A stretch of 64,000 bases of DNA from Nitrososphaerota archaeon (lineage in GTDB: Archaea > Thermoproteota > Nitrososphaeria > Nitrososphaerales > Gagatemarchaeaceae), in assembly GCA_027320425.1 (NCBI GenBank), contig DAHVLJ010000020.1, forward strand, positions 1 to 64,000, written 5' to 3'. This document shows, one piece after another, positions 1 to 64,000 of the stretch. Positions within the stretch are counted from its first letter, which is position 1. Each line of letters opens with the position of its first letter. The notes under the pieces were generated by a model. The model was given only the letters and a program-made list of their open reading frames with translations, ran no database searches and was not told the DNA's origin. A program made the translations under genes and the position numbers.

Positions 1-261
1 GACCCCTCCGAGTTTCATGGCCACCAGGCGCGCGTTCAGCCTCGAAGCATGAATCGCCACGGTGTCCTGCTGATAGGGAGATAGCCCCATCTGCGACGCG
101 GACTTGATGTACTCTCGGGCGATCGCGCCGCCTCCCACGACCACCCCAATGGAATGCCCCTCGTGGTTGAGGTCAGAAATCGCTTCGGCGTAGTCATTCA
201 CGGTCTTGGCGGAAGGGGGAGAGCCCAGCACCGAACCCCCTATCCTGAGCACGACTTTCAT
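1..261 (-). CDS. pyrH: UMP kinase, archaeal type (partial, runs off the window)
   Basis: Reverse-strand translation from ATG at 261: MKVVLRIGGSVLGSPPSAKTVNDYAEAISDLNHEGHSIGVVVGGGAIAREYIKSASQMGLSPYQQDTVAIHASRLNARL; amino acid kinase fold motifs. Absent from ORF track because the stop lies outside. Confidence 0.85.
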   Translation of the reverse strand, partial: MKVVLRIGGSVLGSPPSAKTVNDYAEAISDLNHEGHSIGVVVGGGAIAREYIKSASQMGLSPYQQDTVAIHASRLNARLVAMKLGGV

Positions 262-395
262 CTTCCCAATCCCTCTCGGTTAGATAACACCCGGTAGGTT
301 TTATAAATGGGTGAGGGCGATTTTTGAAATCCGGAATGCCTGCTTCATCCGTTCCATCCGCTGTCTCTCCGGCCTGACTCAGGGGTATCTCCGCA

Positions 396-1640
396 TTGTC
401 AAAGGCAGATTCCGTCAGACTATACAAGGTAAGGAAGCTCATTTCTGAACTCAGCAACAAGGAAGGGAGGGGGACAGAGCTCGTGTCTCTCTACATCCCG
501 CCCAAGAAACCAATCCATGAAGCGATAGCGAACCTCCGTGAGGAGTGGGGGACGGCAGGTAACATCAAGTCAGACACCACGCGGAACCATGTCCAGGACG
601 CCCTGACCAAAGCGATGCAGCGGCTCAAACTGTACAGGACGCCGCCCGACACCGGGCTCGTGGTCTTCTCCGGGGCTCTGCCCACCAATGGGCCTGGGAG
701 CGAGGTGGTCAATGTTTGGGAGATCATCCCGCCCAAGCCAGTGACCCAATACCTCTACCAGTGCGACGACCACTTCCACGTCGAGTGGCTCAAGGACATG
801 CTCAGGGACGAGAAGGTCTTTGGCCTCATGGTGATAGATTCGAGTGAAGTCGGGCTGGGAATCCTGAGTGGGGGGAGCCTCGAGATAGCTGACCTGATGA
901 CTTCGGGAATCTCCGGGAAGACAAGGAAAGGAGGGCAGTCAGCGAGGAGATACGAGCGGGGAAGGGAGATGGAGCTGACCTACTTCTACAACAGGGTCGG
1001 GGAGCATGCGACCCGGACCTTCGTGGACAGCAACAAGATCACGGGGCTGATAGTGGGTGGGCCTGGGCCCACAAAAGAAGACTTCCTCAAGGGCGGATAC
1101 CTTCACTATGAGCTGCAGAAGAAGGTCATCGCTGTCCTTGATCTCGGCTACTCCGGCAGAGAGGGGATAAGGGAGCTGGTAGAGAAGGCAGGAGATGTCC
1201 TGAAGGACGTCAGGCTCGTCGAAGAGAAACGCCTTGTCCAGAAGTTCCTGGGAGAGGTAAACCGGCAGGGGGGACTCGCGGTCTACGGCCTCCCGAGGGT
1301 CGTAGAGGCGCTCCAGAAAGCGGCGGCTGAGGTGGTGCTCGTGTCTGACGACCTCGATATGATCAGGCTTAGCGCAACCTGCAAGAAATGTGAGACAGAA
1401 AAGAGCCAGACGGTTTCGGCTTCGAAGAAGGTCCAGGAGAGGCAGAACATGTCTGCGGCCCCTTGTACCAGCTGTGGGTCGACCGACTATGAATTCGCCG
1501 AGACAGACGTCGTAGACGTCCTCGAGGAGATGGCGTTCCAGGGAGGGTCGAAGGTCGAAGTGATATCTTCTGGGACCGAAGAAGGGAGCATGTTCAGGAC
1601 GTTCGGCGGAGTGGCCGCCCTGCTGCGCTACAGAAGCTAG
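396..1640 (+). CDS. prf1: Peptide chain release factor aRF1
   Basis: GTELVSLYIPP, TSGISGKTRKGGQSARRYERGRE (GGQ motif), C-terminal zinc-ribbon-like Cys pairs. Confidence 0.95.
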   Translation: MSKADSVRLYKVRKLISELSNKEGRGTELVSLYIPPKKPIHEAIANLREEWGTAGNIKSDTTRNHVQDALTKAMQRLKLYRTPPDTGLVVFSGALPTNGPGSEVVNVWEIIPPKPVTQYLYQCDDHFHVEWLKDMLRDEKVFGLMVIDSSEVGLGILSGGSLEIADLMTSGISGKTRKGGQSARRYERGREMELTYFYNRVGEHATRTFVDSNKITGLIVGGPGPTKEDFLKGGYLHYELQKKVIAVLDLGYSGREGIRELVEKAGDVLKDVRLVEEKRLVQKFLGEVNRQGGLAVYGLPRVVEALQKAAAEVVLVSDDLDMIRLSATCKKCETEKSQTVSASKKVQERQNMSAAPCTSCGSTDYEFAETDVVDVLEEMAFQGGSKVEVISSGTEEGSMFRTFGGVAALLRYRS

Positions 1641-1702
1641 TCAGGCCTTCCTCGCACAATGGTTTTATCTGGACAGCGTCCCATCCGCTAGGGTGTTCTG
1701 CG

Positions 1703-2920
1703 TTGCCTATCAGAATAGGGCTCATCGGGAAGACCAATGCCGGGAAGACCACGCTCTTCAACTCGATGACGCTTCTGTCAGGTGAGGTCTCCAACTATCC
1801 TTTCACCACAAAGTCTCCGGAAACGGGCATCGCCAGTGCGGTGACCCTGTGCGTCCACAAGGAATTCGGGGTCCATGACAGCCCGATTAACTCGAAGTGC
1901 GAAGACGGCTGGAGGTTCATCCCCGTCGAGGTGACGGATCTTCCGGGGCTCATCAAGGGGGCGTGGATGGGGAAGGGACTGGGGAATCAATTCCTCAGTG
2001 TGGCCGCGCAGTCTGACGCCCTCCTCCACGTAGTAGACGCCTCTGGCAGCGTGGACAAGGATGGGAAGATCTCCGAGCCAGGCACAGGGGACCCCATGGC
2101 CGACTTCGCCGACGTGGAGCTCGAACTCGTCCTGTGGTATTCGAAGCTGTTCACCCAGAATCTGCCGAAGATTTCGAAGCTCTCCAAGACGCCTGGCTAC
2201 GGCGTCCCGACGGCGGTGGAGGAGGTGATGCACGGGATCGGCGTGAGGAAAGAACATGTGATTCTGGCGATGAAAGACGCCATGTTAGAGGCCAAGCCGT
2301 TCGACTCGTGGAACGAGAAGGAAACCCAGACCTTCTGCTGGTCGCTGCGGGAGTACTCCAAGCCGACTCTGCTCATAGCGAACAAGATGGACCTGCCGTT
2401 TGCCGCCGAGAACTTCAAGAGAATCAGGGAGAAATACAAGGGGCTCATCGTCGTCCCCACCAGCGGGGAAGCGGAACTGACCCTACGGCGCGCAGAGTCG
2501 AAGAGTCTCATCAAATATGTCCCCGGGGAGGAGCGGTTCGACATCCTGAAGCCCCAGGATCTGAACGACTCCCAGAGGAACGCCCTCGCTTACATCAGGC
2601 GTAAGGTCTTCGGTGAATACCTGAGGACGGGGGTCCAGTTCGCGCTAAACTCCGTCGTCTTCAAGCTGCTCAAGGAGAACGCGGTGTACCCTGTGCACGA
2701 CCCCCAAAAGCTGTCGGACAAGAACGGGCGGATACTCCCTGACGTCTATCTCCTCCCGAGCGGGTCCACAGTTGAAGACCTCGCAAGGGATGTTCACACA
2801 GACCTGGCCAAGGGACTGCTCTATGCCATCGATGTTAGGACGGGCCTCCATCTCCCCACGAACTACGTACTAAGGGACAGGGACGTCCTCTCGATAATCT
2901 CTACCACGAAAGAAGGCTGA
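1703..2920 (+). CDS. OBG/Ygr210-type GTPase
   Basis: GLIGKTNAGKTTLFNSMT (G1), DLPGLIKGA (G3), NKMD (G4), C-terminal TGS-like domain. Confidence 0.9.
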   Translation: MPIRIGLIGKTNAGKTTLFNSMTLLSGEVSNYPFTTKSPETGIASAVTLCVHKEFGVHDSPINSKCEDGWRFIPVEVTDLPGLIKGAWMGKGLGNQFLSVAAQSDALLHVVDASGSVDKDGKISEPGTGDPMADFADVELELVLWYSKLFTQNLPKISKLSKTPGYGVPTAVEEVMHGIGVRKEHVILAMKDAMLEAKPFDSWNEKETQTFCWSLREYSKPTLLIANKMDLPFAAENFKRIREKYKGLIVVPTSGEAELTLRRAESKSLIKYVPGEERFDILKPQDLNDSQRNALAYIRRKVFGEYLRTGVQFALNSVVFKLLKENAVYPVHDPQKLSDKNGRILPDVYLLPSGSTVEDLARDVHTDLAKGLLYAIDVRTGLHLPTNYVLRDRDVLSIISTTKEG

Positions 2921-2957
2921 CAAGGCCTTAAAGGCCTGGCAGGGTCCGTGAGGCAGC

Positions 2958-3941
2958 TTGCCCTACGGAATGCCCCTGCTGTCTGACCTGGAACTCAGAT
3001 ACCCCTTCGCCCCAAGGTCGAGGAAGTTCTTCGACTCCATCCCGGTCGAAGACGGACTGGCCAGCAAGGAGGTCATCGATCAGACGAAGAGCAGGCTGCT
3101 CAGCTCTCTGGGCAGGGTGAAATACGAGCCGAGCATGTCGGAGCTGGTCGAGTTCTCGAGCTTCTTCGCGGCCGCCCTGGTGGCGAGTCAGGACCCTGTC
3201 CTTTCATCGCGCTTCTCCAAGAAGGAGGGCGAGCGGGCAAGAGCGTTCTTCATCACGGAAGGGCCGTTGAACAAGACCACGATAGTCGCCGAGTGTTTCG
3301 GGACCGTGGTTCAGGGGTCGGAGACAGGAGAAGAGAGGCAATCCTACACGTTGCCGTTCGAAGGGTATCTTTCGTTGGTTTCAAAATACGAGCTAAAGGA
3401 TCCGAAGTGGCGCTTGGCAAGGCAAGAACTGGTCATGGGGGTTGTGCGCATGGGAGACAACCTCCTCAATGACTTCTTCGGCGACTGCGCCTTGGCTGCG
3501 ATAGCGGACGGGGTGAGGAACCTGAAGAAGGCGCCCCTCCCGAAGCAGCTGGTCGGAGTGAAGGACGAAGTCATCCAGTATGTCCCGTCTCCCAAGCCCA
3601 GGACCAACAAAGGGTACCTCTACGTCGAAGACCTCCTGGCACACCCAGTCTCCGACGGGAGGCACCGGCTGACCTGGCTGGTCCTCGCCCCCTATCTGAT
3701 CAACGTCAAGAAGCTCGATGACGAAGCGGCCATCGAGAAGATCAGGGCGTTTGTGCAGGCAGCGGGGGAGACCAGCGCCATGAGGCGTTTCGTAGAATAT
3801 AACGTAAGGAGGGCCCGGAGGAACGGCCTCCTCCCTCCGGCCTTCTCCACCCTGAAGAAGGAGCACCCGGACATCTACGGGCTCCTGCCCAAGGAGGTCA
3901 TCGCGGCGGCGGAAAACACGAAGGGAAAGAACGCCTCATAG
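2958..3941 (+). CDS. priL: DNA primase large subunit PriL
   Basis: Size, overall pattern and C-terminal region (HRLTWLVLAPYLIN...AMRRFVEYNVRRARRNGLLPPAFSTLKKEHPDIYGLL); TTG start. Confidence 0.75.
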   Translation: MPYGMPLLSDLELRYPFAPRSRKFFDSIPVEDGLASKEVIDQTKSRLLSSLGRVKYEPSMSELVEFSSFFAAALVASQDPVLSSRFSKKEGERARAFFITEGPLNKTTIVAECFGTVVQGSETGEERQSYTLPFEGYLSLVSKYELKDPKWRLARQELVMGVVRMGDNLLNDFFGDCALAAIADGVRNLKKAPLPKQLVGVKDEVIQYVPSPKPRTNKGYLYVEDLLAHPVSDGRHRLTWLVLAPYLINVKKLDDEAAIEKIRAFVQAAGETSAMRRFVEYNVRRARRNGLLPPAFSTLKKEHPDIYGLLPKEVIAAAENTKGKNAS

Positions 3942-4010
3942 CAATCAGTTGTACGCCGGTTCAAGACCGTTGGATTAACTCCGGGCGCGGGGGAGACGTG
4001 CTGAAGAAAC

Positions 4011-4274
4011 ATGGTATCCACCATGATTGCCGCAGCGCTTGGCGCCGTCGCCGCCACGAGCGCGACCGCCGCAGCGACAGGAGACGCGTCGGCCCTGGCC
4101 CACGCCGCTCATGCAGCGCCAATAGGACTTCAGATTGCGCTGTCTCACGTGCCCAGCGCGTCGGAAGCCTATGAGGTCCTGAAACAGCACCTCTCCCTGT
4201 ACGCAGGGACTGGCTCCGCAGGGGCTGCCGCAGGCGCCGCCAGCCACGGTCTCCGATTGGGGCTTGGGAAATAG
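4011..4274 (+). CDS. Small Ala-rich hypothetical protein
   Basis: 87-aa ORF between two oriented genes; Ala/Gly-rich; no recognised motif. Confidence 0.35.
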   Translation: MVSTMIAAALGAVAATSATAAATGDASALAHAAHAAPIGLQIALSHVPSASEAYEVLKQHLSLYAGTGSAGAAAGAASHGLRLGLGK

Positions 4275-4323
4275 CCAAGCCCGTTCGTTTCTTTAACCAG
4301 CTCTTCTAGGACATCCAGCGACT

Positions 4324-5148
4324 ATGATTCTGAAAGAGTTCGCCAAGACAGGCAAGAAGATTTCGGCCATCGGACTGGGGACGTACTATGACCCAGCGTG
4401 GATAGCGTCAGGGTTCTTAGGATGGAGAAGGGGCGCGGAGACGAAGGTCGAAGCCATCAAGGCGGGCCTCGACGCGGGGATTACGTTGGTAGATACTGCC
4501 GAGGTATACCGGTCAGAGCCCCTGGTAGCAAAGGCGATTGCAGGGAGAGACAGGGAAGACATCTTCGTGGCTACGAAGGTGCTGCCTAACCATCTTAGCA
4601 AAGACCGCCTGACCAAGGCCTTCCACAGGAGCCTCGCTCGGCTGGGGACGACTTACATCGACCTCTATCAGGTACACTGGCCGAACTCTAGGGTTCCCAT
4701 CCAGGAGACCATGAGCGCCATGGAGAAGCTCGTTGAAGACGGGAAACTCAGATACATCGGGGTGAGCAACTTCACCCTGGAGCGAATAAAGGAGGCGCAG
4801 TCGGCCCTGCGGAAGGCTGAACTAAGCTCCGTTCAACTGGACTACAGCCTCGTAAATAGGAAAGTCGAAGAGGCCATCCTGCCGTACTGTGATTCGCAGG
4901 GAATCGCGCTGCTCGCCTACTATCCCCTCGGGCATGGAAAGCTGCCTTCAGACGCAAGACTTGACCACGTAATCGGCGGCAAGGCGAGGACGAGGGCTCA
5001 GGTGGCGCTCCAGTGGCTGGCCGGGAAGCCGAGTGTGTTCCCAATCCCCCGAGCCTCGCAGAAGGAGCATGTCAGGGATAATGCCGAGGCCGGAAGCTGG
5101 GAACTCACGGAAAGCGAGAGAGCATACCTGGACGTGCAGTTTCGCTAA
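4324..5148 (+). CDS. Aldo/keto reductase
   Basis: DTAEVYRSEPLVAKAI, YIDLYQVHWPN, IGVSNF motifs. Confidence 0.92.
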   Translation: MILKEFAKTGKKISAIGLGTYYDPAWIASGFLGWRRGAETKVEAIKAGLDAGITLVDTAEVYRSEPLVAKAIAGRDREDIFVATKVLPNHLSKDRLTKAFHRSLARLGTTYIDLYQVHWPNSRVPIQETMSAMEKLVEDGKLRYIGVSNFTLERIKEAQSALRKAELSSVQLDYSLVNRKVEEAILPYCDSQGIALLAYYPLGHGKLPSDARLDHVIGGKARTRAQVALQWLAGKPSVFPIPRASQKEHVRDNAEAGSWELTESERAYLDVQFR

Positions 5149-5187
5149 CTGCTTAAATCGCGCTGGGCGAAGGCAAGTTTCAGGCGG

Positions 5188-5733
5188 GTGAGTGACCTCG
5201 ACCCGATCCGCCATACAAACCACGGTGTTGGGGGAGCAAGAAAAGTGAGAAGGAGCCTAGTCGTAGCGACGGCGGCCGTTTATGCCGCGATGTACGTCGT
5301 ACTTGCCGTCGCGTTCAGCCCGATCAGCTATGGTGTCATCAACCTGAGAGTAGCCAACATCTTGATTGGCCTGGTCCCCATCTTGGGATGGCCCGCAATC
5401 ATAGGCCAGACGCTCGGCGTCTTCATCGCCAACCAACCTGCCCTCGGAGACACCCTCGGCCCCATCGACCTGATCAACGTCATCCCGACTTTCGTGTTCG
5501 CCTGGGTCGTCTGGAAGATGAGGAACAGAAGCGTGTTCCTCGGCCTGACCGTCTATTCAATCGCACTTGGCTTCTCCGTCAGTTACGCCCTTAGCTACGC
5601 GTTCGACCTGCCTCTTCTGGTGGAAGTGCCTCTGGTGACATCGGGCATCTTTCTGGCCACGGCAGTGCTGGGGTACATCCTTTACAAGGCCGTTAGAAGA
5701 TCCGGTGCGCTGCAGCGGAGGTTCGGGAGCTAG
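5188..5733 (+). CDS. QueT-family queuosine-precursor transporter-like membrane protein
   Basis: Polytopic membrane protein with VINLRVANILIGLVPILGWPAIIGQTLGVFIAN..LGPIDLINVIPTF; adjacent to a QueC-like gene. Confidence 0.75.
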   Translation: MSDLDPIRHTNHGVGGARKVRRSLVVATAAVYAAMYVVLAVAFSPISYGVINLRVANILIGLVPILGWPAIIGQTLGVFIANQPALGDTLGPIDLINVIPTFVFAWVVWKMRNRSVFLGLTVYSIALGFSVSYALSYAFDLPLLVEVPLVTSGIFLATAVLGYILYKAVRRSGALQRRFGS

Positions 5734-6480
5734 TTGGCAGAGCAGAGAAGCGCAATCAACATGATATCAGGAGGGGTAGACTCTGTCACTGCCGCATACT
5801 ATGTCAGGAAGGAATTCAAGCCGGAGCACCAGCTTCTGATCTTCTGCAACTACAAGCAGAGGACCTATGAATACGAGGAGTTCTGCATCAAGCAGATCTC
5901 AAAGCACCTCGACGCCCCTCTGAAGATAATCGACCTGAAGTGGCTGGGCGACATCAGCACTTCGGTCCTCACTCACCCGGAAAGAGAGATCGCTGAGACA
6001 AAGGAGGCCGATCTCTGGAACCCTGAGAAGGCGAGAGAGAGAATTCTGAAGTGGTGGGACCCTTGTCGGAACGCGGTCCTACTCTTCGTAGGCCTGTCGC
6101 ACGCCGAGTCGCTCTACATCTCCAAACACGAAAGATACGACGTCCACATCGGGATACGCAGAGAAACACCAGTAGCGATGAAAGACAACACGCCAGAGTT
6201 CCTCGAAGAGATGAATCGTGCCGCGGAACAGTCGACGCACCACGGAGGATACAGGTTGCTGGCCCCGTTAATCGCCTACGACAAGGACAGGGTAGTAGAG
6301 CTTGGTGAAAGGCTGGGGGTCCCCTGGGAGTACACCTACAGCTGTTACTCGGGGTATGGTTTCAAAACTGTAAAGGGGAGAAAACTCCCGGTCCATTGCG
6401 GCTGGTGCTCGAACTGCAAGCGTCGTAAGCTCGCTTTCAGAGACGCTGGCGTGAGAGACCCTTCAATCTACGCTAAATGA
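5734..6480 (+). CDS. QueC-like 7-cyano-7-deazaguanine synthase family protein
   Basis: ISGGVDSVTAAYY PP-loop and C-terminal CYSGYG...HCGWCSNCKRRKLAFRDAG zinc motif. Confidence 0.8.
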   Translation: MAEQRSAINMISGGVDSVTAAYYVRKEFKPEHQLLIFCNYKQRTYEYEEFCIKQISKHLDAPLKIIDLKWLGDISTSVLTHPEREIAETKEADLWNPEKARERILKWWDPCRNAVLLFVGLSHAESLYISKHERYDVHIGIRRETPVAMKDNTPEFLEEMNRAAEQSTHHGGYRLLAPLIAYDKDRVVELGERLGVPWEYTYSCYSGYGFKTVKGRKLPVHCGWCSNCKRRKLAFRDAGVRDPSIYAK

Positions 6481-6555
6481 GACGCAGAGCCGCCAAGACG
6501 AGCTAAAATGCGACTCATCTTCATATAGGTCTCGGCACGGAAGGCCTGCATTCGT

Positions 6556-8895
6556 TTGCAGCCCCAGTTTTCGGCGAAGCTTGAGGCCACATCATGGGAC
6601 CCAAAGCTCGAGGCCGAGATGAGGCAGGTATGGGAATATGAAAGGATTTTCGATTTCAAGCCATCTAACGATAAAAATCACAACTTTGTGATTGACACCC
6701 CACCCCCGTACCCGTCGGGCAAGCCATGGCACCCGGGTGCCCTGACGCAGTACACCCAGATCGACATGGTCGCAAGGTCGGCTAGGATGAGAGGGTTCAA
6801 CGTCCTCTACCCCGTCGGCATAGACAGGAACGGCCTTCCAGTGGAAATCTATGCTGAGCGAAAATACAGGGTGCAGATGAGGAAGACCCCCCGGGAGGAA
6901 TTCATCAACCTCTGCAAGCACGCTCTTGACGACCTGGAGTCATACATGGTCGGCCTCATGAAGACCCTCGGCATCTCTGGAGACTATTACAACAAGTACA
7001 GGACTGATTCGGAGGAGTACAGGAAGCTGACACAGTGGTCGTTCATCGAGCTCTGGAAGAAGGGCCTGATCTACGTCGCAAACCGGCCTAACAACTACTG
7101 TCCCGACTGCAACACCACCATCGCTGATGCCGAGATAGAGTATGAGGAGCTTCCAACCTTCCTCGTCACGAACACGTTCAAAGTTCAAGATAGCAGGATG
7201 GAGCTCCCAGTCGCGACCACAAGGCCAGAGCTGCTCGCTGCATGCCAGATGCTCGTGGTCAACCCAGCTGACAGCCGGTACAAGAAGGCGGTAGGGAAGA
7301 CAGCCATCATCCCCATCTACAACCGGGAGGTCCCCATCAGGGCCCACAAGAGCGTCGACCAGAAGTTCGGGAGCGGCGTGGTGATGGTGTGCAGCTATGG
7401 GGACTACAACGACGTCATGCTCTTCAGGGAGTTCAAACTGAAGGAGGTCGTCGCCGTCGACATGGACGGCAAGATGACCACGGTCACTGGAAAGTATGCC
7501 GGGGCAGCGATAAAGGACGCTAGGTCCCAGATGATTCAGGACCTTCAAGAAGCAGGAGTGGCAACCAAGGTGGAGCAGATTCAGCACAGAACCCCGCTTT
7601 GCGAGAGGAGCAAGACCCCGATTGAAATCATCCCAATGGAGGAGTACTATCTGAAACAGCTCGACTTCAAGGCCGACCTTAGGAGACTCGCAAAGAAGAT
7701 GGAGTTCCATCCCGCCATGCATCGGCAGATACTGCTCGATTGGATGGACGTGCTGACGACTGATTATCCGATTTCCAGGAGGAGGTATTACGCCACCGAG
7801 ATTCCGGTGTGGTATTGTAGCAAATGTGGGACCCCGCACCTTCCCAAACCAGGGGTGTACTACAGGCCCTGGAGGGACGCGGCTCCGTTCAAAAAGTGTA
7901 AGAAGTGCGGGAACGAGAAGTTCGTCGGAGAGACGCGGACGTTCGACACGTGGATGGACTCGAGCCTCTCTCCGCTTTTCATCTCAAAGCGCTTGAGGAA
8001 CCCCCACTTCCATTCCCTCACCTATCCCGCAACGCTCAGGGTGCAGGGGAAAGACATAGTCAGGACGTGGTTGTACTACACGCTGCTGAAATGCTACCAA
8101 CTAACCGGGAAGGAGCCCTTCAAGCAGGTTTGGATCGGAGGGATGGGACAGGACGCCCAGGGGAAGAAGATGAGCAAGAGCCTTGGCAACTACGTCGACG
8201 CTGAACCCATAATCGCGAAGTTCGGGGCCGACGCGTTCAGGTTCTGGGGGGCGTCGGAGGCTGGGCTCGGATACGACTTCAGGTTCAGTGAAGAGCGGAT
8301 TGCAGGAGCGGGGAAGCTAATGAACAAGGTCTGGAACACGTGCAGGTTCATCAGCTCGTTCCCCGTCCCAGAGAAGGCCATCCTCACTTGGACCGACAAA
8401 TGGATGATCAATGAGCTCGGAAAGTTGACGCGGCAATGTACCGAAGCGTATGCGCGATATGATGTTTTCACGGTGTCGAACAAAGTCCGCGAGTTCTTGT
8501 GGAATGTGTTCGCCTCCAATTACCTAGAGATGGCGAAGGGGAGAGCCTATGGTGACGGCGCTACAAAGGAAGAGCAAGAGGCCGCCTGGTATACCTTGCA
8601 CGTAGTAGTCAAGAGCCTGCTTCTCCTCCTTGCGCCGATAACTCCATACTTGACCGACTACGTTTGGAGGAAGCAGTATGGGACGCAGAGCATCCACCTA
8701 GAGAAGCTCCCGGAGGCGGAGAGGTTCGAGGTGAGCGAGAAGGTAAGCCAGAGCATATTGGAGTTCAATGCCCAGGTCTGGAAGACAAAGCGCGATAAGG
8801 GACTTGCGCTAAAGGACCCCATCGCGGCTAAAATCCCCGCGAACCTGAAGCAATTCGAGAAGGACCTAGTGCGAATGCACCACATCACGAAGTAA
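6556..8895 (+). CDS. valS: Valyl-tRNA synthetase
   Basis: TPPPYPSGKPWHPGA, GIDRNGLPVE, KKMSKSLGN signature motifs; class I aaRS architecture. Confidence 0.88.
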   Translation: MQPQFSAKLEATSWDPKLEAEMRQVWEYERIFDFKPSNDKNHNFVIDTPPPYPSGKPWHPGALTQYTQIDMVARSARMRGFNVLYPVGIDRNGLPVEIYAERKYRVQMRKTPREEFINLCKHALDDLESYMVGLMKTLGISGDYYNKYRTDSEEYRKLTQWSFIELWKKGLIYVANRPNNYCPDCNTTIADAEIEYEELPTFLVTNTFKVQDSRMELPVATTRPELLAACQMLVVNPADSRYKKAVGKTAIIPIYNREVPIRAHKSVDQKFGSGVVMVCSYGDYNDVMLFREFKLKEVVAVDMDGKMTTVTGKYAGAAIKDARSQMIQDLQEAGVATKVEQIQHRTPLCERSKTPIEIIPMEEYYLKQLDFKADLRRLAKKMEFHPAMHRQILLDWMDVLTTDYPISRRRYYATEIPVWYCSKCGTPHLPKPGVYYRPWRDAAPFKKCKKCGNEKFVGETRTFDTWMDSSLSPLFISKRLRNPHFHSLTYPATLRVQGKDIVRTWLYYTLLKCYQLTGKEPFKQVWIGGMGQDAQGKKMSKSLGNYVDAEPIIAKFGADAFRFWGASEAGLGYDFRFSEERIAGAGKLMNKVWNTCRFISSFPVPEKAILTWTDKWMINELGKLTRQCTEAYARYDVFTVSNKVREFLWNVFASNYLEMAKGRAYGDGATKEEQEAAWYTLHVVVKSLLLLLAPITPYLTDYVWRKQYGTQSIHLEKLPEAERFEVSEKVSQSILEFNAQVWKTKRDKGLALKDPIAAKIPANLKQFEKDLVRMHHITK

Positions 8896-8965
8896 CCTAG
8901 TTTCTACGTCGAATGCAGAAGTTTAACACGTTCACTGTCTTAGTTTATATCTGCAAGAGCGTCCC

Positions 8966-9772
8966 TTGCATAGGGAATGCAGACCGCAGTTTCCCGGGGC
9001 CGTTGCATATGGTGTGATAGAGCCCTCAATCAAGACGACTGGATGCAGGTTGCATATTCGACCTGCAAAGGATGCCTCTGGCCACTTCCAACTGATTAGT
9101 TTCGAACTTCCTCTATGGATAGTCATAGGACATTACCGGGGGGTTATACCCTATCCGGCTTTTTGTAGGTTCGTTTGTTCCGAAAAATCCAAAGCCTCAG
9201 CCGCGTGCTGGCGATGCGGCTCGACTGATGTGGTCGCGAAGGGGCACCCCCATCGAAAGGACGCTTACGTCTGCAAGTCGTGTGGGCGGTACTTCACGCT
9301 CCCTGTGGAGCGTTACAGGTACAGGCCGGTCCCGCAGTGCCGGACGTGTGGGGCGCTGTTGAACGACGCGAATTGGGCACCTTCTCTCAAGGGAAACGAC
9401 CGCTATGTTTGCAAGAACTGCTATCGTCCTTACCAAAGAGAGATGCAGAAAGTGTACTTGGTTACGATGAGAAGAAGATTGCTAGCTTTGCTAGGTGACG
9501 TTTGTGTATGCGGAGAAATAGATTGCTGGCATACTAGCAAATGCACTGTGGCTGACTTCCGGGCGTTACAGATAGATCACATAAATGGGGGCGGGAGAAG
9601 AGACTCGGCGAAGAAGAGCGCCGGCGGTCGCTCCCGAGAAATGTACCTGTACTATCTGAAACATCCTGATGAAGCCAAACAAGAACTTCAGGTTTTGTGT
9701 GCCAACTGTAACTGGGTCAAAGTGGTCAGAAACAATGAACGCAAAGGTCCCATGCTCCTCCCGCCTGTTTAG
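8966..9772 (+). CDS. Zinc-finger / HNH-like protein
   Basis: Repeated CxxC pairs and C-terminal LQIDHINGGG...LQVLCANCNWVK HNH-like motif; TTG start with TATA-like gtttatatc about 25 nt upstream. Confidence 0.6.
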   Translation: MHRECRPQFPGAVAYGVIEPSIKTTGCRLHIRPAKDASGHFQLISFELPLWIVIGHYRGVIPYPAFCRFVCSEKSKASAACWRCGSTDVVAKGHPHRKDAYVCKSCGRYFTLPVERYRYRPVPQCRTCGALLNDANWAPSLKGNDRYVCKNCYRPYQREMQKVYLVTMRRRLLALLGDVCVCGEIDCWHTSKCTVADFRALQIDHINGGGRRDSAKKSAGGRSREMYLYYLKHPDEAKQELQVLCANCNWVKVVRNNERKGPMLLPPV

Positions 9773-9779
9773 GGCGCGT

Positions 9780-10583
9780 CTAGCTCTTTGAGACCAAATC
9801 GTATTCGGAGAGTGTGAATCTTACAGACACCGATGACGCGTTCTCCTCCAGGTGGGGGATGCTCGCAGCCTTCGGTATGGCGACCACCTGTTCGCTGCGC
9901 GTGACCCAGCTGAGCATCGCCTGCGCTGGGGTCAACCTGTACTTTTGGAGGAGTTCTTTCGGCATCGAGGTCGCAATCTGGCCCCTGGCGAGGGGGCTGT
10001 ATGCGATCAGGGTGATCTTCTCCTTCGCGCAGTAGGGGAGGGTTTCCTGCTCGACGGATCGGTTGCTCAGGGAATACTCGACTTGGTTGGACGCTACCTC
10101 GTTCTTCCTCAGGGCAGCGCTAGCTTCGCTGGTCTCGGCCGCGCTGAAGTTACTGACCCCGACATACCTTACCGCGCCGTCGCGGACGAGCTCCTCCATT
10201 GCCGACATTGTCTCTCTGATCGGGATCTTCGGGTTAGGCCAGTGCACCTGGTAGAGGTCGATGTAAGTCGTCCTCAGCCTCTGCAGGCTCGCCCTGCACG
10301 CCTTAATCACGTTGTCATGATGGAGGTTCTCTGGCGAGACCTTGGATGCGATGAAGACCTGCTTGCGGACCCCCTCGATGGCGTCAGCGACCACTTCCTC
10401 GGACTTGCCGTGGTTGTACATCTCGGCGGTATCGATGAGGTTGATGCCGAGCTCCACCCCTCTCCGCAGAGCCCTCACCTGTGTTTCTCTCTCTTCGGAT
10501 GTCCTGAAGGACCCTATCTTCCACGTGCCCATCCCTATCGTCGACACCTTCTCGCCAGTGCGGCCTAGCTCGCGATACTCCAT
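9780..10583 (-). CDS. Aldo/keto reductase
   Basis: IDTAEMYNHGKSEEVV, YIDLYQVHWPN, VGVSNFS. Confidence 0.92.
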   Translation of the reverse strand: MEYRELGRTGEKVSTIGMGTWKIGSFRTSEERETQVRALRRGVELGINLIDTAEMYNHGKSEEVVADAIEGVRKQVFIASKVSPENLHHDNVIKACRASLQRLRTTYIDLYQVHWPNPKIPIRETMSAMEELVRDGAVRYVGVSNFSAAETSEASAALRKNEVASNQVEYSLSNRSVEQETLPYCAKEKITLIAYSPLARGQIATSMPKELLQKYRLTPAQAMLSWVTRSEQVVAIPKAASIPHLEENASSVSVRFTLSEYDLVSKS

Positions 10584-10664
10584 GTCCGTCCTCCCCGCTG
10601 AACCAGTTTAAGTCATGTTGTGGTCAGAAAGGTGATAAACCGATACCGTAACGAGCGTGGTCGG

Positions 10665-10768
10665 GCCACCGTAGCTCAGCCTGGTTAGAGGGAGACCGAC
10701 CTAAGCACCTGCCTTGTATCCCCGGTAAGGAGAGCAGGGGGTCGCGAGATCAAATCTCGCCGGTGGCT
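10665..10768 (+). tRNA. tRNA-Thr(UGU) with two putative introns
   Basis: Acceptor gccaccg/cggtggc, T-arm gcgag-atcaaat-ctcgc, U73. Removing about 10691-10704 (D-arm) and 10719-10732 (anticodon loop 37/38) restores GCTC..GAGC D-stem and CCTGC-CTTGTAA-GCAGG anticodon arm. Confidence 0.85.
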
Positions 10769-10803
10769 CGTTTTCTTTGGAGACAGCGCCTCTGCTCTGG
10801 CGT

Positions 10804-11202
10804 CTAGCCGCTGCTCCTACGCAGGACCTCGAAGACGTCACGAACGGTCGCCGAGAGATATGCCCCATATTCCTCATCGCTGAACTCCACGACGTCGACC
10901 TTGCCCGCCAGCGAGGCGAGCTTGTACCCCAGTAGATGGTAACAGGTCTCTTCGCGCCCGCCCGCTACTCTGAAGAAGAAGTTGCTGCAGGAACAGTAGG
11001 GTTTCGCAGGGTCGAGTAGTTCGTCCCCGAGGCGCCCCACCACCGTGACGACCGTCCTACCGCTCGGCAGGAACCTCGCTTCCTTCACTGCCCCCGCCAG
11101 CGCGGCGTCTACCGCCCTGTCGAACTTTGTTCCGTGTTTTTGAAGTTCCGCGAACCGCTCTTTCAGAGACTCCCTCTCTTCTGACATCGGCTCACCTGAC
11201 AC
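10804..11202 (-). CDS. SWIM zinc-finger domain protein
   Basis: CxCxnH-like CSCSNFFFRVAGGREETCYHLLGYKLA; overlaps upstream Pol IV gene end by 11 nt. Confidence 0.7.
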   Translation of the reverse strand: MSGEPMSEERESLKERFAELQKHGTKFDRAVDAALAGAVKEARFLPSGRTVVTVVGRLGDELLDPAKPYCSCSNFFFRVAGGREETCYHLLGYKLASLAGKVDVVEFSDEEYGAYLSATVRDVFEVLRRSSG

Positions 11203-12427
11203 TTCCTACGAACTCCGACAACGAGCTCTGGTCCTTCACGCCGCTCAGTCCTGAAACTCTTACACCCACCCTTCGGAAGTCCAGCTCCACGGACCTGCCG
11301 AGCTCCTCGAAGAGCCCGAGCGCCGTCTCTCTGATTACTTCTGCCTCTTCGACCGGAGCCTCGAATGTTTTGCTCTTGGTCTTCGTGGCAAGGTTGGTGA
11401 GTATGCCGATGGCGCTCACCGTCCGACATGCTTTGGCTGATGCGGCGAGCCGACCATGAACGAACTCTATACCGTCAGACAGTTGCGAGATTACCTCTTC
11501 CGGATCTCTCGTATCGCGTTTGAGCGTTACGATCCTGCTGAACTGGGTCGGCTCCAGCCCACCTACTACCGGGTCTTCGTCTGTCCCAGTAGCGGCGGCT
11601 AGGAGGTATCCTGCTGACTTCCTTCCGAAGCGTCTCTCCAGTTCGGAGGGTGCGGCCTTGGCGAGATCGGCGATGGTGACAACGGACATCTCCCCGAGCG
11701 CCGTAGCTGTCTTTGGGCCCACACCATAGAGTTTGGAGACAGGGAGCGCGCCGAGAAACGTCTCGGTATCCTGAGGGAGGATCACGGTCGTCCCGTTCGG
11801 CTTCGCCATGTCCGAGCCGAGCTTCGCGACCACCTTGCTCCGCCCTATCCCGATTGAGCATGTGAGGCGCTCTTTTTGGAAGACCGCCGCCCTGATGGCC
11901 TCGGCCCGCTCGTTGGCTTTGGTGAAGTCTCCCCCCGTCGAAGAAGTCGCGTCGAAGAACGCTTCGTCGATTCCTGTGGGCTCGAGCACGTCTACCATCT
12001 GGCTGACCGTTTCCATAACCCTCGATGATATCTCCTCGTATTTCTCGTGGTCCATCCGGATCACTGCCGGGTCCTTCCCTTCGAGCTTCCTCTTCGCGAT
12101 GACAATAGGCATGCCAGAATGGACTCCGAACTCTCTCGCCACGTAGTTGGCGGTGGACACCACCCCGCTGTCATTTGTCCTGCCGGAGAAGACGCAGACC
12201 AAGACAGGCCTCGTTTTCAGGGATGGGTCCTCCACTTCTTCGACCTGGGCATAGAAGTAGTCGAGGTCCATGTGGCCCACGACCCTTGTCACGACGTCGT
12301 TCGGCCGCTGATTCGCTTTAAGTCGTTCTTTCGTGGCGCGCTCGACGGTCATTGCCTCTCGGTGGAGGCCGCCAAGAATATAGACTGTGGCCGGGCTGAA
12401 CTTGGCGGCCCGAGCCGCTTTAGCCAT
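11192..12427 (-). CDS. dpo4: DNA polymerase IV (Y-family)
   Basis: HMDLDYFYAQVEE, TGIDEAFFDAT, SIGIGRSKVVAKLGSDMAKPNG, HhH-like region. Confidence 0.95.
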   Translation of the reverse strand: MAKAARAAKFSPATVYILGGLHREAMTVERATKERLKANQRPNDVVTRVVGHMDLDYFYAQVEEVEDPSLKTRPVLVCVFSGRTNDSGVVSTANYVAREFGVHSGMPIVIAKRKLEGKDPAVIRMDHEKYEEISSRVMETVSQMVDVLEPTGIDEAFFDATSSTGGDFTKANERAEAIRAAVFQKERLTCSIGIGRSKVVAKLGSDMAKPNGTTVILPQDTETFLGALPVSKLYGVGPKTATALGEMSVVTIADLAKAAPSELERRFGRKSAGYLLAAATGTDEDPVVGGLEPTQFSRIVTLKRDTRDPEEVISQLSDGIEFVHGRLAASAKACRTVSAIGILTNLATKTKSKTFEAPVEEAEVIRETALGLFEELGRSVELDFRRVGVRVSGLSGVKDQSSLSEFVGSVR

Positions 12428-12471
12428 GCGCGGGCATTGGGGGCGTGTCGTGACGCTGTGCTCTCAGAGCA

Positions 12472-13239
12472 TCATTTTCCTGTTGCAACGAGGACGACCC
12501 TGGATTTCGTCCATCGCGTGATATTCCCGCCTTCAAACTCCGCTTGGAGGAGACTTTTCACCTTCGGACTGGCTGCAGCCCAGGCCCGTTTGATGGAAGC
12601 GTCTTCTACTCCGCCTGGCTGTACGGGGTATAGCCAACCTTCGAACGATTTGGGCTCCGCAAGCACCGAAGATGAAACGGTGTGTAAGCCGGCGTCTGCT
12701 ACCATCGACTTCCAGGCGTCAGGGGTGAACGCTTCGATGTGACTGCTGTCTCGGAGTCTCTCAATCTCGTTTGAGAAAGCCTCTGCTCCTTCCGGGGGAG
12801 ACATGTCCACGACTCCTAGCCGTCCTCCGGGATTCAGGACCCTCCTAGCTTCGAGGAGAAACCTCGGTACGTCCTTGAAGTGGTGGGTGGCCCTTCGGGT
12901 CGTCACAATGTCGAAAGACGAGTCAGGATAAGCGAGGTTGAGAGCATCTCCAGCTTCGAACGTCACATTCGACAGTCGCTTCGACCGGACGAGCTTTCTG
13001 GCTTCGTCAAGCATTTCTTCAGTCACGTCTATCCCAGTTACATGTTTCACCCGGCTGGCAAGGGCCACGGCAGTGAACCCGGTCCCCGTGGCCACGTCAA
13101 GCGCAAGGTCAGACGGTCTGGGAGCGAGCGCCTCGACGAGTGCAGCGAGGTCGTCGCCGTGTGCGTGGCTCTGGCTCTTCGCGTAATGAGCCGCGTGCCT
13201 TCCAAAGAAGCGTTCTGCTGAAGCGTCCTGTGGGCTCAA
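12472..13239 (-). CDS. Class I SAM-dependent methyltransferase
   Basis: LALDVATGTGFTAVALA, VLNPGGRLGVVDMSPPEG. Confidence 0.88.
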   Translation of the reverse strand: MSPQDASAERFFGRHAAHYAKSQSHAHGDDLAALVEALAPRPSDLALDVATGTGFTAVALASRVKHVTGIDVTEEMLDEARKLVRSKRLSNVTFEAGDALNLAYPDSSFDIVTTRRATHHFKDVPRFLLEARRVLNPGGRLGVVDMSPPEGAEAFSNEIERLRDSSHIEAFTPDAWKSMVADAGLHTVSSSVLAEPKSFEGWLYPVQPGGVEDASIKRAWAAASPKVKSLLQAEFEGGNITRWTKSRVVLVATGK

Positions 13240-13294
13240 CTTTGCACTCGCTTAGCGCGGGGTTTTTTAAACGAAGCCGGGCGCAACCTGGCAC

Positions 13295-14605
13295 TTGGCC
13301 TCCCGCTACGACATCGTCGTCGTCGGCGCTGGCATAATGGGAGTCGCTTCCGCCTACCACCTTCAGAAGAACAACCCGGGCAAGCGGATTCTGGTCGTGG
13401 AACGGTATGGCGCCGCTGCCCAGGGAAACACGGGGCGGAGCAACGCCCTGTTCAGGAACACGTTCACTTCGTCAGACAACCAAGTCTTGGCCAACGCGTC
13501 TATCGATTTCTTTCAGCACTTGCAGGAAACTGGAGTAGATGTCGGGTTGCAGAAATTCGGGTACCTCTGGATGATGGATGGGGATCAGCTCTCCCGCAGC
13601 GGGGGGTTTCTCAAGAGGATGGAGGCGAACGGCGTCGAGACTAGGCAATATTCGAAGGATGAGTTGAAGCGACTGCTCCCGGGCATGGTGACGGACTTCG
13701 GCGCTGACGAGGAAGCAGAGTTGATGAGTTTGAGGCCCGTCGAAGGGGCGATTTTCGGACCCAAGTGCGGAGCGCTCGACCCTGATAAGCTGGTGAGATT
13801 CTATGCGGAGGAGTTCGTCAAGGGGGGAGGGTCTTTCGCGTACAACACGGACGTCGAGTCGTTGGTGGTGGGGCCGTCAAAGCGGTTGGGGATAGAGGGC
13901 GAGCCTTTCGCCTGGCAGGACTATGAGATCGAAGGGATATCGATCAGGGGGAGGCCCGGGGTGCTGCAGGCCGAGACGGTGGTGGTTGCTGGAGGGGCAT
14001 GGACGAATGAGCTCCTGGAACCGGTCGGCTTCGAGGCGCATGTGAAGGCGAAGAAGCGGCAGCTCTTCAGCGTGCAGCCCACGGGACCGAAACTCCGAAG
14101 CCTGGTTCACGCAGAAGGGTTCAGTGAGATGGGGGTCGTCCCGATGGTCATCCTCCCCACCGCAGGTGCATACTTCAGGCCCGTGAGAGACGAAGAGTGT
14201 CTTTGGGTCGGATGCGAGGATGAAGTCAACAGGGCGTTCATCGACCGCCCTGACCACGATATCGAAAGCTATCTCCCGGAGAAGGGATACTATGAAAGGG
14301 GGATCCTGCCTATTGTCGCGTCGTACTTCCCCGAATTCCGCGAAGCGGTCGTCAAAGCAATGTGGGCGGGGCTCTACGCATACAACACCATCGATAACAT
14401 CCCCTTCGCCTTCAGGAAGCGGAACCTGATAGTGGTCGGAGGCGACAGCGGGAGCGGCATCATGAAAGGGGACTCTCTTGGGAGGGTCGTAGACGCGCTA
14501 TACCGCGACGAGGAGGAGACATCCTTGCACGGAGGAACCCGCTATAGGACGTCCAAGCTGGGCTTTGATAGGCGTGATGTGGAAAGAGAGGAGTGGGTGA
14601 TCTGA
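13295..14605 (+). CDS. FAD-dependent oxidoreductase (DAO/sarcosine oxidase-like)
   Basis: DIVVVGAGIMGVASAYHL dinucleotide motif; C-terminal GGDSGSGIMKGDSLGR. Confidence 0.9.
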   Translation: MASRYDIVVVGAGIMGVASAYHLQKNNPGKRILVVERYGAAAQGNTGRSNALFRNTFTSSDNQVLANASIDFFQHLQETGVDVGLQKFGYLWMMDGDQLSRSGGFLKRMEANGVETRQYSKDELKRLLPGMVTDFGADEEAELMSLRPVEGAIFGPKCGALDPDKLVRFYAEEFVKGGGSFAYNTDVESLVVGPSKRLGIEGEPFAWQDYEIEGISIRGRPGVLQAETVVVAGGAWTNELLEPVGFEAHVKAKKRQLFSVQPTGPKLRSLVHAEGFSEMGVVPMVILPTAGAYFRPVRDEECLWVGCEDEVNRAFIDRPDHDIESYLPEKGYYERGILPIVASYFPEFREAVVKAMWAGLYAYNTIDNIPFAFRKRNLIVVGGDSGSGIMKGDSLGRVVDALYRDEEETSLHGGTRYRTSKLGFDRRDVEREEWVI

Positions 14606-14734
14606 CCAGGCGGTCGCGGCGGCCGGCACTAACACAGCTGCGTTTGGTCTCGCGGCTGGGTGTATCGGGGCAAGTTTTGATAAGAGGAGAGACGGTCGAG
14701 TTCGTCATTGGGAAGAATTCGTGAAAAGGCCGGA

Positions 14735-14884
14735 ATGGGTGTGTGCGACTGCAGGCACCTCGCCGAGGCGCACGAGGTACTCTTCCAGACCATCTATGCC
14801 ACCAAACGCGGGCGGTGCACGGCTGAGGGCTGCAAGTGTCAAGCCTACGTTAGGAACCCGAACTACCGTGTAGTCACCGGGTAA
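14735..14884 (+). CDS. 49-aa Cys/His-rich putative zinc-binding small protein
   Basis: ATG ORF read from sequence: MGVCDCRHLAEAHEVLFQTIYATKRGRCTAEGCKCQAYVRNPNYRVVTG*; CxCxH...CxxxxCxC spacing. Not in ORF track (below length cutoff). Confidence 0.6.
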   Translation: MGVCDCRHLAEAHEVLFQTIYATKRGRCTAEGCKCQAYVRNPNYRVVTG

Positions 14885-15012
14885 CTCGCCCTTTCCGCGG
14901 ATTCCAGCGAAAACCTCCTCAGAGACCAACCTTCTTGCCGACAGGCTGCATCACCTCCAGGTTCTTCACTGGCGCTCCTACCGCTCTTGGGCGGCGCTTG
15001 CCCGTGTTTGGT

Positions 15013-15954
15013 CTATTCGCCCTCGTTCCCAACTTTCAGGACGAGTTTCCCACGGCTGTGCCCACTTAGCCCGCTTTCGTAAGCCTCTCTTGCGCGCGGC
15101 AGGGGAAACACCGAGTCCACCACCGGCTTGACTTCGCCTGCGTCGACAAGTCGCGCGAGTTCGACTAGCTCGTTTCTGTTTGGTTCGACGAGGATTGAGA
15201 ATCCCTTTACACCGTACTTTGCCGCGGTCTCGTCTGGGGCGTCCCCGACAATGGTGACCAGGGAACCGCCTCGACGGAGGACGCTCCACGAGTTATCGAG
15301 CACTTCCCCGCCTACTGTGTCGAGCACCACGTCGAGATCGCTCAGCTCCTCTTGGAACTTGACGCTTGAGTAGTCGATGACCCTGTCAGCGCCGAGGCTC
15401 CGGACAAGACCCGCCTTCTCTGCTGAGCATGTGGCGAAGACGCGGGCTCCCCGCCAGCGCGCGAGCTGGACCGCAAAAGTCCCCACTCCTCCGCCCGCCC
15501 CGTGTATCAGGACAGTGTCGCCTTTGTTGAGTTTGGCGTAGTCGAAGAGGGATTGCCAGGCAGTCAGCCCAGACAATGGTATCGCGGCTGCGTGTGTGAA
15601 GGAGAGGGATTCAGGCTTAGGTGCGAGGTCTGCGGCCCGAACAGCGACGTGCTCTGCTGCAGCGCCGTCACGCCAAAAGTCCAAGAGGCCGTACACAGCG
15701 TCCCCTTCGGCTAGGTCCGAAACCGTCGGTCCGGTCTTCTCCACTGCCCCCGCGACTTCGAATGCAGGAATGATGGGTAGTCTGCTCTTCTTGTCCTTGG
15801 TGGTGAATGTGGAACTCCACGTGAACTCGGTGGGGGTGATCCCCGCGGCGCGCACCCTTACCAGCACCTCCCCCGATCCTATTTCGGGGGTGGGCGCGTC
15901 CTCATAGACCAACGCTTCCGGACCGGCTCGCGTGTGCATCCTGGCAGCTTTCAT
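15013..15954 (-). CDS. Zn-independent alcohol dehydrogenase / NADPH:quinone reductase family
   Basis: Start MKAARMHTRAG; VLIHGAGGGVGTFAVQLA, VLRRGGSLVTIVG. Confidence 0.88.
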   Translation of the reverse strand: MKAARMHTRAGPEALVYEDAPTPEIGSGEVLVRVRAAGITPTEFTWSSTFTTKDKKSRLPIIPAFEVAGAVEKTGPTVSDLAEGDAVYGLLDFWRDGAAAEHVAVRAADLAPKPESLSFTHAAAIPLSGLTAWQSLFDYAKLNKGDTVLIHGAGGGVGTFAVQLARWRGARVFATCSAEKAGLVRSLGADRVIDYSSVKFQEELSDLDVVLDTVGGEVLDNSWSVLRRGGSLVTIVGDAPDETAAKYGVKGFSILVEPNRNELVELARLVDAGEVKPVVDSVFPLPRAREAYESGLSGHSRGKLVLKVGNEGE

Positions 15955-16328
15955 CGAGTTGCCCTCTGAGTCGGATTGCTTCCAGGTGGCGAGCCCATGG
16001 CGCTGGGGTCGAAGATGGTGTTGATGGAGGTGATCTTCCCATCCCTCACCTGGTACCACGACGACATGTAGACCGCCGACTGTCCTATGACCAGGTCGTA
16101 AAGGACACAAACGTCTTCTCCATCGGCGAACATTCTTTTGATGTCGTACTTCCCCCGATACTTCCGCAGCGTCTCGACAAACTGGGTGGGCTTGCCGTAG
16201 GTCTCTCCCGCTGGCCCCCTTATTCTGACGTTGTCTTGTAGGAGAACCATGGCGTCTTCATACCGTTGCTCGTGCAGGGCTGCGATGTATGAAGTCACGA
16301 GTTCCTTTGGGTTTGCGCTTCGGTTCAT
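15951..16328 (-). CDS. NTF2/SnoaL-like domain protein
   Basis: Start MNRSANPKELVTSYIAALHEQRYEDAM; 4-nt overlap with downstream oxidoreductase; SnoaL-like length and pattern. Confidence 0.65.
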   Translation of the reverse strand: MNRSANPKELVTSYIAALHEQRYEDAMVLLQDNVRIRGPAGETYGKPTQFVETLRKYRGKYDIKRMFADGEDVCVLYDLVIGQSAVYMSSWYQVRDGKITSINTIFDPSAMGSPPGSNPTQRATR

Positions 16329-16401
16329 GGGCCTACATGTAGCACCAGTGTGAAAAGGGTTATGGCATAAATAGACTATATGTGCTGCCTGTGACCTAAA
16401 T

Positions 16402-17058
16402 ATGCCAAATGAGGCGCAATCTGCCGGCGAACTAGTCAGGAACACGATTGAGCGAGACCCCGTCGTCAGGTTTGGGCTGACCAGACGGCTTGTAAACCAC
16501 AGAGCGTTGGCCAGAACGATACAAGCCGAGTCAGCCGCCGACGTGAGCTTCGACGCTATACTGAGTGCGATAAGACGATACCCGCTTCGGCGGGCTTACG
16601 AGCGACACGAGAAGGCAGGTAAGATGATTTCGAAGATCGGAATGAAAAACCGGGTCGTTGTGCTTTCTCTGAAGAATGACCGGGAGACCCAGAGAGCCAT
16701 AGCAAGATTCTCCGAGGAGGTCAACTACTCGGCGGGCGAGACGTTCCGCGTCATCTCCAGCATGGATTACGTCAGCGTCACGCTTGACGCTAGGAACTCA
16801 GATGTGTTTGAGACGCGCCTGCCCAAATCTGTCATCCGAAAGAAGACGGGAGGCTTGGCAGAGCTGACGATCGAGATGGAAGTGGAGGTGGAGGAGTCGC
16901 CTGGCGCGCTGGCGGTAGTCGTTGGAGAACTTGCGCTTAACGAGGTGAACATAAGGCAGTTGACCTCCGTCGGACCTGGAAGAGTCATTGTGCTGGTCAA
17001 CGAGAGAGATGCGTTGAAATCGTATCAGGCGCTGGAGATTCTGGCCAAAGAGGGTTAG
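16402..17058 (+). CDS. ACT-domain containing protein
   Basis: C-terminal EVEVEESPGALAVVVGELALNEVNIRQLTSVGPGRVIVLV typical ACT pattern. Confidence 0.6.
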   Translation: MPNEAQSAGELVRNTIERDPVVRFGLTRRLVNHRALARTIQAESAADVSFDAILSAIRRYPLRRAYERHEKAGKMISKIGMKNRVVVLSLKNDRETQRAIARFSEEVNYSAGETFRVISSMDYVSVTLDARNSDVFETRLPKSVIRKKTGGLAELTIEMEVEVEESPGALAVVVGELALNEVNIRQLTSVGPGRVIVLVNERDALKSYQALEILAKEG

Positions 17059-17194
17059 ATCCACTCTGTTGGCGCGTGGGAAACTTTGCATGTAGCGAGT
17101 CCCGCTCTGTGCGAAGCTGAGAAGAACCGGCAGGGGCAGATGCCCAGCGTAGGCTAAGTCTCCGCGGCGAGAACGCTTGACTCATTGAGATTGG

Positions 17195-17270
17195 TGGGGT
17201 CGGCCGGATTTGAACCAGCGATCTCAAGCGCCCGAGGCTTGAAGCCTAGACCAGACTAGCCGACGACCCC
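17195..17270 (-). tRNA. tRNA-Pro(CGG), CCA encoded (to 17192)
   Basis: Reverse complement GGGGTCG...CAAGC-CTCGGGC-GCTTG...GCTGG-TTCAAAT-CCGGC-CGACCCC-A-CCA. Confidence 0.92.
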
Positions 17271-17342
17271 TGTTTCGCGGCTCCGCCAGCCTCTGTTTAT
17301 ATCCTATCGCAGAGTCCAAGCGGGTCAATAAATAGCCAGGGC

Positions 17343-17594
17343 ATGTCTGTCTCGGCTATGCCCGCGTCGTGTTGCCCCGGTTCATCGTGTGATAGCCCTG
17401 ACTGCCTGCAGCTGACGGAGAGGGAGGCAGAGCTTTGCGAGGCCATCTGCGCGAGCCCCGAGCCGGTCGCCTTCTCCACTCTCAAGGAGACCCTCGGATA
17501 CCACCAGGAGGTGATCTCTAGGATACTCAGGCGGCTCCTGAACTATAGGACAATCGAGAAGGTAAAGGGCCGATACAAGCGGGTCGGTCAATAA
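17343..17594 (+). CDS. Small winged-helix regulator with Cys-rich N-terminus
   Basis: MSVSAMPASCCPGSSCDSPDCLQLTEREAELCEAICASPEPVAFSTLKETLGYHQEVISRILRRLLNYRTIEKVKGRYKRVG; wHTH pattern; upstream TATA-like motifs. Confidence 0.7.
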   Translation: MSVSAMPASCCPGSSCDSPDCLQLTEREAELCEAICASPEPVAFSTLKETLGYHQEVISRILRRLLNYRTIEKVKGRYKRVGQ

Positions 17595-17631
17595 CTAGCC
17601 CCAGTTCCTTGACTCAGCCGAGGTGAACTAG

Positions 17632-17694
17632 ATGGCGTGTTGTGGTTGCGGCTGCTGTGAAGGCTGTTGCAACGAAGAGAAGAAGGAAGAGTAG
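17632..17694 (+). CDS. 20-aa metallothionein-like Cys-rich peptide
   Basis: ATG ORF MACCGCGCCEGCCNEEKKEE*; 7 Cys in 20 aa; gaggtg Shine-Dalgarno-like motif just upstream; too short for ORF track. Confidence 0.6.
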   Translation: MACCGCGCCEGCCNEEKKEE

Positions 17695-17733
17695 GGCGAC
17701 CGTTTATAAGCCGAAGAGGGGGCCTGAGGCCCA

Positions 17734-18018
17734 ATGTCTGAAGAGAGGAAGACAGTCATCGTCGGCCAAAGCAAGCCCCTCCTAAACTATGTGACCGCGT
17801 GTATCACCATGTTCAATGGTGGCGCCAGGAAAGTGGTCCTCAGGGCAAGAGGCGAGGCCATCAACATGTCAGTGGAAGTGGCTCAAGTGCTGAGGAAGCG
17901 CTTCATGAGCAACGTCCAGATATCCAACATCACGATCGATGGCGAGAGCGTGACCTCCAAGGATGGGAGGCAGCTGAACCTTCCAGTGCTCGAGATAGAG
18001 CTCTCAATCCCGGTGTAA
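17734..18018 (+). CDS. albA: Alba family DNA/RNA-binding protein
   Basis: VIVGQSKPLLNYVTACITMFNGGARKVVLRARGEAINMSVEVAQVLRKRF; TATA-like gtttataag upstream. Confidence 0.93.
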   Translation: MSEERKTVIVGQSKPLLNYVTACITMFNGGARKVVLRARGEAINMSVEVAQVLRKRFMSNVQISNITIDGESVTSKDGRQLNLPVLEIELSIPV

Positions 18019-18110
18019 GAATCACTTTCGACTGGTGCCTTCCGGTCAGCTTTTGTCGGATTCGGGCAAAGGATTTTAGCCTCACGTCTCAAGCGAAAGT
18101 CAGATTTTCT

Positions 18111-19463
18111 TTGAGTCCGAGGAAGTTCGCAAAAGTCGAAGGCAAGCTGCCGGGCGCCAAGGCGAGCGCCGTGGTCAAGGCTTCAGCCAGATACATCGCA
18201 CCCTCGTTTTCGCGCTTCTACCCCCTCGTCGTCGAGTCCGCCCATGGTGCGCTGGTGAAGGATGTCGATGGGAACCAGTTCATCGACTTCGCGGCAGGGA
18301 TAGCTGTGCTCAGCACCGGGTCGACCCACCCTAAAGTCGTCCAGGCCATCAAGGACCAGGCTGAGAAGTTCATCCACTTCTCATACACTGACTTCTACTA
18401 TGAGAACCTGATCGAGCTTTCCGAGAAGCTGATCCCAATGATGCCTGGCGGCGAAAGGAAGATGGTGTATTACGGCAACAGCGGCGCCGAAGCCATAGAA
18501 GCGGCGATGAAACTGACAAGGACCCACACTAAGAGGACTACGTTCCTTGCACATTCTGGCGCGTTCCATGGGAGGACCATGGGGGCCCTGAGCCTGACAG
18601 CGAGCAAGCCGATGCAGCGCAAGGGTTCGCTGCCCCTCATCCCCGACGTCGTCCACTTCCCGTTCCCCTATTGCTACAGGTGCCCTTGGAAACAGACTTT
18701 CCCCGAGTGTGACTACTACTGCGTCGACTACTTCAAGGAGCAATACCTTGAGAAGTTCGTGCCTGTCGACGAGGTCGCGTCATACTTCTTCGAGTCCATA
18801 CAGGGAGAAGGAGGGTACGTCCCCGCGCCCCCAGAGTACTTCAAGAAGATGGAGTTCCTCCGCAAAGAGGGCGTCCTTTTCGTAGACGATGAGATACAGA
18901 CAGGGGTCGGGAGAACAGGGAAATTCCTTGGAATAGAATACTACGGCGTCGTCCCCGACGTCGTCACGATAGCCAAGGGGATAGCCTCGGGCCTACCGTT
19001 GAGCGCCACCGTCGCCAAGGCAGAGATTATGGAAAGCTGGAAGCCAGGTCAGCACGCTTCCACTTTCGGAGCTAACCCGGTTGCAGTTCAGGCCAGTCTT
19101 GCGACGCTGGAAGCGATAAAGGCGGAAAAACTGGTGGAGAACGCCAACCGTTTGGGCGCGAAAGCCAAGAGGCGTTTCCTTGAGATGAAGGAGAAGTATG
19201 AGATAGTCGGCGATGTCAGGGGCATGGGACTCTTCCTTGGCATCGAGATTGTCAAAGACAAGAAGAGCAAGGCAAGAGGGGAGGAGGAAGCGCGCCGAAT
19301 CATGGACTACTGTTTCCAGCACGGCACCCTGGTGATAATGGCCGGGCGCAACACGCTCCGGTTCGTGCCTCCATTGAACATAACAGAAGACGTCATGGAT
19401 GAGGGGGTGGACATCTTGGAAGAAGGGATTGCTGCCGTCAATTCGGCCAGCAAGAAAACGTAG
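18111..19463 (+). CDS. Class III (4-aminobutyrate-type) aminotransferase
   Basis: YYGNSGAEAIEAAMKLTR, GAFHGRTMGALSLT, VDDEIQTGVGRTGKF; likely TTG start at 18111 rather than the ORF-track start. Confidence 0.88.
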   Translation: MSPRKFAKVEGKLPGAKASAVVKASARYIAPSFSRFYPLVVESAHGALVKDVDGNQFIDFAAGIAVLSTGSTHPKVVQAIKDQAEKFIHFSYTDFYYENLIELSEKLIPMMPGGERKMVYYGNSGAEAIEAAMKLTRTHTKRTTFLAHSGAFHGRTMGALSLTASKPMQRKGSLPLIPDVVHFPFPYCYRCPWKQTFPECDYYCVDYFKEQYLEKFVPVDEVASYFFESIQGEGGYVPAPPEYFKKMEFLRKEGVLFVDDEIQTGVGRTGKFLGIEYYGVVPDVVTIAKGIASGLPLSATVAKAEIMESWKPGQHASTFGANPVAVQASLATLEAIKAEKLVENANRLGAKAKRRFLEMKEKYEIVGDVRGMGLFLGIEIVKDKKSKARGEEEARRIMDYCFQHGTLVIMAGRNTLRFVPPLNITEDVMDEGVDILEEGIAAVNSASKKT

Positions 19464-19465
19464 CC

Positions 19466-20866
19466 ATGTACGACTTCGAGACGCTGCTCGGAGATCTGCT
19501 TCAGCAGAAGCCCGGACTGACCAGAGAAGACATTCTGCGGCGGGTCGAAGAGAAGAAGAAGACCGTGGGCGCCGGCTACCTGACAGATCAGGGGGCCCTC
19601 TTCCTCGTAGCCGGAGAGGCGGGAGTCTCTCTTCGCAAAGACAACGCGTCGTCAGACATGACGATCAAGGACCTCTATATCGGAGCGAATGACGTCACTG
19701 TCGCCGCCAGGGTCCTGGCCGTCTACCCTGAGTCGACATACAACAAGAAGGACGGGGGGACAGGAAGATACCGTAGGCTTGTGCTTTTCGATGGCAGAAG
19801 TTCGGTCCGGCTCACGGTGTGGGAAGAGGGGCTGGAGCAGGTGGCGAAACTCAACCTCGCCGTCGACACCCCGGTGAGGGTCGCGGACGCCTATGTGAAG
19901 CAGGGGCTCGATGGCAAAGCGAACCTCAACCTCGGCAAGAGGGGAAAGATAGAGATCCTCACTGATGAGAAGACGATCGCCAAGTTCCCTTCGATGTCAA
20001 CTTTGACGCAAAGGCTGCCGAGCCTGACGAAGGAAGAGCAGTTCGTGGCGCTCGAAGGGGTCGTGAGCTCGGAGCCGAGATATAGTGAGTTTGTCAGGAG
20101 CGATGGTTCGGAGGGGTCTCTTTTTCAGTTCGGAGTGGGCCGCGACGGTGGGAAGGAGACGAGGGTAGTCATTTGGAGCCCGACGGCGCGGCCTGAGCTC
20201 AGGCGCGGACAGAAGGTGCGCGTAACCAACGTCAGGGCGAGGCGTTCCAACACAGGCGACTACGAGCTTCACGGTGATGCGGGCAGCACAGTGACTGTGG
20301 CGGGACCCGCTGGGAAGACTGAGCTTAGGGTGGCGGCCACGAGCTCAAGCCAGGACTTCAAACTGCTCCTCGGCGTGGGGAAGGATAAGCGGGTGAGGTT
20401 CGTCGAAGTTGGCAGGGGAGTGAAGGAGCCGTCCCAGGGAGAGTTAGTGTCGGTAGCACCTGACGACTCGACCGAGGGGAGGCTGTACTGCAGAACTCCG
20501 GGCTCGATTAAGGTGATGGACGACGACGCGTTCCCCGGAATCGAAGAGCTGGCGACCAAGCTCAGAGATGCGAAGGAAGAGGACGCACAGATTATGGTCG
20601 AAGTGATAGCTCTGTCCCATGGTACGGTGGACGACGTCCATTTGCGGGACGGCGCGGTCGTGAAGAAAGGGGAACTGGTGATTGGAGACGACTCGGGCGA
20701 TCTTAAGCTCGTGGCGTGGAGAGAGCTATCCACCAAAGTCTCTGGTATTCAGCCGGGCCAGAGGCTGAGGCTCGTCGGGGTCGCATCGAAGGCGACCAAG
20801 ATGGGTGGCTGGAACCTGCAGCTCTCGAACTTGAGTGTCTTGGAGAGATTAGGGGGAAGAACGTAG
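19466..20866 (+). CDS. Single-stranded DNA-binding protein, RPA-like (multiple OB folds)
   Basis: Repeated OB patterns (VTVAARVLAVYPESTYNKKDGGTGRYRRLVLFDGRSSVRLTVWEE; GELVIGDDSGDLKLVAWRELSTKVSGIQPGQRLRLVGV). Confidence 0.8.
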   Translation: MYDFETLLGDLLQQKPGLTREDILRRVEEKKKTVGAGYLTDQGALFLVAGEAGVSLRKDNASSDMTIKDLYIGANDVTVAARVLAVYPESTYNKKDGGTGRYRRLVLFDGRSSVRLTVWEEGLEQVAKLNLAVDTPVRVADAYVKQGLDGKANLNLGKRGKIEILTDEKTIAKFPSMSTLTQRLPSLTKEEQFVALEGVVSSEPRYSEFVRSDGSEGSLFQFGVGRDGGKETRVVIWSPTARPELRRGQKVRVTNVRARRSNTGDYELHGDAGSTVTVAGPAGKTELRVAATSSSQDFKLLLGVGKDKRVRFVEVGRGVKEPSQGELVSVAPDDSTEGRLYCRTPGSIKVMDDDAFPGIEELATKLRDAKEEDAQIMVEVIALSHGTVDDVHLRDGAVVKKGELVIGDDSGDLKLVAWRELSTKVSGIQPGQRLRLVGVASKATKMGGWNLQLSNLSVLERLGGRT

Positions 20867-20867
20867 G

Positions 20868-21875
20868 CTATCGGGCGCCTGGTTTCCGCGCCCTCCATGC
20901 GGCCGCTGATACTTCAGCGATGATTCTCTCTCCTTTGGCTTCGTATCCCCCTGGCGAGCTTGTGGGGATGTCGTTCACCAGGACGGCGAGCACGTAAGAT
21001 GCCTGTCCGTCCATGACAATCCCGGCGTCGTTCACAGTCCCCTTCATGGTCCCGGTCTTGTGAGCCAGTACCTGTTTCTTCGGGATGCCCTTTCTGATTC
21101 TGCTCCGACCGGTCTCACACGCCGCCATGATGTCCATCACTTCGTCGGTGAACCTGCCCAGAGCGCGCTCCTGGTGTATTTTAGTGAAGGTTTCGACCAA
21201 GTCTCGTGGCGAGGTGAAGTCCCCGTTCTCCTCCCCTTTTGTGGTGAGCGGCCTCCCATGCTCGTCGTCGATCGCGTTCAGGAGCTCGAGTTCTTTTGCC
21301 GTGTGGACGCCTGAAAGCCTGTGGATGTTTTCCCTGATCTGGGATGTGTAAAGCCGGTTGTCGTTCCCCTTCGAAGAGAGTCCCAAAAGCTCCGCGATAT
21401 GCGCCGCCTCCTTCCGAGTGTAGGAACCAGCCAGGAGGTCTTTGCAGCTCGAGCCCACCTGTGTGTTCTTCAGGCCGAGCCAGGATATAGTGTCAGCCAC
21501 GCTAGCACGTCCAAGGTGGTCAAAGAGCACGTCGGCGGCAGTGTTGTCGCTGATTATCATCATCAGCCTGGCGTAGTCGCGCAGTCGCAGGCCGGCGCCC
21601 GCACCAACGTATTGGAGGACCCCTGAGCCAACCGACCTGTCGGTGTCCTTCAGAGCGAGCCTAGAGTCGGGGTTTAACCTCCCTTCGAAGAAGCGGCGGT
21701 ACAGGTCTATGAGGACGAACACCTTGAAGACACTTGCGGTGGAAAACCTCCTGTCGGGGTTCACGAATGCCGTCTCTCCAGTGGCGAACGACTTGTACCC
21801 GACCCCTACGGACACTTTCTGCTTCTTACAGTAACGAAGAAACGTGAGCTGCAGGCTCTGTACTCTTGTGTTCAT
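20868..21875 (-). CDS. Class A beta-lactamase-fold serine hydrolase
   Basis: SVFK (SxxK), SDN, HKTG motifs in correct order; no obvious signal peptide. Confidence 0.82.
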   Translation of the reverse strand: MNTRVQSLQLTFLRYCKKQKVSVGVGYKSFATGETAFVNPDRRFSTASVFKVFVLIDLYRRFFEGRLNPDSRLALKDTDRSVGSGVLQYVGAGAGLRLRDYARLMMIISDNTAADVLFDHLGRASVADTISWLGLKNTQVGSSCKDLLAGSYTRKEAAHIAELLGLSSKGNDNRLYTSQIRENIHRLSGVHTAKELELLNAIDDEHGRPLTTKGEENGDFTSPRDLVETFTKIHQERALGRFTDEVMDIMAACETGRSRIRKGIPKKQVLAHKTGTMKGTVNDAGIVMDGQASYVLAVLVNDIPTSSPGGYEAKGERIIAEVSAAAWRARKPGAR

Positions 21876-21890
21876 CGCGTCGTTACGTTC

Positions 21891-22055
21891 TCAGGCCTTC
21901 GTGCGCCGCAGGGCCTCGTATTCGTAAACGAACACTATCACAAGCCCCACTACGAACAGGATTATCATCGTGGTGCTGATGAAGTTGTAGTAACTGTTCA
22001 GGTCGAGGAACGGAAACAACTTGGATGTCGCGAGCCCGCGTCCGATATTAAGCAT
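21891..22055 (-). CDS. 54-aa single-TM small protein
   Basis: Start MLNIGRGLATSKLFPFLDLNSYYNFISTTMIILFVVGLVIVFVYEYEALRRTKA. Confidence 0.5.
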   Translation of the reverse strand: MLNIGRGLATSKLFPFLDLNSYYNFISTTMIILFVVGLVIVFVYEYEALRRTKA

Positions 22056-22121
22056 TGCTGGGCTGGATGGTCCCTCGGTTCGCCAATGATTTTTATCCCC
22101 AAGGCGCGACGGCGTGGCAGT

Positions 22122-22270
22122 GCCGAGGTGGCCTAGCCTAGTCATGGCACCAGGCTACACCCATGAGGGTGAAACTCATAATCCTGGGCTAGGAGAAGAG
22201 ATCTGGGGAGCCCGAAGCGGGCAGGTCCCGCCGGGCCCAGAGGTCGGGGGCGCGAATCCCCCCCTCGGCA
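22122..22270 (+). tRNA. Class II tRNA, probably Leu, with multiple introns (CCA encoded to 22273); anticodon unresolved
   Basis: Acceptor GCCGAGG/CCTCGGC, A73 plus CCA, D-arm GCCTAGCCTAGTCATGGC resembling the tRNA-Leu at 40438; 149 nt so about 60 nt of introns expected. Confidence 0.6.
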
Positions 22271-22301
22271 CCAGGACTTTGGTTTCTGTGTTGTTGAAGA
22301 G

Positions 22302-22388
22302 AGCCACGGGTGGGATTCGGACCCACGACATCCACCTGTTTGGGCGGCGCTTACCAAGGTGGCGCTCTAGCCACTGAGCCACCGTGGC
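22302..22388 (-). tRNA. tRNA-Thr(GGU) with 14-nt intron
   Basis: Reverse complement GCCACGG TG GCTC..GAGC G CCACC TTGGTA[14 nt]A GGTGG ATGTC GTGGG TCCGAAT CCCAC CCGTGGC T; U73 matches the other Thr tRNA. Confidence 0.9.
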
Positions 22389-22434
22389 ACTCGGCACGGC
22401 ACCGACCGAACTCGATTCTTAACTGTTCGGGGAG

Positions 22435-23070
22435 CTAACGGGCCAGGAAACCTGCCAGTTCGTCCAGATCGCCGAAGATGTGGTCGGGCTTTTCCGCGGC
22501 CAGTCTGATCGCTTGTATCTGTCCCCTCGCAAGTGCGACTGATATGACGTTGGCGCTCTTCGCTGCCTGTATGTCGGCCGGGGAGTCGCCGACGTAAACC
22601 GCTTCTCCGGGTTTGATTTTGAGCGCCGCGAGAGTCTTCTCCAGCATGTATGGAGAGGGCTTCAGGTGTTCCTTCTTCACTCCGAACTCCAGGGAGTCGA
22701 AGATGCGTCGCATCCTGAACCTCTTGAGCTCTTCCTCTATGCGGTCTTTGGAACCGTTGGATACGAGCGCGAGCATATACCTGTCGTCCTTGAGCGCCGT
22801 GAGGCACTTCAGGGCGTCGTGATGGAGGGCGGGTTTCTCTTCCGCGTAAAGCCGCACCCAGTCTTCGTCAGCCCGCTTCCAGAACTTCTGGGGGAGCCCT
22901 ATCCGCTGGTAGAAGTCGTACCAGTTTGGGCTCTGGTACTCCAAGAACTCGTCTTTGGTGAGCAGTCTTGTCCCGAACGCGGCAAAGATCTTGTTGTAGA
23001 CGTTGAAGCTCGCGCCCATCGAGTCAATCAGGACCCCATCCCAGTCGAACACGACCGCGGTCGTCTTCAT
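22435..23070 (-). CDS. HAD-family hydrolase (phosphoglycolate phosphatase-like)
   Basis: Start MKTTAVVFDWDGVLIDS; VSNGSKD; KPSPYML; YVGDSPADIQAA. Confidence 0.9.
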   Translation of the reverse strand: MKTTAVVFDWDGVLIDSMGASFNVYNKIFAAFGTRLLTKDEFLEYQSPNWYDFYQRIGLPQKFWKRADEDWVRLYAEEKPALHHDALKCLTALKDDRYMLALVSNGSKDRIEEELKRFRMRRIFDSLEFGVKKEHLKPSPYMLEKTLAALKIKPGEAVYVGDSPADIQAAKSANVISVALARGQIQAIRLAAEKPDHIFGDLDELAGFLAR

Positions 23071-23173
23071 GCCTTGCCTGAGGGCTGCTGGGCCGCGAGT
23101 ATTTGACTGCGGACATGGCCGGCAGGGTTGCTGTGGCCAAGGTTGATAGAACCCCGGGACGCTCGTCTGCCCG

Positions 23174-23920
23174 TTGGGACGGCGCACTGACACAGATGCG
23201 TATGGACATGAGGTGTGGGATTACTACACTGGGCGCCGGGGCCGGGAGACCATCGAAAGGGAGGACGGCCTCATAGACCCGTCAGAGGGCCTCCCGGCAG
23301 GGTACTTCGGCTCGCTGAAAGACTGGGACCCTGTGGAGAGGAAAGGGATTGCTTTCGTGAAGGGGAGGGTCCTCGATGTTGGGTGCGGGCCCGGCAGGGT
23401 CGCCCTCTATCTTCAGAGGCACAAGAAGCTCAGGGTCCTCGGCATAGACAGCTCTCCTCTCGCCCTGAAGGTCGCAAGGGCTCGGGGCGTCAAGAGGACG
23501 CGGCTGTTGGCCTTCGAAGACATCGACTTTGCTCCAGGGTCGTTCGATACTGTGGTCATGTATGGGAACAACTTCGGGCTCTTCGGCAACAGGAGTAAAG
23601 CCAAACGGCTGTTGAAGAAACTACATGTTATGACGTCGGCCGACGCGGTCTTGGCTTGTTCGAGCGTCGACCCATACAAAACCGACAATCCAGATCACCT
23701 TCGCTACCAGCGATGGAACCGGGCCAGGGGGAGGATGGCGGGGCAGGCTAGGATAAGGGCGAGATATCGGGTTTGGGTTGGCCCGTGGTTCGATTATCTG
23801 CTGGTGTCGCCGCAAGAGATGAAGGCGCTTGTATCGGGGACTGGGTGGAAGGTCGAATGGGTTGTTGTGTCCGAGGAAGGGCCGCTGTATGTCGGAGTTC
23901 TGCGGAAGGAAGCGTGGTGA
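23174..23920 (+). CDS. Class I SAM-dependent methyltransferase
   Basis: GRVLDVGCGPGRVALYLQ, FAPGSFDTVVMYGNNFGLF. Confidence 0.85.
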   Translation: MGRRTDTDAYGHEVWDYYTGRRGRETIEREDGLIDPSEGLPAGYFGSLKDWDPVERKGIAFVKGRVLDVGCGPGRVALYLQRHKKLRVLGIDSSPLALKVARARGVKRTRLLAFEDIDFAPGSFDTVVMYGNNFGLFGNRSKAKRLLKKLHVMTSADAVLACSSVDPYKTDNPDHLRYQRWNRARGRMAGQARIRARYRVWVGPWFDYLLVSPQEMKALVSGTGWKVEWVVVSEEGPLYVGVLRKEAW

Positions 23921-24024
23921 CCTATTGTATATGTCGCGAAGCGGGCCTCCACGTTAGTTGAGAGCGGTAGGGCGAGCCCGGTCCCGAATGCGAACACATA
24001 GAAAAGATAACTAATCGCCGCGCC

Positions 24025-24786
24025 TTGGAGCGGCCGTTGCTGCGGAGGGTCATCGTCGCCGTGCTGATCCTATTCGTAACGAGCTTTGCGTTCTCTGTCT
24101 CGTATTGCCCCGGGAGCCCTCAGGCTCCTGCTTGTGTCGCCTCGGTCCCCTACGAAGTGAACGCCTTCTTCTTCGTCGGTTCCCTCACAGCCCTGCCGGT
24201 CCTTATAGTGTTCGCCTGGGTCCAGAACAGACGGAGACGACTTAATCCATCTCTCGCTGGGTACGAGCCGTCAGTTACGGTTCCTGACTGGGGACCCATG
24301 TACGTGTACTGGCTCGCCGATAAGCTGGAGCGCATAGGCTACTTGGTGCAACGGAACGCCGAAATCCCGGGGCTTCCCTACAAACTCGCGTTCTTCGCGT
24401 CCAGGTCACGCAAGGGCCTCTTCAGCAGGTCACTACAGTACATCGGTGCGGTCTATCTGCCGAACACGGTCCGGAGAGAGGCCGAAGAACTCTCCGTCCG
24501 TCTAGCCGACTTCTGTCTCGCTTCTTCGAGGAAGGGCAAATCAGTCGTATTCGCACCGGGCTCTCTGATTGTCACGTTGCTCGTGGCTGACGGTGTCGAT
24601 GTCGGGGTCAAAGAATGGATTAGAGAGACGAAGCCCAGGCGTCACTGGGGAGCACTCGAATCATTGATCTTGATTCCCACGGATGACAGGAAGATCTACT
24701 ATTGTAGGAAGACCCCGGTCTGGGGAGGCGCCCTCTACTCCAGTTTTGTGAGCAGCGTCGAGAAGGTACTGCAGATGAAAGGCTAA
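24025..24786 (+). CDS. Membrane-anchored hypothetical protein
   Basis: Two N-terminal hydrophobic segments then soluble domain; no recognised motif. Confidence 0.55.
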   Translation: MERPLLRRVIVAVLILFVTSFAFSVSYCPGSPQAPACVASVPYEVNAFFFVGSLTALPVLIVFAWVQNRRRRLNPSLAGYEPSVTVPDWGPMYVYWLADKLERIGYLVQRNAEIPGLPYKLAFFASRSRKGLFSRSLQYIGAVYLPNTVRREAEELSVRLADFCLASSRKGKSVVFAPGSLIVTLLVADGVDVGVKEWIRETKPRRHWGALESLILIPTDDRKIYYCRKTPVWGGALYSSFVSSVEKVLQMKG

Positions 24787-24796
24787 CTGGTTACAC

Positions 24797-25867
24797 TTAG
24801 GCGTAGGCTCCACCAGCGTTCGTATCACTTGGAACTCTTGACGCTTCCAACTCCCAGATAAGTGGCATCCTTGACCTGCCACCGCGTCCTTCAAGCACCA
24901 GCAACTTGTCCGTCCTGTCAATCTTGAACTGGCGGGTCAGGAAGGGCCCAAAGTTCTCTGCGCACACCTGGTGGAACCCTTCGGTCTTTCCTTCGAGCTT
25001 CGCTATGTCTCCCCATTTCTCGTATCTGAACTGTCCTCCCATCGGCGAGCGCCACGTCTCAGCTGCAAAGGAATAGCCTTCCGGCCTGGCCTGGTTGATT
25101 ATAGCTATCGCCTGCGTCATCGGGTCCGGGCCCTGTATGAGGTTCACAGCCAATTCCCTGCCCTTCCACATGAGCAATTCGGGCTGGAAGTTGGCTCCTT
25201 CGCCGATGACCTTGCGGGCGTTGTCTAGCTGCATGTCATAGATGAGGGTCAGCATGTCGCGCGTCTTGGCGTCTTTTAATCCACTCACCCACTTGCTTTT
25301 GGCCTCCTCTACTTTCTTCTCGATTTCGACCTGTGGCGCCTTCGGCTCGCCCGAGGGCGTGTTCTTCCACTTCTCCAGGGCAGTCAAGGCGTACCGCCAC
25401 ACGACCCGCCTCATGGCAAGGAACTCGGGTTCGGGGAGACCGGGCGAGAACTCGTGTATGGAAGTCATGATGCCGTAAATCAGCTCTTCGTCCTGCATGT
25501 TGCGGTGAACCTTGCAACGAGTGTCGAGTATTTTGGTGAATCCGAAGGCCAGCCTCAACTTTCCTGCCTCCTGGACGAAGAAACCGTGTCGCAGCGCAGG
25601 TCTGAAGTCAAGCCTTTCGCGCTTCGCCTTCTCCTTCTCCCACTTCCACTGTTCCTGGGTCATACTTGCAATCGGGGGGATGTCTGTTTGGTACTTTGTG
25701 GGCTGGGTCGAGAACTTCGACTGATCATAGGGCCTATCCTGTGCTTTCCGGTCGGACATCCATCCTTGGATTACCTTGTCGACCTCTCCTCTAAGGACGC
25801 GTCTGAAGACCATGGTGCCATCATAGTAGATGTCGACGTACTCATCGGGAGGGGAGCTCAACTCCAT
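24797..25867 (-). CDS. Hypothetical protein
   Basis: Long ORF (356 aa) with archaeal-like composition; no family recognised. Confidence 0.6.
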   Translation of the reverse strand: MELSSPPDEYVDIYYDGTMVFRRVLRGEVDKVIQGWMSDRKAQDRPYDQSKFSTQPTKYQTDIPPIASMTQEQWKWEKEKAKRERLDFRPALRHGFFVQEAGKLRLAFGFTKILDTRCKVHRNMQDEELIYGIMTSIHEFSPGLPEPEFLAMRRVVWRYALTALEKWKNTPSGEPKAPQVEIEKKVEEAKSKWVSGLKDAKTRDMLTLIYDMQLDNARKVIGEGANFQPELLMWKGRELAVNLIQGPDPMTQAIAIINQARPEGYSFAAETWRSPMGGQFRYEKWGDIAKLEGKTEGFHQVCAENFGPFLTRQFKIDRTDKLLVLEGRGGRSRMPLIWELEASRVPSDTNAGGAYA

Positions 25868-25948
25868 GACCTTGACATAATCCTGGGATTAAAAGCACCC
25901 CAGAGGTCCAGGATGCTTGGTGTCGTCTGCTCGAGTGTCTGGGTCGAA

Positions 25949-26725
25949 CTAACGCCTTGGGCTCTTCGCGATTTGCTCAAGTGTCGTCTCGAAGCCTGAC
26001 GACTGAAGTAAATTCCCGATAACCAGTATGTCTGCGCCCGCTTTCGCGGCGGTCGTTGCCGCCTCGGGTGTAGTTATGCCACCGCCTACGATTAGAATCC
26101 CATCGTAGACTTTCCTGACGGCCCTTATCGTCTCTTGGGGTATCGGCTCGCCCGACCCGCTTCCCGCCTCGAGGTATAGCGTCCTCATTCCAAGGTACTT
26201 CGCCGCAAGGGCGTAGATCACCGCCAAGCTCGGTTTGGATGCGGGCAGGCCATTGACCTGGCCGATGAAGCTGGCCGCGCTGTGGTTGCCGAAGACCAAG
26301 TAACCCATTGGGATGGCCTCGATTTTGCTCTTGTAGACCTCTATCGCCCCCAGCGCCTGGGCCCCGACGATGAAGTATGGATTGGTCGAGTTGAGCAGGG
26401 AACTGAAGAGGATAGCGTCAGCATATCGTGATACACCGGTAATGTTTCCGGGGAAAAGAACCACGGGAATCCGGCGTGATTCGTTGTGACCTTGGCGTGA
26501 CTCCATGTGACTCTTCACCGACCTCACAATCGCGTCGAGTCTTCCTTGATTGGCAAGGGTCGAGCCGCCGACAAGAACCAGAGACGCCCCGACGCCGACT
26601 GCCTTGGCTGCCGTGGCTGCGGCTTGCTTCGGAGAGAAGTCCTCGGGATCTATTAAGGCGGCGACTATCGCCCCTTTCTTCGTTTCGTGTAGGAGTTCTT
26701 TCTCTACTGGGCCGAGCTCTAGCAA
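25949..26725 (-). CDS. Geranylgeranylglyceryl phosphate synthase (PcrB/GGGPS family)
   Basis: ALIDPEDF, LVGGSTL, VLFPGN, YLEAGSGSGEPIP, LIVGGGITTPEAA. Confidence 0.93.
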   Translation of the reverse strand: MLELGPVEKELLHETKKGAIVAALIDPEDFSPKQAAATAAKAVGVGASLVLVGGSTLANQGRLDAIVRSVKSHMESRQGHNESRRIPVVLFPGNITGVSRYADAILFSSLLNSTNPYFIVGAQALGAIEVYKSKIEAIPMGYLVFGNHSAASFIGQVNGLPASKPSLAVIYALAAKYLGMRTLYLEAGSGSGEPIPQETIRAVRKVYDGILIVGGGITTPEAATTAAKAGADILVIGNLLQSSGFETTLEQIAKSPRR

Positions 26726-26726
26726 A

Positions 26727-26987
26727 TCAGACCCCGGCCTTGGCGTAGTCGTCTACGAAGGTGTTGTAGACGTCTATGTTGGCCCTCTTGGTCGAGTATC
26801 GCATTTCCCTGCCGGCATGTAGCGGGCAGTTGGGGTTGCCGCATGTGACGCGAAACACAAAATCCTGTGATGCAGGATCCTGTTCTGATGTGATACGAAT
26901 CGCTATCAGACCGCAACGAGGGCATGCGAAGACAGAAGGCAGCGTCCTGTGGACCACTCGAAGGGTTTTCTTGCGTCTCCTACCCAA
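26727..26987 (-). CDS. Elf1-like transcription elongation zinc protein
   Basis: MGRRRKKTLRVVHRTLPSVFACPRCG...CGNPNCPL: basic N-terminus plus zinc ribbon; stops immediately before GGGPS start. Confidence 0.65.
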   Translation of the reverse strand: MGRRRKKTLRVVHRTLPSVFACPRCGLIAIRITSEQDPASQDFVFRVTCGNPNCPLHAGREMRYSTKRANIDVYNTFVDDYAKAGV

Positions 26988-27177
26988 TCTCTCTCGCCCG
27001 CTCGTCTGTTATCTGAAGTAGATAAGGTAGCATCTCCTGCGCTCAGGTAGCGATTCGTATTATTTCGCGTTTTATTCTGCGCTTATTACGTTTCTATGAA
27101 CTTTTGATTGATAGACGTTGATTTGTTGTAAACACCGGGTTGGGAATCCTTAATACAAAAGAAGCAACAGAGTTGGC

Positions 27178-27534
27178 GTGGACCTACCAGATACGCTTGT
27201 AGAAAGATCGTCGCTGACCAAGCGGCAGTTGGAGGCGTTGGAAAGCTACCTTCGGGTCGCGCTTGGTGAGATCAGGTATCGAGAGGCCGCCGCCAGCGGA
27301 ACTTCGAAGCCAGTAACTGTTGGGTCGTACTTTCGGAGCGTACAGCAGGCAAGAGAGAACGTCAGGAAGTCCATTGTCACGCTCTTGATTGGGATTTGGT
27401 TGGGTGTCGTAAAAGTGGAGGACGTCAGAAGGCTGCTAGATGTCGCTGGTGGGGGAGTTAGAGACCTCTCGGCGGAAGAAAACGCTCGGCTTGTGGGGTT
27501 GCTGCGAGCGTTGGTCGACCGGATAGTCGCATGA
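27178..27534 (+). CDS. Hypothetical helical protein
   Basis: GTG start, 118 aa; promoter-like cttaatacaaaag upstream. Confidence 0.5.
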   Translation: MDLPDTLVERSSLTKRQLEALESYLRVALGEIRYREAAASGTSKPVTVGSYFRSVQQARENVRKSIVTLLIGIWLGVVKVEDVRRLLDVAGGGVRDLSAEENARLVGLLRALVDRIVA

Positions 27535-27798
27535 TTGGCTTTTCACATCGCGTGGGGCGTCCGGCCGCTTGATGTGATGTCCAGAGTAAGTAGACGTCGA
27601 ACACAAAATTAACGCGTCCGATTCCTGGGTGGCCTGTGGTTTTCCTCCTGGTGGCCTGATATCTGAGTTCGTTTCATGGTGTGCAGGAGCAATCAAGGTG
27701 GGTTTCGTAGTCTGTCCAAGACATGAGCGTGTGGCTTCGGAAGAGGGTTCTTCGGGTCACAGTTTATATCACAACAAAAATCACGCGGGAGTCACGCG

Positions 27799-28404
27799 AT
27801 GGTCGACCTCATCACGTTGGCTCTCCTAGCGGCGTCCTTCTTCTTCGTCGTTTTGGCTTTCCTCCTGCTGGTAAGGTATAGGGAGGTTTCCCAACGCATC
27901 AACGTATCTACAGACCTTGGGCGTGACCTTTGGGCTTCTCTAGAGCAACGTCTCAAGAAGCAGGACGCGCGTATCCTAGATATGATGGCCAGGGTTGAAG
28001 TGATCCAAGCCAGAGCGATGGCGGCTGCCGCGGCCGCGCCGCCTGTCGCTGCCCCTGCCGTGACTCCAGAACCCAGTTCCCCTTCCGGAGGCGCGAAGAT
28101 GGGCCTTGAATCACCTCCTACGCAACAGCCTGCATCACAGATATCACGCGAACCCCAGGCATCCGCGGCGCCTCGACCTGCCTCGCAGTTGGACGAAACC
28201 CACCTAGCTGCGATGCGGCTTCTAAGCGAAGCCCCGAAGAACACCCGGCAGCTTACGGATGCCCTTGGAAAGTCTCGTGAGCACACCGCCAGGATCATGA
28301 AAGGCCTCTTCGAGTCGGGGCTGGTCCGACGCAACGACGCTTCCAAGCCTTTCGTCTACGAGCTGACAGACGAGGGCAGGCTCCGGCTGTCTGCGCCTAG
28401 ATGA
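27799..28404 (+). CDS. Membrane-anchored winged-helix protein
   Basis: N-terminal TM, coiled coil, Pro/Ala linker, C-terminal LLSEAPKNTRQLTDALGKSREHTARIMKGLFESGLVRR wHTH. Confidence 0.65.
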   Translation: MVDLITLALLAASFFFVVLAFLLLVRYREVSQRINVSTDLGRDLWASLEQRLKKQDARILDMMARVEVIQARAMAAAAAAPPVAAPAVTPEPSSPSGGAKMGLESPPTQQPASQISREPQASAAPRPASQLDETHLAAMRLLSEAPKNTRQLTDALGKSREHTARIMKGLFESGLVRRNDASKPFVYELTDEGRLRLSAPR

Positions 28405-28768
28405 CCGTGACGCCTTCGAGTCCATTCAGGTGCTCGTCGCTCGTGTATAGCCTGGCCGACGCCTGCCGCGCTGTCGCATAGATGAGCGCGTCGGCGAAGT
28501 GGAGCCCGTGCTCGAGGCTGTAGTCCGCGGCTTCCAGTGACAGAGTCTGGTCGACGGGGACGACCGTGGTCTGGCTCAGGGCGGCGACCGCCTCCAAGGC
28601 CGCTTCCTCGCCTTTGGCCTTCTTCGCTTTCCTGTAGACCTCATAGAGCACCACCGCCGAGGTGATGATGTCGGTCGGCCGGGACCCTTCGATGATCCTG
28701 TTGTACGCCTCGGCCTTTGGTCCGTCGGTGAGGCGCTCAATCCACCCGAAGCTGTCGACGCTTATCAA
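28397..28768 (-). CDS. PIN-domain toxin (VapC-like)
   Basis: MISVDSFGWIERL..., LEAADYSLEHGLHFADALIYATAR, LYTSDEHLNGL. Confidence 0.85.
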   Translation of the reverse strand: MISVDSFGWIERLTDGPKAEAYNRIIEGSRPTDIITSAVVLYEVYRKAKKAKGEEAALEAVAALSQTTVVPVDQTLSLEAADYSLEHGLHFADALIYATARQASARLYTSDEHLNGLEGVTVI

Positions 28769-28974
28769 TCGCGCTCGGTCTCGTCGCGCAGCTCCGCCGC
28801 GTCCATCCCGTGCAGCATCCCCCTGGTCGTCGACAGAGGGCGCACTGGAACATACTGGAGGATGCCGTGCTTTGTGATTGCCATCATTGTGTCGCCGGGC
28901 TTGATGCCGGCCTCTTGGCGTATTCTTTCAGGGATGACGACCTGATACTTCTTCGAAACCTTCACGCTTTCCAT
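28765..28974 (-). CDS. AbrB/SpoVT-type antitoxin
   Basis: VKVSKKYQVVIPERIRQEAGIKPGDTMMAI; 4-nt overlap with PIN gene. Confidence 0.88.
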   Translation of the reverse strand: MESVKVSKKYQVVIPERIRQEAGIKPGDTMMAITKHGILQYVPVRPLSTTRGMLHGMDAAELRDETERD

Positions 28975-29048
28975 CGATGCTCTATTCGTTCAACGACATT
29001 GGCTTCGATATATGCGTTTGCTACCGCCCCAGTCAAGAAGATCCGCGC

Positions 29049-29395
29049 CCCCCTCCCCAGGGCTTCGTTTGTTTCCACTCTAAGAGCCCCAAAGAGGATA
29101 GACCTCTTACGTTAGTAAAAAGAGCCCGCACTTGGTATGCAGGCTTGATGGGATATGCCTTGGGGTCTATGGCTGGACGCAATTGGTTGGTATAAGACAC
29201 CACTGGATGGTGTTTTGTTCGAGAGAGGGGCTCCAGTGGAAAGATAGGGGTGGGGGCTCAGACGTGAACACAGGTGAACCGACAGGCCAGGCAGGCAGAG
29301 GGCTGACCCCGGTGTTTCCACTGGAACGCCTCCAGCCTCTATACCCGAGAAGAGCCCGATTCTACCCCCTTTGTTTCCATTGGAGCCTCTCCAGA
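29049..29395. promoter_or_regulatory. Putative replication origin: cluster of ORB-like elements
   Basis: ORB-like dyads TCCANTGGAAAC with adjacent G-run at about 29068-29083 (-), 29231-29256 (+), 29306-29333 (-), 29365-29392 (-); near cdc6. Confidence 0.75.
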
Positions 29396-29490
29396 CCGTA
29401 TCAAGAAGCCACGAGAGTGAACAACAGTGAACGTCCCGGGGCGTATCAAACCATTGTCAAACTAATCGACAGGTGGGTTCACAAGTTCAC
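29264..29490. repeat. Three paired GTGAAC hexamer sites
   Basis: GTGAAC at 29264 and 29274 (10-bp period), 29417 and 29427 (10-bp period), inverted GTTCAC at 29477 and 29485 (8-bp period). Confidence 0.65.
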
Positions 29491-29537
29491 ACCAGACACC
29501 GATAAATCGGGGCTGAGGGCACCGGCCGGGCCGAAAC

Positions 29538-29936
29538 TTGCACAGGAAGATTAAGATCGAGCTCCAAGACGACGAAGGGACGAAGTACACACTGGCCTTG
29601 GAAGGTGCGGTCTCCCGGGAGAAGCTGATGAAGGCCATGGACATGCTCGAAGTCATGGACGTCCCAATGGAGCGATCACACCGCCCGCCAGACGAGGGGA
29701 CCTTCTTCGGCAAGGTACAGACGCTGCTAGAGACCGCGTTCGCGGCCGGAGACTTCTCGTCATCAGACGTGGCGAGAGAGTTCGAGGAGAAGTACAGCCA
29801 ACCCGTCAAGCTCAGTACCATCTCGACCTACCTGGCCCGGCTCGTGGACAAGCAGTACATCAGGAGGGAGAGGTTCGGCAACTCTTGGGTCTACCGAAGA
29901 GTGTACCTGAAGCCGGCACAGGTAGCCGAAAGATAG
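29538..29936 (+). CDS. Winged-helix domain protein near origin
   Basis: C-terminal SSDVAREFEEKYSQPVKLSTISTYLARLVDKQYIRRERFGNSWVYR wHTH pattern; TTG start. Confidence 0.65.
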   Translation: MHRKIKIELQDDEGTKYTLALEGAVSREKLMKAMDMLEVMDVPMERSHRPPDEGTFFGKVQTLLETAFAAGDFSSSDVAREFEEKYSQPVKLSTISTYLARLVDKQYIRRERFGNSWVYRRVYLKPAQVAER

Positions 29937-30005
29937 CGGACCGGGTTTTTACCAAACACGAAAACTACCACGTTTAATTACTCATTTTGCTGACTGAAAC
30001 ACAGC

Positions 30006-31136
30006 TTGTCACACACGAAATCTCTCCAGGACACCAAAGACGAGGCTCCTGACCTGGAAGCTAGGATAATCAACGCCATAGGCAAAGCGGGGCCAAGGAA
30101 CGTGGCCCAAATCTCCCGGATGACAGGCGCCCACCAAGAGACGATAAGGTACAAAATCAAAAGGCGGTTCGGCAGGCTCGGGTTCAAGTTCCACGCCGAG
30201 GTCGATTACAGTAAGCTAGGTCTAAGCCCACACTGGGCTGACCTGGATTTCACGAAAGCGTACGCCCCGATGGCCACGCAACTGCTCACCGCTCTGAACC
30301 AGGTGGGCTACCTGACTTACTATGGCAAAGTCGTCCCCCAGGGAAACTTCGTCGCACTCTTCACTCTTCCCGACGGGACGACCGAGCAGTACCGGGAGTT
30401 CCTCTCGGAACTCAAGAACCGGGGGATCCTGAGCCGGTTCGTCATCGACAGGGCACCGGTCAGCAGGCACAAGCCCATGGACCCAGAGTTTTTCAGTTTC
30501 AGATCGGGACGATGGGAAATCGAGTGGAACAAAGTACCGAAGTCGGCGTCCAGTCCGCTCCCGGCCGCTTCAAGGGCGGCCCTCCAGGACTTCGACGACT
30601 ACGACCTCGTCATAATCAAAGAGCTCCAGAAAGACTCACTCCAACATCTAACGGACATAGCGAGGAAGCTCAACGTCCACCAGAAGACACTCGAATACCA
30701 TTACAGGACCCACGTTCAGAAGTGGAAGCTCGTCCCGGCGTACAGGATAAGGTGGGCCCAGGATATCTCGAAGAGGCTCATCCACTCGACGGCGACGACC
30801 AGGCTCGCCTTTCACGGCCTCACAAAGACAGAACTGCTCGAGGCACAGACAGCGGTCAGCAAGATACCATTCCTCTGGTCGGAGGACCTCTTGGAAGACG
30901 GAACCTACATCGCCTTCCTCTACGTCCCCCTGACAGACATCATGTCTGTGTCTACATACATCAACGACGCCGCCCCGCACTTGGCCACGAAACTCGAAAT
31001 GGGCTTCATCAAGCCGACAGAGTCGTACCTGTTCACCATTCCCTATAACATGCATCAGGGCGGCAAGTGGAAGTTCAATCCTAAACAGATGACCAGCGCC
31101 CTGCAGAAAGCCTCGGTCTCTTCCGCGCAAAAATAG
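30006..31136 (+). CDS. AsnC/Lrp-like double helix-turn-helix regulator
   Basis: Two HTH-like segments (NVAQISRMTGAHQETIRYKIKRRF; HLTDIARKLNVHQKTLEYHYRTHV). Confidence 0.65.
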   Translation: MSHTKSLQDTKDEAPDLEARIINAIGKAGPRNVAQISRMTGAHQETIRYKIKRRFGRLGFKFHAEVDYSKLGLSPHWADLDFTKAYAPMATQLLTALNQVGYLTYYGKVVPQGNFVALFTLPDGTTEQYREFLSELKNRGILSRFVIDRAPVSRHKPMDPEFFSFRSGRWEIEWNKVPKSASSPLPAASRAALQDFDDYDLVIIKELQKDSLQHLTDIARKLNVHQKTLEYHYRTHVQKWKLVPAYRIRWAQDISKRLIHSTATTRLAFHGLTKTELLEAQTAVSKIPFLWSEDLLEDGTYIAFLYVPLTDIMSVSTYINDAAPHLATKLEMGFIKPTESYLFTIPYNMHQGGKWKFNPKQMTSALQKASVSSAQK

Positions 31137-31147
31137 GGAAGACGACC

Positions 31148-31279
31148 CTATGGGGTCGTCCCACCGATGCCGTCTAGGAACCCCAGGTACAGGCCGTGGG
31201 CCACGGCGAGCCCCACAAGAGCCGTCATGGTCGCGGAGACCAGGAACAGCCCGACCCGGATCTTGACGTCTATGGTCAT
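31148..31279 (-). CDS. 43-aa putative single-TM protein
   Basis: ATG ORF MTIDVKIRVGLFLVSATMTALVGLAVAHGLYLGFLDGIGGTTP*; not in ORF track. Confidence 0.5.
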   Translation of the reverse strand: MTIDVKIRVGLFLVSATMTALVGLAVAHGLYLGFLDGIGGTTP

Positions 31280-31337
31280 GGCGAGGCACACTTCCAGCCA
31301 GCACTAGTTCCGCTTTATCATCAAGAACCGAACGCTG

Positions 31338-31440
31338 TTCCATGGTTTCCCCAAACACTCGCACATAATTTCCTACGAAAACAGAGGATAGGCGGGGGCG
31401 CCCGCGCAAACACCTATCTAGACCAGTGTTTCCACTGTTC
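31338..31440. promoter_or_regulatory. ORB-like element(s) upstream of cdc6
   Basis: ccagtgtttccactgttctttc (reverse complement GAACAGTGGAAACACTGG) at about 31418-31440; weaker gttccatggtttccccaaac at about 31340. Confidence 0.55.
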
Positions 31441-31444
31441 TTTC

Positions 31445-32635
31445 TTGTCTGACGACGTCAAAGAGATCTTTCGGAGGGCCAAAGAAGGGAAGAGCATTTT
31501 CGTCGATCGCGACTCTCTGAACCCGAACTTCCTCCCCGACAGCCTTCCTTTCAGGGAGGGGCAGTCCAAGGAGATAGCCGAGATACTCTCTCCGATACTG
31601 CTAGGCTCGAAGCCGTCCAACCTCCTGTTGTATGGCAAGACCGGGACGGGGAAGACGGTGGTCGCGAGGAAGGTGCTCAAGACGCTGAAGGACACCGCCG
31701 AAAGGAACAACCTCGTCGTGGCTTATGTCAACGCCAGGACAGAGAGCACAGAATACCGAACCCTGGCGGAGTTCGCGAGGTCGCTGGACCTTCCCAAGGA
31801 CGAGCAGATACCGTTCACCGGTCTGTCAACGGGCGAAGTGGTTGAAAGAATTTCGAGACAGATCAAGAGAAACGGGATGCACGCGGTCTTAGTCCTCGAC
31901 GAGATCGACTATCTCGTCAGGGAATTCGGGGATGGGGTCCTCTATGAATTCACGAGGTCGAGCGAGCGCATGGCCCCGGGCTTCCTTTCGCTCGTTGGCA
32001 TCTCCAACGACCTGAAGTTCAAGGAGGGGCTAGACCCGCGAGTCCTCAGCAGTCTAAGCGAAGAGGAACTCGTCTTTCCGCCATATACGGTCGAGGAGCT
32101 CAGGGCGATTCTCAACGAGAGGGCGAAGGTAGCGTTCAGGCCCTCGGCGGCGTCGCCCGGCGCCATCAATCTCTGCGCCGCAATGGCGGGGTCAGAACAC
32201 GGCGACGCAAGGCGGGCCATCGACCTGCTCAGGATCGCCGGAGAGGTCGCCGAGCGGGAGGGGCGGAAAGGGATCGACGACTCCTGCGTCAGGCAGGCGT
32301 CGTCCAAGATGGAGGTGGACAGGGTGGACGAGGCGATACGCTCACTCCCGGTCCAGAACAAGGCGATTCTCTACGCCGTTTCGAGGTTCGACGGAGGGAC
32401 TAACACCGGGGAACTCTACCTGGCGTACAGCAACCTCTGCAAGAAGCTCGGCATAGAGACACTCACCCAGAGGAGGGTGAGCGGGATACTCGGAGACTTG
32501 GACCTGCTGGGGCTGGTAGAGGCGTCCGTGGTCAGCAAAGGCAGGCGCGGCAGGACAAAAAAAATCCAACTCCTCATAGGACGGGAGGCGCTCACCAAAG
32601 CCCTTTCTGAAGACCCGGCCTTCGACTTCCCTTAG
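31445..32635 (+). CDS. cdc6: Orc1/Cdc6 origin-binding AAA+ ATPase
   Basis: NLLLYGKTGTGKTVVARKVL, VLVLDEIDYLV, C-terminal wHTH; likely TTG start at 31445 instead of ORF-track start. Confidence 0.92.
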   Translation: MSDDVKEIFRRAKEGKSIFVDRDSLNPNFLPDSLPFREGQSKEIAEILSPILLGSKPSNLLLYGKTGTGKTVVARKVLKTLKDTAERNNLVVAYVNARTESTEYRTLAEFARSLDLPKDEQIPFTGLSTGEVVERISRQIKRNGMHAVLVLDEIDYLVREFGDGVLYEFTRSSERMAPGFLSLVGISNDLKFKEGLDPRVLSSLSEEELVFPPYTVEELRAILNERAKVAFRPSAASPGAINLCAAMAGSEHGDARRAIDLLRIAGEVAEREGRKGIDDSCVRQASSKMEVDRVDEAIRSLPVQNKAILYAVSRFDGGTNTGELYLAYSNLCKKLGIETLTQRRVSGILGDLDLLGLVEASVVSKGRRGRTKKIQLLIGREALTKALSEDPAFDFP

Positions 32636-34098
32636 GAAGCGAACCCAGCGGCGCCGAAGCTGCGCCTCGTAACTTGCAGGTTCGACAGGTCGACGACGGG
32701 GACGACGCTCGGGGTGGGTTCGAGGCCCATGTTGGACTGGAAGCTCGTCTGGGCCTGCCAGGTACCAGAGTTGACGAGGAGGGTCCCCCGATACGTCATC
32801 TCTCCATACGTGTGGACGTGTCCCACATGGAAGACATCGGGAACTTGGTCCACCACGAGGTAATCCCTGAGCTCCGGAGAGAGGGCGGTGCGCTTCCCAT
32901 AGGTGGGGGCAAGGTGCCTAGCTTTGAGCAGAAGCTTCATCGCATCTGTGGGCCTGTCATAGGCAAGGTTGGGGGTCGTCGCGATAATGTCATCCAAGCT
33001 CTTTCCGTGGTAGATTAGGAAAGTAGTTCCATGCAGCCTGACATATGAGGGGTCGCCCACCCAGCGGACGTTGTCCATTGCGTAGAGCGACTCCGCCATG
33101 TCGACAGGAACCGCAGGTTGCGGCAGCGCCTGTCTGACCGTGTCATGGTTCCCCGGGGACACGACAATCTGCATATGCCCTGGGACCTGCCTGAGGAGGT
33201 CCGCCGCCATGGCGTATTGCTTCTTGGGGTCTCTTTCTGCGAGCTGAAACTCCTGACCGGGATAGACTCCGACGCCGTCGACCAGGTCCCCGGCGATTAC
33301 AAGGTACTTCACCCGGTTCACCACGTCCTTGTCCCCGAGATTCCCGTTGAGCCACATCAGGAACCGGCGAAAGTCGTCCGCGAGGAACATCCTGCTTCCG
33401 ACATGCAGGTCGGAGAGAAGGACCGCATAGGCCCGATGGGTGGAAGAGACCACCCTGCGCCCTGGAAGGTCAGGAAGGACCACGGAATCGGTGAACAGGC
33501 CTCCCGACTTCCCTCGCGAGACCTCGACGACGACCATGCTGTCCAACGGAGCCTCGAGCGCCGCTTTCTCGACTAACCCATCTTGGCAGACGACCTTGAC
33601 AGAGCCGGTCGGATCGTCCACTCTGAGCTCGACGACGCCGTGCCTGCTGGAACGTTCGGCCAGAAGCCCCGCAACCCTGACTTTCTTGCCAGGGGCGAGA
33701 CTTCTGGTTGACGACACCGGGCCGCTGCTCTTCGTGTCGAGTCTTTCTCGGACGATTGAAAACAACCTCTGGTATCGGTCGTGGAACAGCGCTCCGAAGC
33801 CCTCGGCCCCCTCGGTCGGGGCGATGGCAGGAGTGGGGTCGGAGATGACCTCCACTTCGGCTGGCTCCTGAGCCACGACCACATCCGAAGCACGCGGGGT
33901 CTCTTTTGGTATCAGTCTTGCTACGTCGCCCACCGTGATGAGCTTCGCCTCGCCAGGGGCGGCAGATTTTTGCTCGAGCAACCTGTCCACCAGGCCTTCA
34001 TCGGCGCCTGGAGGGAGAGAATTGATCATCTCGAAGGCTTTGGCATCGAGGAGGTACCCCGACGACAGGACGCGCGCTATTGCCCTGGACTCAGGCAT
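32632..34098 (-). CDS. polB: DNA polymerase D small subunit DP1
   Basis: OB-fold plus calcineurin-like phosphoesterase motifs: VLLSDLHVGSRMF, VIAGDLVDGVG, VSPGNHD, HVGHVHTYG. Confidence 0.92.
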   Translation of the reverse strand: MPESRAIARVLSSGYLLDAKAFEMINSLPPGADEGLVDRLLEQKSAAPGEAKLITVGDVARLIPKETPRASDVVVAQEPAEVEVISDPTPAIAPTEGAEGFGALFHDRYQRLFSIVRERLDTKSSGPVSSTRSLAPGKKVRVAGLLAERSSRHGVVELRVDDPTGSVKVVCQDGLVEKAALEAPLDSMVVVEVSRGKSGGLFTDSVVLPDLPGRRVVSSTHRAYAVLLSDLHVGSRMFLADDFRRFLMWLNGNLGDKDVVNRVKYLVIAGDLVDGVGVYPGQEFQLAERDPKKQYAMAADLLRQVPGHMQIVVSPGNHDTVRQALPQPAVPVDMAESLYAMDNVRWVGDPSYVRLHGTTFLIYHGKSLDDIIATTPNLAYDRPTDAMKLLLKARHLAPTYGKRTALSPELRDYLVVDQVPDVFHVGHVHTYGEMTYRGTLLVNSGTWQAQTSFQSNMGLEPTPSVVPVVDLSNLQVTRRSFGAAGFAS

Positions 34099-34115
34099 CG
34101 GGAGGGCCGAAGGCC

Positions 34116-35447
34116 CTACGATATATTAGAGGCTTCTATGCACTGAGTCCCCAACTGGACGAGAGCGTCGAGCGCCTGGGGGTCCCGCGACTCGCAGTAG
34201 AGCCGGGTAATCGGCTCGGTGCCGGACGGCCTGAACATCACCCAGGACCCGTCCGCCAGCACAAGCTTCAGCCCGTCGAGGTTCCTCTCCTCTACCACTC
34301 TGAACTTCTTGAACGACTCTCTAGCCCGAGGGACGAGCGCGTCCATCTTCACTTGGAACTTGATGTCGGTCTGCCTGAACCTCCACTGGACTTCTTGCAT
34401 GATTCGCCCCAGCGCATTTCGGTCTGTCGACAGGAGGGAAGAGATCAGGGCCGAAGCGTTGATCCCGTCTTCCCACAAACCCCACTTCGGGTCGACCACC
34501 TTGCTGGGCTCTGCTGCGAACACCCCCCCTTCTGCGACCAGCACCGCGAACGTCTTGCCGACCCTGCTTCTCCGTACCTTCAGGCCCATCCTCTCCGCTT
34601 CTTCCGCGACCGCGCTCGAGGTATTTTCGGAGACCACGGCGGTCCCCGAAGTCAGCCCGAGGCCGCGCAGCGCCAGTATGGTGAGAATCGAATCCGGGAC
34701 GACGTTCCCCAGAGCATCGATCATGACAAGCCGGTCTGCATCCCCGTCATGGGCGAACGCGACGTCTACGCCGAGGGTAGGGACCATGGCGGCGAAGTCA
34801 GCGAGGTTGGCGACGGTGGGTTCCGGTGGTCTCGCAGGGAAACGCCACGAGACCTGGGCATTCACAGGAACCACTTGGTGGCCTAGGGCCTTCAGAATAG
34901 CAGGGGTTACCAGTCCACCCGGCCCACTTGCGCAGTCTATCGCGACACGCAGAGGCCGTTCTACACGCGGGTAGCGCGAAACCAAAGCCCCGACGTACTC
35001 GTCTACCACTCCTTCGTCGGAGATGACCTCCCCGAAGTTTCCCGACGTCTTCATCACATCGACGCCCATAGCACGCTCTATCCTCTCCTCGTCAGACTTC
35101 GGGAGCTCCATCCCATCCCGGTTGAACACCTTTACTCCGGAGAACTCTGCAGGGTTGTGGGAGGCTGTTACGGCGAATCCGGCCAGGCAACGCCTCGTCC
35201 TGGTGCCGAAGGCAAGCACTGGGGTGGGGACAAGCCCGAAGACATCGGCATCGCTCCCTGCGGCGTTCACGGCGGACATCACTGTCCGGGCAAGCAACGC
35301 AGAGGCCTTGCGGCCGTCCCATCCGACCCCATACCTTCCTTTCCCAGAAGCGAAGGCAATGGCCTCGGCGAGACCGTAGACCTGTTCAGGGGTCTGAGTT
35401 CTGTTGAAGACCCCCCTGACCCCGGCGGTGCCGAAGGTTTTGACCAA
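34116..35447 (-). CDS. Phosphohexomutase (phosphoglucosamine/phosphomannomutase)
   Basis: VKTFGTAGVRGVFN, VTASHNPAEFSGVKVF, AHDGDADRLVMID, FRPSGTEPITRLYCE; likely TTG start at 35447. Confidence 0.93.
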   Translation of the reverse strand: MVKTFGTAGVRGVFNRTQTPEQVYGLAEAIAFASGKGRYGVGWDGRKASALLARTVMSAVNAAGSDADVFGLVPTPVLAFGTRTRRCLAGFAVTASHNPAEFSGVKVFNRDGMELPKSDEERIERAMGVDVMKTSGNFGEVISDEGVVDEYVGALVSRYPRVERPLRVAIDCASGPGGLVTPAILKALGHQVVPVNAQVSWRFPARPPEPTVANLADFAAMVPTLGVDVAFAHDGDADRLVMIDALGNVVPDSILTILALRGLGLTSGTAVVSENTSSAVAEEAERMGLKVRRSRVGKTFAVLVAEGGVFAAEPSKVVDPKWGLWEDGINASALISSLLSTDRNALGRIMQEVQWRFRQTDIKFQVKMDALVPRARESFKKFRVVEERNLDGLKLVLADGSWVMFRPSGTEPITRLYCESRDPQALDALVQLGTQCIEASNIS

Positions 35448-35449
35448 CT

Positions 35450-35980
35450 CTATCTCTCTAAGATCTTGGTCCAGAGCTCTGGGGTGGCCTCCTTCGCGAG
35501 GCCGTGAAGCGTCGTGGCAAGCTCCCTGATCTCCCACTGGGCTTGGAGAGCGGTCCTCTGCCAGATCATGTGCATCAGGCTGCGGGCGCTGAGCGTCATG
35601 ACCAACTTCGTCTTGATGGCGCTGGGTAGGATGTACCTGGCGTCCTCTTTAGGCACCCCTGCAGCCACCATCTTCTCATAGGCGGAGTAGACCGACTTGA
35701 GGGCCTCGTCATACGCCTTGTAGGCAACCTCGTTGGAAGAGACGCTCGGAGGGGTGACGACTCCTTCCCTAGTGGCCGCGGAGAAACGCTGCGACTCTTG
35801 GTCGTAGGAAACGACCCTGTGGCGGATTAGCTGATGGGTCGTGACCCGGCTGCAATCCTCGATTTCGAACATGTAGACGACGTGGTCGAGCAACACGTCA
35901 GCGTCGAAGGCAACACCATTGTTGGTCAGGACGCGCCTGACGCTCCCGATGTCAGTGTTGTAGAGGAGCTTAACCCGCAT
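35450..35980 (-). CDS. thyX: Flavin-dependent thymidylate synthase ThyX
   Basis: RHRVVSYDQESQRFS matches RHRxxSxxxxSxR(Y/F)S. Confidence 0.88.
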   Translation of the reverse strand: MRVKLLYNTDIGSVRRVLTNNGVAFDADVLLDHVVYMFEIEDCSRVTTHQLIRHRVVSYDQESQRFSAATREGVVTPPSVSSNEVAYKAYDEALKSVYSAYEKMVAAGVPKEDARYILPSAIKTKLVMTLSARSLMHMIWQRTALQAQWEIRELATTLHGLAKEATPELWTKILER

Positions 35981-36437
35981 TCGCCCTCACCCCGAAGGCA
36001 ACCTCGTTGAACAAAGAGCCTACCCCTTTGGCGTTCAGCTCGGAAACCACCTGTTCGGCGAACCCCTTTTCCTCTGTGCTCCGCCAGATTTCTACCAAAG
36101 TCCTAGCATTTAGAGAAAGGAGCCACACGTCATGCCCCAGTCGGGTGACACGGAGGTAGGGGAAGCCACGCGCAATACGCCCTACGTCAGGGTCATGGGC
36201 TTCTTCCAACAGCAGGGTAAGAGTATAGTGCTCAAGGACGTCGAGGGACTTGTCCTGGAGCGCCTTGGTCAGCAGGTACTTCCAGTAATCGGGGCCCTTC
36301 TGTTCGAGTTCAGATTCGATCTCTTCGATGGTCTTCGTACTGAAGCACCGCCTCATGGCCACTGCGATAGTCCGCTCAGGGCTCGGGCTCGACCACACGA
36401 GAGAGACCCTCAACGCGGAAGCGCGCTGGGCCTGCAT
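35970..36437 (-). CDS. ThyX-like degenerate paralog (lacks RHR motif)
   Basis: SPERTIAVAMRRCFST...LDVLEHYTLTLLLEEA...LLSLNARTLVEIW shares ThyX topology; 11-nt overlap with thyX. Confidence 0.6.
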   Translation of the reverse strand: MQAQRASALRVSLVWSSPSPERTIAVAMRRCFSTKTIEEIESELEQKGPDYWKYLLTKALQDKSLDVLEHYTLTLLLEEAHDPDVGRIARGFPYLRVTRLGHDVWLLSLNARTLVEIWRSTEEKGFAEQVVSELNAKGVGSLFNEVAFGVRANAG

Positions 36438-36472
36438 TCGATTTAAACAAGCGCTTATGATAGACGGGCCGG

Positions 36473-37216
36473 TTGACCGACCCGGAAGAAAGCCCACCAT
36501 GCGTCGTCGTTCTCCACGAGGTTTGGGGATCCGACTCTAACATAGACGCAGCCTGTAAACGCCTCCGCAAACTCGGATTTGCAACGACGGTTCCCTCCCT
36601 TTACAAGGGACACGAGGCGCTTCTCGTCCCCCGGAACATTCAGAAAGCGATGGCTGTGATATGGGATTTTTCGCTGGAAGAAAGATGCGACAAAAAGAGA
36701 GTGGCGGCCGAGGCAGCCAGGAAGGGGGCCGACGCCCAAACCCGGGACGTCTTATCTGTCTTGTACGATCCGCGGTTCAGAGACGGAATGATGGAGATAG
36801 TCCTAGACGCAATCACGGAAGCTAGAAAGAGGCACGCCAAAGTCGCAACGCTTGGGTTTTCTTTGGGCGGAGGCATTTCACTCGCCACCACCACCCGACC
36901 CGGCCACCCCGACGCCGCTATAGCATACTGTGGGGAGCCGCCCAACGCCAAACTGAGAGGAACGGCGGTCCCAATGCTCGCCATCTGTGCGTCCCACGAC
37001 GAGCTCATGAATCCCCTAATGCCTGGCTTCATCAAAGCTGCTCTGGAGCAAGACCTCGACCTGACGGTCAAGACCTTCCCTGGGACCGAGCACGACTTCT
37101 TCAACATGAACTTCAAGGAAAGGTACAACGCTAGCGCGGCTCGGGAGGCGTGGGATGTCACTTCTTGGTTCCTATCGAAGGCTCTTGGTTGGGCGCCCAG
37201 CCACTCAAAGAGATAA
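36473..37216 (+). CDS. Dienelactone hydrolase family protein
   Basis: VVVLHEVWG, LGFSLGGGISLA, TFPGTEHDFFN; TTG start. Confidence 0.88.
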   Translation: MTDPEESPPCVVVLHEVWGSDSNIDAACKRLRKLGFATTVPSLYKGHEALLVPRNIQKAMAVIWDFSLEERCDKKRVAAEAARKGADAQTRDVLSVLYDPRFRDGMMEIVLDAITEARKRHAKVATLGFSLGGGISLATTTRPGHPDAAIAYCGEPPNAKLRGTAVPMLAICASHDELMNPLMPGFIKAALEQDLDLTVKTFPGTEHDFFNMNFKERYNASAAREAWDVTSWFLSKALGWAPSHSKR

Positions 37217-37243
37217 TAGTGGACGAAGAGAGGCTTCTCATGG

Positions 37244-37370
37244 GCCGGGGTGGCAGAGTGGTTAATGCGCGGGCAACCCGCTTGGCTCCGAAGCGGATCC
37301 GCAACTCGAGATCAAAGACCAGTCAGCCCGTGACCTTCGGGTCGCGTGGGTTCGAATCCTACCCCCGGCG
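37244..37370 (+). tRNA. tRNA-Ser(CGA) with two putative introns
   Basis: Acceptor GCCGGGG/CCCCGGC, G73, long variable arm TGACCTTCGGGTCGC; 51 nt between CGGGC and GCCCG stem arms, consistent with 7-nt loop CTCGAGA plus 30-nt and 14-nt introns. Confidence 0.8.
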
Positions 37371-37400
37371 CCTTTTCCTGGAAACCTAGGTGACCTAACT

Positions 37401-37769
37401 TTATCCCGTCTTGAAGGACTCGCCACAGCCGCATGTGGAGACGGCGTTGGGGTTGTTTACAACGAACCCGCCGCCCATCAACTTCTCTGATCTGTAATCG
37501 ACGGTAGAACCAGCGATGAACGGTGCGCTGGAGCGATCGACCACCACCTTGGCGCCTCCCACGTCTATCAGAAAGTCGTCATCGGAGAACTTTTCGTCTA
37601 CCACCATGCCATAAGACAAGCCCGAACATCCGCCGGCTGTCACGAAAATCCTGAGCGCGGCCGAGGGCTTGCCCTGCTTCTCGAGGTAGAGCTTCAGCTC
37701 GTCTGATGCCTTCGGGGTGAGTTGGACTATCGGTTTGATCTCGGCGCCTTGGCTCATCTCAAAAGCCAA
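37401..37769 (-). CDS. IscA/ErpA-type Fe-S cluster assembly protein
   Basis: VTAGGCSGLSYGM and C-terminal CGCGESF. Confidence 0.93.
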   Translation of the reverse strand: MAFEMSQGAEIKPIVQLTPKASDELKLYLEKQGKPSAALRIFVTAGGCSGLSYGMVVDEKFSDDDFLIDVGGAKVVVDRSSAPFIAGSTVDYRSEKLMGGGFVVNNPNAVSTCGCGESFKTG

Positions 37770-37798
37770 AACCGTTCGCCCGTATAAAAACCCACATC

Positions 37799-38278
37799 TC
37801 AGCCTGCGAGCTTCTCGACGACTTTCGCGACCTCGGCGTACGGCGGCTCCTCCGAGGGGACATCAGTGACCCACCGGTGCCTCAGGGCCCCTTTCCTATC
37901 GATGACGAAGACCGACCGCTTCGCCACCCCCTTGTACCCTAGACCAACCCAGGGGTCTTGGAGGACCCCATAGAGCCTGGTCACTTTCTTGTTGAAGTCG
38001 CTGAGGAGGGGAAACTGAAGGTTGTATGTCTGGGCGAAGGCCTTCAGCGAATATGAGCTGTCTACGCTAACCCCGACGAGCTGCGCGCCGGATTCCCGAA
38101 GCGCCCCAAAGTCGTCCCTGAAGGTGCACATCTCCTTATCGCAGACCCCAGAAAAAGCGAACGGAAAGAAGGCGAGCACCACGGTCCCCTGTTTGGCGAA
38201 CTCGCTCAAAGACCGGGTCTTTCTCTCGGTGTCTGGGAGGGAAAAGTCTGGTGCCTTCTGACCCAGCCTGATGACCAC
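37799..38278 (-). CDS. Peroxiredoxin (AhpE/Bcp-like)
   Basis: LAFFPFAFSGVCDKEMCTFRD. Confidence 0.92.
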   Translation of the reverse strand: MVIRLGQKAPDFSLPDTERKTRSLSEFAKQGTVVLAFFPFAFSGVCDKEMCTFRDDFGALRESGAQLVGVSVDSSYSLKAFAQTYNLQFPLLSDFNKKVTRLYGVLQDPWVGLGYKGVAKRSVFVIDRKGALRHRWVTDVPSEEPPYAEVAKVVEKLAG

Positions 38279-38309
38279 GGCGTGCAGGAGCGCGGTTCCG
38301 ATTTAAGGC

Positions 38310-38726
38310 CTACTTCTGAGGAAGTTTCTGAAGCAACTCGAAGTACCTTGCCGCGAGCGCGACAAGCTGCTCCTGCTTCGCTAGGCTCTTTTCGGCACCA
38401 AGCTCCGAGGTGGTCTCGTTCAACCTGGCGAGAAGGACTTCTCTAAGCTGCGCCGTGACACCCTCAAAGGTGACCGCAGTGGTCCTGGTGATCCCCGAGA
38501 GATCGTCGTGGGACGCACAATAGACCTTGCCGCGGAACCTCACCTGGATGCCACCGTCCTGAGGGCAAGGCTCAGCTAGCATCGTGGCGCCTTTGCTCAC
38601 GAGCTCGGCCGCGAGCTTCATCTTGTCCTTGGCACTGCTCAACACGGCGTCCCGGCCTTCCCCGATATTAAAGACGGCCCGCTTTAGAAAAGCACTTAAT
38701 CCCTCCATGTCGAAGGCCGACTCCAA
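38310..38726 (-). CDS. Sjogren autoantigen/p27 (UPF0148)-like protein
   Basis: AAELVSKGATMLAEPCPQDGGIQVRFRGKVYCASHDD. Confidence 0.6.
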   Translation of the reverse strand: MESAFDMEGLSAFLKRAVFNIGEGRDAVLSSAKDKMKLAAELVSKGATMLAEPCPQDGGIQVRFRGKVYCASHDDLSGITRTTAVTFEGVTAQLREVLLARLNETTSELGAEKSLAKQEQLVALAARYFELLQKLPQK

Positions 38727-38740
38727 CCGAGGTCAATTCA

Positions 38741-39025
38741 ATGAGCGCGAAACTGAAGAAGCAGCAGGAGAACGACGCGAAGCTCGCAAAGGCCGTCGTG
38801 AGCCTTCAGCAGATTTCAGACTCGAACATCACTCCCCGTAACATCCGGAAGATCGTCAAGGACTCCGTGCTCATGCTCCAGGACGCCAAGCAGAGCGTGG
38901 CCGTCAGGGCTGCCAACGCCATCAGCCTCCTTGACGAGGTGGCTCAGGATCCGAACATGCCGTCGTTCGCAAGGGTGACGCTCTGGTCTGCGGTGTCAGA
39001 GTTAGAGTCGATAAGAGAACAATAG
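38741..39025 (+). CDS. UPF0147-like small protein
   Basis: SDSNITPRNIRKIVKDSVLMLQDAKQSVAVRAANAISLLDEVAQDPNMPSFARVTLWSAVSELESI. Confidence 0.8.
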   Translation: MSAKLKKQQENDAKLAKAVVSLQQISDSNITPRNIRKIVKDSVLMLQDAKQSVAVRAANAISLLDEVAQDPNMPSFARVTLWSAVSELESIREQ

Positions 39026-39093
39026 ACAGCCGCGGATTCCGCCGCGCCGAAATCGTAAAGGTTTAACACATTCTCCGCACCACGCAGAGGCGA

Positions 39094-39519
39094 TTGCCAA
39101 ACTGCCCGAAGTGCGGGAACAAGGAAGCCATCCCAACGAGGTCCTACAACGTGATAGTGGAGCCAGCCAAAGGCGAGCGGGGGATGACGGAGAGAAGGGT
39201 AGGGATGTATACCTGCGGGAAATGCGGGACCAAATTCCCCACAGTGATCAGCAAACAGAGGTACCTGATAGTCGCAGAGGAGCAGCTGAAGTCGATCCAG
39301 GACGAGCTCGAATCGGTGAAGAAGGGGAGCGAAGATCTCAACACAAAGGTTCAGGGCATGGTCCAGCAACAGAGGGAGATGGAAAGCTCCATGGTGAGGA
39401 CCGCCAAAGAGAACGACGTCAAGCGCCTTCAGGCGAAACTGGCGGAACTAGAGGAGTTCGTCCGATATCTCAGGAAAGAAAAGGGCGAACTCGAGCAGAA
39501 GGCCTCTAGGCTGAGGTAG
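39094..39519 (+). CDS. Zinc-ribbon coiled-coil protein
   Basis: PNCPKCGNKEA...YTCGKCGTKFPT followed by long coiled coil. Confidence 0.65.
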   Translation: MPNCPKCGNKEAIPTRSYNVIVEPAKGERGMTERRVGMYTCGKCGTKFPTVISKQRYLIVAEEQLKSIQDELESVKKGSEDLNTKVQGMVQQQREMESSMVRTAKENDVKRLQAKLAELEEFVRYLRKEKGELEQKASRLR

Positions 39520-39520
39520 C

Positions 39521-39793
39521 CTAGACTCCGCTTACGACGGGCGGAAGGGCGTAGCCTGCTTCCGCTTCGTAGGAAGCCGCTTTCTCTTCCAGAACAGCCT
39601 TCTCCGTCCGGAGGGCCTGCACTTCGCTTTCGAGGGCGTTTGCAGACTTCTCCAGCTCGAAGGTGGCTATCTTCTCCTTTAGGGAGGCGACGTCGGAAAG
39701 GAGCGAGGCCTTTTCGGCCTCGAGCGACCTTATCTTCTCCTCGAGCTCTGTCCTCTGGTCAGCGTATTCGGTTACCACTTCCATGGTTTCCAT
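39521..39793 (-). CDS. Coiled-coil small protein
   Basis: Heptad-rich Glu/Lys/Leu sequence. Confidence 0.55.
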   Translation of the reverse strand: METMEVVTEYADQRTELEEKIRSLEAEKASLLSDVASLKEKIATFELEKSANALESEVQALRTEKAVLEEKAASYEAEAGYALPPVVSGV

Positions 39794-39795
39794 CG

Positions 39796-39854
39796 TAACG
39801 TGGTATTCGGGTTTACTTCACTAAAGAAACTAAAAACAGTTGATAACCACGTTA
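39796..39854. promoter_or_regulatory. Inverted repeat operator-like element between divergent genes
   Basis: TAACGTGGTAT (39796-39806) and ATAACCACGTTA (39843-39854). Confidence 0.55.
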
Positions 39855-39885
39855 ACACGATTAAATCATCAGGCACGCAGGATTT

Positions 39886-40320
39886 ATGAATCAACGCCAA
39901 AAGGGCATTTTCATGCCCAAAGGACTTTGGGTCTGGCCTGTCGACTCGAGGGGTCAGAGGTCGGTGCTTAGGCAAGTGGCCGCTTCGCCCCATCTCATGG
40001 CGGCGCTGACAGCCCTCGTCAAAAGCAAGGAAGGCGGCATGAGCAACGCCGAACTCCACGATGCCATAAGCGACAGCGCAGAATGGACCACCCTCTGGGT
40101 TGTGAGACAACTAACTTCGTTGGGGTTCATCGTCTACAAAGTAGACTTCTTCGGGAACCCGGCGAGGTATCAGCTGACCGACCAGGGAAGGGTCGCCTTC
40201 TCGACGATTACTGGGCAGCCGCTGCCGAAGCCTGCCGCGCCCGCGCCGAATCCTGTCCCTCAGCCTGCGGCGTCGCCACCAGCCGCTCCCCGCCCCCCAC
40301 CTGCGGCCAAGCCCACCTGA
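39886..40320 (+). CDS. Winged-helix protein with Pro-rich tail
   Basis: MSNAELHDAISDSAEWTTLWVVRQLTSLGFIVYKVDFFGNPARYQLTDQGR. Confidence 0.65.
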   Translation: MNQRQKGIFMPKGLWVWPVDSRGQRSVLRQVAASPHLMAALTALVKSKEGGMSNAELHDAISDSAEWTTLWVVRQLTSLGFIVYKVDFFGNPARYQLTDQGRVAFSTITGQPLPKPAAPAPNPVPQPAASPPAAPRPPPAAKPT

Positions 40321-40437
40321 GCGCATCGCTAGCCAAGGCACAACACATCGATGATAAGGCGCCCGCCAGGGCCACTTCGCCGCTCACCGAGTACCGGACG
40401 TCCGGTTCGCTCCAGCCCCTGACCAGGGCATAAATGG

Positions 40438-40522
40438 TGCGGGGGGAGGGATTTGAACCCTCGAACCCCTAAGGGATGAGGTCCTGAGCCTCACGCCGTT
40501 GACCAGGCTGGGCGACCCCCGC
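40438..40522 (-). tRNA. tRNA-Leu(CAG), CCA encoded (to 40435)
   Basis: Reverse complement GCGGGGG TC GCCCAGCCTGGTCAACGGC G TGAGG CTCAGGA CCTCA ... CCCCCGC A CCA; no intron. Confidence 0.95.
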
Positions 40523-40655
40523 GTTAGCCGGCGAGCCCATCATTCGCTTTATAACATTGAACTGGTTCTCGTCACTTTCGCCATCCTCTCTCCATAACTT
40601 GGAGCGCGTCGTCTTGCCCCGGATTATATCTTCACGAAAGCTCCCGATTCGGCAG

Positions 40656-41588
40656 ATGTCCAAACTCCACTATCTCTACGAGCAGGTGGCGGACGGCAAG
40701 GAGAGGTTCGTGTACTATTGCTCGAGCTGCAACTGCGTGATTACGGCGAGGAAAGTTTGGGGACCCACGGGTTCCTTCTACGGCCTATGCCAGAGTTGCG
40801 GCCGGTCTCTGGCCGGCGGGACCGAATGCCGACTGGTTCCAGTGCCGGAAGACTGGACCGACGTGTTGGTGGATTCGGCCACGGCTGTCCAGACGGAACG
40901 GGCGATCTTTCAACCGGCTTCTTCTCTCCCACATTTCTCCCTAGGCTTTTCACAACTCGATTCGTTACTGAGGCCTCTTGCGGAAGGGCGACTAGTCGTC
41001 CTGAGCGGCGCTCCGTCGTCTACTGTGGCCGAGCTGGCGGCGCTCCGAGCTCAGCTCCCGATTGAGACCGGTGGGTTCGACTCCGCCACACTATTCATCG
41101 ACGGAGGAAACAGGTCGGACCCATATCTTTTCTCGTCGTTCGCAAGACAGAAGGGCATCAGGCCCGCCGCCGCCATGAGGCGCGTCGCTTCCTGCCGGGT
41201 GTTCACCTGTTACCAGCTCGCTGCACTGGTCTCCGAGCACCTGGCGCAGGTCGCCGACGACCATGGGACCAAACTCATCGTCATATCTGACCTCTTGGGG
41301 ATGTTCAACGAACCCGAGCTGGACGAGAGGGAGGCAAGGCGCGTCCTGGGCGCCGTGGAGGCGGGGATAGCGAAGGCCAAACGGCGGGCCCTGATAATCG
41401 TCACCCTAGTTTCGCCCAGCAAGTATGATGCCACCGTGACTTCGTGGCCCGACACACTGGTGCAGCTCTCCCCTGACGGGGACAACGTAAGGGCCGAGCT
41501 CGTCAAACACAGGAACAGAGCGCCAGGGGTCGCCACGTTCAAGCAGAGTCAGCTAATCAGGGCTGCCAGGAGGGAGGGTCTCCGCTGA
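40656..41588 (+). CDS. RecA/RadA-fold protein with zinc ribbon and degenerate Walker A
   Basis: Start MSKLHYLYEQVADGK; CSSCNC...CQSCG; VVLSGAPSSTVAELAAL at Walker A position; KLIVISDLLGMF Walker B-like; TATA-like attatatc about 30 nt upstream. Confidence 0.7.
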   Translation: MSKLHYLYEQVADGKERFVYYCSSCNCVITARKVWGPTGSFYGLCQSCGRSLAGGTECRLVPVPEDWTDVLVDSATAVQTERAIFQPASSLPHFSLGFSQLDSLLRPLAEGRLVVLSGAPSSTVAELAALRAQLPIETGGFDSATLFIDGGNRSDPYLFSSFARQKGIRPAAAMRRVASCRVFTCYQLAALVSEHLAQVADDHGTKLIVISDLLGMFNEPELDEREARRVLGAVEAGIAKAKRRALIIVTLVSPSKYDATVTSWPDTLVQLSPDGDNVRAELVKHRNRAPGVATFKQSQLIRAARREGLR

Positions 41589-41854
41589 TGGGCCGGACGA
41601 TTCCATCGTTCAGGATCGCGGAAGAGCAGGAAGCCGCCGAATGGCGGTCGTTCAGGAAGGCGCTTCCAAAGGAAGACAGGGCGGCCTTCGACGAGATGCT
41701 GAGCTCAGCCAGGCTCTTCACGTCAGCCTCTTCTGCAGCGGTAAGGCCGTCAAAATTCGAAGGGATGGCCATGGCGATAATCTTCAGCCACTACAAGACC
41801 CTCTCGCGATGCGCTGTTGCCGCCAAGACAAGGGGTGTGAGGCCGGAAGGATGA
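41588..41854 (+). CDS. Small helical protein A of PolB cassette
   Basis: Overlaps stop of preceding gene; similar to following gene. Confidence 0.65.
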   Translation: MGRTIPSFRIAEEQEAAEWRSFRKALPKEDRAAFDEMLSSARLFTSASSAAVRPSKFEGMAMAIIFSHYKTLSRCAVAAKTRGVRPEG

Positions 41855-42117
41855 CGCTGTCCGACGGAGAGATCATGGAGGAACTCGACAGTTGGGCGCA
41901 CTTCGCCGACGCACTGGGAGCAGACGACAAAGCGCTGTTCAGAGAAATGATCAGGCGATGTTACGACTATTTCCCCGCGATTCAGGCCAGGGACTCCCCA
42001 TTCCCAGCCGAAGCCGTCTTCATGAGCATCCTCCTGGCGCAGCACAGGACCATACTCTGGCTGGCGGAAGAGGTGGGGAGGCTGAAGGTGGGGAAAGACG
42101 CGCGGCTGGATACTTGA
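41851..42117 (+). CDS. Small helical protein B of PolB cassette
   Basis: Start MTLSDGEIMEELDSWAHFADALGADDKALFREM inside ORF-track ORF 41641..42117; overlaps preceding gene. Confidence 0.65.
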   Translation: MTLSDGEIMEELDSWAHFADALGADDKALFREMIRRCYDYFPAIQARDSPFPAEAVFMSILLAQHRTILWLAEEVGRLKVGKDARLDT

Positions 42118-42142
42118 CCTGTACCATGGCGCTCCCGGCGAG

Positions 42143-44356
42143 ATGGTCGTATGGCTGAAGCTCGAAAGCGGCGAGGCTGTGCGGCTGGTCGACCGATGGT
42201 CTCCGTCAATCTTCGTGGGCGCCGACAACAAAGCTGACTTCGCCGTCCCGATATACACAGTGCGCCAAGACTACGAGTGGACCCGCCCCGTCCAGATGCG
42301 AGAAAGCGTGATCGACCCAAAGACGTCAGAGGTTCTCGAGATGAAGCTCAAAGACGCCACGAAGTCGCAGCAGGTCGCTGGGCGGATTGAGCGACTCGGG
42401 CCGTTCGGGACATTCAGGCTCTACAACGCCGACATCCCGCCCCCTCAGAGCTATCTCTACGAGAAAGACCTCTTCCCCCTCGCCCAATGCGACGTGGTGA
42501 CCAGAGAGGGGCGCCTCCAGTGGAAGCTAGAAGACGACGTCTGGGACTACGAATACGCCGTCCCCGGCCTGAGAAAGGTCAAACTGGACGTGGAGGTGGC
42601 GAAGGAGGGCAAGCTCCCGCGCTTAACAGACAGGCTCGAATCGGCCACGCTAGAGAGCGACAGCGGAAAGATCACATTCGAAGGGGGGAGCGAGGCTGAC
42701 AAGCTGCTCGCCCTCGTGCAAGCTGTCCGCGACGCAGACCCTGATTTCATCCTTACCAACGACGGCGACACGTTCCTGTTCCCTTACCTGATCAGGAGGG
42801 CCCAGGCCAACGGCCTGACATCACAGCTGGTCTTGGGCAGAGACCGGACGGCCATGAAAGCCCCGAGCAAAGGAGGGACCTCATACTTCAGCTACGGCCG
42901 CATCCACTACAAACCTTCAGCCATCAAGCTCAGAGGGCGGGTGCATATAGACATCAACACCTCATTCACCTACTCCGAAGCAGGGTTCGAAGGACTATTC
43001 GAGCTGAGCCGGACGTGCCGCATGCCCCTACACACGTCGAGCAGGGCGAGCATCGGGAAGGCGCTCTCCAGCCTCCAGTTCTACCACGCGCACAAGGCGG
43101 GTTTACTCGTTCCCTGGAAGCCGACGCTCGCAGAGCGCTTCAAGGACAGGAGCGAGCTCATGGTGGCAGACAGGGGCGGCTTCATCTTCGAGCCGCGGCT
43201 GGGCGTCTGCGAGAACGTCGGAGAGCTCGACTTCTCAGCGCTCTACCCAAACATAATGTATCGAAAGAACATCTCGGCGGAGACGATAAGGTGCTCGTGC
43301 TGTCCTGATTCTGACAACCGGGTCCCGGAACTGGGCTGGAATGTCTGCAAGAACAAAGGCATCGTCCCTCTGGCCATCGAGATCATAGTTGAGAAGAGAC
43401 TCCGCTACAAGGAACTCGAAGCGAATACGACCAACAAAGCAGACCGCCCGAGGTACAGCGCCCGCCAGGCGGCGCTCAAATGGCTCGGGGTCACCACATT
43501 CGGCTACCTCGGGTTCAACAACGCGAAGTTCGGGCGCATCGACGCGCACATCGCAGTGTGCGCCTGGGACAGGAAGATACTGCTGGACGCGGCCAGGATA
43601 GCCGAAGAAAGAGGCTTCGAAGTCGTGCACGGCATCGTCGACTCCCTCTGGGTGAGGAAAGAGAGGGCGGACAGCGGAGACTACATCGAGCTCGGGGCCG
43701 ACATCGAGTCGGAGACGGGGTTCGCCATGACCTTCGAAGGCGTCTACAAGTGGCTGGCCTTCCTCCCCTCCAAGGCTGACTCTGGCGTCCCCGTGCTCAA
43801 CAGATACTTCGGGGCCCACAGCGACGGCACCCTGAAGGTGAGGGGGGTGGATGCGAGGCGCCACGACACACCGCTCGCATTCAGACGATGTCAGATGGAC
43901 CTACTGAAGATTATGGCCAGGGCAGGTTCGGCGCTCGAGGTCAGGGACACGGTCCCCGAGTGCACCAGGGTTTTCTTTGGATACGCCGACATGATAATGC
44001 ACCACGAACTCTCAGCGTCAGAGCTGGCTTACACTACGAATCTTTCCAAGGCCCCCGACGAATACACGACGATGACGGTGCAGAACTCGGCCGTCACACA
44101 GCTGACACGCGAGGGGGCGTCCCTCCACGCGGGAGAGGGGATACGGTACGTCATAACCGATTATGATGGGAGGGACTCGAGGCGGGCGATCCCTCTGGAC
44201 ATGGTCGAAGACCAAATCAAATATGACGTGGAGAGATACATCGGATTACTCGCCCGAGTCTGTTCGGCTGTACTCGAACCGTTCGCCCCCGAATGCACAG
44301 CTCAGTTCCTGATGCGTAGTTATGAGGCGCATCGGAGCGGGCCGCTCACCAGCTGA
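42143..44356 (+). CDS. Family B DNA polymerase, diverged (PolB2/Dpo2-like?)
   Basis: Motif A-like LDFSALYPNIM, motif B-like ...ARQAALKWLGVTTFGYLGFNNAKFGRIDAH, motif C position HGIVDSLWV. Confidence 0.82.
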   Translation: MVVWLKLESGEAVRLVDRWSPSIFVGADNKADFAVPIYTVRQDYEWTRPVQMRESVIDPKTSEVLEMKLKDATKSQQVAGRIERLGPFGTFRLYNADIPPPQSYLYEKDLFPLAQCDVVTREGRLQWKLEDDVWDYEYAVPGLRKVKLDVEVAKEGKLPRLTDRLESATLESDSGKITFEGGSEADKLLALVQAVRDADPDFILTNDGDTFLFPYLIRRAQANGLTSQLVLGRDRTAMKAPSKGGTSYFSYGRIHYKPSAIKLRGRVHIDINTSFTYSEAGFEGLFELSRTCRMPLHTSSRASIGKALSSLQFYHAHKAGLLVPWKPTLAERFKDRSELMVADRGGFIFEPRLGVCENVGELDFSALYPNIMYRKNISAETIRCSCCPDSDNRVPELGWNVCKNKGIVPLAIEIIVEKRLRYKELEANTTNKADRPRYSARQAALKWLGVTTFGYLGFNNAKFGRIDAHIAVCAWDRKILLDAARIAEERGFEVVHGIVDSLWVRKERADSGDYIELGADIESETGFAMTFEGVYKWLAFLPSKADSGVPVLNRYFGAHSDGTLKVRGVDARRHDTPLAFRRCQMDLLKIMARAGSALEVRDTVPECTRVFFGYADMIMHHELSASELAYTTNLSKAPDEYTTMTVQNSAVTQLTREGASLHAGEGIRYVITDYDGRDSRRAIPLDMVEDQIKYDVERYIGLLARVCSAVLEPFAPECTAQFLMRSYEAHRSGPLTS

Positions 44357-44792
44357 CCGCCCGGGACGGCTTGACCTTCAGTATGGGGGAATCGCCTTCG
44401 CCCCAGGAGTTCTTTCTGTAGTATTCGAACCGCTCGAAAAGGACGTGGAGGAGCCGCATGTACTCCTCGCCTCGCTCGAGGATCTCACACTCGCCTTCTA
44501 TCATGACCGCCCTGTTGGGGTGGTATTCATCGACGACCAGGGCGACGCTGCGGTTCTCCTTCAGGTTCCTCAGTTTCTTCGTCCCATAATCTGTGGCGAC
44601 GACGACGTTTTCGCCATCCATGGCGTAGATCACCGGGACGACGTGCGGCTTCCCGTCCTTGGACGCGGTGGCGAACCTGCAGAGTTCGTGGGCCCTCAAG
44701 AACGCTAGCTGCTTCGGCGTGAGGGCGCTCATAGAACGAGGGACCGCACGTCCGGTTATGAACCTAGCCAACCCTTTAACACTGGCTGTCAC
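44346..44792 (-). CDS. Pyridoxamine 5'-phosphate oxidase-like / F420-binding split-barrel protein
   Basis: LTPKQLAFLRAHELCRFATASKDGKPHVVPVIYAMDGENVVVATDYGTKKLRNL. Confidence 0.82.
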   Translation of the reverse strand: MTASVKGLARFITGRAVPRSMSALTPKQLAFLRAHELCRFATASKDGKPHVVPVIYAMDGENVVVATDYGTKKLRNLKENRSVALVVDEYHPNRAVMIEGECEILERGEEYMRLLHVLFERFEYYRKNSWGEGDSPILKVKPSRAVSW

Positions 44793-44837
44793 GCGTCCGT
44801 AGTTACCACGAAGTACACTACCCTCGGAAGCACGGGA

Positions 44838-45791
44838 TTGAAGGTCTCCAGGCTATGCATCGGGTGCATGAGCTTCGGAGGCTCTGACGCCGAAGGCTTC
44901 GAATGGACGGTCGGCTACGACCGCGCGAAGGAGATAATCGACAAGGCAGTCGACCTCGGGATCAATTTCTTCGACACGGCTGATGTCTATTCCAACGGGC
45001 GCTCAGAGCAGATCGTAGGGAAAGCGCTCGTCGGACGAAGGGACGACGCCGTGATTGCCACAAAGGTGGGACTTCCAACTGGCGCCGGTCCCGGGGCCAG
45101 GGGACTCGGAAGGTCCCACGTGATGTGGAGCCTGAAACGGTCGCTCGCCAACCTGAAGACCGACAGGGTAGACCTCTACCAGATACACCGCTGGGACTAC
45201 GACACGCCGGTAGCCGAAGCCCTCGGCACCCTGACCGACGTCGTCAGGAAGCTGCACGGCGCTGACCATCTCGGGGCTTCGAGCATGTGGGCGTGGCAGC
45301 TCGAAAAGGCATTAGGCACCAGCGAAAGACTCGGCCTGGAGCGGCTCAAGACGATGCAGAACCACTACAACCTTGCCTACCGCGAAGAAGAGAGGGAGAT
45401 GATACCGCTGTGCAGGGCCGAAGGGATCCCCCTTATCCCATGGAGTCCGCTCGGCAGGGGGTTCCTTACCGGAAAGTACAGGCGCAAAACGAAACCCAGC
45501 AGCACAAGGTACCGCAAGGACAGGCAACTGAGCGCAAGGTACTTCACGGCTGAAGACTTCGACGTTGTGGAGAGGCTCGTAGAAGTGTCGAAAGCGAAAG
45601 GGGTCAAGCCTGCCCAGGCGGCGCTGGCCTGGCTCCTTGCCAAAGACGACGTCGCATCTCCCATCGTCGGACCGACCAGAGTGGAACAACTGGAAGAGCT
45701 GGCCGAGGCCGTGGACGTTCGCCTGAAACCTACAGAGGTCAAGCGGCTGGAAGAACCATACAGGCCGCACTCAGTCCTAGGACACGAGTAA
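44838..45791 (+). CDS. Aldo/keto reductase
   Basis: FFDTADVYSNGRSEQIVGKAL, DRVDLYQIHRWD, IPWSPLGRGFLTGKY. Confidence 0.93.
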   Translation: MKVSRLCIGCMSFGGSDAEGFEWTVGYDRAKEIIDKAVDLGINFFDTADVYSNGRSEQIVGKALVGRRDDAVIATKVGLPTGAGPGARGLGRSHVMWSLKRSLANLKTDRVDLYQIHRWDYDTPVAEALGTLTDVVRKLHGADHLGASSMWAWQLEKALGTSERLGLERLKTMQNHYNLAYREEEREMIPLCRAEGIPLIPWSPLGRGFLTGKYRRKTKPSSTRYRKDRQLSARYFTAEDFDVVERLVEVSKAKGVKPAQAALAWLLAKDDVASPIVGPTRVEQLEELAEAVDVRLKPTEVKRLEEPYRPHSVLGHE

Positions 45792-45836
45792 CTCACTGCA
45801 TAGGGCTTAAGACCCACCGCGGCCTCGCGCCTCCGA

Positions 45837-48800
45837 ATGTCTTTCTCCGCAGACCTCGCTTGGGAGAGAGTCAAAACCCTGGCTCCGTTTCCCAAGCACC
45901 TGGATTCGTACTACAGGGACATACTTTCACAATACGAAGCTGCTCATAACCTTGCGGTCCTGGCAAGATCAAAGGGGCACGATCCGACCGACTCGGTGGA
46001 AAGCAAGACCGTCTTCGATTTGGCAGACAGAGTCAACCAGATGCTCCGGCTCGACCAATTCGAGGGGCTGGTCGACAGGCTTCGTGAGCTCCTCCACACG
46101 ACAACCAAGGAACGGGCCGCGCTGACCATATCGCAGGAGATTGCACTAGGGAAGTTCGGAACCCTCGAAAGACACGAGGCGCTGAGCTACGGGGTCAGGG
46201 CGGGGCTAGCAGTGATGACCGATGGCGTCACAGTGGCGCCGCTCGAAGGGATATCCGCAGTAACGATAAAACAGAACGACGACAATACCGACTACGTCTC
46301 CGTGTCCTATGCTGGTCCGATGCGCTCCGCGGGAGGGACAGAGGCGGCTTTCTCCCTCGTTATCGCAGACGTGACCGCCAAGAAGCTCGGGCTGAGCAAC
46401 TATAGGGCTCGTCAGGAAGAGATTGACAGGTTCGCCGAGGAGCTGAGGATCTATGAGCGCGATGTAGGCAACTTCCAGTACAAGGTCACCGACGATGACA
46501 TCAGACGTGCCATCTCGAACATGCCGGTCGAAGTAGACGGCATTGAGACAGACCCTATCGAGGTGGTCGTCCACAGGAGCCTGAAGCGGGTGACCACCGA
46601 CAGGCTCAGGGGCGGAGCCCTCAGGGTCTTGAACGACGGCGTCATAGGCCGCGCCAACAAGCTCTCGAAGAAACTGGCGAGCCTCAACATCACAGGGTGG
46701 GAGTTCCTGTCCCAGCTGAAAGGGGGGACCCAGCAGACGACCAACGAGACCGAGAAGGCAGGGGCACACTTCGAAGAGGTGATCTCAGGGAGGGCCGTAC
46801 TTTCGATGCCAAGGAGCAAGGGAGGATTCCGCCTCCGATACGGCAGGTCGGTCAATACCGGCCTCTCGACCATAGGCATACATCCGGCGGTGGCGACGCT
46901 GCTCGACTACCCGGTGGTGACCGGGACCCAGGTGAAGGTGGATATGCCAGGGAAGGCGGCTACGATAGCTTTCGTGGACTCGATCGAGGGCCCAACCATA
47001 CTGACCAAGGACGGGAGCGTCATCAGGGTATCGACGACGGGCCAGGCTGAGAACATGCGCGACGCCCTCTCGAAAATCATAGACCTCGGCGACGTCCTGG
47101 TGAGCTACGGAGACTTCCTCGAGAATAACAAGACGATGCCGCCCTCTCCCTACGTTCCAGAATGGTGGAGCCAAGACCTGGCTAGGGCCGTAGGGAGCAC
47201 TCCAGGCGCTCAGCGGCTTCTCGACGCCGCGGGACTTCCGTCCGCTAGGGTCAGAGACCTGATTGCGTCACCTCTCGCGACCCCAACAGCCGCCGAGGCG
47301 ATATTGATTTCGAGGGCGTTGGGTATACCACTGCACCCATCGCACACGCCGCGATTCGACCGGGTCAGCGCCAACGACCTCGCCGAGCTCAGGAAGAACT
47401 CAAGGATAGTAGGCTCTACCGTCGTCATACGCGTCTCCGTCCCCCAGATACGATGGATTCTCAACACATGCCTTGTCGAGCACGGCATAGACGGCGACCT
47501 GGCATCGGTGGAAGGGGAGCAGGCGCTGATACTCAGGACGCTGCTCAGGCTCGACGAGCCAGAACACGTCGTACCTGAAGACGAGCCCGACTACATCAAG
47601 CGCCTCTCAGGAATCGAGCTTGGACGCCAGAGCACGACGACTATCGGCATCAGGGTAGGAAGGCCGGAGAAGGCGATGGTCAGGAGGATGAAACCTCCGG
47701 TCCACGCGCTCTTTCCAGTCGGCTTCGAGGGCGGCCCCATGCGCGATGTGTTCGCGGCCGCGAAGGCACAGAGGTCAGAGATAGAGGTCGTCAACCTGTA
47801 CTGCAGGACCTGTAAGGAGAGGAGGCTGGCTACCAAATGCGAAGTTTGTGGCGATGCCACAGACTCGTTCATGGCGTGTCCGAAGTGCGGTGCCATGTCT
47901 CAGGACACCACGTGTCCCAACTGTCGGGCGAAGACCCTCCCTTACTCCAAGATGAACTACGACTTTAGGTCGAGGCTAGAAGCCATCAGGGCAAAGATTC
48001 CGCACAACCCCGCTAAACCGGTGAAAGGGGTGAGAGGGCTCACGAGCGTATCCAAGTTCCCCGAGGCGTTAGAGAAGGGGGTCATCAGGAGCAGGCACGA
48101 CGCCTACGTGTACAAGGACGGCACGCTGAGAATCGACGCGACCAACGAGCCGCTCACCCACTTCCGGGTGACCGACGTGAAGGGAGACATCCCGACCCTG
48201 ATCAGGCTCGGTTACTCGCACGACATGAACGGCGCCCCTCTCGAGAGACAGGACCAGGTTCTCGAGCTCAAACCACAGGATATCGTCATCCCAGCTGACA
48301 TTGGAAGCGACCTCGTCAAGATGGCCCAATGCATCGACGACGAGCTCCAGAACCTCTATGGCCTTGACGCTTTCTATTCGGTGAGAGAGCCTAAAGACCT
48401 GCTAGGGAAGATCGTCATCGGTCTCGCTCCGCACACATCCGTTGGCGTCGCCGGAAGGATAGTCGGATTCTCAGCCACAGAGGTCTGCCTGGCAAACCCC
48501 TACTGGCATTCAGCAAAGAGGCGCGACTGTGATGGAGATGGTGACTCGCTTCTACTTCTCATGGACGTTCTGGTCAATTTCTCTCTGCAGTACGTCCCTG
48601 CCCAGATAGGCGGATACATGGACACCCCTCTCCTGATTCAGCCGGTCATCCTCCCTTCGGAAGTAGATGAGCAGGCCCACAACTTCGACATCGCGCCGAG
48701 CTATCCTCTCGAGTTCTACGAGAAGACCCAGAGCACACCCGCCGCGGCGGCGTTGGCGCCGCTGATAGAGCGGATCGGCTCGCGCCTGGAAAGCGACACC

Positions 48801-49301
48801 CAATTCTATGGCTACGGCTACACCCACCCCACAAGCGCCATCACGATAAGGCGCTCACGTGGATCGTATTCGACCCTTCGCACCCTGAACGAGAAGATTT
48901 CAAAGCAGATTGAAGTAGCATCTCTGGTTGAAGCCGTTTCTACAAGAGACGTCGTCGAGTCGATAATCAAGACACATCTTATCAGGGATATCATGGGGAA
49001 CGCGAAGAAGTACGCCACTCAGGCGTTCAAGTGCAAGAGCTGTGGTCTCACTCTGAGGCGTCCTCCCCTGGCTGTCAAATGCCCCAGCTGCGGCGGGGAG
49101 ATTAGGGGAACCCTTACCAGAGCGTCAGTAGAGAAGTATCTCTACATCGCCCAGAAACTCGCCAGAGACTACGATGTGGATTCCTATCTCAGGAGCAGAT
49201 TAGAAATGCTCCAGAGGGAGCTGGACCAGCTGTTCCAGGGGCCTAGGAAGGCAGACCAGCTGGAGCTGACTGAATTCCTGAAACCGGCACTAGCCAAATG
49301 A
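45837..49301 (+). CDS. polC: DNA polymerase D large subunit DP2
   Basis: YAGPMRSAGGTEAA, RRDCDGDGDSLLLLMDVLVNFS catalytic motif, multiple CxxC zinc motifs; no intein. Confidence 0.96.
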   Translation: MSFSADLAWERVKTLAPFPKHLDSYYRDILSQYEAAHNLAVLARSKGHDPTDSVESKTVFDLADRVNQMLRLDQFEGLVDRLRELLHTTTKERAALTISQEIALGKFGTLERHEALSYGVRAGLAVMTDGVTVAPLEGISAVTIKQNDDNTDYVSVSYAGPMRSAGGTEAAFSLVIADVTAKKLGLSNYRARQEEIDRFAEELRIYERDVGNFQYKVTDDDIRRAISNMPVEVDGIETDPIEVVVHRSLKRVTTDRLRGGALRVLNDGVIGRANKLSKKLASLNITGWEFLSQLKGGTQQTTNETEKAGAHFEEVISGRAVLSMPRSKGGFRLRYGRSVNTGLSTIGIHPAVATLLDYPVVTGTQVKVDMPGKAATIAFVDSIEGPTILTKDGSVIRVSTTGQAENMRDALSKIIDLGDVLVSYGDFLENNKTMPPSPYVPEWWSQDLARAVGSTPGAQRLLDAAGLPSARVRDLIASPLATPTAAEAILISRALGIPLHPSHTPRFDRVSANDLAELRKNSRIVGSTVVIRVSVPQIRWILNTCLVEHGIDGDLASVEGEQALILRTLLRLDEPEHVVPEDEPDYIKRLSGIELGRQSTTTIGIRVGRPEKAMVRRMKPPVHALFPVGFEGGPMRDVFAAAKAQRSEIEVVNLYCRTCKERRLATKCEVCGDATDSFMACPKCGAMSQDTTCPNCRAKTLPYSKMNYDFRSRLEAIRAKIPHNPAKPVKGVRGLTSVSKFPEALEKGVIRSRHDAYVYKDGTLRIDATNEPLTHFRVTDVKGDIPTLIRLGYSHDMNGAPLERQDQVLELKPQDIVIPADIGSDLVKMAQCIDDELQNLYGLDAFYSVREPKDLLGKIVIGLAPHTSVGVAGRIVGFSATEVCLANPYWHSAKRRDCDGDGDSLLLLMDVLVNFSLQYVPAQIGGYMDTPLLIQPVILPSEVDEQAHNFDIAPSYPLEFYEKTQSTPAAAALAPLIERIGSRLESDTQFYGYGYTHPTSAITIRRSRGSYSTLRTLNEKISKQIEVASLVEAVSTRDVVESIIKTHLIRDIMGNAKKYATQAFKCKSCGLTLRRPPLAVKCPSCGGEIRGTLTRASVEKYLYIAQKLARDYDVDSYLRSRLEMLQRELDQLFQGPRKADQLELTEFLKPALAK

Positions 49302-50579
49302 ATAGGCTGGCGAGTCTCGGAATGAGTACTTGACTTTCTGAAAGCCCTTCCTCATCTCCTTGATCCTGGACACTACTTCCTTCTTCTTCGCCCCCTGCAT
49401 CCCCAGATGTACCAGTTCGGCTACCTCTCTCATTTCAGACCTTCCCATCCCCAGGCGCGTGAGCTCCGCGACTCCAAGCCTGATGCCCCCCGGGTTGGTA
49501 TAATGTCTCCCCGCCTGAAGGTCGCCGGGGATGGGCTCTCGGTTGCAAATGAGGTTCTGGTCCTCAAGACGCTTTTCTATGGCACCACCGTCAGCGTACC
49601 CGGTCACGTCAAGGACCACCTGGTGAGACTTCGTGTAGCCACCCTTTTCGCCCAGCACCTTCTCGCCGAGCTCGGCGAGCCTTTCTGCCAGAGTCTGAGC
49701 GTTGACCACTACGTCCTTCGCATACCTCTTTCCGAATTGCAGGAATTCGGCGAAGACCATGGCCTTGGCCGCGACATGGTGCAGGTGGTGGTTGCTCGCG
49801 GTGCCCGGGAAGACAGCCTTCTTCAGGGGCTCAGCTAACTCGGCGGTGGAAGCGATGGCTCCTCCCTGCGGTCCGAAGAGAACCTTGTGCGTACTAAACG
49901 TCATCACCTGGGCACCTTCTCGCAACGGGTCTTGGAACTGTCCTCCCGCGATGAGCCCGGCCACGTGCGCGGCATCGTAACAGATGGTCCCGCCTTTGTC
50001 ATGTATCGCCTGTGCCAGTTCCTTTACAGGATGAGGGAACAAGAACAGGCTACAGCCGAACATGGCCAGCTTTAGCGAAGGCAGAGCCGCAATGCGCTTC
50101 TTAGTCTCGTCGACGTCGATGTTCATCGATTCCTTGTCGAAAGCGAAGTATGACACATCGAGAGAGTGCACAAGGCCTGCCGTCCCTCCGAAATCTTTCT
50201 TCCCATGGGAGATGTGTCCCCCGTTGGGGACCGAGAGCGCCATCAGCATGTCGCCGGGACCACTGAGCGCGCTGTAGACTGCGAGGTTGGCGTTAACTCC
50301 CGATACGGGCCTGACATCCACGTGGTCGGCCTTGAAGAGCTTCTTCCCCAGGGCTATGGCCTGGAGCTCTATCTGGTCGATATACCGACATCCAGCATAT
50401 ACCCTCTCTTCTGGCCAGCCTTCCGCATAACGATGTCCGAGGTCTGAGGACAGCACCCTGCGGACAGGCTCCGACGCCAGGTTCTCGCTTGCAATCATGG
50501 GGAGACTCTCAGAGAACCATTTTTCATGGGAACGGATCTTGGCGACTACCGATTTGAACTCAGTTTCGTAAGAGGGCAT
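49290..50579 (-). CDS. glyA: Serine hydroxymethyltransferase
   Basis: [41 protein letters not shown]. Confidence 0.95.
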
Positions 50580-50679
50580 GGGAGACGCGAACGCCCCCAC
50601 ATTAATTATACATTTGGAGCAGCGCCAGTCCAGGCAGATTCCGTTTATACCCAGACGGCGCAGGGTCGCACAACGTGAA

Positions 50680-51411
50680 ATGTCGTCGCCAGGAAACCCG
50701 AACCTCAGCATCGAACTGACCCACGTGAGCAAATCCTACGGCCAGGTCCCGGCCCTCAGTGACCTCAACTTCCGGATCCCCAGCGGAGGGCGCTTTGCCC
50801 TCCTGGGACCGAACGGGGCGGGCAAATCCACAACGCTGAAACTACTCGTTGGCGCCCTGAGGCCCGATACTGGGTATGTCAAGGTCCAAGGAGTCGCCCC
50901 TGACAGCCGAGAGGCGAAGTCACTGGTAGGCTATCTCCCCGAGGACGCCCTTCCTTACAGGATGCTTTCAGTTAGGGAGAACCTAGAATACATTGGGGCG
51001 CTCAGAAACGTCCCCGAACTGAAGGACCGCGTCGACTTTCTGCTTGATGAGCTAGACCTGAGACAGTACGAAAAGGCAAACGTAGGGCGGCTCTCCAGAG
51101 GTAACACCCAGAAGCTTGCAATCGCCCTGGCCCTGGTCCATTCCCCAAAGGTCCTACTCCTGGACGAGCCACTGAACTATCTCGACATACCTACGCAGGA
51201 GAAGGTGATAGGCCTGCTAGACAGACTCGAAGGCACCCACCTGGTTTCCACACACATAATGTCGATCGCCGACAGGCTCACTGACAGCGTCGTCATGATC
51301 TCCAAGGGCATGTTCCTCTGGGAGGGGACCATAGAGGAGCTTAGGAAGAAGGGAGCGCCAGACGAACCCATAGAGAAGGTGGTGGCGAGGATGATGACCG
51401 GTGCTACCTAG
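50680..51411 (+). CDS. ABC transporter ATP-binding protein
   Basis: [43 protein letters not shown]. Confidence 0.95.
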
Positions 51412-52813
51412 GCTCCTGAAGTTCATCATCAGGACAAGATTCTCCAGGCCACTGTTGATACTGCTCTCGATACTCGTAGCCTACGAGGTCGTGATTTCGG
51501 CCATCGTCCCACCACAGAGCGAGAGCTTCCTCCTGAGCTACTACGGGACGGGCATCGTAGCGCTCCTCCTCGCGATGGCCCTCGCTACGGGTGGAGTGAT
51601 GGTGCTGAAATCCGACCGGGACTACCTTTTCACTCTCCCACTGAGCACCAGAGATCTCTCGATCTCCATATTCTTCTCCCAGTTCATCGCATTTGGGATC
51701 ACTATACTGTTCATGTTCGTCTACCTGTCGCAGTCCCTTGCCTCTGCTTTCCTGATAGCTGATCTGGTGTCTCTCGCGCTGACGTTCACTTCGCTCGGAA
51801 TAATCGCCACGTCACTGTCAACCAGGGTGCGGACCGCCCTAGCGGCAGCCATGGCAATCTGGACGTTGTCAGGCATCGCAGGACTCCCCATCTCACCAGG
51901 GGCCGCGTTCAACGGAAACGTGATTCCAGGGACTGCGACCCTGGTCCTGCTCGGCATCGTGACCACAATCGCCGCTTTCAGAAGCCTGTCGAGGGTGGAG
52001 CTCGACATGATGAAGAACCTCGTGCGGTCTTCCTCATCGGAGATCAAATCGCAGATTAGCTATTCTGGGAAAACCCCGATTGGAGCCATATACTCGATGA
52101 ACCTGTCTACACTGTCACTTGCCGGCAGGATGAACATGGCCGGGACTTCGAGATATGTCTCAAAGCGCGTCAAGACGAGATGGGTCGTCACAGCCGCAGC
52201 CGCGGCAGCGGCGGCATACTTCGCACTCGTGTTCTTCTACGCCGGCCCGCCATCGGCGCACATCACAGGCTCAGACTCCTTGCCTGCTGCAATCGGGGTG
52301 TCAATCGGGCTAGCGTACGTCTCTTTCTTCCTGTCCCAATCCGCGATTACGAACGAGCGGATTTGGCTCTCGCTGACTTCTCTCCCTCCGAGCACTTACT
52401 TCAGGCATCTAATCGCCTCGAGAGTCATTTCGCTCCTCCTGATCCTGACTCCGTTCGTGGTCGCCGACTTCGCGCTCTTCCTCCTGGGATATGCCGAAGC
52501 GTTCGGGGCTCTGATTGTGGCGCTCACGGTGATACCCGGTTCCTATGTCCTCACGATACTATGGGCCGCATACATCGCGCCAATACAGGTGAAGGGGGAC
52601 GACCTCACGATGGCTGCCCAGTTCAATCTTCGCCAGCTATCCTCTGCTCTTCCTCTGGCGGCTGTATTCTTGCTCGTCTCTCTTGCGGCAATTTTTCCGG
52701 CGGTCGCTGTGGTCGGTGGCCTCGCGCTCATAGTGATAGCAGGAGTTCTGACCACGAGCAGCAGGTTTTGGGGGACAGTGGTAACGAAGCTGACCGAAAG
52801 CGGATTCGTCTGA
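51401..52813 (+). CDS. ABC-2 type transporter permease
   Basis: Polytopic membrane protein overlapping the ATPase gene by 11 nt. Confidence 0.82.
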
Positions 52814-52859
52814 CAGACGGCGCTAGGCTTAAGAACTCTCAAGCCGGTCCGAATCCGTA

Positions 52860-53018
52860 ATGAGCAAGAAAGACAACGCGCCGATGCCTGCTTCGAGCGC
52901 AGGTCTGCTCACCTTCTTCAACGAAGAGACCCAGGGTGTAAAGATCAGGCCAGAGGTCGTTCTCATAGGGTCTGTAGTGCTCATAGCTGTCTCTATTGTC
53001 ATCAACATCTTCGCGTGA
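52860..53018 (+). CDS. secG: Sec61-beta / SecG preprotein translocase subunit (52 aa)
   Basis: MSKKDNAPMPASSAGLLTFFNEETQGVKIRPEVVLIGSVVLIAVSIVINIFA*: matches archaeal Sec-beta pattern; missed by ORF track. Confidence 0.88.
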   Translation: MSKKDNAPMPASSAGLLTFFNEETQGVKIRPEVVLIGSVVLIAVSIVINIFA

Positions 53019-54777
53019 TCAGAGCAACACCTCTGCCACCGAGTCTCTTGCGAGAAGGTACAGACACCTTTTCGTCCTTCCTTCTGCTTCCAGGCTACTG
53101 ATTTACGGGGGCCTGGCGGCGCTCGCCATCGCTCTCGTCTCAAGGGGTACGGCAGGGCTACCATCATTCATCCTCGCGTACGCCGTATTCGTTCTGGCGT
53201 CGACCGCAATCGCAAGTGCCCTCCGAATTGCCGATGGGAGGACCATAGCCAACGTCCGTCGTGTCTCGGCGCTGCTTTTGGGAGGCGAGATTCTGTGGCT
53301 GGTATTCGGTGCCATAGGGGTAGCATACGCGCGGTTCGTCGGATCCTCGGCGCCGGTCACCAACGCCTTGGTCTTCGGGGCGTTCATATGCGCGGGGTTC
53401 GAGTTTCTGATAATCTATGGCGCTTTCACGAAGAACTCAATCCTGTCTCTCGCGCTTTCCGCGCTCTTTCCAGCCGTCGTTCTGTACCTCATAAGGTACG
53501 ATGAAATAGCCAGCCGACCCGACTTCATTCCGTTCCTTTCGGGGGCGGCCGCCTTCGCTGTCATCGCTGCGTTTCCGCACTTCCTGCGAAGAGGGAGGAC
53601 TAGCCGCGGTTACGACTCGCTCACCTTGTTCCAGGCCTTCATGAAGACTTGGACTGCAGGATACGCCGACGAACTGGAAACGATAATTGCCGACCACTCT
53701 GAGAAAGCAACAGTAGCCACCAAAGTGTTCCGTTTCAGGTCAGCATCTGGGGACATCTTTCTCGTCCTGCCGGGGGTCCATCCGGGACCGTTCCACCCTG
53801 TGGGGAGCTACGACCTGCCAGGGGTAGTGGCCAGGGAGCTCAAAGACATGGGCCCTGTCTTGACGATGCACAAGCCGGGCGGGCACGAGCACAACCTCGC
53901 CACAAGGGCAGACACACTAGAGTACGCAGGAGAGGTCAAACGCTTGGCCAAATCGATCACCTCAAAACCAGGGTCTGCTTTGCTCAAGGGCCCGCTGTCA
54001 GCGCAGATCGGCAAGGCGAAAGCGGGCGCGGTTTCTTTCTCCAACGATGCAATTCTTACGGTTTCATTCGCCCCATTGGGGTCAGATGACTTGGACACCA
54101 AGGTCGAAACCGATTTGGCGCGGACCGCGGCGGAAGCAGGGCTGGATCTTTCAGTGGTAGACGCGCACAATTCCATCGACCATGTGTTGGAGACCCCAGT
54201 CACCGACGACCCCGGGTGGATGGCCCTCTTTGCAGAGCTGAAAGCCGCGCCCACGCGACAATTTGACGTCGCATATGCTCACTCGAGCGAACTCGGTTTC
54301 AAAGGAGGTAGAGACATCACCGAAAATGGGATTGGCATGCTCATGATCAGATCTGGGGAGGTGAAGTCGGTGCTTATCCTAGCTGACGCGAACAATTCGG
54401 TCCCGTCGCTCCGGGACGAGGTGACCAGAGCCCTCGCTTCGGCCGGCTACGAGTTGCTGGAACTCTGCACTTCAGACAGCCATAATCTCGCGGCGCGGGG
54501 GGCTACCGTGGAAAGAGGGTACGAGGCTCTTGGAGAGGCGACGCCTACAGCTTCCATAGCCGACCTAGCAGTGAACCTTGCCAAGATGGCGGAGCCGCGC
54601 CTCTCCCGTGCAGATTTGGGGGTGGCCCATTCGAAGGCAGAAGTGAGGGTATTCGGCTCCAAGGCGTTGAACGAGTTCGCGGTCATGACACAGGACAGCT
54701 CTGCCTTCGCCCGACGCTATCTGCGGTTCGCTTCCACGGCCGTGGGCGTGCTCTTTCTGCTGTCCGCAGTACTCTAG
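52996..54777 (+). CDS. DUF2070-like membrane protein
   Basis: Multiple N-terminal TMs then VLPGVHPGPFHPVGSYDLPG...HKPGGHEHNLAT. Confidence 0.75.
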   Translation: MSSTSSRDQSNTSATESLARRYRHLFVLPSASRLLIYGGLAALAIALVSRGTAGLPSFILAYAVFVLASTAIASALRIADGRTIANVRRVSALLLGGEILWLVFGAIGVAYARFVGSSAPVTNALVFGAFICAGFEFLIIYGAFTKNSILSLALSALFPAVVLYLIRYDEIASRPDFIPFLSGAAAFAVIAAFPHFLRRGRTSRGYDSLTLFQAFMKTWTAGYADELETIIADHSEKATVATKVFRFRSASGDIFLVLPGVHPGPFHPVGSYDLPGVVARELKDMGPVLTMHKPGGHEHNLATRADTLEYAGEVKRLAKSITSKPGSALLKGPLSAQIGKAKAGAVSFSNDAILTVSFAPLGSDDLDTKVETDLARTAAEAGLDLSVVDAHNSIDHVLETPVTDDPGWMALFAELKAAPTRQFDVAYAHSSELGFKGGRDITENGIGMLMIRSGEVKSVLILADANNSVPSLRDEVTRALASAGYELLELCTSDSHNLAARGATVERGYEALGEATPTASIADLAVNLAKMAEPRLSRADLGVAHSKAEVRVFGSKALNEFAVMTQDSSAFARRYLRFASTAVGVLFLLSAVL

Positions 54778-54796
54778 GAGAACGGATTTAGGCGCT

Positions 54797-55426
54797 ATGT
54801 CTTCGAGCTCTAACATGGCGCGTCCTCGGGGATTATTCATCGCAATCGAAGGCGTGGATGCGGTAGGCAAGAGGACCCAGACTTCTCTGCTGAGGGATTG
54901 GCTGCGCGAAAACGCCAAGTCGACCTACGCGCTTTCATTTCCCGCCTACGAGACCGCCATCGGGAAAGAGATCAGACGGTTCCTGGATGGGAGAGTGGAA
55001 TACCCTCCCCAGGTCAGAGCGATGCTCTACGCCGCAAACAGGTGGGAAAAGAAACCCGAGCTTGATGAGGCCATTGCAAACACGGACGTCCTGATTGTCG
55101 ACAGATATTCCGGCTCCAACTTCGCCTACGGCGTTTCTGGGGGCCTGAAGCTCGACTGGTTGACGAGCCTTGAGGATGGGCTTCCTATGCCGGACCTGAC
55201 CATGCTCTTGGACGCTCCCCTCGCAAAGCTCGTTCCAAGGAGAGGGACCAAAGATTCCTACGAAAGGAACACAAACCTACAGGAGCGGGCGCGGGAGGCG
55301 TACTTGGAGCTGGCAGCGAAGTTCGGTTGGACAGTAGTCGACGCGAACAGAGGCGTCCAGGAGATCGCGGGGACAGTCAGATCCGCGGTCACGAACGCCT
55401 TCGGCGTGAGCGGCCGAACCATTTAA
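54797..55426 (+). CDS. tmk: Thymidylate kinase
   Basis: FIAIEGVDAVGKRTQTSLL, DRYSGSNFAYG. Confidence 0.93.
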   Translation: MSSSSNMARPRGLFIAIEGVDAVGKRTQTSLLRDWLRENAKSTYALSFPAYETAIGKEIRRFLDGRVEYPPQVRAMLYAANRWEKKPELDEAIANTDVLIVDRYSGSNFAYGVSGGLKLDWLTSLEDGLPMPDLTMLLDAPLAKLVPRRGTKDSYERNTNLQERAREAYLELAAKFGWTVVDANRGVQEIAGTVRSAVTNAFGVSGRTI

Positions 55427-55452
55427 GACTCCAAGGCCATTTTTCAGGCCGG

Positions 55453-56736
55453 TTGAAGCTCAAACCGGTGGGCGAAATCAGGGACCCGGTCCACGGGTAC
55501 ATCCAGTTGACCGATGTCGAGAAACAGCTTATCGATTCCCCGTTCGTCCAGAGACTGAGGAAGATACACCAGCTTGCCGGTTCGTACTTGGTGTATCCGG
55601 GTGCCACGCACACGAGGTTCGAGCACGTCATCGGGACAATGCACGTAGCTGGCCTCACGGCCGAGGCGCTGGCTCAAGGAGCCGAGATGGACCCTGAGCT
55701 TGTGCAGGAAGTGAGACTGGCAGCACTGTTACACGACGTAGGGCATGGTCCGTTCTCACACATGTACGAAGACGTGTTGAAGGGAAAATCACATGAGGAA
55801 ATCTCGCAGCGGGTGATACGCGAGACCTCGGTCGGGGACATTCTGGACAGCTACGGTTTCTCTCCAAAGAAGATGTCAGAGTTCGCGGTAGGGAGACAGA
55901 GGTCCAGGGCGCCGTTCATGAACGAAATCATCGCAGGGAGTTTGAGCGCAGACATGATGGATTACCTCCCACGCGACTCCTATTTCACGGGGGTCGAGTA
56001 TGGAAAGGTGGACGCGCAGAGAGTGATGAACTCTCTCCACGTAGCGGCTGGGCATCTGGTGATCGACGACGCGGCAGTCTACGCCTACGAAGCGCTCCTC
56101 CTTGCCCGCTACGAGATGTTCAAAGCAGTCTATTTCCACCGTACAGTCCGCGCCGCGGAGCTCATGCTGGCTCGCTCTATGCAGCTCGCGGATGGGGTCT
56201 TGGGCCTGACCGACCTCAAAGACCTTTCGAGATATCTCGATCTCACGGACGAGCTCGTGATACACAGCCTCGTAACACTGGAACCGTCGACTCCAGACCT
56301 TAGGGAAGCGAGGCGCCTAGCGGTCGATTTCAACGACAGGCGACTTGTGAAGTGCGCATTCGAGAGGGTCGTCCAGAGAAAGGAAGAGAAGGTCGGTCTG
56401 CTCTTCGCAGACGAATCTGCCAGGGAGAAGACCGTGGCTGCCATCGCTGAGGCGTCAGGGGTGGACCGGGGGAAGCTCTACCTCGACGTCCCCACAACCC
56501 CATCGGTTCCCTATACCTACACCAAAGGGGTGTTGAAGGAAGTGAACCTGCTGAAATTCGAAGGGAACAGGAAGGTGGTGAGGGCTGTCCCCCTGAGCGA
56601 GTTGTCGCTTGTGGGTTCTATCGCTGGGTTCATGGACGTGCTGCGGGTATACACAACGCAGGAGAACAGGCCGGCGGTGGAGAAGGCCACCTCGAAGCTC
56701 TTCAGAGACGACGGTTTCGTCGAAACACTGGTCTGA
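55453..56736 (+). CDS. HD-domain phosphohydrolase (dNTPase-like)
   Basis: IRDPVHGYIQLTDVEKQLIDSPFVQRLRKIHQL..THTRFEH..LLHDVGHGPFSH; likely TTG start at 55453. Confidence 0.92.
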   Translation: MKLKPVGEIRDPVHGYIQLTDVEKQLIDSPFVQRLRKIHQLAGSYLVYPGATHTRFEHVIGTMHVAGLTAEALAQGAEMDPELVQEVRLAALLHDVGHGPFSHMYEDVLKGKSHEEISQRVIRETSVGDILDSYGFSPKKMSEFAVGRQRSRAPFMNEIIAGSLSADMMDYLPRDSYFTGVEYGKVDAQRVMNSLHVAAGHLVIDDAAVYAYEALLLARYEMFKAVYFHRTVRAAELMLARSMQLADGVLGLTDLKDLSRYLDLTDELVIHSLVTLEPSTPDLREARRLAVDFNDRRLVKCAFERVVQRKEEKVGLLFADESAREKTVAAIAEASGVDRGKLYLDVPTTPSVPYTYTKGVLKEVNLLKFEGNRKVVRAVPLSELSLVGSIAGFMDVLRVYTTQENRPAVEKATSKLFRDDGFVETLV

Positions 56737-56775
56737 TTATGTTGGGCGTAATATACTAGCCACGCCTAAACTTCC

Positions 56776-58650
56776 GTGGAGTTCGGCGACCGTTTCGCCT
56801 ACGAGACCTTCCGACCGGGCCAGAGGGAACTGGCAGAGAGGGTCTACAGGGGGTGTACAGAAGGCGGGATACTGATCACCGAGGCGATGAGCGGGTTCGG
56901 AAAGACCTCCGCCGTGCTCACGGGGGTTCTCTCCGCGGCGGAGGAGGCAGATTACAAGATAGTCTACGCTTGTCGGACAAAACGCCAGATTAACAGAGTA
57001 GTAGAGGAGATCGCAAGGCTCCAGGTAAGACACCCGTTCAAAGCCGCGTCAATGCTTTCGAAATACGACTACTGCCTTCTTAGGCGGCATAGAGCAATTC
57101 CTCCCGAGTCGTTCGGGTGGTACTGCACCTTCAACACAAGCAACAGCCTCTGCTCCTACTTCATGAACGTGCCTCTGACGAAAGCGTTCGGCCTTCTGGT
57201 GCAGAGCACCTTGGAAAAGGCGCCTCGTCATCACGAGCTCATGAGAGGGGCCGAGGCAATACACGTTTGCCCCTACGAAGTGACGCGACTAGCAATGGTG
57301 CAAGCACGACTTATCGTGGTGCCCTATCAGTACGCCTTTGACCCGAGGGCCATGTCCATGCTCTTTGACAACGGGTCGGTGGAGCGGAAGCGGGCCATAA
57401 TCGTCGTAGATGAAGCACACAACCTTCGAGACTTCTACAGGGGGGCGGGCTCTGCTACTTTGTCCCTGGACCAGGTCAGAGGGGCATCTCGAGAGGCGAG
57501 GGCGTTATTGATGGAAGAAGCCGCAAAATCGCTGTCTGCCTTGGAATCGTCCCTGGAAGAAATCATCACCGCTACCCACGGATGGCGTCTGGACAAGGGA
57601 GCCGTCGTCGAGAAGTTTCGAAGCGACCGAGGCACCGCTTGGCTTCAGAACCTGGCGTTCGAGCTGAGCGCAAGCTCGGGGGCGGCTTGGGGTTCGGTGA
57701 TGTTCGAACGCAGGCTCCCCTCTTTGATTCTTCGGGTGGGAGAGTTCCTCTCGAAGCTGTCTTCGTCATCTCCCAGCGTCTTGGTAAAGTGGGACAACTA
57801 CCTGGGGCTGGTCGACCCTGACCCCGTCAGGACCACGTCAGACTACCTAGGAGAATTCGGGAGCGCCATCCTTGTCTCCGCCACGGTGAGCCCATCCTCG
57901 GTATTCGCGCGATCCATCGGTCTCGACCCTGCCGAGGTACGGACCTACCAGGCTTCGACGGCTCCCACGGTGTCAGTCAGGACGGCGGTGGATACGGGGA
58001 CCTCCACCCGTTACAGATTGAGGACTCCTGAAATGTATTCCAAGATTGCGAACCGGATTGCCGCGGTAATCGGCTCGACCACCTCGGGGGTGGGTGTGTT
58101 CGCGCCGTCATACTCTATGCTTGGTGCAATCTTCGAGATGGTGTCAAAGAGGGTGGGGGGCCGAAACATGGTTTCAGAATCTCCAGGGCTTTCGAACGAC
58201 CAGGCGACGGATGTATTCGACTCGTTCAGATCGGCCGACGACTCGGTCCTTTTTGCCGTCCAAGGGGGACGGTTCTCCGAGGGCGAAGATTTCGAAGGCG
58301 GAGCAATGGGCTCTATCGTAGTCGTCGGTCTCGGGCTCCCTCCGCCCACTCCAATGATGCACGCCGAATACGCCTTCCTCAAACGCGCGGGAAACCAAGA
58401 CTCTTTCCTAATGCTCTCGCGCCTTCCGGCAATGCGTAAGGCGTTCCAGGCTGCGGGGAGGCACGTGAGAAGTCCTGGAAAGAAAGGTCTGGTATTCTTC
58501 TTGGACGAGCGTTTCGGCTCGTCGACGGCTATAGACCTGATGCCCACATGGCTAAGGAGCGACCTTACCATAGGGGATTTTTCACCAGGAACCATCGAGG
58601 CTTTCAGCCGTGGGTTCTGGGACACCCAAACACCACCTCTCCCTTCCTGA
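56776..58650 (+). CDS. XPD/Rad3-like Fe-S helicase
   Basis: FGDRFAYETFRPGQRELAERV, EAMSGFGKT, four spaced Cys (YDYC/WYC/NSLC/HVC), VVDEAHN. Confidence 0.88.
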   Translation: MEFGDRFAYETFRPGQRELAERVYRGCTEGGILITEAMSGFGKTSAVLTGVLSAAEEADYKIVYACRTKRQINRVVEEIARLQVRHPFKAASMLSKYDYCLLRRHRAIPPESFGWYCTFNTSNSLCSYFMNVPLTKAFGLLVQSTLEKAPRHHELMRGAEAIHVCPYEVTRLAMVQARLIVVPYQYAFDPRAMSMLFDNGSVERKRAIIVVDEAHNLRDFYRGAGSATLSLDQVRGASREARALLMEEAAKSLSALESSLEEIITATHGWRLDKGAVVEKFRSDRGTAWLQNLAFELSASSGAAWGSVMFERRLPSLILRVGEFLSKLSSSSPSVLVKWDNYLGLVDPDPVRTTSDYLGEFGSAILVSATVSPSSVFARSIGLDPAEVRTYQASTAPTVSVRTAVDTGTSTRYRLRTPEMYSKIANRIAAVIGSTTSGVGVFAPSYSMLGAIFEMVSKRVGGRNMVSESPGLSNDQATDVFDSFRSADDSVLFAVQGGRFSEGEDFEGGAMGSIVVVGLGLPPPTPMMHAEYAFLKRAGNQDSFLMLSRLPAMRKAFQAAGRHVRSPGKKGLVFFLDERFGSSTAIDLMPTWLRSDLTIGDFSPGTIEAFSRGFWDTQTPPLPS

Positions 58651-59251
58651 AGGCGATCTTGGCGGCAGACACCTCGTCGCGCTGGATGCCCTTTATCTTC
58701 CAAGTCCGCGCAGAAGTGCCCGATTCGTCCACCAGTTCCACGGTGGCTGTGGGGACAGCCTTCTCAAAACCCTCGATTAGCCTTGCGGCAAGGCTCTTGT
58801 TGCCGTTCCCTACCCTCACCAGCATAGGAGAGCCCGGCATTCCTCGCGCGAACGCCTTCGCCTTCGAACAAACGGCCATCAGCGAGTCGTAGGTGCCGAA
58901 GGCGAGTCTTGTCCTTCCATAGAACACGGCAAGGCCGGTCCTCTTTCCAGGGTCTACACCCACGAGTATGAGGTCCTCTTCCCCTCCCAGACGGGACACA
59001 ACCTGACCCTTGAACACCCCGGGATTCTCATCGAGGCACTCCAGTGTCATGGCTCTCTCTCCGAACCGTTCTGACTCGCTCGCCGTCGTGAGAACGAGGT
59101 CGCATTCGCTCACGTCAGACTCTGGCAGCAAGCTCGAAAAAGGGAGCCCTGCCCTCCTCAGCCTCGACACCAGAGAGTAGTACGCCCGGGCCTTTGAAGT
59201 CGCCACGCAGATGCGGCTCAATTTGAAATACGCACACGCAGCACACTCCAC
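58604..59251 (-). CDS. RuvC/RNase H-fold nuclease-like protein
   Basis: LILVGVDPGKRTGLAVFYG and VELVDESGTSARTW resemble RuvC/YqgF motifs; true start may be internal. Confidence 0.6.
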   Translation of the reverse strand: MECAACAYFKLSRICVATSKARAYYSLVSRLRRAGLPFSSLLPESDVSECDLVLTTASESERFGERAMTLECLDENPGVFKGQVVSRLGGEEDLILVGVDPGKRTGLAVFYGRTRLAFGTYDSLMAVCSKAKAFARGMPGSPMLVRVGNGNKSLAARLIEGFEKAVPTATVELVDESGTSARTWKIKGIQRDEVSAAKIAFRKGEVVFGCPRTHG

Positions 59252-59253
59252 TA

Positions 59254-59853
59254 ATGAGTCTTAACGAGGACCGGGCCCGCTCTTTCCTTGGACCCCTCGA
59301 AGGCAAGACTGCCACGTTTCAGTTGGGTGGGAGAGAGGCGAACCTTGCATTTTCACGTACCACGATGCACGTACTCGCGACGGCACGCACGCCATGCGTC
59401 ATCTTAGACCTCGACGCGTTCTATTCTTCCAATGCTGACCATATCTTTCGAAGGTTACCTGGAGACCTAGCATCTTTCGAGTTGCGCGTACCAGCTGCAG
59501 GAGCCGACATCGAAGCAGAGTTTTCTTCCTTGTTCGAGGCGGAGCCCAGAGCGATTGTCGTAGATAGCCTGAACACCCTTTATCATCTGTTCTCCCAAGA
59601 AGACGGGCGCTCCAGGGGGCGTAAGGTGCTTTTCGCCCTCGAAGCGCTCTCACAGTTCGCTCGGGCCAACGGCAAGCCAGTGGTGTTGACCATGTACAGG
59701 CGCGAGGGTCTGGTCAAGCAGGGGCGAGGGAGGACTATCGCAACCCTGTCTGATATCGCAGCCTCGGCCAAGACGGACGGCCACGAAATTGGTATCGCGA
59801 CAGAAAAGGGGACAGCCTGGCTCGGGGGATCTGTCTCTATCCGAATCCCTTGA
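59254..59853 (+). CDS. RecA-superfamily protein lacking Walker A
   Basis: AIVVDSLNTLYHLF Walker B-like, GKPVVLTMYRREG..IATLSDIAAS; no GxxxxGK[ST]. Confidence 0.6.
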   Translation: MSLNEDRARSFLGPLEGKTATFQLGGREANLAFSRTTMHVLATARTPCVILDLDAFYSSNADHIFRRLPGDLASFELRVPAAGADIEAEFSSLFEAEPRAIVVDSLNTLYHLFSQEDGRSRGRKVLFALEALSQFARANGKPVVLTMYRREGLVKQGRGRTIATLSDIAASAKTDGHEIGIATEKGTAWLGGSVSIRIP

Positions 59854-60244
59854 GAATCGCCATGTCTATTCCTGCGAATATGGCGACCACCAGCAGGAGG
59901 AGAGCTAGCGCGAGATACAGGTTTACAGTGCGGCTTCGTACCGTCTGTCTCCCACTCAGATACACGAGGTAGACACCTGCGCCACCGGCGAAGATTACGA
60001 ACGCGTTGACAATCGCCTCCGGAATCGTCTCGGCTTGGCCGTTGGGATATGGGATGTACGTCTGGTTGGGCGTGGGGTAGACTATGGCAGTGACGAACCC
60101 TGCCATCAAAGCTACCAAGACAAGGACGTACAGGGCTTGGACGAATCCCTCTCGCTTCATGAAAGAACTGAGTAAACCTGCCGCACCGTCCCGGACGGTC
60201 CCTATCGTCCTCCGATACGCCGACTCTAGTGCCTGTCTTATCAT
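59837..60244 (-). CDS. Small membrane protein
   Basis: Three hydrophobic segments; upstream stop adjoins next gene of topA operon. Confidence 0.5.
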   Translation of the reverse strand: MIRQALESAYRRTIGTVRDGAAGLLSSFMKREGFVQALYVLVLVALMAGFVTAIVYPTPNQTYIPYPNGQAETIPEAIVNAFVIFAGGAGVYLVYLSGRQTVRSRTVNLYLALALLLLVVAIFAGIDMAILKGFG

Positions 60245-60451
60245 TCAATCACCTTGCAGAAACTCTGCTGTCTCCTTTGCCCACTGGCCCGTTTGAACGT
60301 TGCGTTTAACGTTATCCAGGTATTCGGCCCATCCCATCTCCCCATACGCCTCAACCCACCGAGGGTAAGCGGCCTGTAGCTTCTCTTTGGCTTCGACGTG
60401 GTGCCGGCAGAGTTCACCGGCGGCGTCCCTACCACAGATGAGACACTTCAT
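60245..60451 (-). CDS. Small zinc-finger protein
   Basis: Start MKCLICGRDAAGELCRHHVEAKEKLQ; 4-nt overlap with topA. Confidence 0.6.
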   Translation of the reverse strand: MKCLICGRDAAGELCRHHVEAKEKLQAAYPRWVEAYGEMGWAEYLDNVKRNVQTGQWAKETAEFLQGD

Positions 60452-62499
60452 TTCTTCCTCCCGGGGCAGTCCTGATTGATACAGAGTCTCCAGGGGCGTC
60501 CCCTGCCTGTGACACTGATTACCGGCCAGGAACAATCATCACACGCTTTCAGGACCTTTATCGTCCCCTTCTGAGGAAGCGGGGAAGATGCACGGCAGGC
60601 GGACGGGTAGTTCGAACAGCCCGCGAACCGCTTGCCTGTGGCTCTGGACGTAATCAGCCTCAGTTCACCTGATTTGCATACCGGGCACCTCCCCAGCACG
60701 AACTGTTTCGCCGTCGTCATTTCCAACGCCGACCCGATCTCCTTTCCCAGGGCGTCTTCTTCGGCGCCAAGGACCGAAAGCTGGTCCGCGATGGTTCTGA
60801 TCGTCTCCCTAAGAATCATCGCTTCTCCGCTTCCGGCATCCTCCACCACTTCCAGTTTTTCTTCTATCTTCCTGGTCAGGCCGGTGCCCACAATGGTTGG
60901 GGCGAACCGCTCCATCACATCTATGACCACGAACCCCAGCTCTGACACCTCCATGTTTTCTCCGGAAACATATCCCCTATCCACCAGGGTGGCGATTATG
61001 TCTGCTCTTGTGGCCTTTGTCCCTATCTCTTCTCTTTCCATCTTCTCGAGCAGGCTCCCGGGATTGTACCGGTTCGGCTTCAGCTCGAACTTTTCTTCGG
61101 CATCGACGCTCGAAGTCAACAGCCTGTCGCCTTCGGAAATCTGGAGGATTTCCTTGTCCCTGTAACCAGCATACCTTCCATAGTGGTCCATCCATCCCTG
61201 AAAGACCGTCCTTCCTCCAGAAGCCACGAACTTATGAGACCCTACCATGATTGTGACATCCACCAATTCGCGCCTTGCAGAAGCTCCGAACGCGGCGAGG
61301 AACCTTCTGACGACGAGGTCGAAGATAGAGCTCTCAAAGCGTCCGAGAGGGTGCCTGGGCTTCTCCCCGGTAGGGTGGATGGCTGGATGGGCCGGGTCTG
61401 ACTTCGGTCCTTGGACCGGCTTAGCCCCAGACCTCAGGATTTCATCGGCAATCCGAGAATATTCCTGGAACTTGCTGATGCCGGCGACGATACCTCTCAG
61501 GTTCAACGACGGCGGAAGCTTCTGGCTCCCTGTCCTCGGGTAAGATATCAGCGCGCCCAGATAGAGGCGTTCTGCGATCTGCAGAGTCCTGCTAGGCGAG
61601 ATGCCGAATATCCGATATACTTCTTTCTGCAACTCTCCGATGTCAAAAGGGGGCGGGGGCCCTACCTGCACCATCCGTCTTTTGACTGAAGCCACAACCG
61701 CACCCTCTCCAAGGCAATCTTCGCGGATTCTTTTTGCTGCAGCCGAAGTGCGGATCTTCTCCTGAGCATAGGCAGCTGCGACCTTCTTCCCGTTAACGTC
61801 GAACACGCCGGAGATTTTCCAGTAGGGGGTGGGGACGAACTCTCGTATCTCCCTCTCACGGTCCGCCAGGAAACGGAGCGTCGGCCCCTGTACTCTCCCG
61901 ATGCTTACCGTCCTATACCTGATCCCTGAACCAAGGACGGCTTGGGACAGCGCCCTCGACATGTTCACCCCCCAGACGAAGTCAATGGAATGTCTTGCCC
62001 TCCCAGCCCGAGCCAGTCCCTGGTTCGGCTCAGGTTCTAGGGAGTCGAACGCCCTCTTCAGGTCCTCTTCGGTAAGGGTAGAGAACTTGGCCCTGAGCGA
62101 GTCCGCCTCCCTTCCCCCGCACGCATATCTGAGCAGGTTGTGTCCGATTGTCTCTCCTTCGGCGTCGAAATCACAGGCGTTTACTAGCCTAGTTGCGCCG
62201 GAAGACAGCTTCTTGATGGCGGAGACGCGTCTTCCTGCGCCCACACTGTCGTCATCCACCAGGTTTGAAGGATACCACTCTACATCGAAGACTGGATATA
62301 CGGTCCTCTCGTCGATAGGGTCTGATATGCCGTAAACATGACCTTGGGCAGCACAAACCACGAATTCTTCCCCGTTCAAAGTGAAACTGTAGACCGATGT
62401 GCCTTCGACTAGAGCACTCTTGCTCGTACCATCGGAAAGCGCACTGGCGACCCTCCTGGCGGCGTCAGGCTTCTCGCATATCACCAGAGTGTATCCCAA
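60448..62499 (-). CDS. topA: DNA topoisomerase type IA
   Basis: Toprim start YTLVICEKPDAARRVA, DFDAEGE, LISYPRTGSQKLP, C-terminal zinc ribbons. Confidence 0.96.
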   Translation of the reverse strand: MGYTLVICEKPDAARRVASALSDGTSKSALVEGTSVYSFTLNGEEFVVCAAQGHVYGISDPIDERTVYPVFDVEWYPSNLVDDDSVGAGRRVSAIKKLSSGATRLVNACDFDAEGETIGHNLLRYACGGREADSLRAKFSTLTEEDLKRAFDSLEPEPNQGLARAGRARHSIDFVWGVNMSRALSQAVLGSGIRYRTVSIGRVQGPTLRFLADREREIREFVPTPYWKISGVFDVNGKKVAAAYAQEKIRTSAAAKRIREDCLGEGAVVASVKRRMVQVGPPPPFDIGELQKEVYRIFGISPSRTLQIAERLYLGALISYPRTGSQKLPPSLNLRGIVAGISKFQEYSRIADEILRSGAKPVQGPKSDPAHPAIHPTGEKPRHPLGRFESSIFDLVVRRFLAAFGASARRELVDVTIMVGSHKFVASGGRTVFQGWMDHYGRYAGYRDKEILQISEGDRLLTSSVDAEEKFELKPNRYNPGSLLEKMEREEIGTKATRADIIATLVDRGYVSGENMEVSELGFVVIDVMERFAPTIVGTGLTRKIEEKLEVVEDAGSGEAMILRETIRTIADQLSVLGAEEDALGKEIGSALEMTTAKQFVLGRCPVCKSGELRLITSRATGKRFAGCSNYPSACRASSPLPQKGTIKVLKACDDCSWPVISVTGRGRPWRLCINQDCPGRKK

Positions 62500-62543
62500 A
62501 ATCGAACCCTCGCAGGAAGTCCAACAGAGTTACAGTGCTCTGT

Positions 62544-62744
62544 TTAGGAGAAGGAACCGTCGATCTTCTTTACTTCCACCTGGTACTTCGCAGGCGCAAG
62601 CTTTACTCCGCACTTCTTACAGCGGTAGTCAGCTGCTTTCAACACGTCTCCCGGAGATCTGAGGTCGAAGCCAGAGTATAGAGGAGAACCACAGGAACTA
62701 CAGACTATCTCGTATGTCAATGCCGCGTCCTGGCGCCCCGCCAT
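62544..62744 (-). CDS. Small zinc-ribbon protein
   Basis: IVCSSCGSPLYSG...DYRCKKCGVKL. Confidence 0.65.
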   Translation of the reverse strand: MAGRQDAALTYEIVCSSCGSPLYSGFDLRSPGDVLKAADYRCKKCGVKLAPAKYQVEVKKIDGSFS

Positions 62745-62748
62745 AGAT

Positions 62749-63522
62749 TTAGGCGTATGCGCTTTGAGAGTGGCCCAGACTTCTCAGGAAAACGTCATCG
62801 TCGGTGGAGATGGCGAATCTGCCGCCGTCGTATTCTTCATCGATGAGCAGATCCCTTCCTATGCCACGGGCGACCACCAGGGGTGTGGCTTCATCCGACT
62901 CTCCCATCAGCACTTCGGCCGCGGAGGCTAGGTCGTCCGCAAGCGCCTGGGATGTCACCTTCAGCACGTTGCCGAAGAGGTCTGACCTTCCCCTCATATC
63001 GAGGACCGCCTCTATCCCCGACGAGGCGACCGCCACTCCGGTGGTGCCCTTCCGCGTAGGCGAAAGCCGGCTGTCACAAACTACCACCCCCACCGAAACG
63101 CCTCTCGAAAACTTCAACGATTCCCTGATCTTCCTTGCAGAGACCTCTGACTTCATCGGGTACAGCACAACCATCCCATGGGCCACGTTCGACTTGTCGA
63201 TCCCGGCGTTGGGGGTTAGCAACCCATCCTTTGCCGCGAGAATGAAGCCAGGGATGCCGCCGATTATTTCGTCCGACTCCCGGATGACGAGTTCACAGAG
63301 CTTGGGGTCCATATGATGCCTCGCGGCCAACTCCTTGGCTTTGGCCCCCGGCCGGACCGTCGCCAGTTTTACGACCCGACCTTCGGACATGGCGACGAAT
63401 TTGCTTGAGATGACAATCACGTCCCCGTCATCCAGTTCGGCGCCTATTCTTCGGTCAACGAACTCGACGAGGTCGAACCGAGATATTTTTGCTGGCGTTG
63501 GAACAGGGACAAAGGTCAGCAT
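62749..63522 (-). CDS. cofE: Coenzyme F420-0:L-glutamate ligase
   Basis: IVISSKFVAMSEGRVV, NAGIDKSNV, MKSEVSARKIRESL, VVVCDS. Confidence 0.88.
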   Translation of the reverse strand: MLTFVPVPTPAKISRFDLVEFVDRRIGAELDDGDVIVISSKFVAMSEGRVVKLATVRPGAKAKELAARHHMDPKLCELVIRESDEIIGGIPGFILAAKDGLLTPNAGIDKSNVAHGMVVLYPMKSEVSARKIRESLKFSRGVSVGVVVCDSRLSPTRKGTTGVAVASSGIEAVLDMRGRSDLFGNVLKVTSQALADDLASAAEVLMGESDEATPLVVARGIGRDLLIDEEYDGGRFAISTDDDVFLRSLGHSQSAYA

Positions 63523-63578
63523 ACACCCTTACGAACCTTGGCCCACTTAAATAGAGTCGGCCGAAGTCACCGCGTCTT

Positions 63579-64000
63579 TTGCTCAGGAAGACCCAGCTCT
63601 ATGACTACCACAGGGCCCACGCGAAGCTCACAGAGTTCGCAGGGTATGACATGCCCCTTTGGTACACGACCACATCAGAGGAACACATGGCCGTCAGGAA
63701 TGCTTCTGGTATCTTCGACGTTTCACACATGGCGAGGTTCGAGGTGACGGGGGGCCAGTCAACAGAATTCCTCGAGGGCCTCGTGCCTACCGCCGTCCAG
63801 TCCCAGCAACAGGGGAAGGCGTTCTACACTTTGTTGCTCAACGATCACGGCGGCATCATCGACGACCTGATCATAGTCAGGCTGCAGAGCGACAGGTACA
63901 TGGTCGTGGTAAACGCGGCGAACGCTCAGGCCGACAAGAAGCACATGCTGGACCACGCCCCGTCAGGGCTGCAACTGGTCGATAGGACTGAGGAGACCGC
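63579..64000 (+). CDS. gcvT: Aminomethyltransferase GcvT (partial)
   Basis: TTG start: LLRKTQLYDYHRAHAKLTEFAGYDMPLWYTTTSEEHMAVRNASGIFDVSHMARFEVTG; runs off the window. Confidence 0.88.
   Translation, partial: MLRKTQLYDYHRAHAKLTEFAGYDMPLWYTTTSEEHMAVRNASGIFDVSHMARFEVTGGQSTEFLEGLVPTAVQSQQQGKAFYTLLLNDHGGIIDDLIIVRLQSDRYMVVVNAANAQADKKHMLDHAPSGLQLVDRTEET

Follow-up and report, generated by a model that had tools for sequence, protein, structure and literature searches.

A cysteine-rich winged-helix regulator paired with a predicted metallothionein-like peptide in archaea, and a promoter word shared with arsenic genes

Architecture of the locus

The stretch of DNA analysed here (the window; 64,000 nucleotides from a Nitrososphaerota archaeon) carries on its forward strand an open reading frame for a Cys-rich winged-helix regulator (17343-17594), which contains CCPGSSCDSPDC. 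Translation from the in-frame ATG at 17343 is possible, giving a range of 78-83 aa, and we prefer the ATG at 17358 because the conserved N-terminus of the orthologues and the promoter distance, with its TATA position, both favour it. The preferred form (17358-17594, +) has 78 aa. Starting 37 nt past the regulator stop, a second reading frame on the same strand (17632-17694) encodes MACCGCGCCEGCCNEEKKEE, a 20-codon peptide with seven Cys residues. It is preceded by the Shine-Dalgarno sequence GAGGTGA (17620-17626, +), which ends 5 nt before its ATG and is conserved in relatives. These elements had been picked out in a sequence-only reading of the window, which we confirm with one correction: the tail of the peptide contains Glu and Lys as described, together with Asn, and no Asp.

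The N-terminal arm of the regulator follows the pattern CC-x4-C-x3-DC, and two further residues, Cys27 and Cys31, are located in helix 1. AlphaFold models the protein as a winged helix (mean pLDDT 79) with the Cys arm at low confidence. Searches of Pfam, NCBIfam and the PDB, by sequence and by fold, gave no curated family assignment. All Pfam matches were below cut-off (HVO_A0261_N, TrmB, MarR_2 and others), with no ArsR model among them, and the NCBIfam model for Lrs14 scored 17.4 bits against a cut-off of 90. No solved structure was significantly similar in sequence (best E 0.034), and the fold search returned generic winged helices only, none at E ≤ 0.001, with SmtB at rank 48.

The peptide is very small and Cys-rich, with CC and CxC motifs and few aromatic residues, all of which are metallothionein-type traits. 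No other poly-Cys motif was found in the 64 kb window. None of the peptides submitted to Pfam and NCBIfam gave a match, including to any known metallothionein family. We infer a metallothionein-like product, its translation and metal binding being predicted.

Both genes are accompanied by copies of an asymmetric 11-base word, GTCAATAAnTA, that contains the TATA-like AATAAATA. The copy GTCAATAAATA (17324-17334, +), a putative operator/promoter word of the regulator, occupies the TATA position and precedes the ATG at 17358 by 34 bp. The other copy, GTCAATAACTA (17587-17597, +), overlaps the regulator stop codon and is likely the promoter/operator of the peptide gene. In the window's own genome (53% complete), the exact 11-mer GTCAATAAATA occurs once and GTCAATAAnTA exactly twice, both times at this locus. 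Immediately 5′ of the regulator promoter lies a tRNA-Pro (CGG; 17192-17270, -), and further upstream a 218-aa protein (16402-17058, +) has a DUF7523-like N-terminus and an ACT-like C-terminus.

Conservation of the pair and its promoter word

Scanning a genome collection, supplemented by order and phylum scans, yielded 41 distinct regulator loci. A small reading frame (at most 60 aa, at least six Cys, within a 260-nt window at the regulator 3′ end) was present in 27 of the 41, and such frames occurred in only 21 of 10,011 windows (0.2%) drawn at random from these loci and in 3 of 4,100 shuffles. These controls reject a chance Cys-rich reading frame. The two genes are a genuine pair that is kept in relatives. 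The earlier reading had made its case depend on conservation of the small frame and of the regulator's Cys cluster, and both held. In the regulator, Cys27 is invariant, along with Phe39, His49-Gln50 and Ser54-Arg55, and Cys31 is nearly so (at least 90%). The regulators of close relatives are 44-71% identical, and most have a poly-Cys frame directly 3′, for example MVCCCCGCCSQGCC..., MECCCCCCPDCCDHH and MACCCCCCCCDEVESKPK. Small frames in relatives are usually preceded by an archaeal Shine-Dalgarno sequence. Peptide length and spacing are variable, and most members have 5-12 Cys, compared with 7 of 20 residues in the window. Their Cys codons are mixed (89 TGC, 61 TGT), and it is therefore the amino acid, rather than a nucleotide run, that is kept. 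At two loci (L004, L057), ACG occupies the usual start position 5 nt past the Shine-Dalgarno sequence, and an in-frame GTG within that sequence may serve as the start instead.

The range of the pair extends from Nitrososphaerales to Caldarchaeales/Calditenuaceae/HR02-type genomes, the latter with MDHCCPDCCPYCCPP and MDCPCCGLCPCCDPPF, and includes a Thermoplasmata-labelled contig (L036) that is small and could be mis-binned. Other Thermoplasmata genomes combine the regulator and promoter word with a different Cys protein of ~85 aa; at L240, L239, L248, L250 and L251, the word stands 5′ of such a protein, which carries NSCC and a C-terminal CxC. One Thermoplasmata regulator has a gene with a ChrB C-terminal domain on its 5′ side (L040:2057-2530), and another has an MtrA+DUF4346 gene with GTCAATAAGTA on its 3′ side (L041:3233-4375). 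No peptide was found beside the regulators of L012, L029, L062, L065 and L067. Peptide-less regulators at L011, L012, L062 and L065 carry a C-terminal Cys tail (SLCTC, SLCLCCCC, GKCDC); it looks as though the regulator itself had taken over the Cys cluster.

The promoter word is conserved alongside the genes. GTCAATAAATA precedes 34 of the 41 distinct regulators, usually about 30-50 bp from the start, and a second copy, GTCAATAA, is found at the regulator 3′ end in 30 of 41 loci. These 3′ copies fall in all three reading frames or beyond the stop, and thus selection acts on the DNA. When the sites are aligned, the last three bases, which lie outside the search key, are still identical in 35 of 35. 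At L003 (1740-3082), a TnpB-like insertion (420 aa) separates regulator and peptide, and the peptide retains its own GTCAATAATTA and Shine-Dalgarno sequence. In genome G020, the word and a peptide with a GTG start, MCCCCGCCCDCCCDESGQESEKERL, stand alone (L167), and the regulator has no adjacent peptide. The suggestion that the two genes are co-transcribed consequently needs revising: having its own copy of the word, retained at L003 and standing alone at L167, the peptide is probably driven from a separate promoter and need not simply be co-transcribed with the regulator.

Genome-wide distribution and arsenic-gene company

Copies of the word are rare. The window's genome (G000) and G005, a complete 1.5 Mb relative, each contain exactly two copies of the form GTCAATAANTA, in both cases at the regulator-peptide locus, and in the regulator-bearing genomes tested the 11-mer occurs between one and three times each. 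Additional GTCAATAANTA matches at L158-L161 and L168 lie mostly inside coding sequence and were taken as chance. GTCAATAAATA is absent from five of six regulator-less genomes (G008, G009, G022, G025, G033). The sixth, G031, has 15 copies of the 11-mer against three for a reversed control, which we regard as mostly background. Two genomes (G064, G004; ~80% complete) have the word, and no regulator was found in them. In G004, an exact GTCAATAAATA lies 5′ of an Rdx-family (SelW-like) protein near ArsR/ACR3-type genes (L164, contig C11).

In relatives, extra copies lie 35-60 bp upstream of arsenic genes. Exact words stand 5′ of arsM in G132 and G010 (window genus) and in G116, G142, G129, G098, G147, G083, G055, G064 and G046. 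Many of these arsM copies are not on the same contig as the regulator. Exact copies also precede MIP-channel/arsC genes in G161, G179 and G098. Identities of ArsM, ArsC, ArsN2 and MIP follow NCBIfam, several of them below curated cut-offs, partly from the scanning of fragments. The f1/f9 genomes scanned, from regulator-bearing families, contain 14 arsM matches with scores of 242 bits or more, and 13 of these have the word within 60 bp at no more than one mismatch, ten of them exactly. One of the 13 belongs to G064, in which no regulator was found, and the exception is the second arsM of G142. The G046 arsM, broken off by a contig end, also has an exact word. Among 26 arsM genes examined in regulator-less genomes, none has the word and none comes closer than three mismatches. 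Frames of 285-599 aa with an ArsM-like domain and no promoter word (L187-L189, L201, L202) look like a different ArsM-related type. Arsenic genes are also found in the neighbourhoods of L029, L033, L035, L062 and L065; in the window's genus, no ars gene adjoins the pair.

An arsenic-response model and its rivals

We propose, with a probability of roughly 0.7, that the locus encodes an autoregulated, thiol-based metalloid response pair, most likely responding to arsenite, with a metallothionein-like peptide as its output. The regulator would bind the asymmetric word GTCAATAAnTA where it overlaps the TATA/BRE region, and would probably act there as a repressor of its own promoter, of the peptide promoter and, where present, of arsM, MIP-arsC and similar promoters. 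The N-terminal Cys arm, acting with Cys27 and Cys31, would capture a thiophilic metalloid, presumably As(III), and this would release the regulator from DNA. The induced peptide would sequester or carry the metalloid as a gene-encoded metallothionein.

Runs of Cys codons resemble the polycysteine upstream ORFs of mycobacteria, a known class named in PMC13236596 and PMC9094748, and the peptide might accordingly be a Cys-responsive leader, attenuating the downstream gene. However, the gene 3′ of the peptide is not conserved: some relatives have Alba there, others a convergent PPIase. The peptide also comes with a separate copy of the promoter word, can stand alone and extends beyond the Cys run as an acidic tail. 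We therefore reject this reading as hardly credible. Alternatively, GTCAATAAnTA might simply be a strong core promoter (BRE+TATA) for a particular TFB, rather than the regulator's operator. The TATA-like core is suitably spaced from leaderless starts, and promoter function could account for part of the word's conservation. Yet the 11-mer has few copies in the regulator-bearing genomes tested, is missing from five of six regulator-less ones, and is lacking at the arsM genes of regulator-less genomes. The rarity of the word and the arsM control make this explanation very improbable.

The same architecture might instead have a soft metal (Cu(I), Zn, Cd or Hg, for example) as signal and cargo, in which case the arsenic genes would have been recruited later in some lineages. 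CC and CxC motifs fit Cu(I) and Zn as well, two genomes of the window's genus (G005, G023) have the word only at regulator and peptide, and the regulator has a heavy-metal P-type ATPase and DUF1326 as neighbours at L033, and a cation-efflux protein at L035. Nevertheless, no copy of the word was seen 5′ of that ATPase or efflux gene, whereas every extra target that recurs and can be identified is an arsenic gene (arsM, MIP, arsC). Overall we consider a soft-metal system unlikely. That the same word precedes arsM, MIP-channel and arsC genes suggests arsenic, rather than Cu, Zn or Cd, as the signal for the regulon. The sequence-only reading's metal-response pair thus stands as to the pair, its Cys clusters and its metallothionein-like character, and the comparative evidence shifts the probable ligand to arsenic. 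In species of the G005 and G023 type, the pair may serve another soft, thiophilic metal, since the word occurs only at the pair and no ars gene adjoins it.

A promoter word common to both genes and to arsenic-detoxification genes is the new element here, and suggests an overlooked arsenic-response system. Genes of 20 codons escape annotation, and in the open-access literature we found no description of this gene pair or of any archaeal metallothionein. If our proposal is true, archaea gain a metallothionein-like peptide and a new family of regulators whose DNA site is defined. The regulon involved in handling arsenic could then be predicted directly for poorly cultured archaea of soils and hot springs. 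The 11-base word together with a poly-Cys frame would serve as a search key for uncultured genomes. We further speculate, as a doubtful extension, that the peptide takes the place of glutathione or phytochelatin as a gene-encoded poly-Cys carrier, which binds arsenite and passes it to ArsM. The arsenic sensors controlling it would then form an archaeal family not described before, with the TATA box as their site of action.

The closest parallels are SmtB-SmtA of Synechococcus and AzuR-NmtA of Anabaena, where an ArsR/SmtB repressor controls a metallothionein through a 12-2-12 inverted repeat (PMC8790569). Both share with the present pair, as predicted, a metal-responsive winged-helix repressor over a small Cys-rich metallothionein. 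In contrast, the regulator here matches no ArsR-family profile and has its Cys residues in the N-terminal arm and helix 1, its shared site is an asymmetric 11-mer rather than a palindromic ArsR/SmtB-type operator, and its peptides (~15-36 aa) have runs of adjacent Cys and keep company with arsenic genes. ArsR-controlled arsenic operons resemble the system in that arsM, arsC and channel genes apparently have a regulator in common; here, that regulator is of a different family, the targets are scattered over several contigs, and the most constant partner is the poly-Cys peptide. Lrs14 and TrmB-like archaeal proteins share the small winged-helix fold and weak profile similarity, yet scores fall well short of the curated thresholds (17 vs 90 bits; 18 vs 25.6 bits), and the present regulator has a conserved Cys set and a specific promoter word. 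Phytochelatins are made by enzymes, whereas the peptide described here would be gene-encoded and ribosomally made. The likeness is chemical, both being Cys-rich thiol peptides, which in the case of phytochelatins bind As(III) (PMC9917255).

Follow-up and report, generated by a model that had tools for sequence, protein, structure and literature searches.

The stretch of DNA analyzed here (64,000 nucleotides, below called the window) almost certainly holds a PolB2 mutasome operon, with the gene order iRadA, PPB2a, PPB2b, and PolB2. We are highly confident that the locus is best explained, overall, as encoding a translesion mutasome of the PolB2 type in a thaumarchaeal (Nitrososphaerota) lineage. 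An operon of PolB2, arCOG07300, and an inactivated RadA was predicted by Makarova et al. 2014 (PMC4104785), and Timinskas et al. 2025 modeled the PolB2 mutasome complex as a heteropentamer, PolB2-iRadA-PPB2(3) (PMC11791011). The operon type is thus published, and the preliminary description of this DNA was right to suspect a family that is partly known. The present operon brings this translesion complex, described by computation and barely explored by experiment, into soil Nitrososphaerota, in a version whose recombinase subunit bears a ribbon and whose small subunits are paired. As far as we searched, its promoter box goes beyond published descriptions of the PolB2 mutasome. We count the box as more important than the extension, because it offers a concrete and cheap handle on whether a coordinated, SOS-like response to damage, complete with an inducible mutator polymerase, exists in archaea outside Sulfolobales, a question that bears on how archaea generate mutations under stress.

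Gene order and conservation of the operon

The four genes lie on the plus strand and are as tightly packed as the preliminary description held (Table 1). iRadA, PPB2a, and PPB2b overlap successively by 1–4 nt, with ATG 41851 as the start of PPB2b, which corrects the first reading. A neighborhood survey found the order iRadA-PPB2a-PPB2b-PolB2 in nearly all loci of the same family and in most of 40 loci spread across the phylum. The loci L044, L057, L134, L146, and L150 depart from this linkage, and at L044, L057, and L134 the phylum-wide survey found no partner genes near PolB2. Because the genes match Rad51/RadA and family-B polymerases and keep the same order in relatives, they are not a chance pattern. 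Nearly all tested markers of PolB2 or mutasome membership were found. The proposed mutasome-like pairing of a dead RecA paralog with a special polymerase was therefore borne out, and the upstream genes do co-occur with the polymerase in relatives, the point on which the preliminary description had staked its reading. In a scan of genome contigs with PolB2 there was a single relative, Thaumarchaeota archaeon REEA66 (L002). Genes for PolD subunits are also present in the window.

Table 1. Coordinates of the operon, its upstream elements, and diagnostic motifs (window positions)
Feature	Position	Strand	Remarks
tRNA-Leu(CAG)	40435-40522	-	Divergent, conserved upstream neighbor; present in 14/15 scanned relatives
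Promoter box CACTTTCG-CCATC-CTCTCTCC	40573-40593	+	Contains ACTTTC (= ANTTTC); 18 aligned PolB2 promoters
TATA-like element TTATAT	40624-40629	+	43 nt 3' of the 8-mer, 26 nt 5' of the iRadA ATG
iRadA	40656-41588	+	RadA/Rad51 paralog without ATPase site, N-terminal zinc ribbon
Zinc ribbon of iRadA	40719-40799	+	C22-x2-C25 ... C45-x2-C48, from sequence
Degenerate Walker A of iRadA (LSGAPSSTVA)	41001-41030	+	No GK[ST]
PPB2a (arCOG07300 type)	41588-41854	+	N-terminal arm MGRTIPSFR
PPB2b, second PPB2 paralog	41851-42117	+	Without MGRT arm
PolB2, family-B DNA polymerase	42143-44356	+	Profile matches, motifs, tree
D343-R344, conserved D(K/R) motif of PolB2	43169-43174	+	Loop before palm; D343 invariant in alignment
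Motif A catalytic Asp363 (LDFSALYPNIM)	43229-43231	+	Kept, invariant in alignment
Motif C HGIVDSLWV	43628-43654	+	Ile498 in place of first Asp of YGDTDS; catalytic Asp500 kept

PPB2 is a small helical protein, and PPB2a is homologous to that of all surveyed operons. The MGRT-type arm, with R3 and R9, occurs in the first copy only, and a duplicated PPB2 with the arm in one copy only has been described (PMC11791011).

The polymerase and its RadA-like partner

The PolB2 protein matched family-B models at 1e-116. In a quick tree of 81 polymerases, a branch with a support of 99 separated 66 PolB2 rows from 15 PolB1/PolB3 rows, and on this tree the polymerase belongs to the PolB2 clade, apart from PolB1 and PolB3; the grouping with either of them, which had been named beforehand as counter-evidence, did not appear. 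Scores against two NCBIfam PRK05761 subfamily models, 390.9 bits for NF004416 (cut-off 516) and 357.8 for NF004418 (cut-off 692), missed curated cut-offs that do not define PolB2, that of NF004416 being reached in 0 control genomes. Motif C has lost one canonical Asp, as had been read from the letters, and the second is kept. The two metal-binding residues, Asp363 and Asp500, are invariant across 18 diverse PolB2s. Alignment with PDB relatives (A1) showed exonuclease motif II as NDGDTFLFPYL, with Leu for Asp, and motif III as YSEAG, with Gly for Asp; judged from this alignment, the exonuclease (proofreading) site is broken, with motifs II and III lost. PolB2 of relatives begins 15 codons 5' of ATG 42143 (MRGWILDLYPG...), and position 42098 of this assembly reads ACG where they have the start codon. 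The true start is probably at 42098-42100, and the length of the protein is 737–752 aa.

iRadA matched Pfam Rad51 at 3.6e-5. Its family profile matched RadA structures at 7e-28, covering profile positions 91–285, and hhalign against RadA gave 97.4%. The Walker A position reads LSGAPSSTVAEL, without GK[ST], the positions of the catalytic Glu and the Walker B Asp are both replaced, and the N-terminal helical domain of RadA is missing. In sequence, iRadA is a RadA paralog that has lost all nucleotide-site residues, in keeping with the RecA fold without GKT that had been noticed before. The zinc ribbon noticed in the same gene is likewise present. Three of its four Cys hardly vary in alignment A6. 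Four-Cys ribbons are also seen in the iRadA proteins of further families within the order (L049, L126, L139, and L140) and elsewhere in the phylum (L135 and L165), and the iRadA copy L054 from the same genus has lost the ribbon; on both grounds we rejected a genus-specific novelty. The words zinc and cysteine are absent from the main text of Timinskas et al. 2025 (PMC11791011); within the literature searched, the ribbon goes beyond published accounts of the PolB2 mutasome, and the suggestion that it might be new holds to that extent. iRadA probably uses it as a module for docking or for contact with DNA. An AlphaFold model of iRadA from two sequences (pLDDT 44.5) was too poor for use. By eye, a canonical PCNA-binding motif, which a subset of PolB2 mutasomes has in the C-terminus of iRadA or PolB2, was not evident in either protein here, and the C-terminus of iRadA, FKQSQLIRAARREGLR, lacks an aromatic pair.

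The loss of both the first motif C Asp and the exonuclease site would also fit a catalytically dead PolB2, whose operon would encode a complex with a regulatory or structural part in replication or in the handling of forks. Inactivation was proposed from such motif losses by Makarova et al. 2014 (PMC4104785), and the PolD subunit genes in the window point the same way. We consider a dead polymerase very improbable, given the invariance of both metal-binding Asp and the example of Sulfolobus islandicus Dpo2, which carries the same substitution, can extend primers that are mispaired, and is required in targeted mutagenesis (as cited in PMC11791011; PMC7390963). An ordinary replicative or repair PolB1 or PolB3, with a motif C that diverged by chance and unrelated small genes beside it, would agree with the polymerase being a family-B homolog of PolB1 and PolB3 proteins of known structure. 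It is ruled out by the tree and the neighborhoods for practical purposes: the polymerase sits among the PolB2s on the tree, the genes upstream accompany PolB2 across the phylum, and the close relative G005 has a separate YGDTDS polymerase (L105), its PolB1. A translesion function of the PolB2 mutasome is very likely, a role that PMC7390963 and PMC8764526 ascribe to PolB2.

The promoter box and the genes that carry it

The box lies a short way upstream of the interval 40656-44356 of the preliminary description, outside it, and is to us the most interesting feature of the locus. Its consensus, CACTTTCR-N5-CYCYC, is kept in all 18 alignable related operons. CACTTTC is invariant in these promoters, the eighth base is G in 17 of 18, and the box averages 1.96 bits per position compared with 0.43 in the flanks. 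The TATA-like element reads TTAAAT in most relatives, 41–47 nt from the 8-mer. The fixed-spacing CACTTTCG-TATA pattern gave 33 matches in 31 genomes, 17 of them at PolB2 operons, and 0 when reversed; CACTTTCGN{5,6}CYCYC gave ∼100 matches, and ∼21 reversed. Two further copies of the 8-mer in the window, at 18023 and 19061, were dismissed as chance (3 matches, 2.6 expected). In distant families, the bipartite box had 5 matches in 18.9 kb of DNA upstream of PolB2 operons compared with 2 in 867 kb of other DNA (p = 9e-8), in a test defined after the first matches of a box found by looking had been seen. CACTTTC alone was not over-represented across distant families when all 7-mers were considered: it occurred in 7 families (shuffle mean 1.3, largest 6), and other 7-mers reached 8–11. 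Since this plain test was not significant, the stronger support for the box comes from its bipartite form and fixed spacing. The exact box was not found at the examined operons of Nitrososphaeraceae and Nitrosopumilaceae (L126, L139, and L140).

In genomes of the same genus, a CACTTTCR or TACTTTCR box precedes both the PolB2 operon and the gene for Orc1b, an Orc1/Cdc6 paralog. At 23 Orc1b loci the box is exact in 12 and has one mismatch in 11, and it lies 42 nt from the TATA in 22. Before the gene for the Lhr helicase, the box is exact at most loci of the genus, with one mismatch in the rest and two in one, and stands 22 nt upstream of the TATA in nearly all; outside the genus, the exact box was not found ahead of Lhr. 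The genus also has the box before some radA and sepF genes. In Sulfolobales, ANTTTC is a DNA damage response element bound by Orc1-2 (PMC9738581, PMC6934391). In that regulon the element marks the target promoters and also the promoter of the orc1/cdc6-family regulator. Orc1b is a member of the orc1/cdc6 family (TIGR02928), and its best PDB match, Aeropyrum pernix 2v1u, does not settle orthology to Orc1-2.

The box has the divergent tRNA gene on one side and the operon on the other, and it occurs before some genes with no known role on DNA, among them those for a small zinc protein and a PadR regulator. Both facts would suit an element of core promoters in general, or one linked to tRNA genes, better than a site of damage response. 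We regard such an element as rather unlikely, because the spacing to the TATA is fixed before Lhr and Orc1b, which are located elsewhere in the genome; because the box is rare, with ∼3 matches per genome compared with ∼0.7 in the reversed control; and because the Sulfolobales damage element is part of the box, which also precedes PolB2 operons of distant families. We favor, with some reserve, the view that the box-bearing genes form an SOS-like, damage-inducible regulon. Orc1b may be its regulator, a tentative assignment that we place a little below an even chance. On the broadest reading we are evenly divided: the box would be the operator of a Nitrososphaerota damage regulon (PolB2 mutasome, Orc1/Cdc6 paralog, Lhr, RadA, and perhaps SepF) homologous to the Sulfolobales Orc1-2/DDRE network, an SOS-like response that has a mutasome, a recombinase, a helicase, and a target in cell division of its own would be ancestral to Thermoproteota, and the zinc-ribbon iRadA and duplicated PPB2 would constitute a distinct mutasome variant.

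Proposed mechanism and comparison with known systems

In the mechanism that we propose, DNA damage would switch on the PolB2 promoter by way of the box, possibly with the Orc1/Cdc6 paralog as mediator, after the manner of Sulfolobales. The four proteins would then assemble: an interface resembling that of Rad51 would hold PolB2 to iRadA, and a trimer of PPB2 would insert its MGRT arm in the cleft between them. PolB2, devoid of proofreading, could then carry synthesis past lesions from primer ends that are distorted or mismatched, resulting in damage-induced mutation.

The operon shares with the PolB2 mutasome of PMC11791011 the three protein families, the gene order iRadA-PPB2-PolB2, the D(K/R) motif, the lost first Asp of motif C, the decayed exonuclease, the ATPase-dead RadA, and the duplicated PPB2 with a single MGRT arm. 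It differs in the N-terminal zinc ribbon on iRadA and in a promoter box common to the Orc1/Cdc6 paralog, Lhr, and some radA genes. The predicted operon and functional link agree with Makarova et al. 2014, who reported PolB2, predicted to be inactive, from Crenarchaeota, Euryarchaeota, and Caldiarchaeum (PMC4104785), whereas the present lineage is Nitrososphaerota. S. islandicus Dpo2, a damage-tolerance polymerase (PMC7390963, PMC8764526), is likewise of the PolB2 family with the first motif C Asp substituted. Compared with the Dpo2 type, which has ∼577 aa in the Sulfolobales-like genome G177, the protein described here is longer and its exonuclease-domain remnant more complete.

The parallel to bacterial ImuA-ImuB-DnaE2 drawn in the preliminary description stands as an analogy, in that both this system and the Pol V mutasome (UmuD'2C-RecA) combine an error-prone polymerase with a RecA-family partner and small subunits. 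The polymerase families differ, the small subunits are unrelated, and the systems are not homologous. Membership in the ImuA-ImuB-DnaE2 system, which pairs a C-family DnaE2 polymerase with a Y-family-like ImuB, is ruled out, as the polymerase is of family B and the operon has no ImuB- or DnaE2-like gene; the closest analogue in the published account is the Pol V mutasome, UmuC-UmuD'2-RecA (PMC4104785, PMC11791011). With the Sulfolobales ANTTTC/Orc1-2 system (PMC9738581, PMC6934391), the box shares a fitting core, ACTTTC, and a similar position before an orc1/cdc6 paralog gene, whereas the element described here is longer and bipartite and stands 22 or 42–44 nt upstream of the TATA.

The PolB2 operon and its products

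The genome carrying the window (0.9 Mb, 53% complete) is archaeal, and the nearest named relative found was the Thaumarchaeota archaeon MAG REEA66 (L002). On re-reading, the preliminary description of a mutasome-like operon was correct in all its sequence claims, namely four same-strand genes, a ribbon, a degenerate Walker A site, and an altered motif C. The genes overlap or abut. The first product (iRadA, 310 aa) is recognized by the Rad51 model of Pfam (E 3.6e-5) and the RadA model of NCBIfam (5e-7), and the fourth matches family-B polymerase models with E-values down to 1e-116; neither database gave a significant match for the small proteins between them, both of 88 aa. A profile built from either small protein, PPB2a or PPB2b, detected both, hence they are paralogs. 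The MGRTIPSFR arm is the N-terminus of the first copy in nearly all relatives and never occurs in the second, which is the pattern given for PPB2 duplications, in which MGRT is retained by a single copy and the conserved arginines are Arg3 and Arg9 (PMC11791011).

The iRadA family profile matched solved RadA structures (7e-28) only at profile positions 91-285, the RecA core, and hhalign of iRadA against active RadA gave 97.4%. In these alignments iRadA has SGAPSSTVAE where the Walker A of RadA reads GEFGSGKTQ, GG (FIDGG) for the TE of the IDTE motif with its catalytic Glu, and a substituted Walker B Asp. A four-Cys ribbon stands in place of the RadA N-terminal helical domain, which is missing. 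Most members of the clade have this ribbon, as do a few other families (L049, L126, L139, L140, L135, and L165), and at one locus (L054) it has decayed; neither "zinc" nor "cysteine" occurs in the main text of PMC11791011. The window also encodes a RecA-like protein of 199 aa that has a Walker-B-like stretch but neither a P-loop nor a Pfam match. It is conserved in roughly half the relatives and is possibly a second ATPase-dead RecA/RadB paralog.

A polymerase alignment of 18 relatives showed no variation at Asp363 of motif A or at Asp500, the second Asp of motif C; Ile498 replaces the first Asp of YGDTDS in the window PolB2. Exo II has Leu in place of Asp (NDGDTFLFPYL), and Exo III has lost its Asp. 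In a maximum-likelihood tree of 81 polymerases, a branch with support 99 splits 66 PolB2 from 15 PolB1- or PolB3-like sequences, and the window sequence falls within a PolB2 subclade without DxD. A closely related genome (G005) encodes a separate PolB with YGDTDS (L105). Another PolB2 type, diverged and with its DxD intact (YGDVDS or YADCDS), is also found within this family and order (L060, L061, L062, and L064), with iRadA and PPB2 adjoining.

Where relatives begin PolB2 (MRGWILDLYPG), the window encodes the same peptide with ACG at 42098-42100, and there is no ATG, GTG, or TTG upstream in frame. The protein could start at this ACG or at a late ATG (42143), or the assembly could be in error. 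In five relatives an intein interrupts PolB2 at motif B of the polymerase, following residue about 452; the three tested all contained the Pfam domains Intein_splicing and LAGLIDADG. Intein-like inserts in the same group also interrupt replicative PolB, RadA (L235), and the orc1/cdc6 paralog considered below (L254, in the P-loop).

Coordinates of the operon, other window genes, and PolB2 inteins of relatives
Feature	Sequence	Positions	Strand
iRadA-PPB2a-PPB2b-PolB2	window	40656-44356	+
orc1/cdc6	window	31196-32635	+
Replicative PolD, small subunit	window	32632-34098	-
Replicative PolD, large subunit	window	45837-49301	+
199-aa RecA-like protein	window	59254-59853	+
PolB2 intein	L052	5357-6964	
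PolB2 intein	L056	3311-4894	
PolB2 intein	L059	1543-2625	
PolB2 intein	L050		
PolB2 intein	L051		

Conservation of the gene order

Relatives are assigned here provisionally to the Nitrososphaerales, Nitrososphaeraceae, or Nitrosopumilaceae, and genome G177 to the Sulfolobales. The order iRadA-PPB2a-PPB2b-PolB2 is kept at nearly all PolB2 loci of own-family genomes, and iRadA and PPB2 lie immediately upstream of PolB2 in most of 40 loci sampled across the phylum. Where PPB2 accompanies this PolB2 type, there are two copies in nearly all Nitrososphaerales loci and usually one outside the order. The linkage does not hold for an additional PolB2 of G033, which is an orphan (L044), for two Nitrososphaeraceae-type loci (L057 and L134), and for some distant loci (L146 and L150). 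The orphan, with no iRadA or PPB2 nearby, still has the CACTTTCG box and TATA spacing described below. Within 11 kb of the window operon there are also replication genes, namely orc1/cdc6 and those for both subunits of replicative PolD.

A promoter box and its candidate regulon

In 18 operons from the genus and family, which as relatives are non-independent samples, the DNA before iRadA has a single conserved block that stands out from a diverged background. It consists of CACTTTCG, five free bases, and CYCYC, followed by a TATA element (TTAAAT or TTATAT) 41-47 nt past the 8-mer and the start codon about 25 nt further on. The ungapped alignment held 1.96 bits per position in the 8-mer, 1.55 at positions 13-17, and 0.43 in the flanks. 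The search for the box was not blind. At PolB2 loci of other families, the bipartite form had five matches in 18.9 kb of sequence upstream, one of them in the Sulfolobales-like G177, versus two in 867 kb of other sequence. Those operons of the Nitrososphaeraceae and Nitrosopumilaceae that were examined had no exact match.

Among 31 genus genomes, CACTTTCG-N(38-48)-TTAWAT occurred 33 times, 17 of them at PolB2 operons (reversed control, 0), and CACTTTCG-N(5,6)-CYCYC about 100 times (control, about 21). Genes downstream of the extra matches, read from the DNA and then annotated, encode an Lhr-family helicase, RadA, an orc1/cdc6 paralog (TIGR02928), SepF, PadR, a small zinc protein, and others. 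The Lhr protein has WH_Lhr, and its nearest NCBIfam models include ligase-associated DNA damage response helicase. Gene-based checks of generality gave the following picture. At own-genus Lhr loci the box was mostly exact, the remainder having one mismatch and a single locus two, with 22 nt to the TATA in nearly all; no exact box was found before Lhr outside the genus. The orc1/cdc6 paralog had an exact box at 12 of 23 loci and one mismatch (mostly TACTTTCR) at 11, with 42 nt to the TATA in 22. RadA had the box at three of five own-genus or own-family loci examined, two of which had been fetched because of it, and also in G255 (L342), a distant genome. In the genome of the window, the box is present at PolB2, at Lhr (L272), and, with one mismatch, at the orc1/cdc6 paralog (Orc1b, L310), which is a different paralog from the window's orc1/cdc6 (34% identical).

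The spacings between box and TATA fall into classes of 12-13 nt (SepF), 22 nt, and 42-44 nt. These differ by approximately one and two helical turns, which fits a protein obliged to face the TATA complex. At the cell-division gene sepF (L240 and L256) the box lies one helical turn nearer the TATA, an arrangement that might signal repression instead of activation. An IS605-type TnpB gene also lies downstream of the same box with the same TATA spacing (L247, G010:C14).

Proposed mechanism and published systems

From the observed sequence anatomy, clade, conserved linkage, and box with its positions, we propose the following model. DNA damage would activate the operon via the box, possibly through the Orc1/Cdc6 paralog whose own gene bears it. 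The products would assemble into a PolB2 mutasome, in which PolB2, lacking proofreading, may extend damaged or mismatched ends, with iRadA as a non-filamenting Rad51-like docking subunit and its zinc ribbon perhaps contributing a contact. A translesion function is highly likely, and damage induction is reasonably probable.

The ACTTTC of the box agrees with the Sulfolobales damage response element ANTTTC. Orc1-2 binds this element in the promoter of its own gene, and several damage-response promoters contain it (PMC9738581, PMC6934391). A predicted operon of PolB2, arCOG07300, and an inactivated RadA was described by Makarova et al. 2014 (PMC4104785). Timinskas et al. 2025 (PMC11791011) introduced the names PPB2 and iRadA, modeled a heteropentamer in which a Rad51-like motif of PolB2 is the docking site of iRadA and the cleft holds the MGRT arm, and compared the complex with Pol V. 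According to PMC7390963, the type member, S. islandicus Dpo2, is damage-inducible and required for targeted mutagenesis. Because the operon, the heteropentamer model, and the role of Dpo2 are already published, the operon in the window is an instance of a described kind, the PolB2 mutasome operon.
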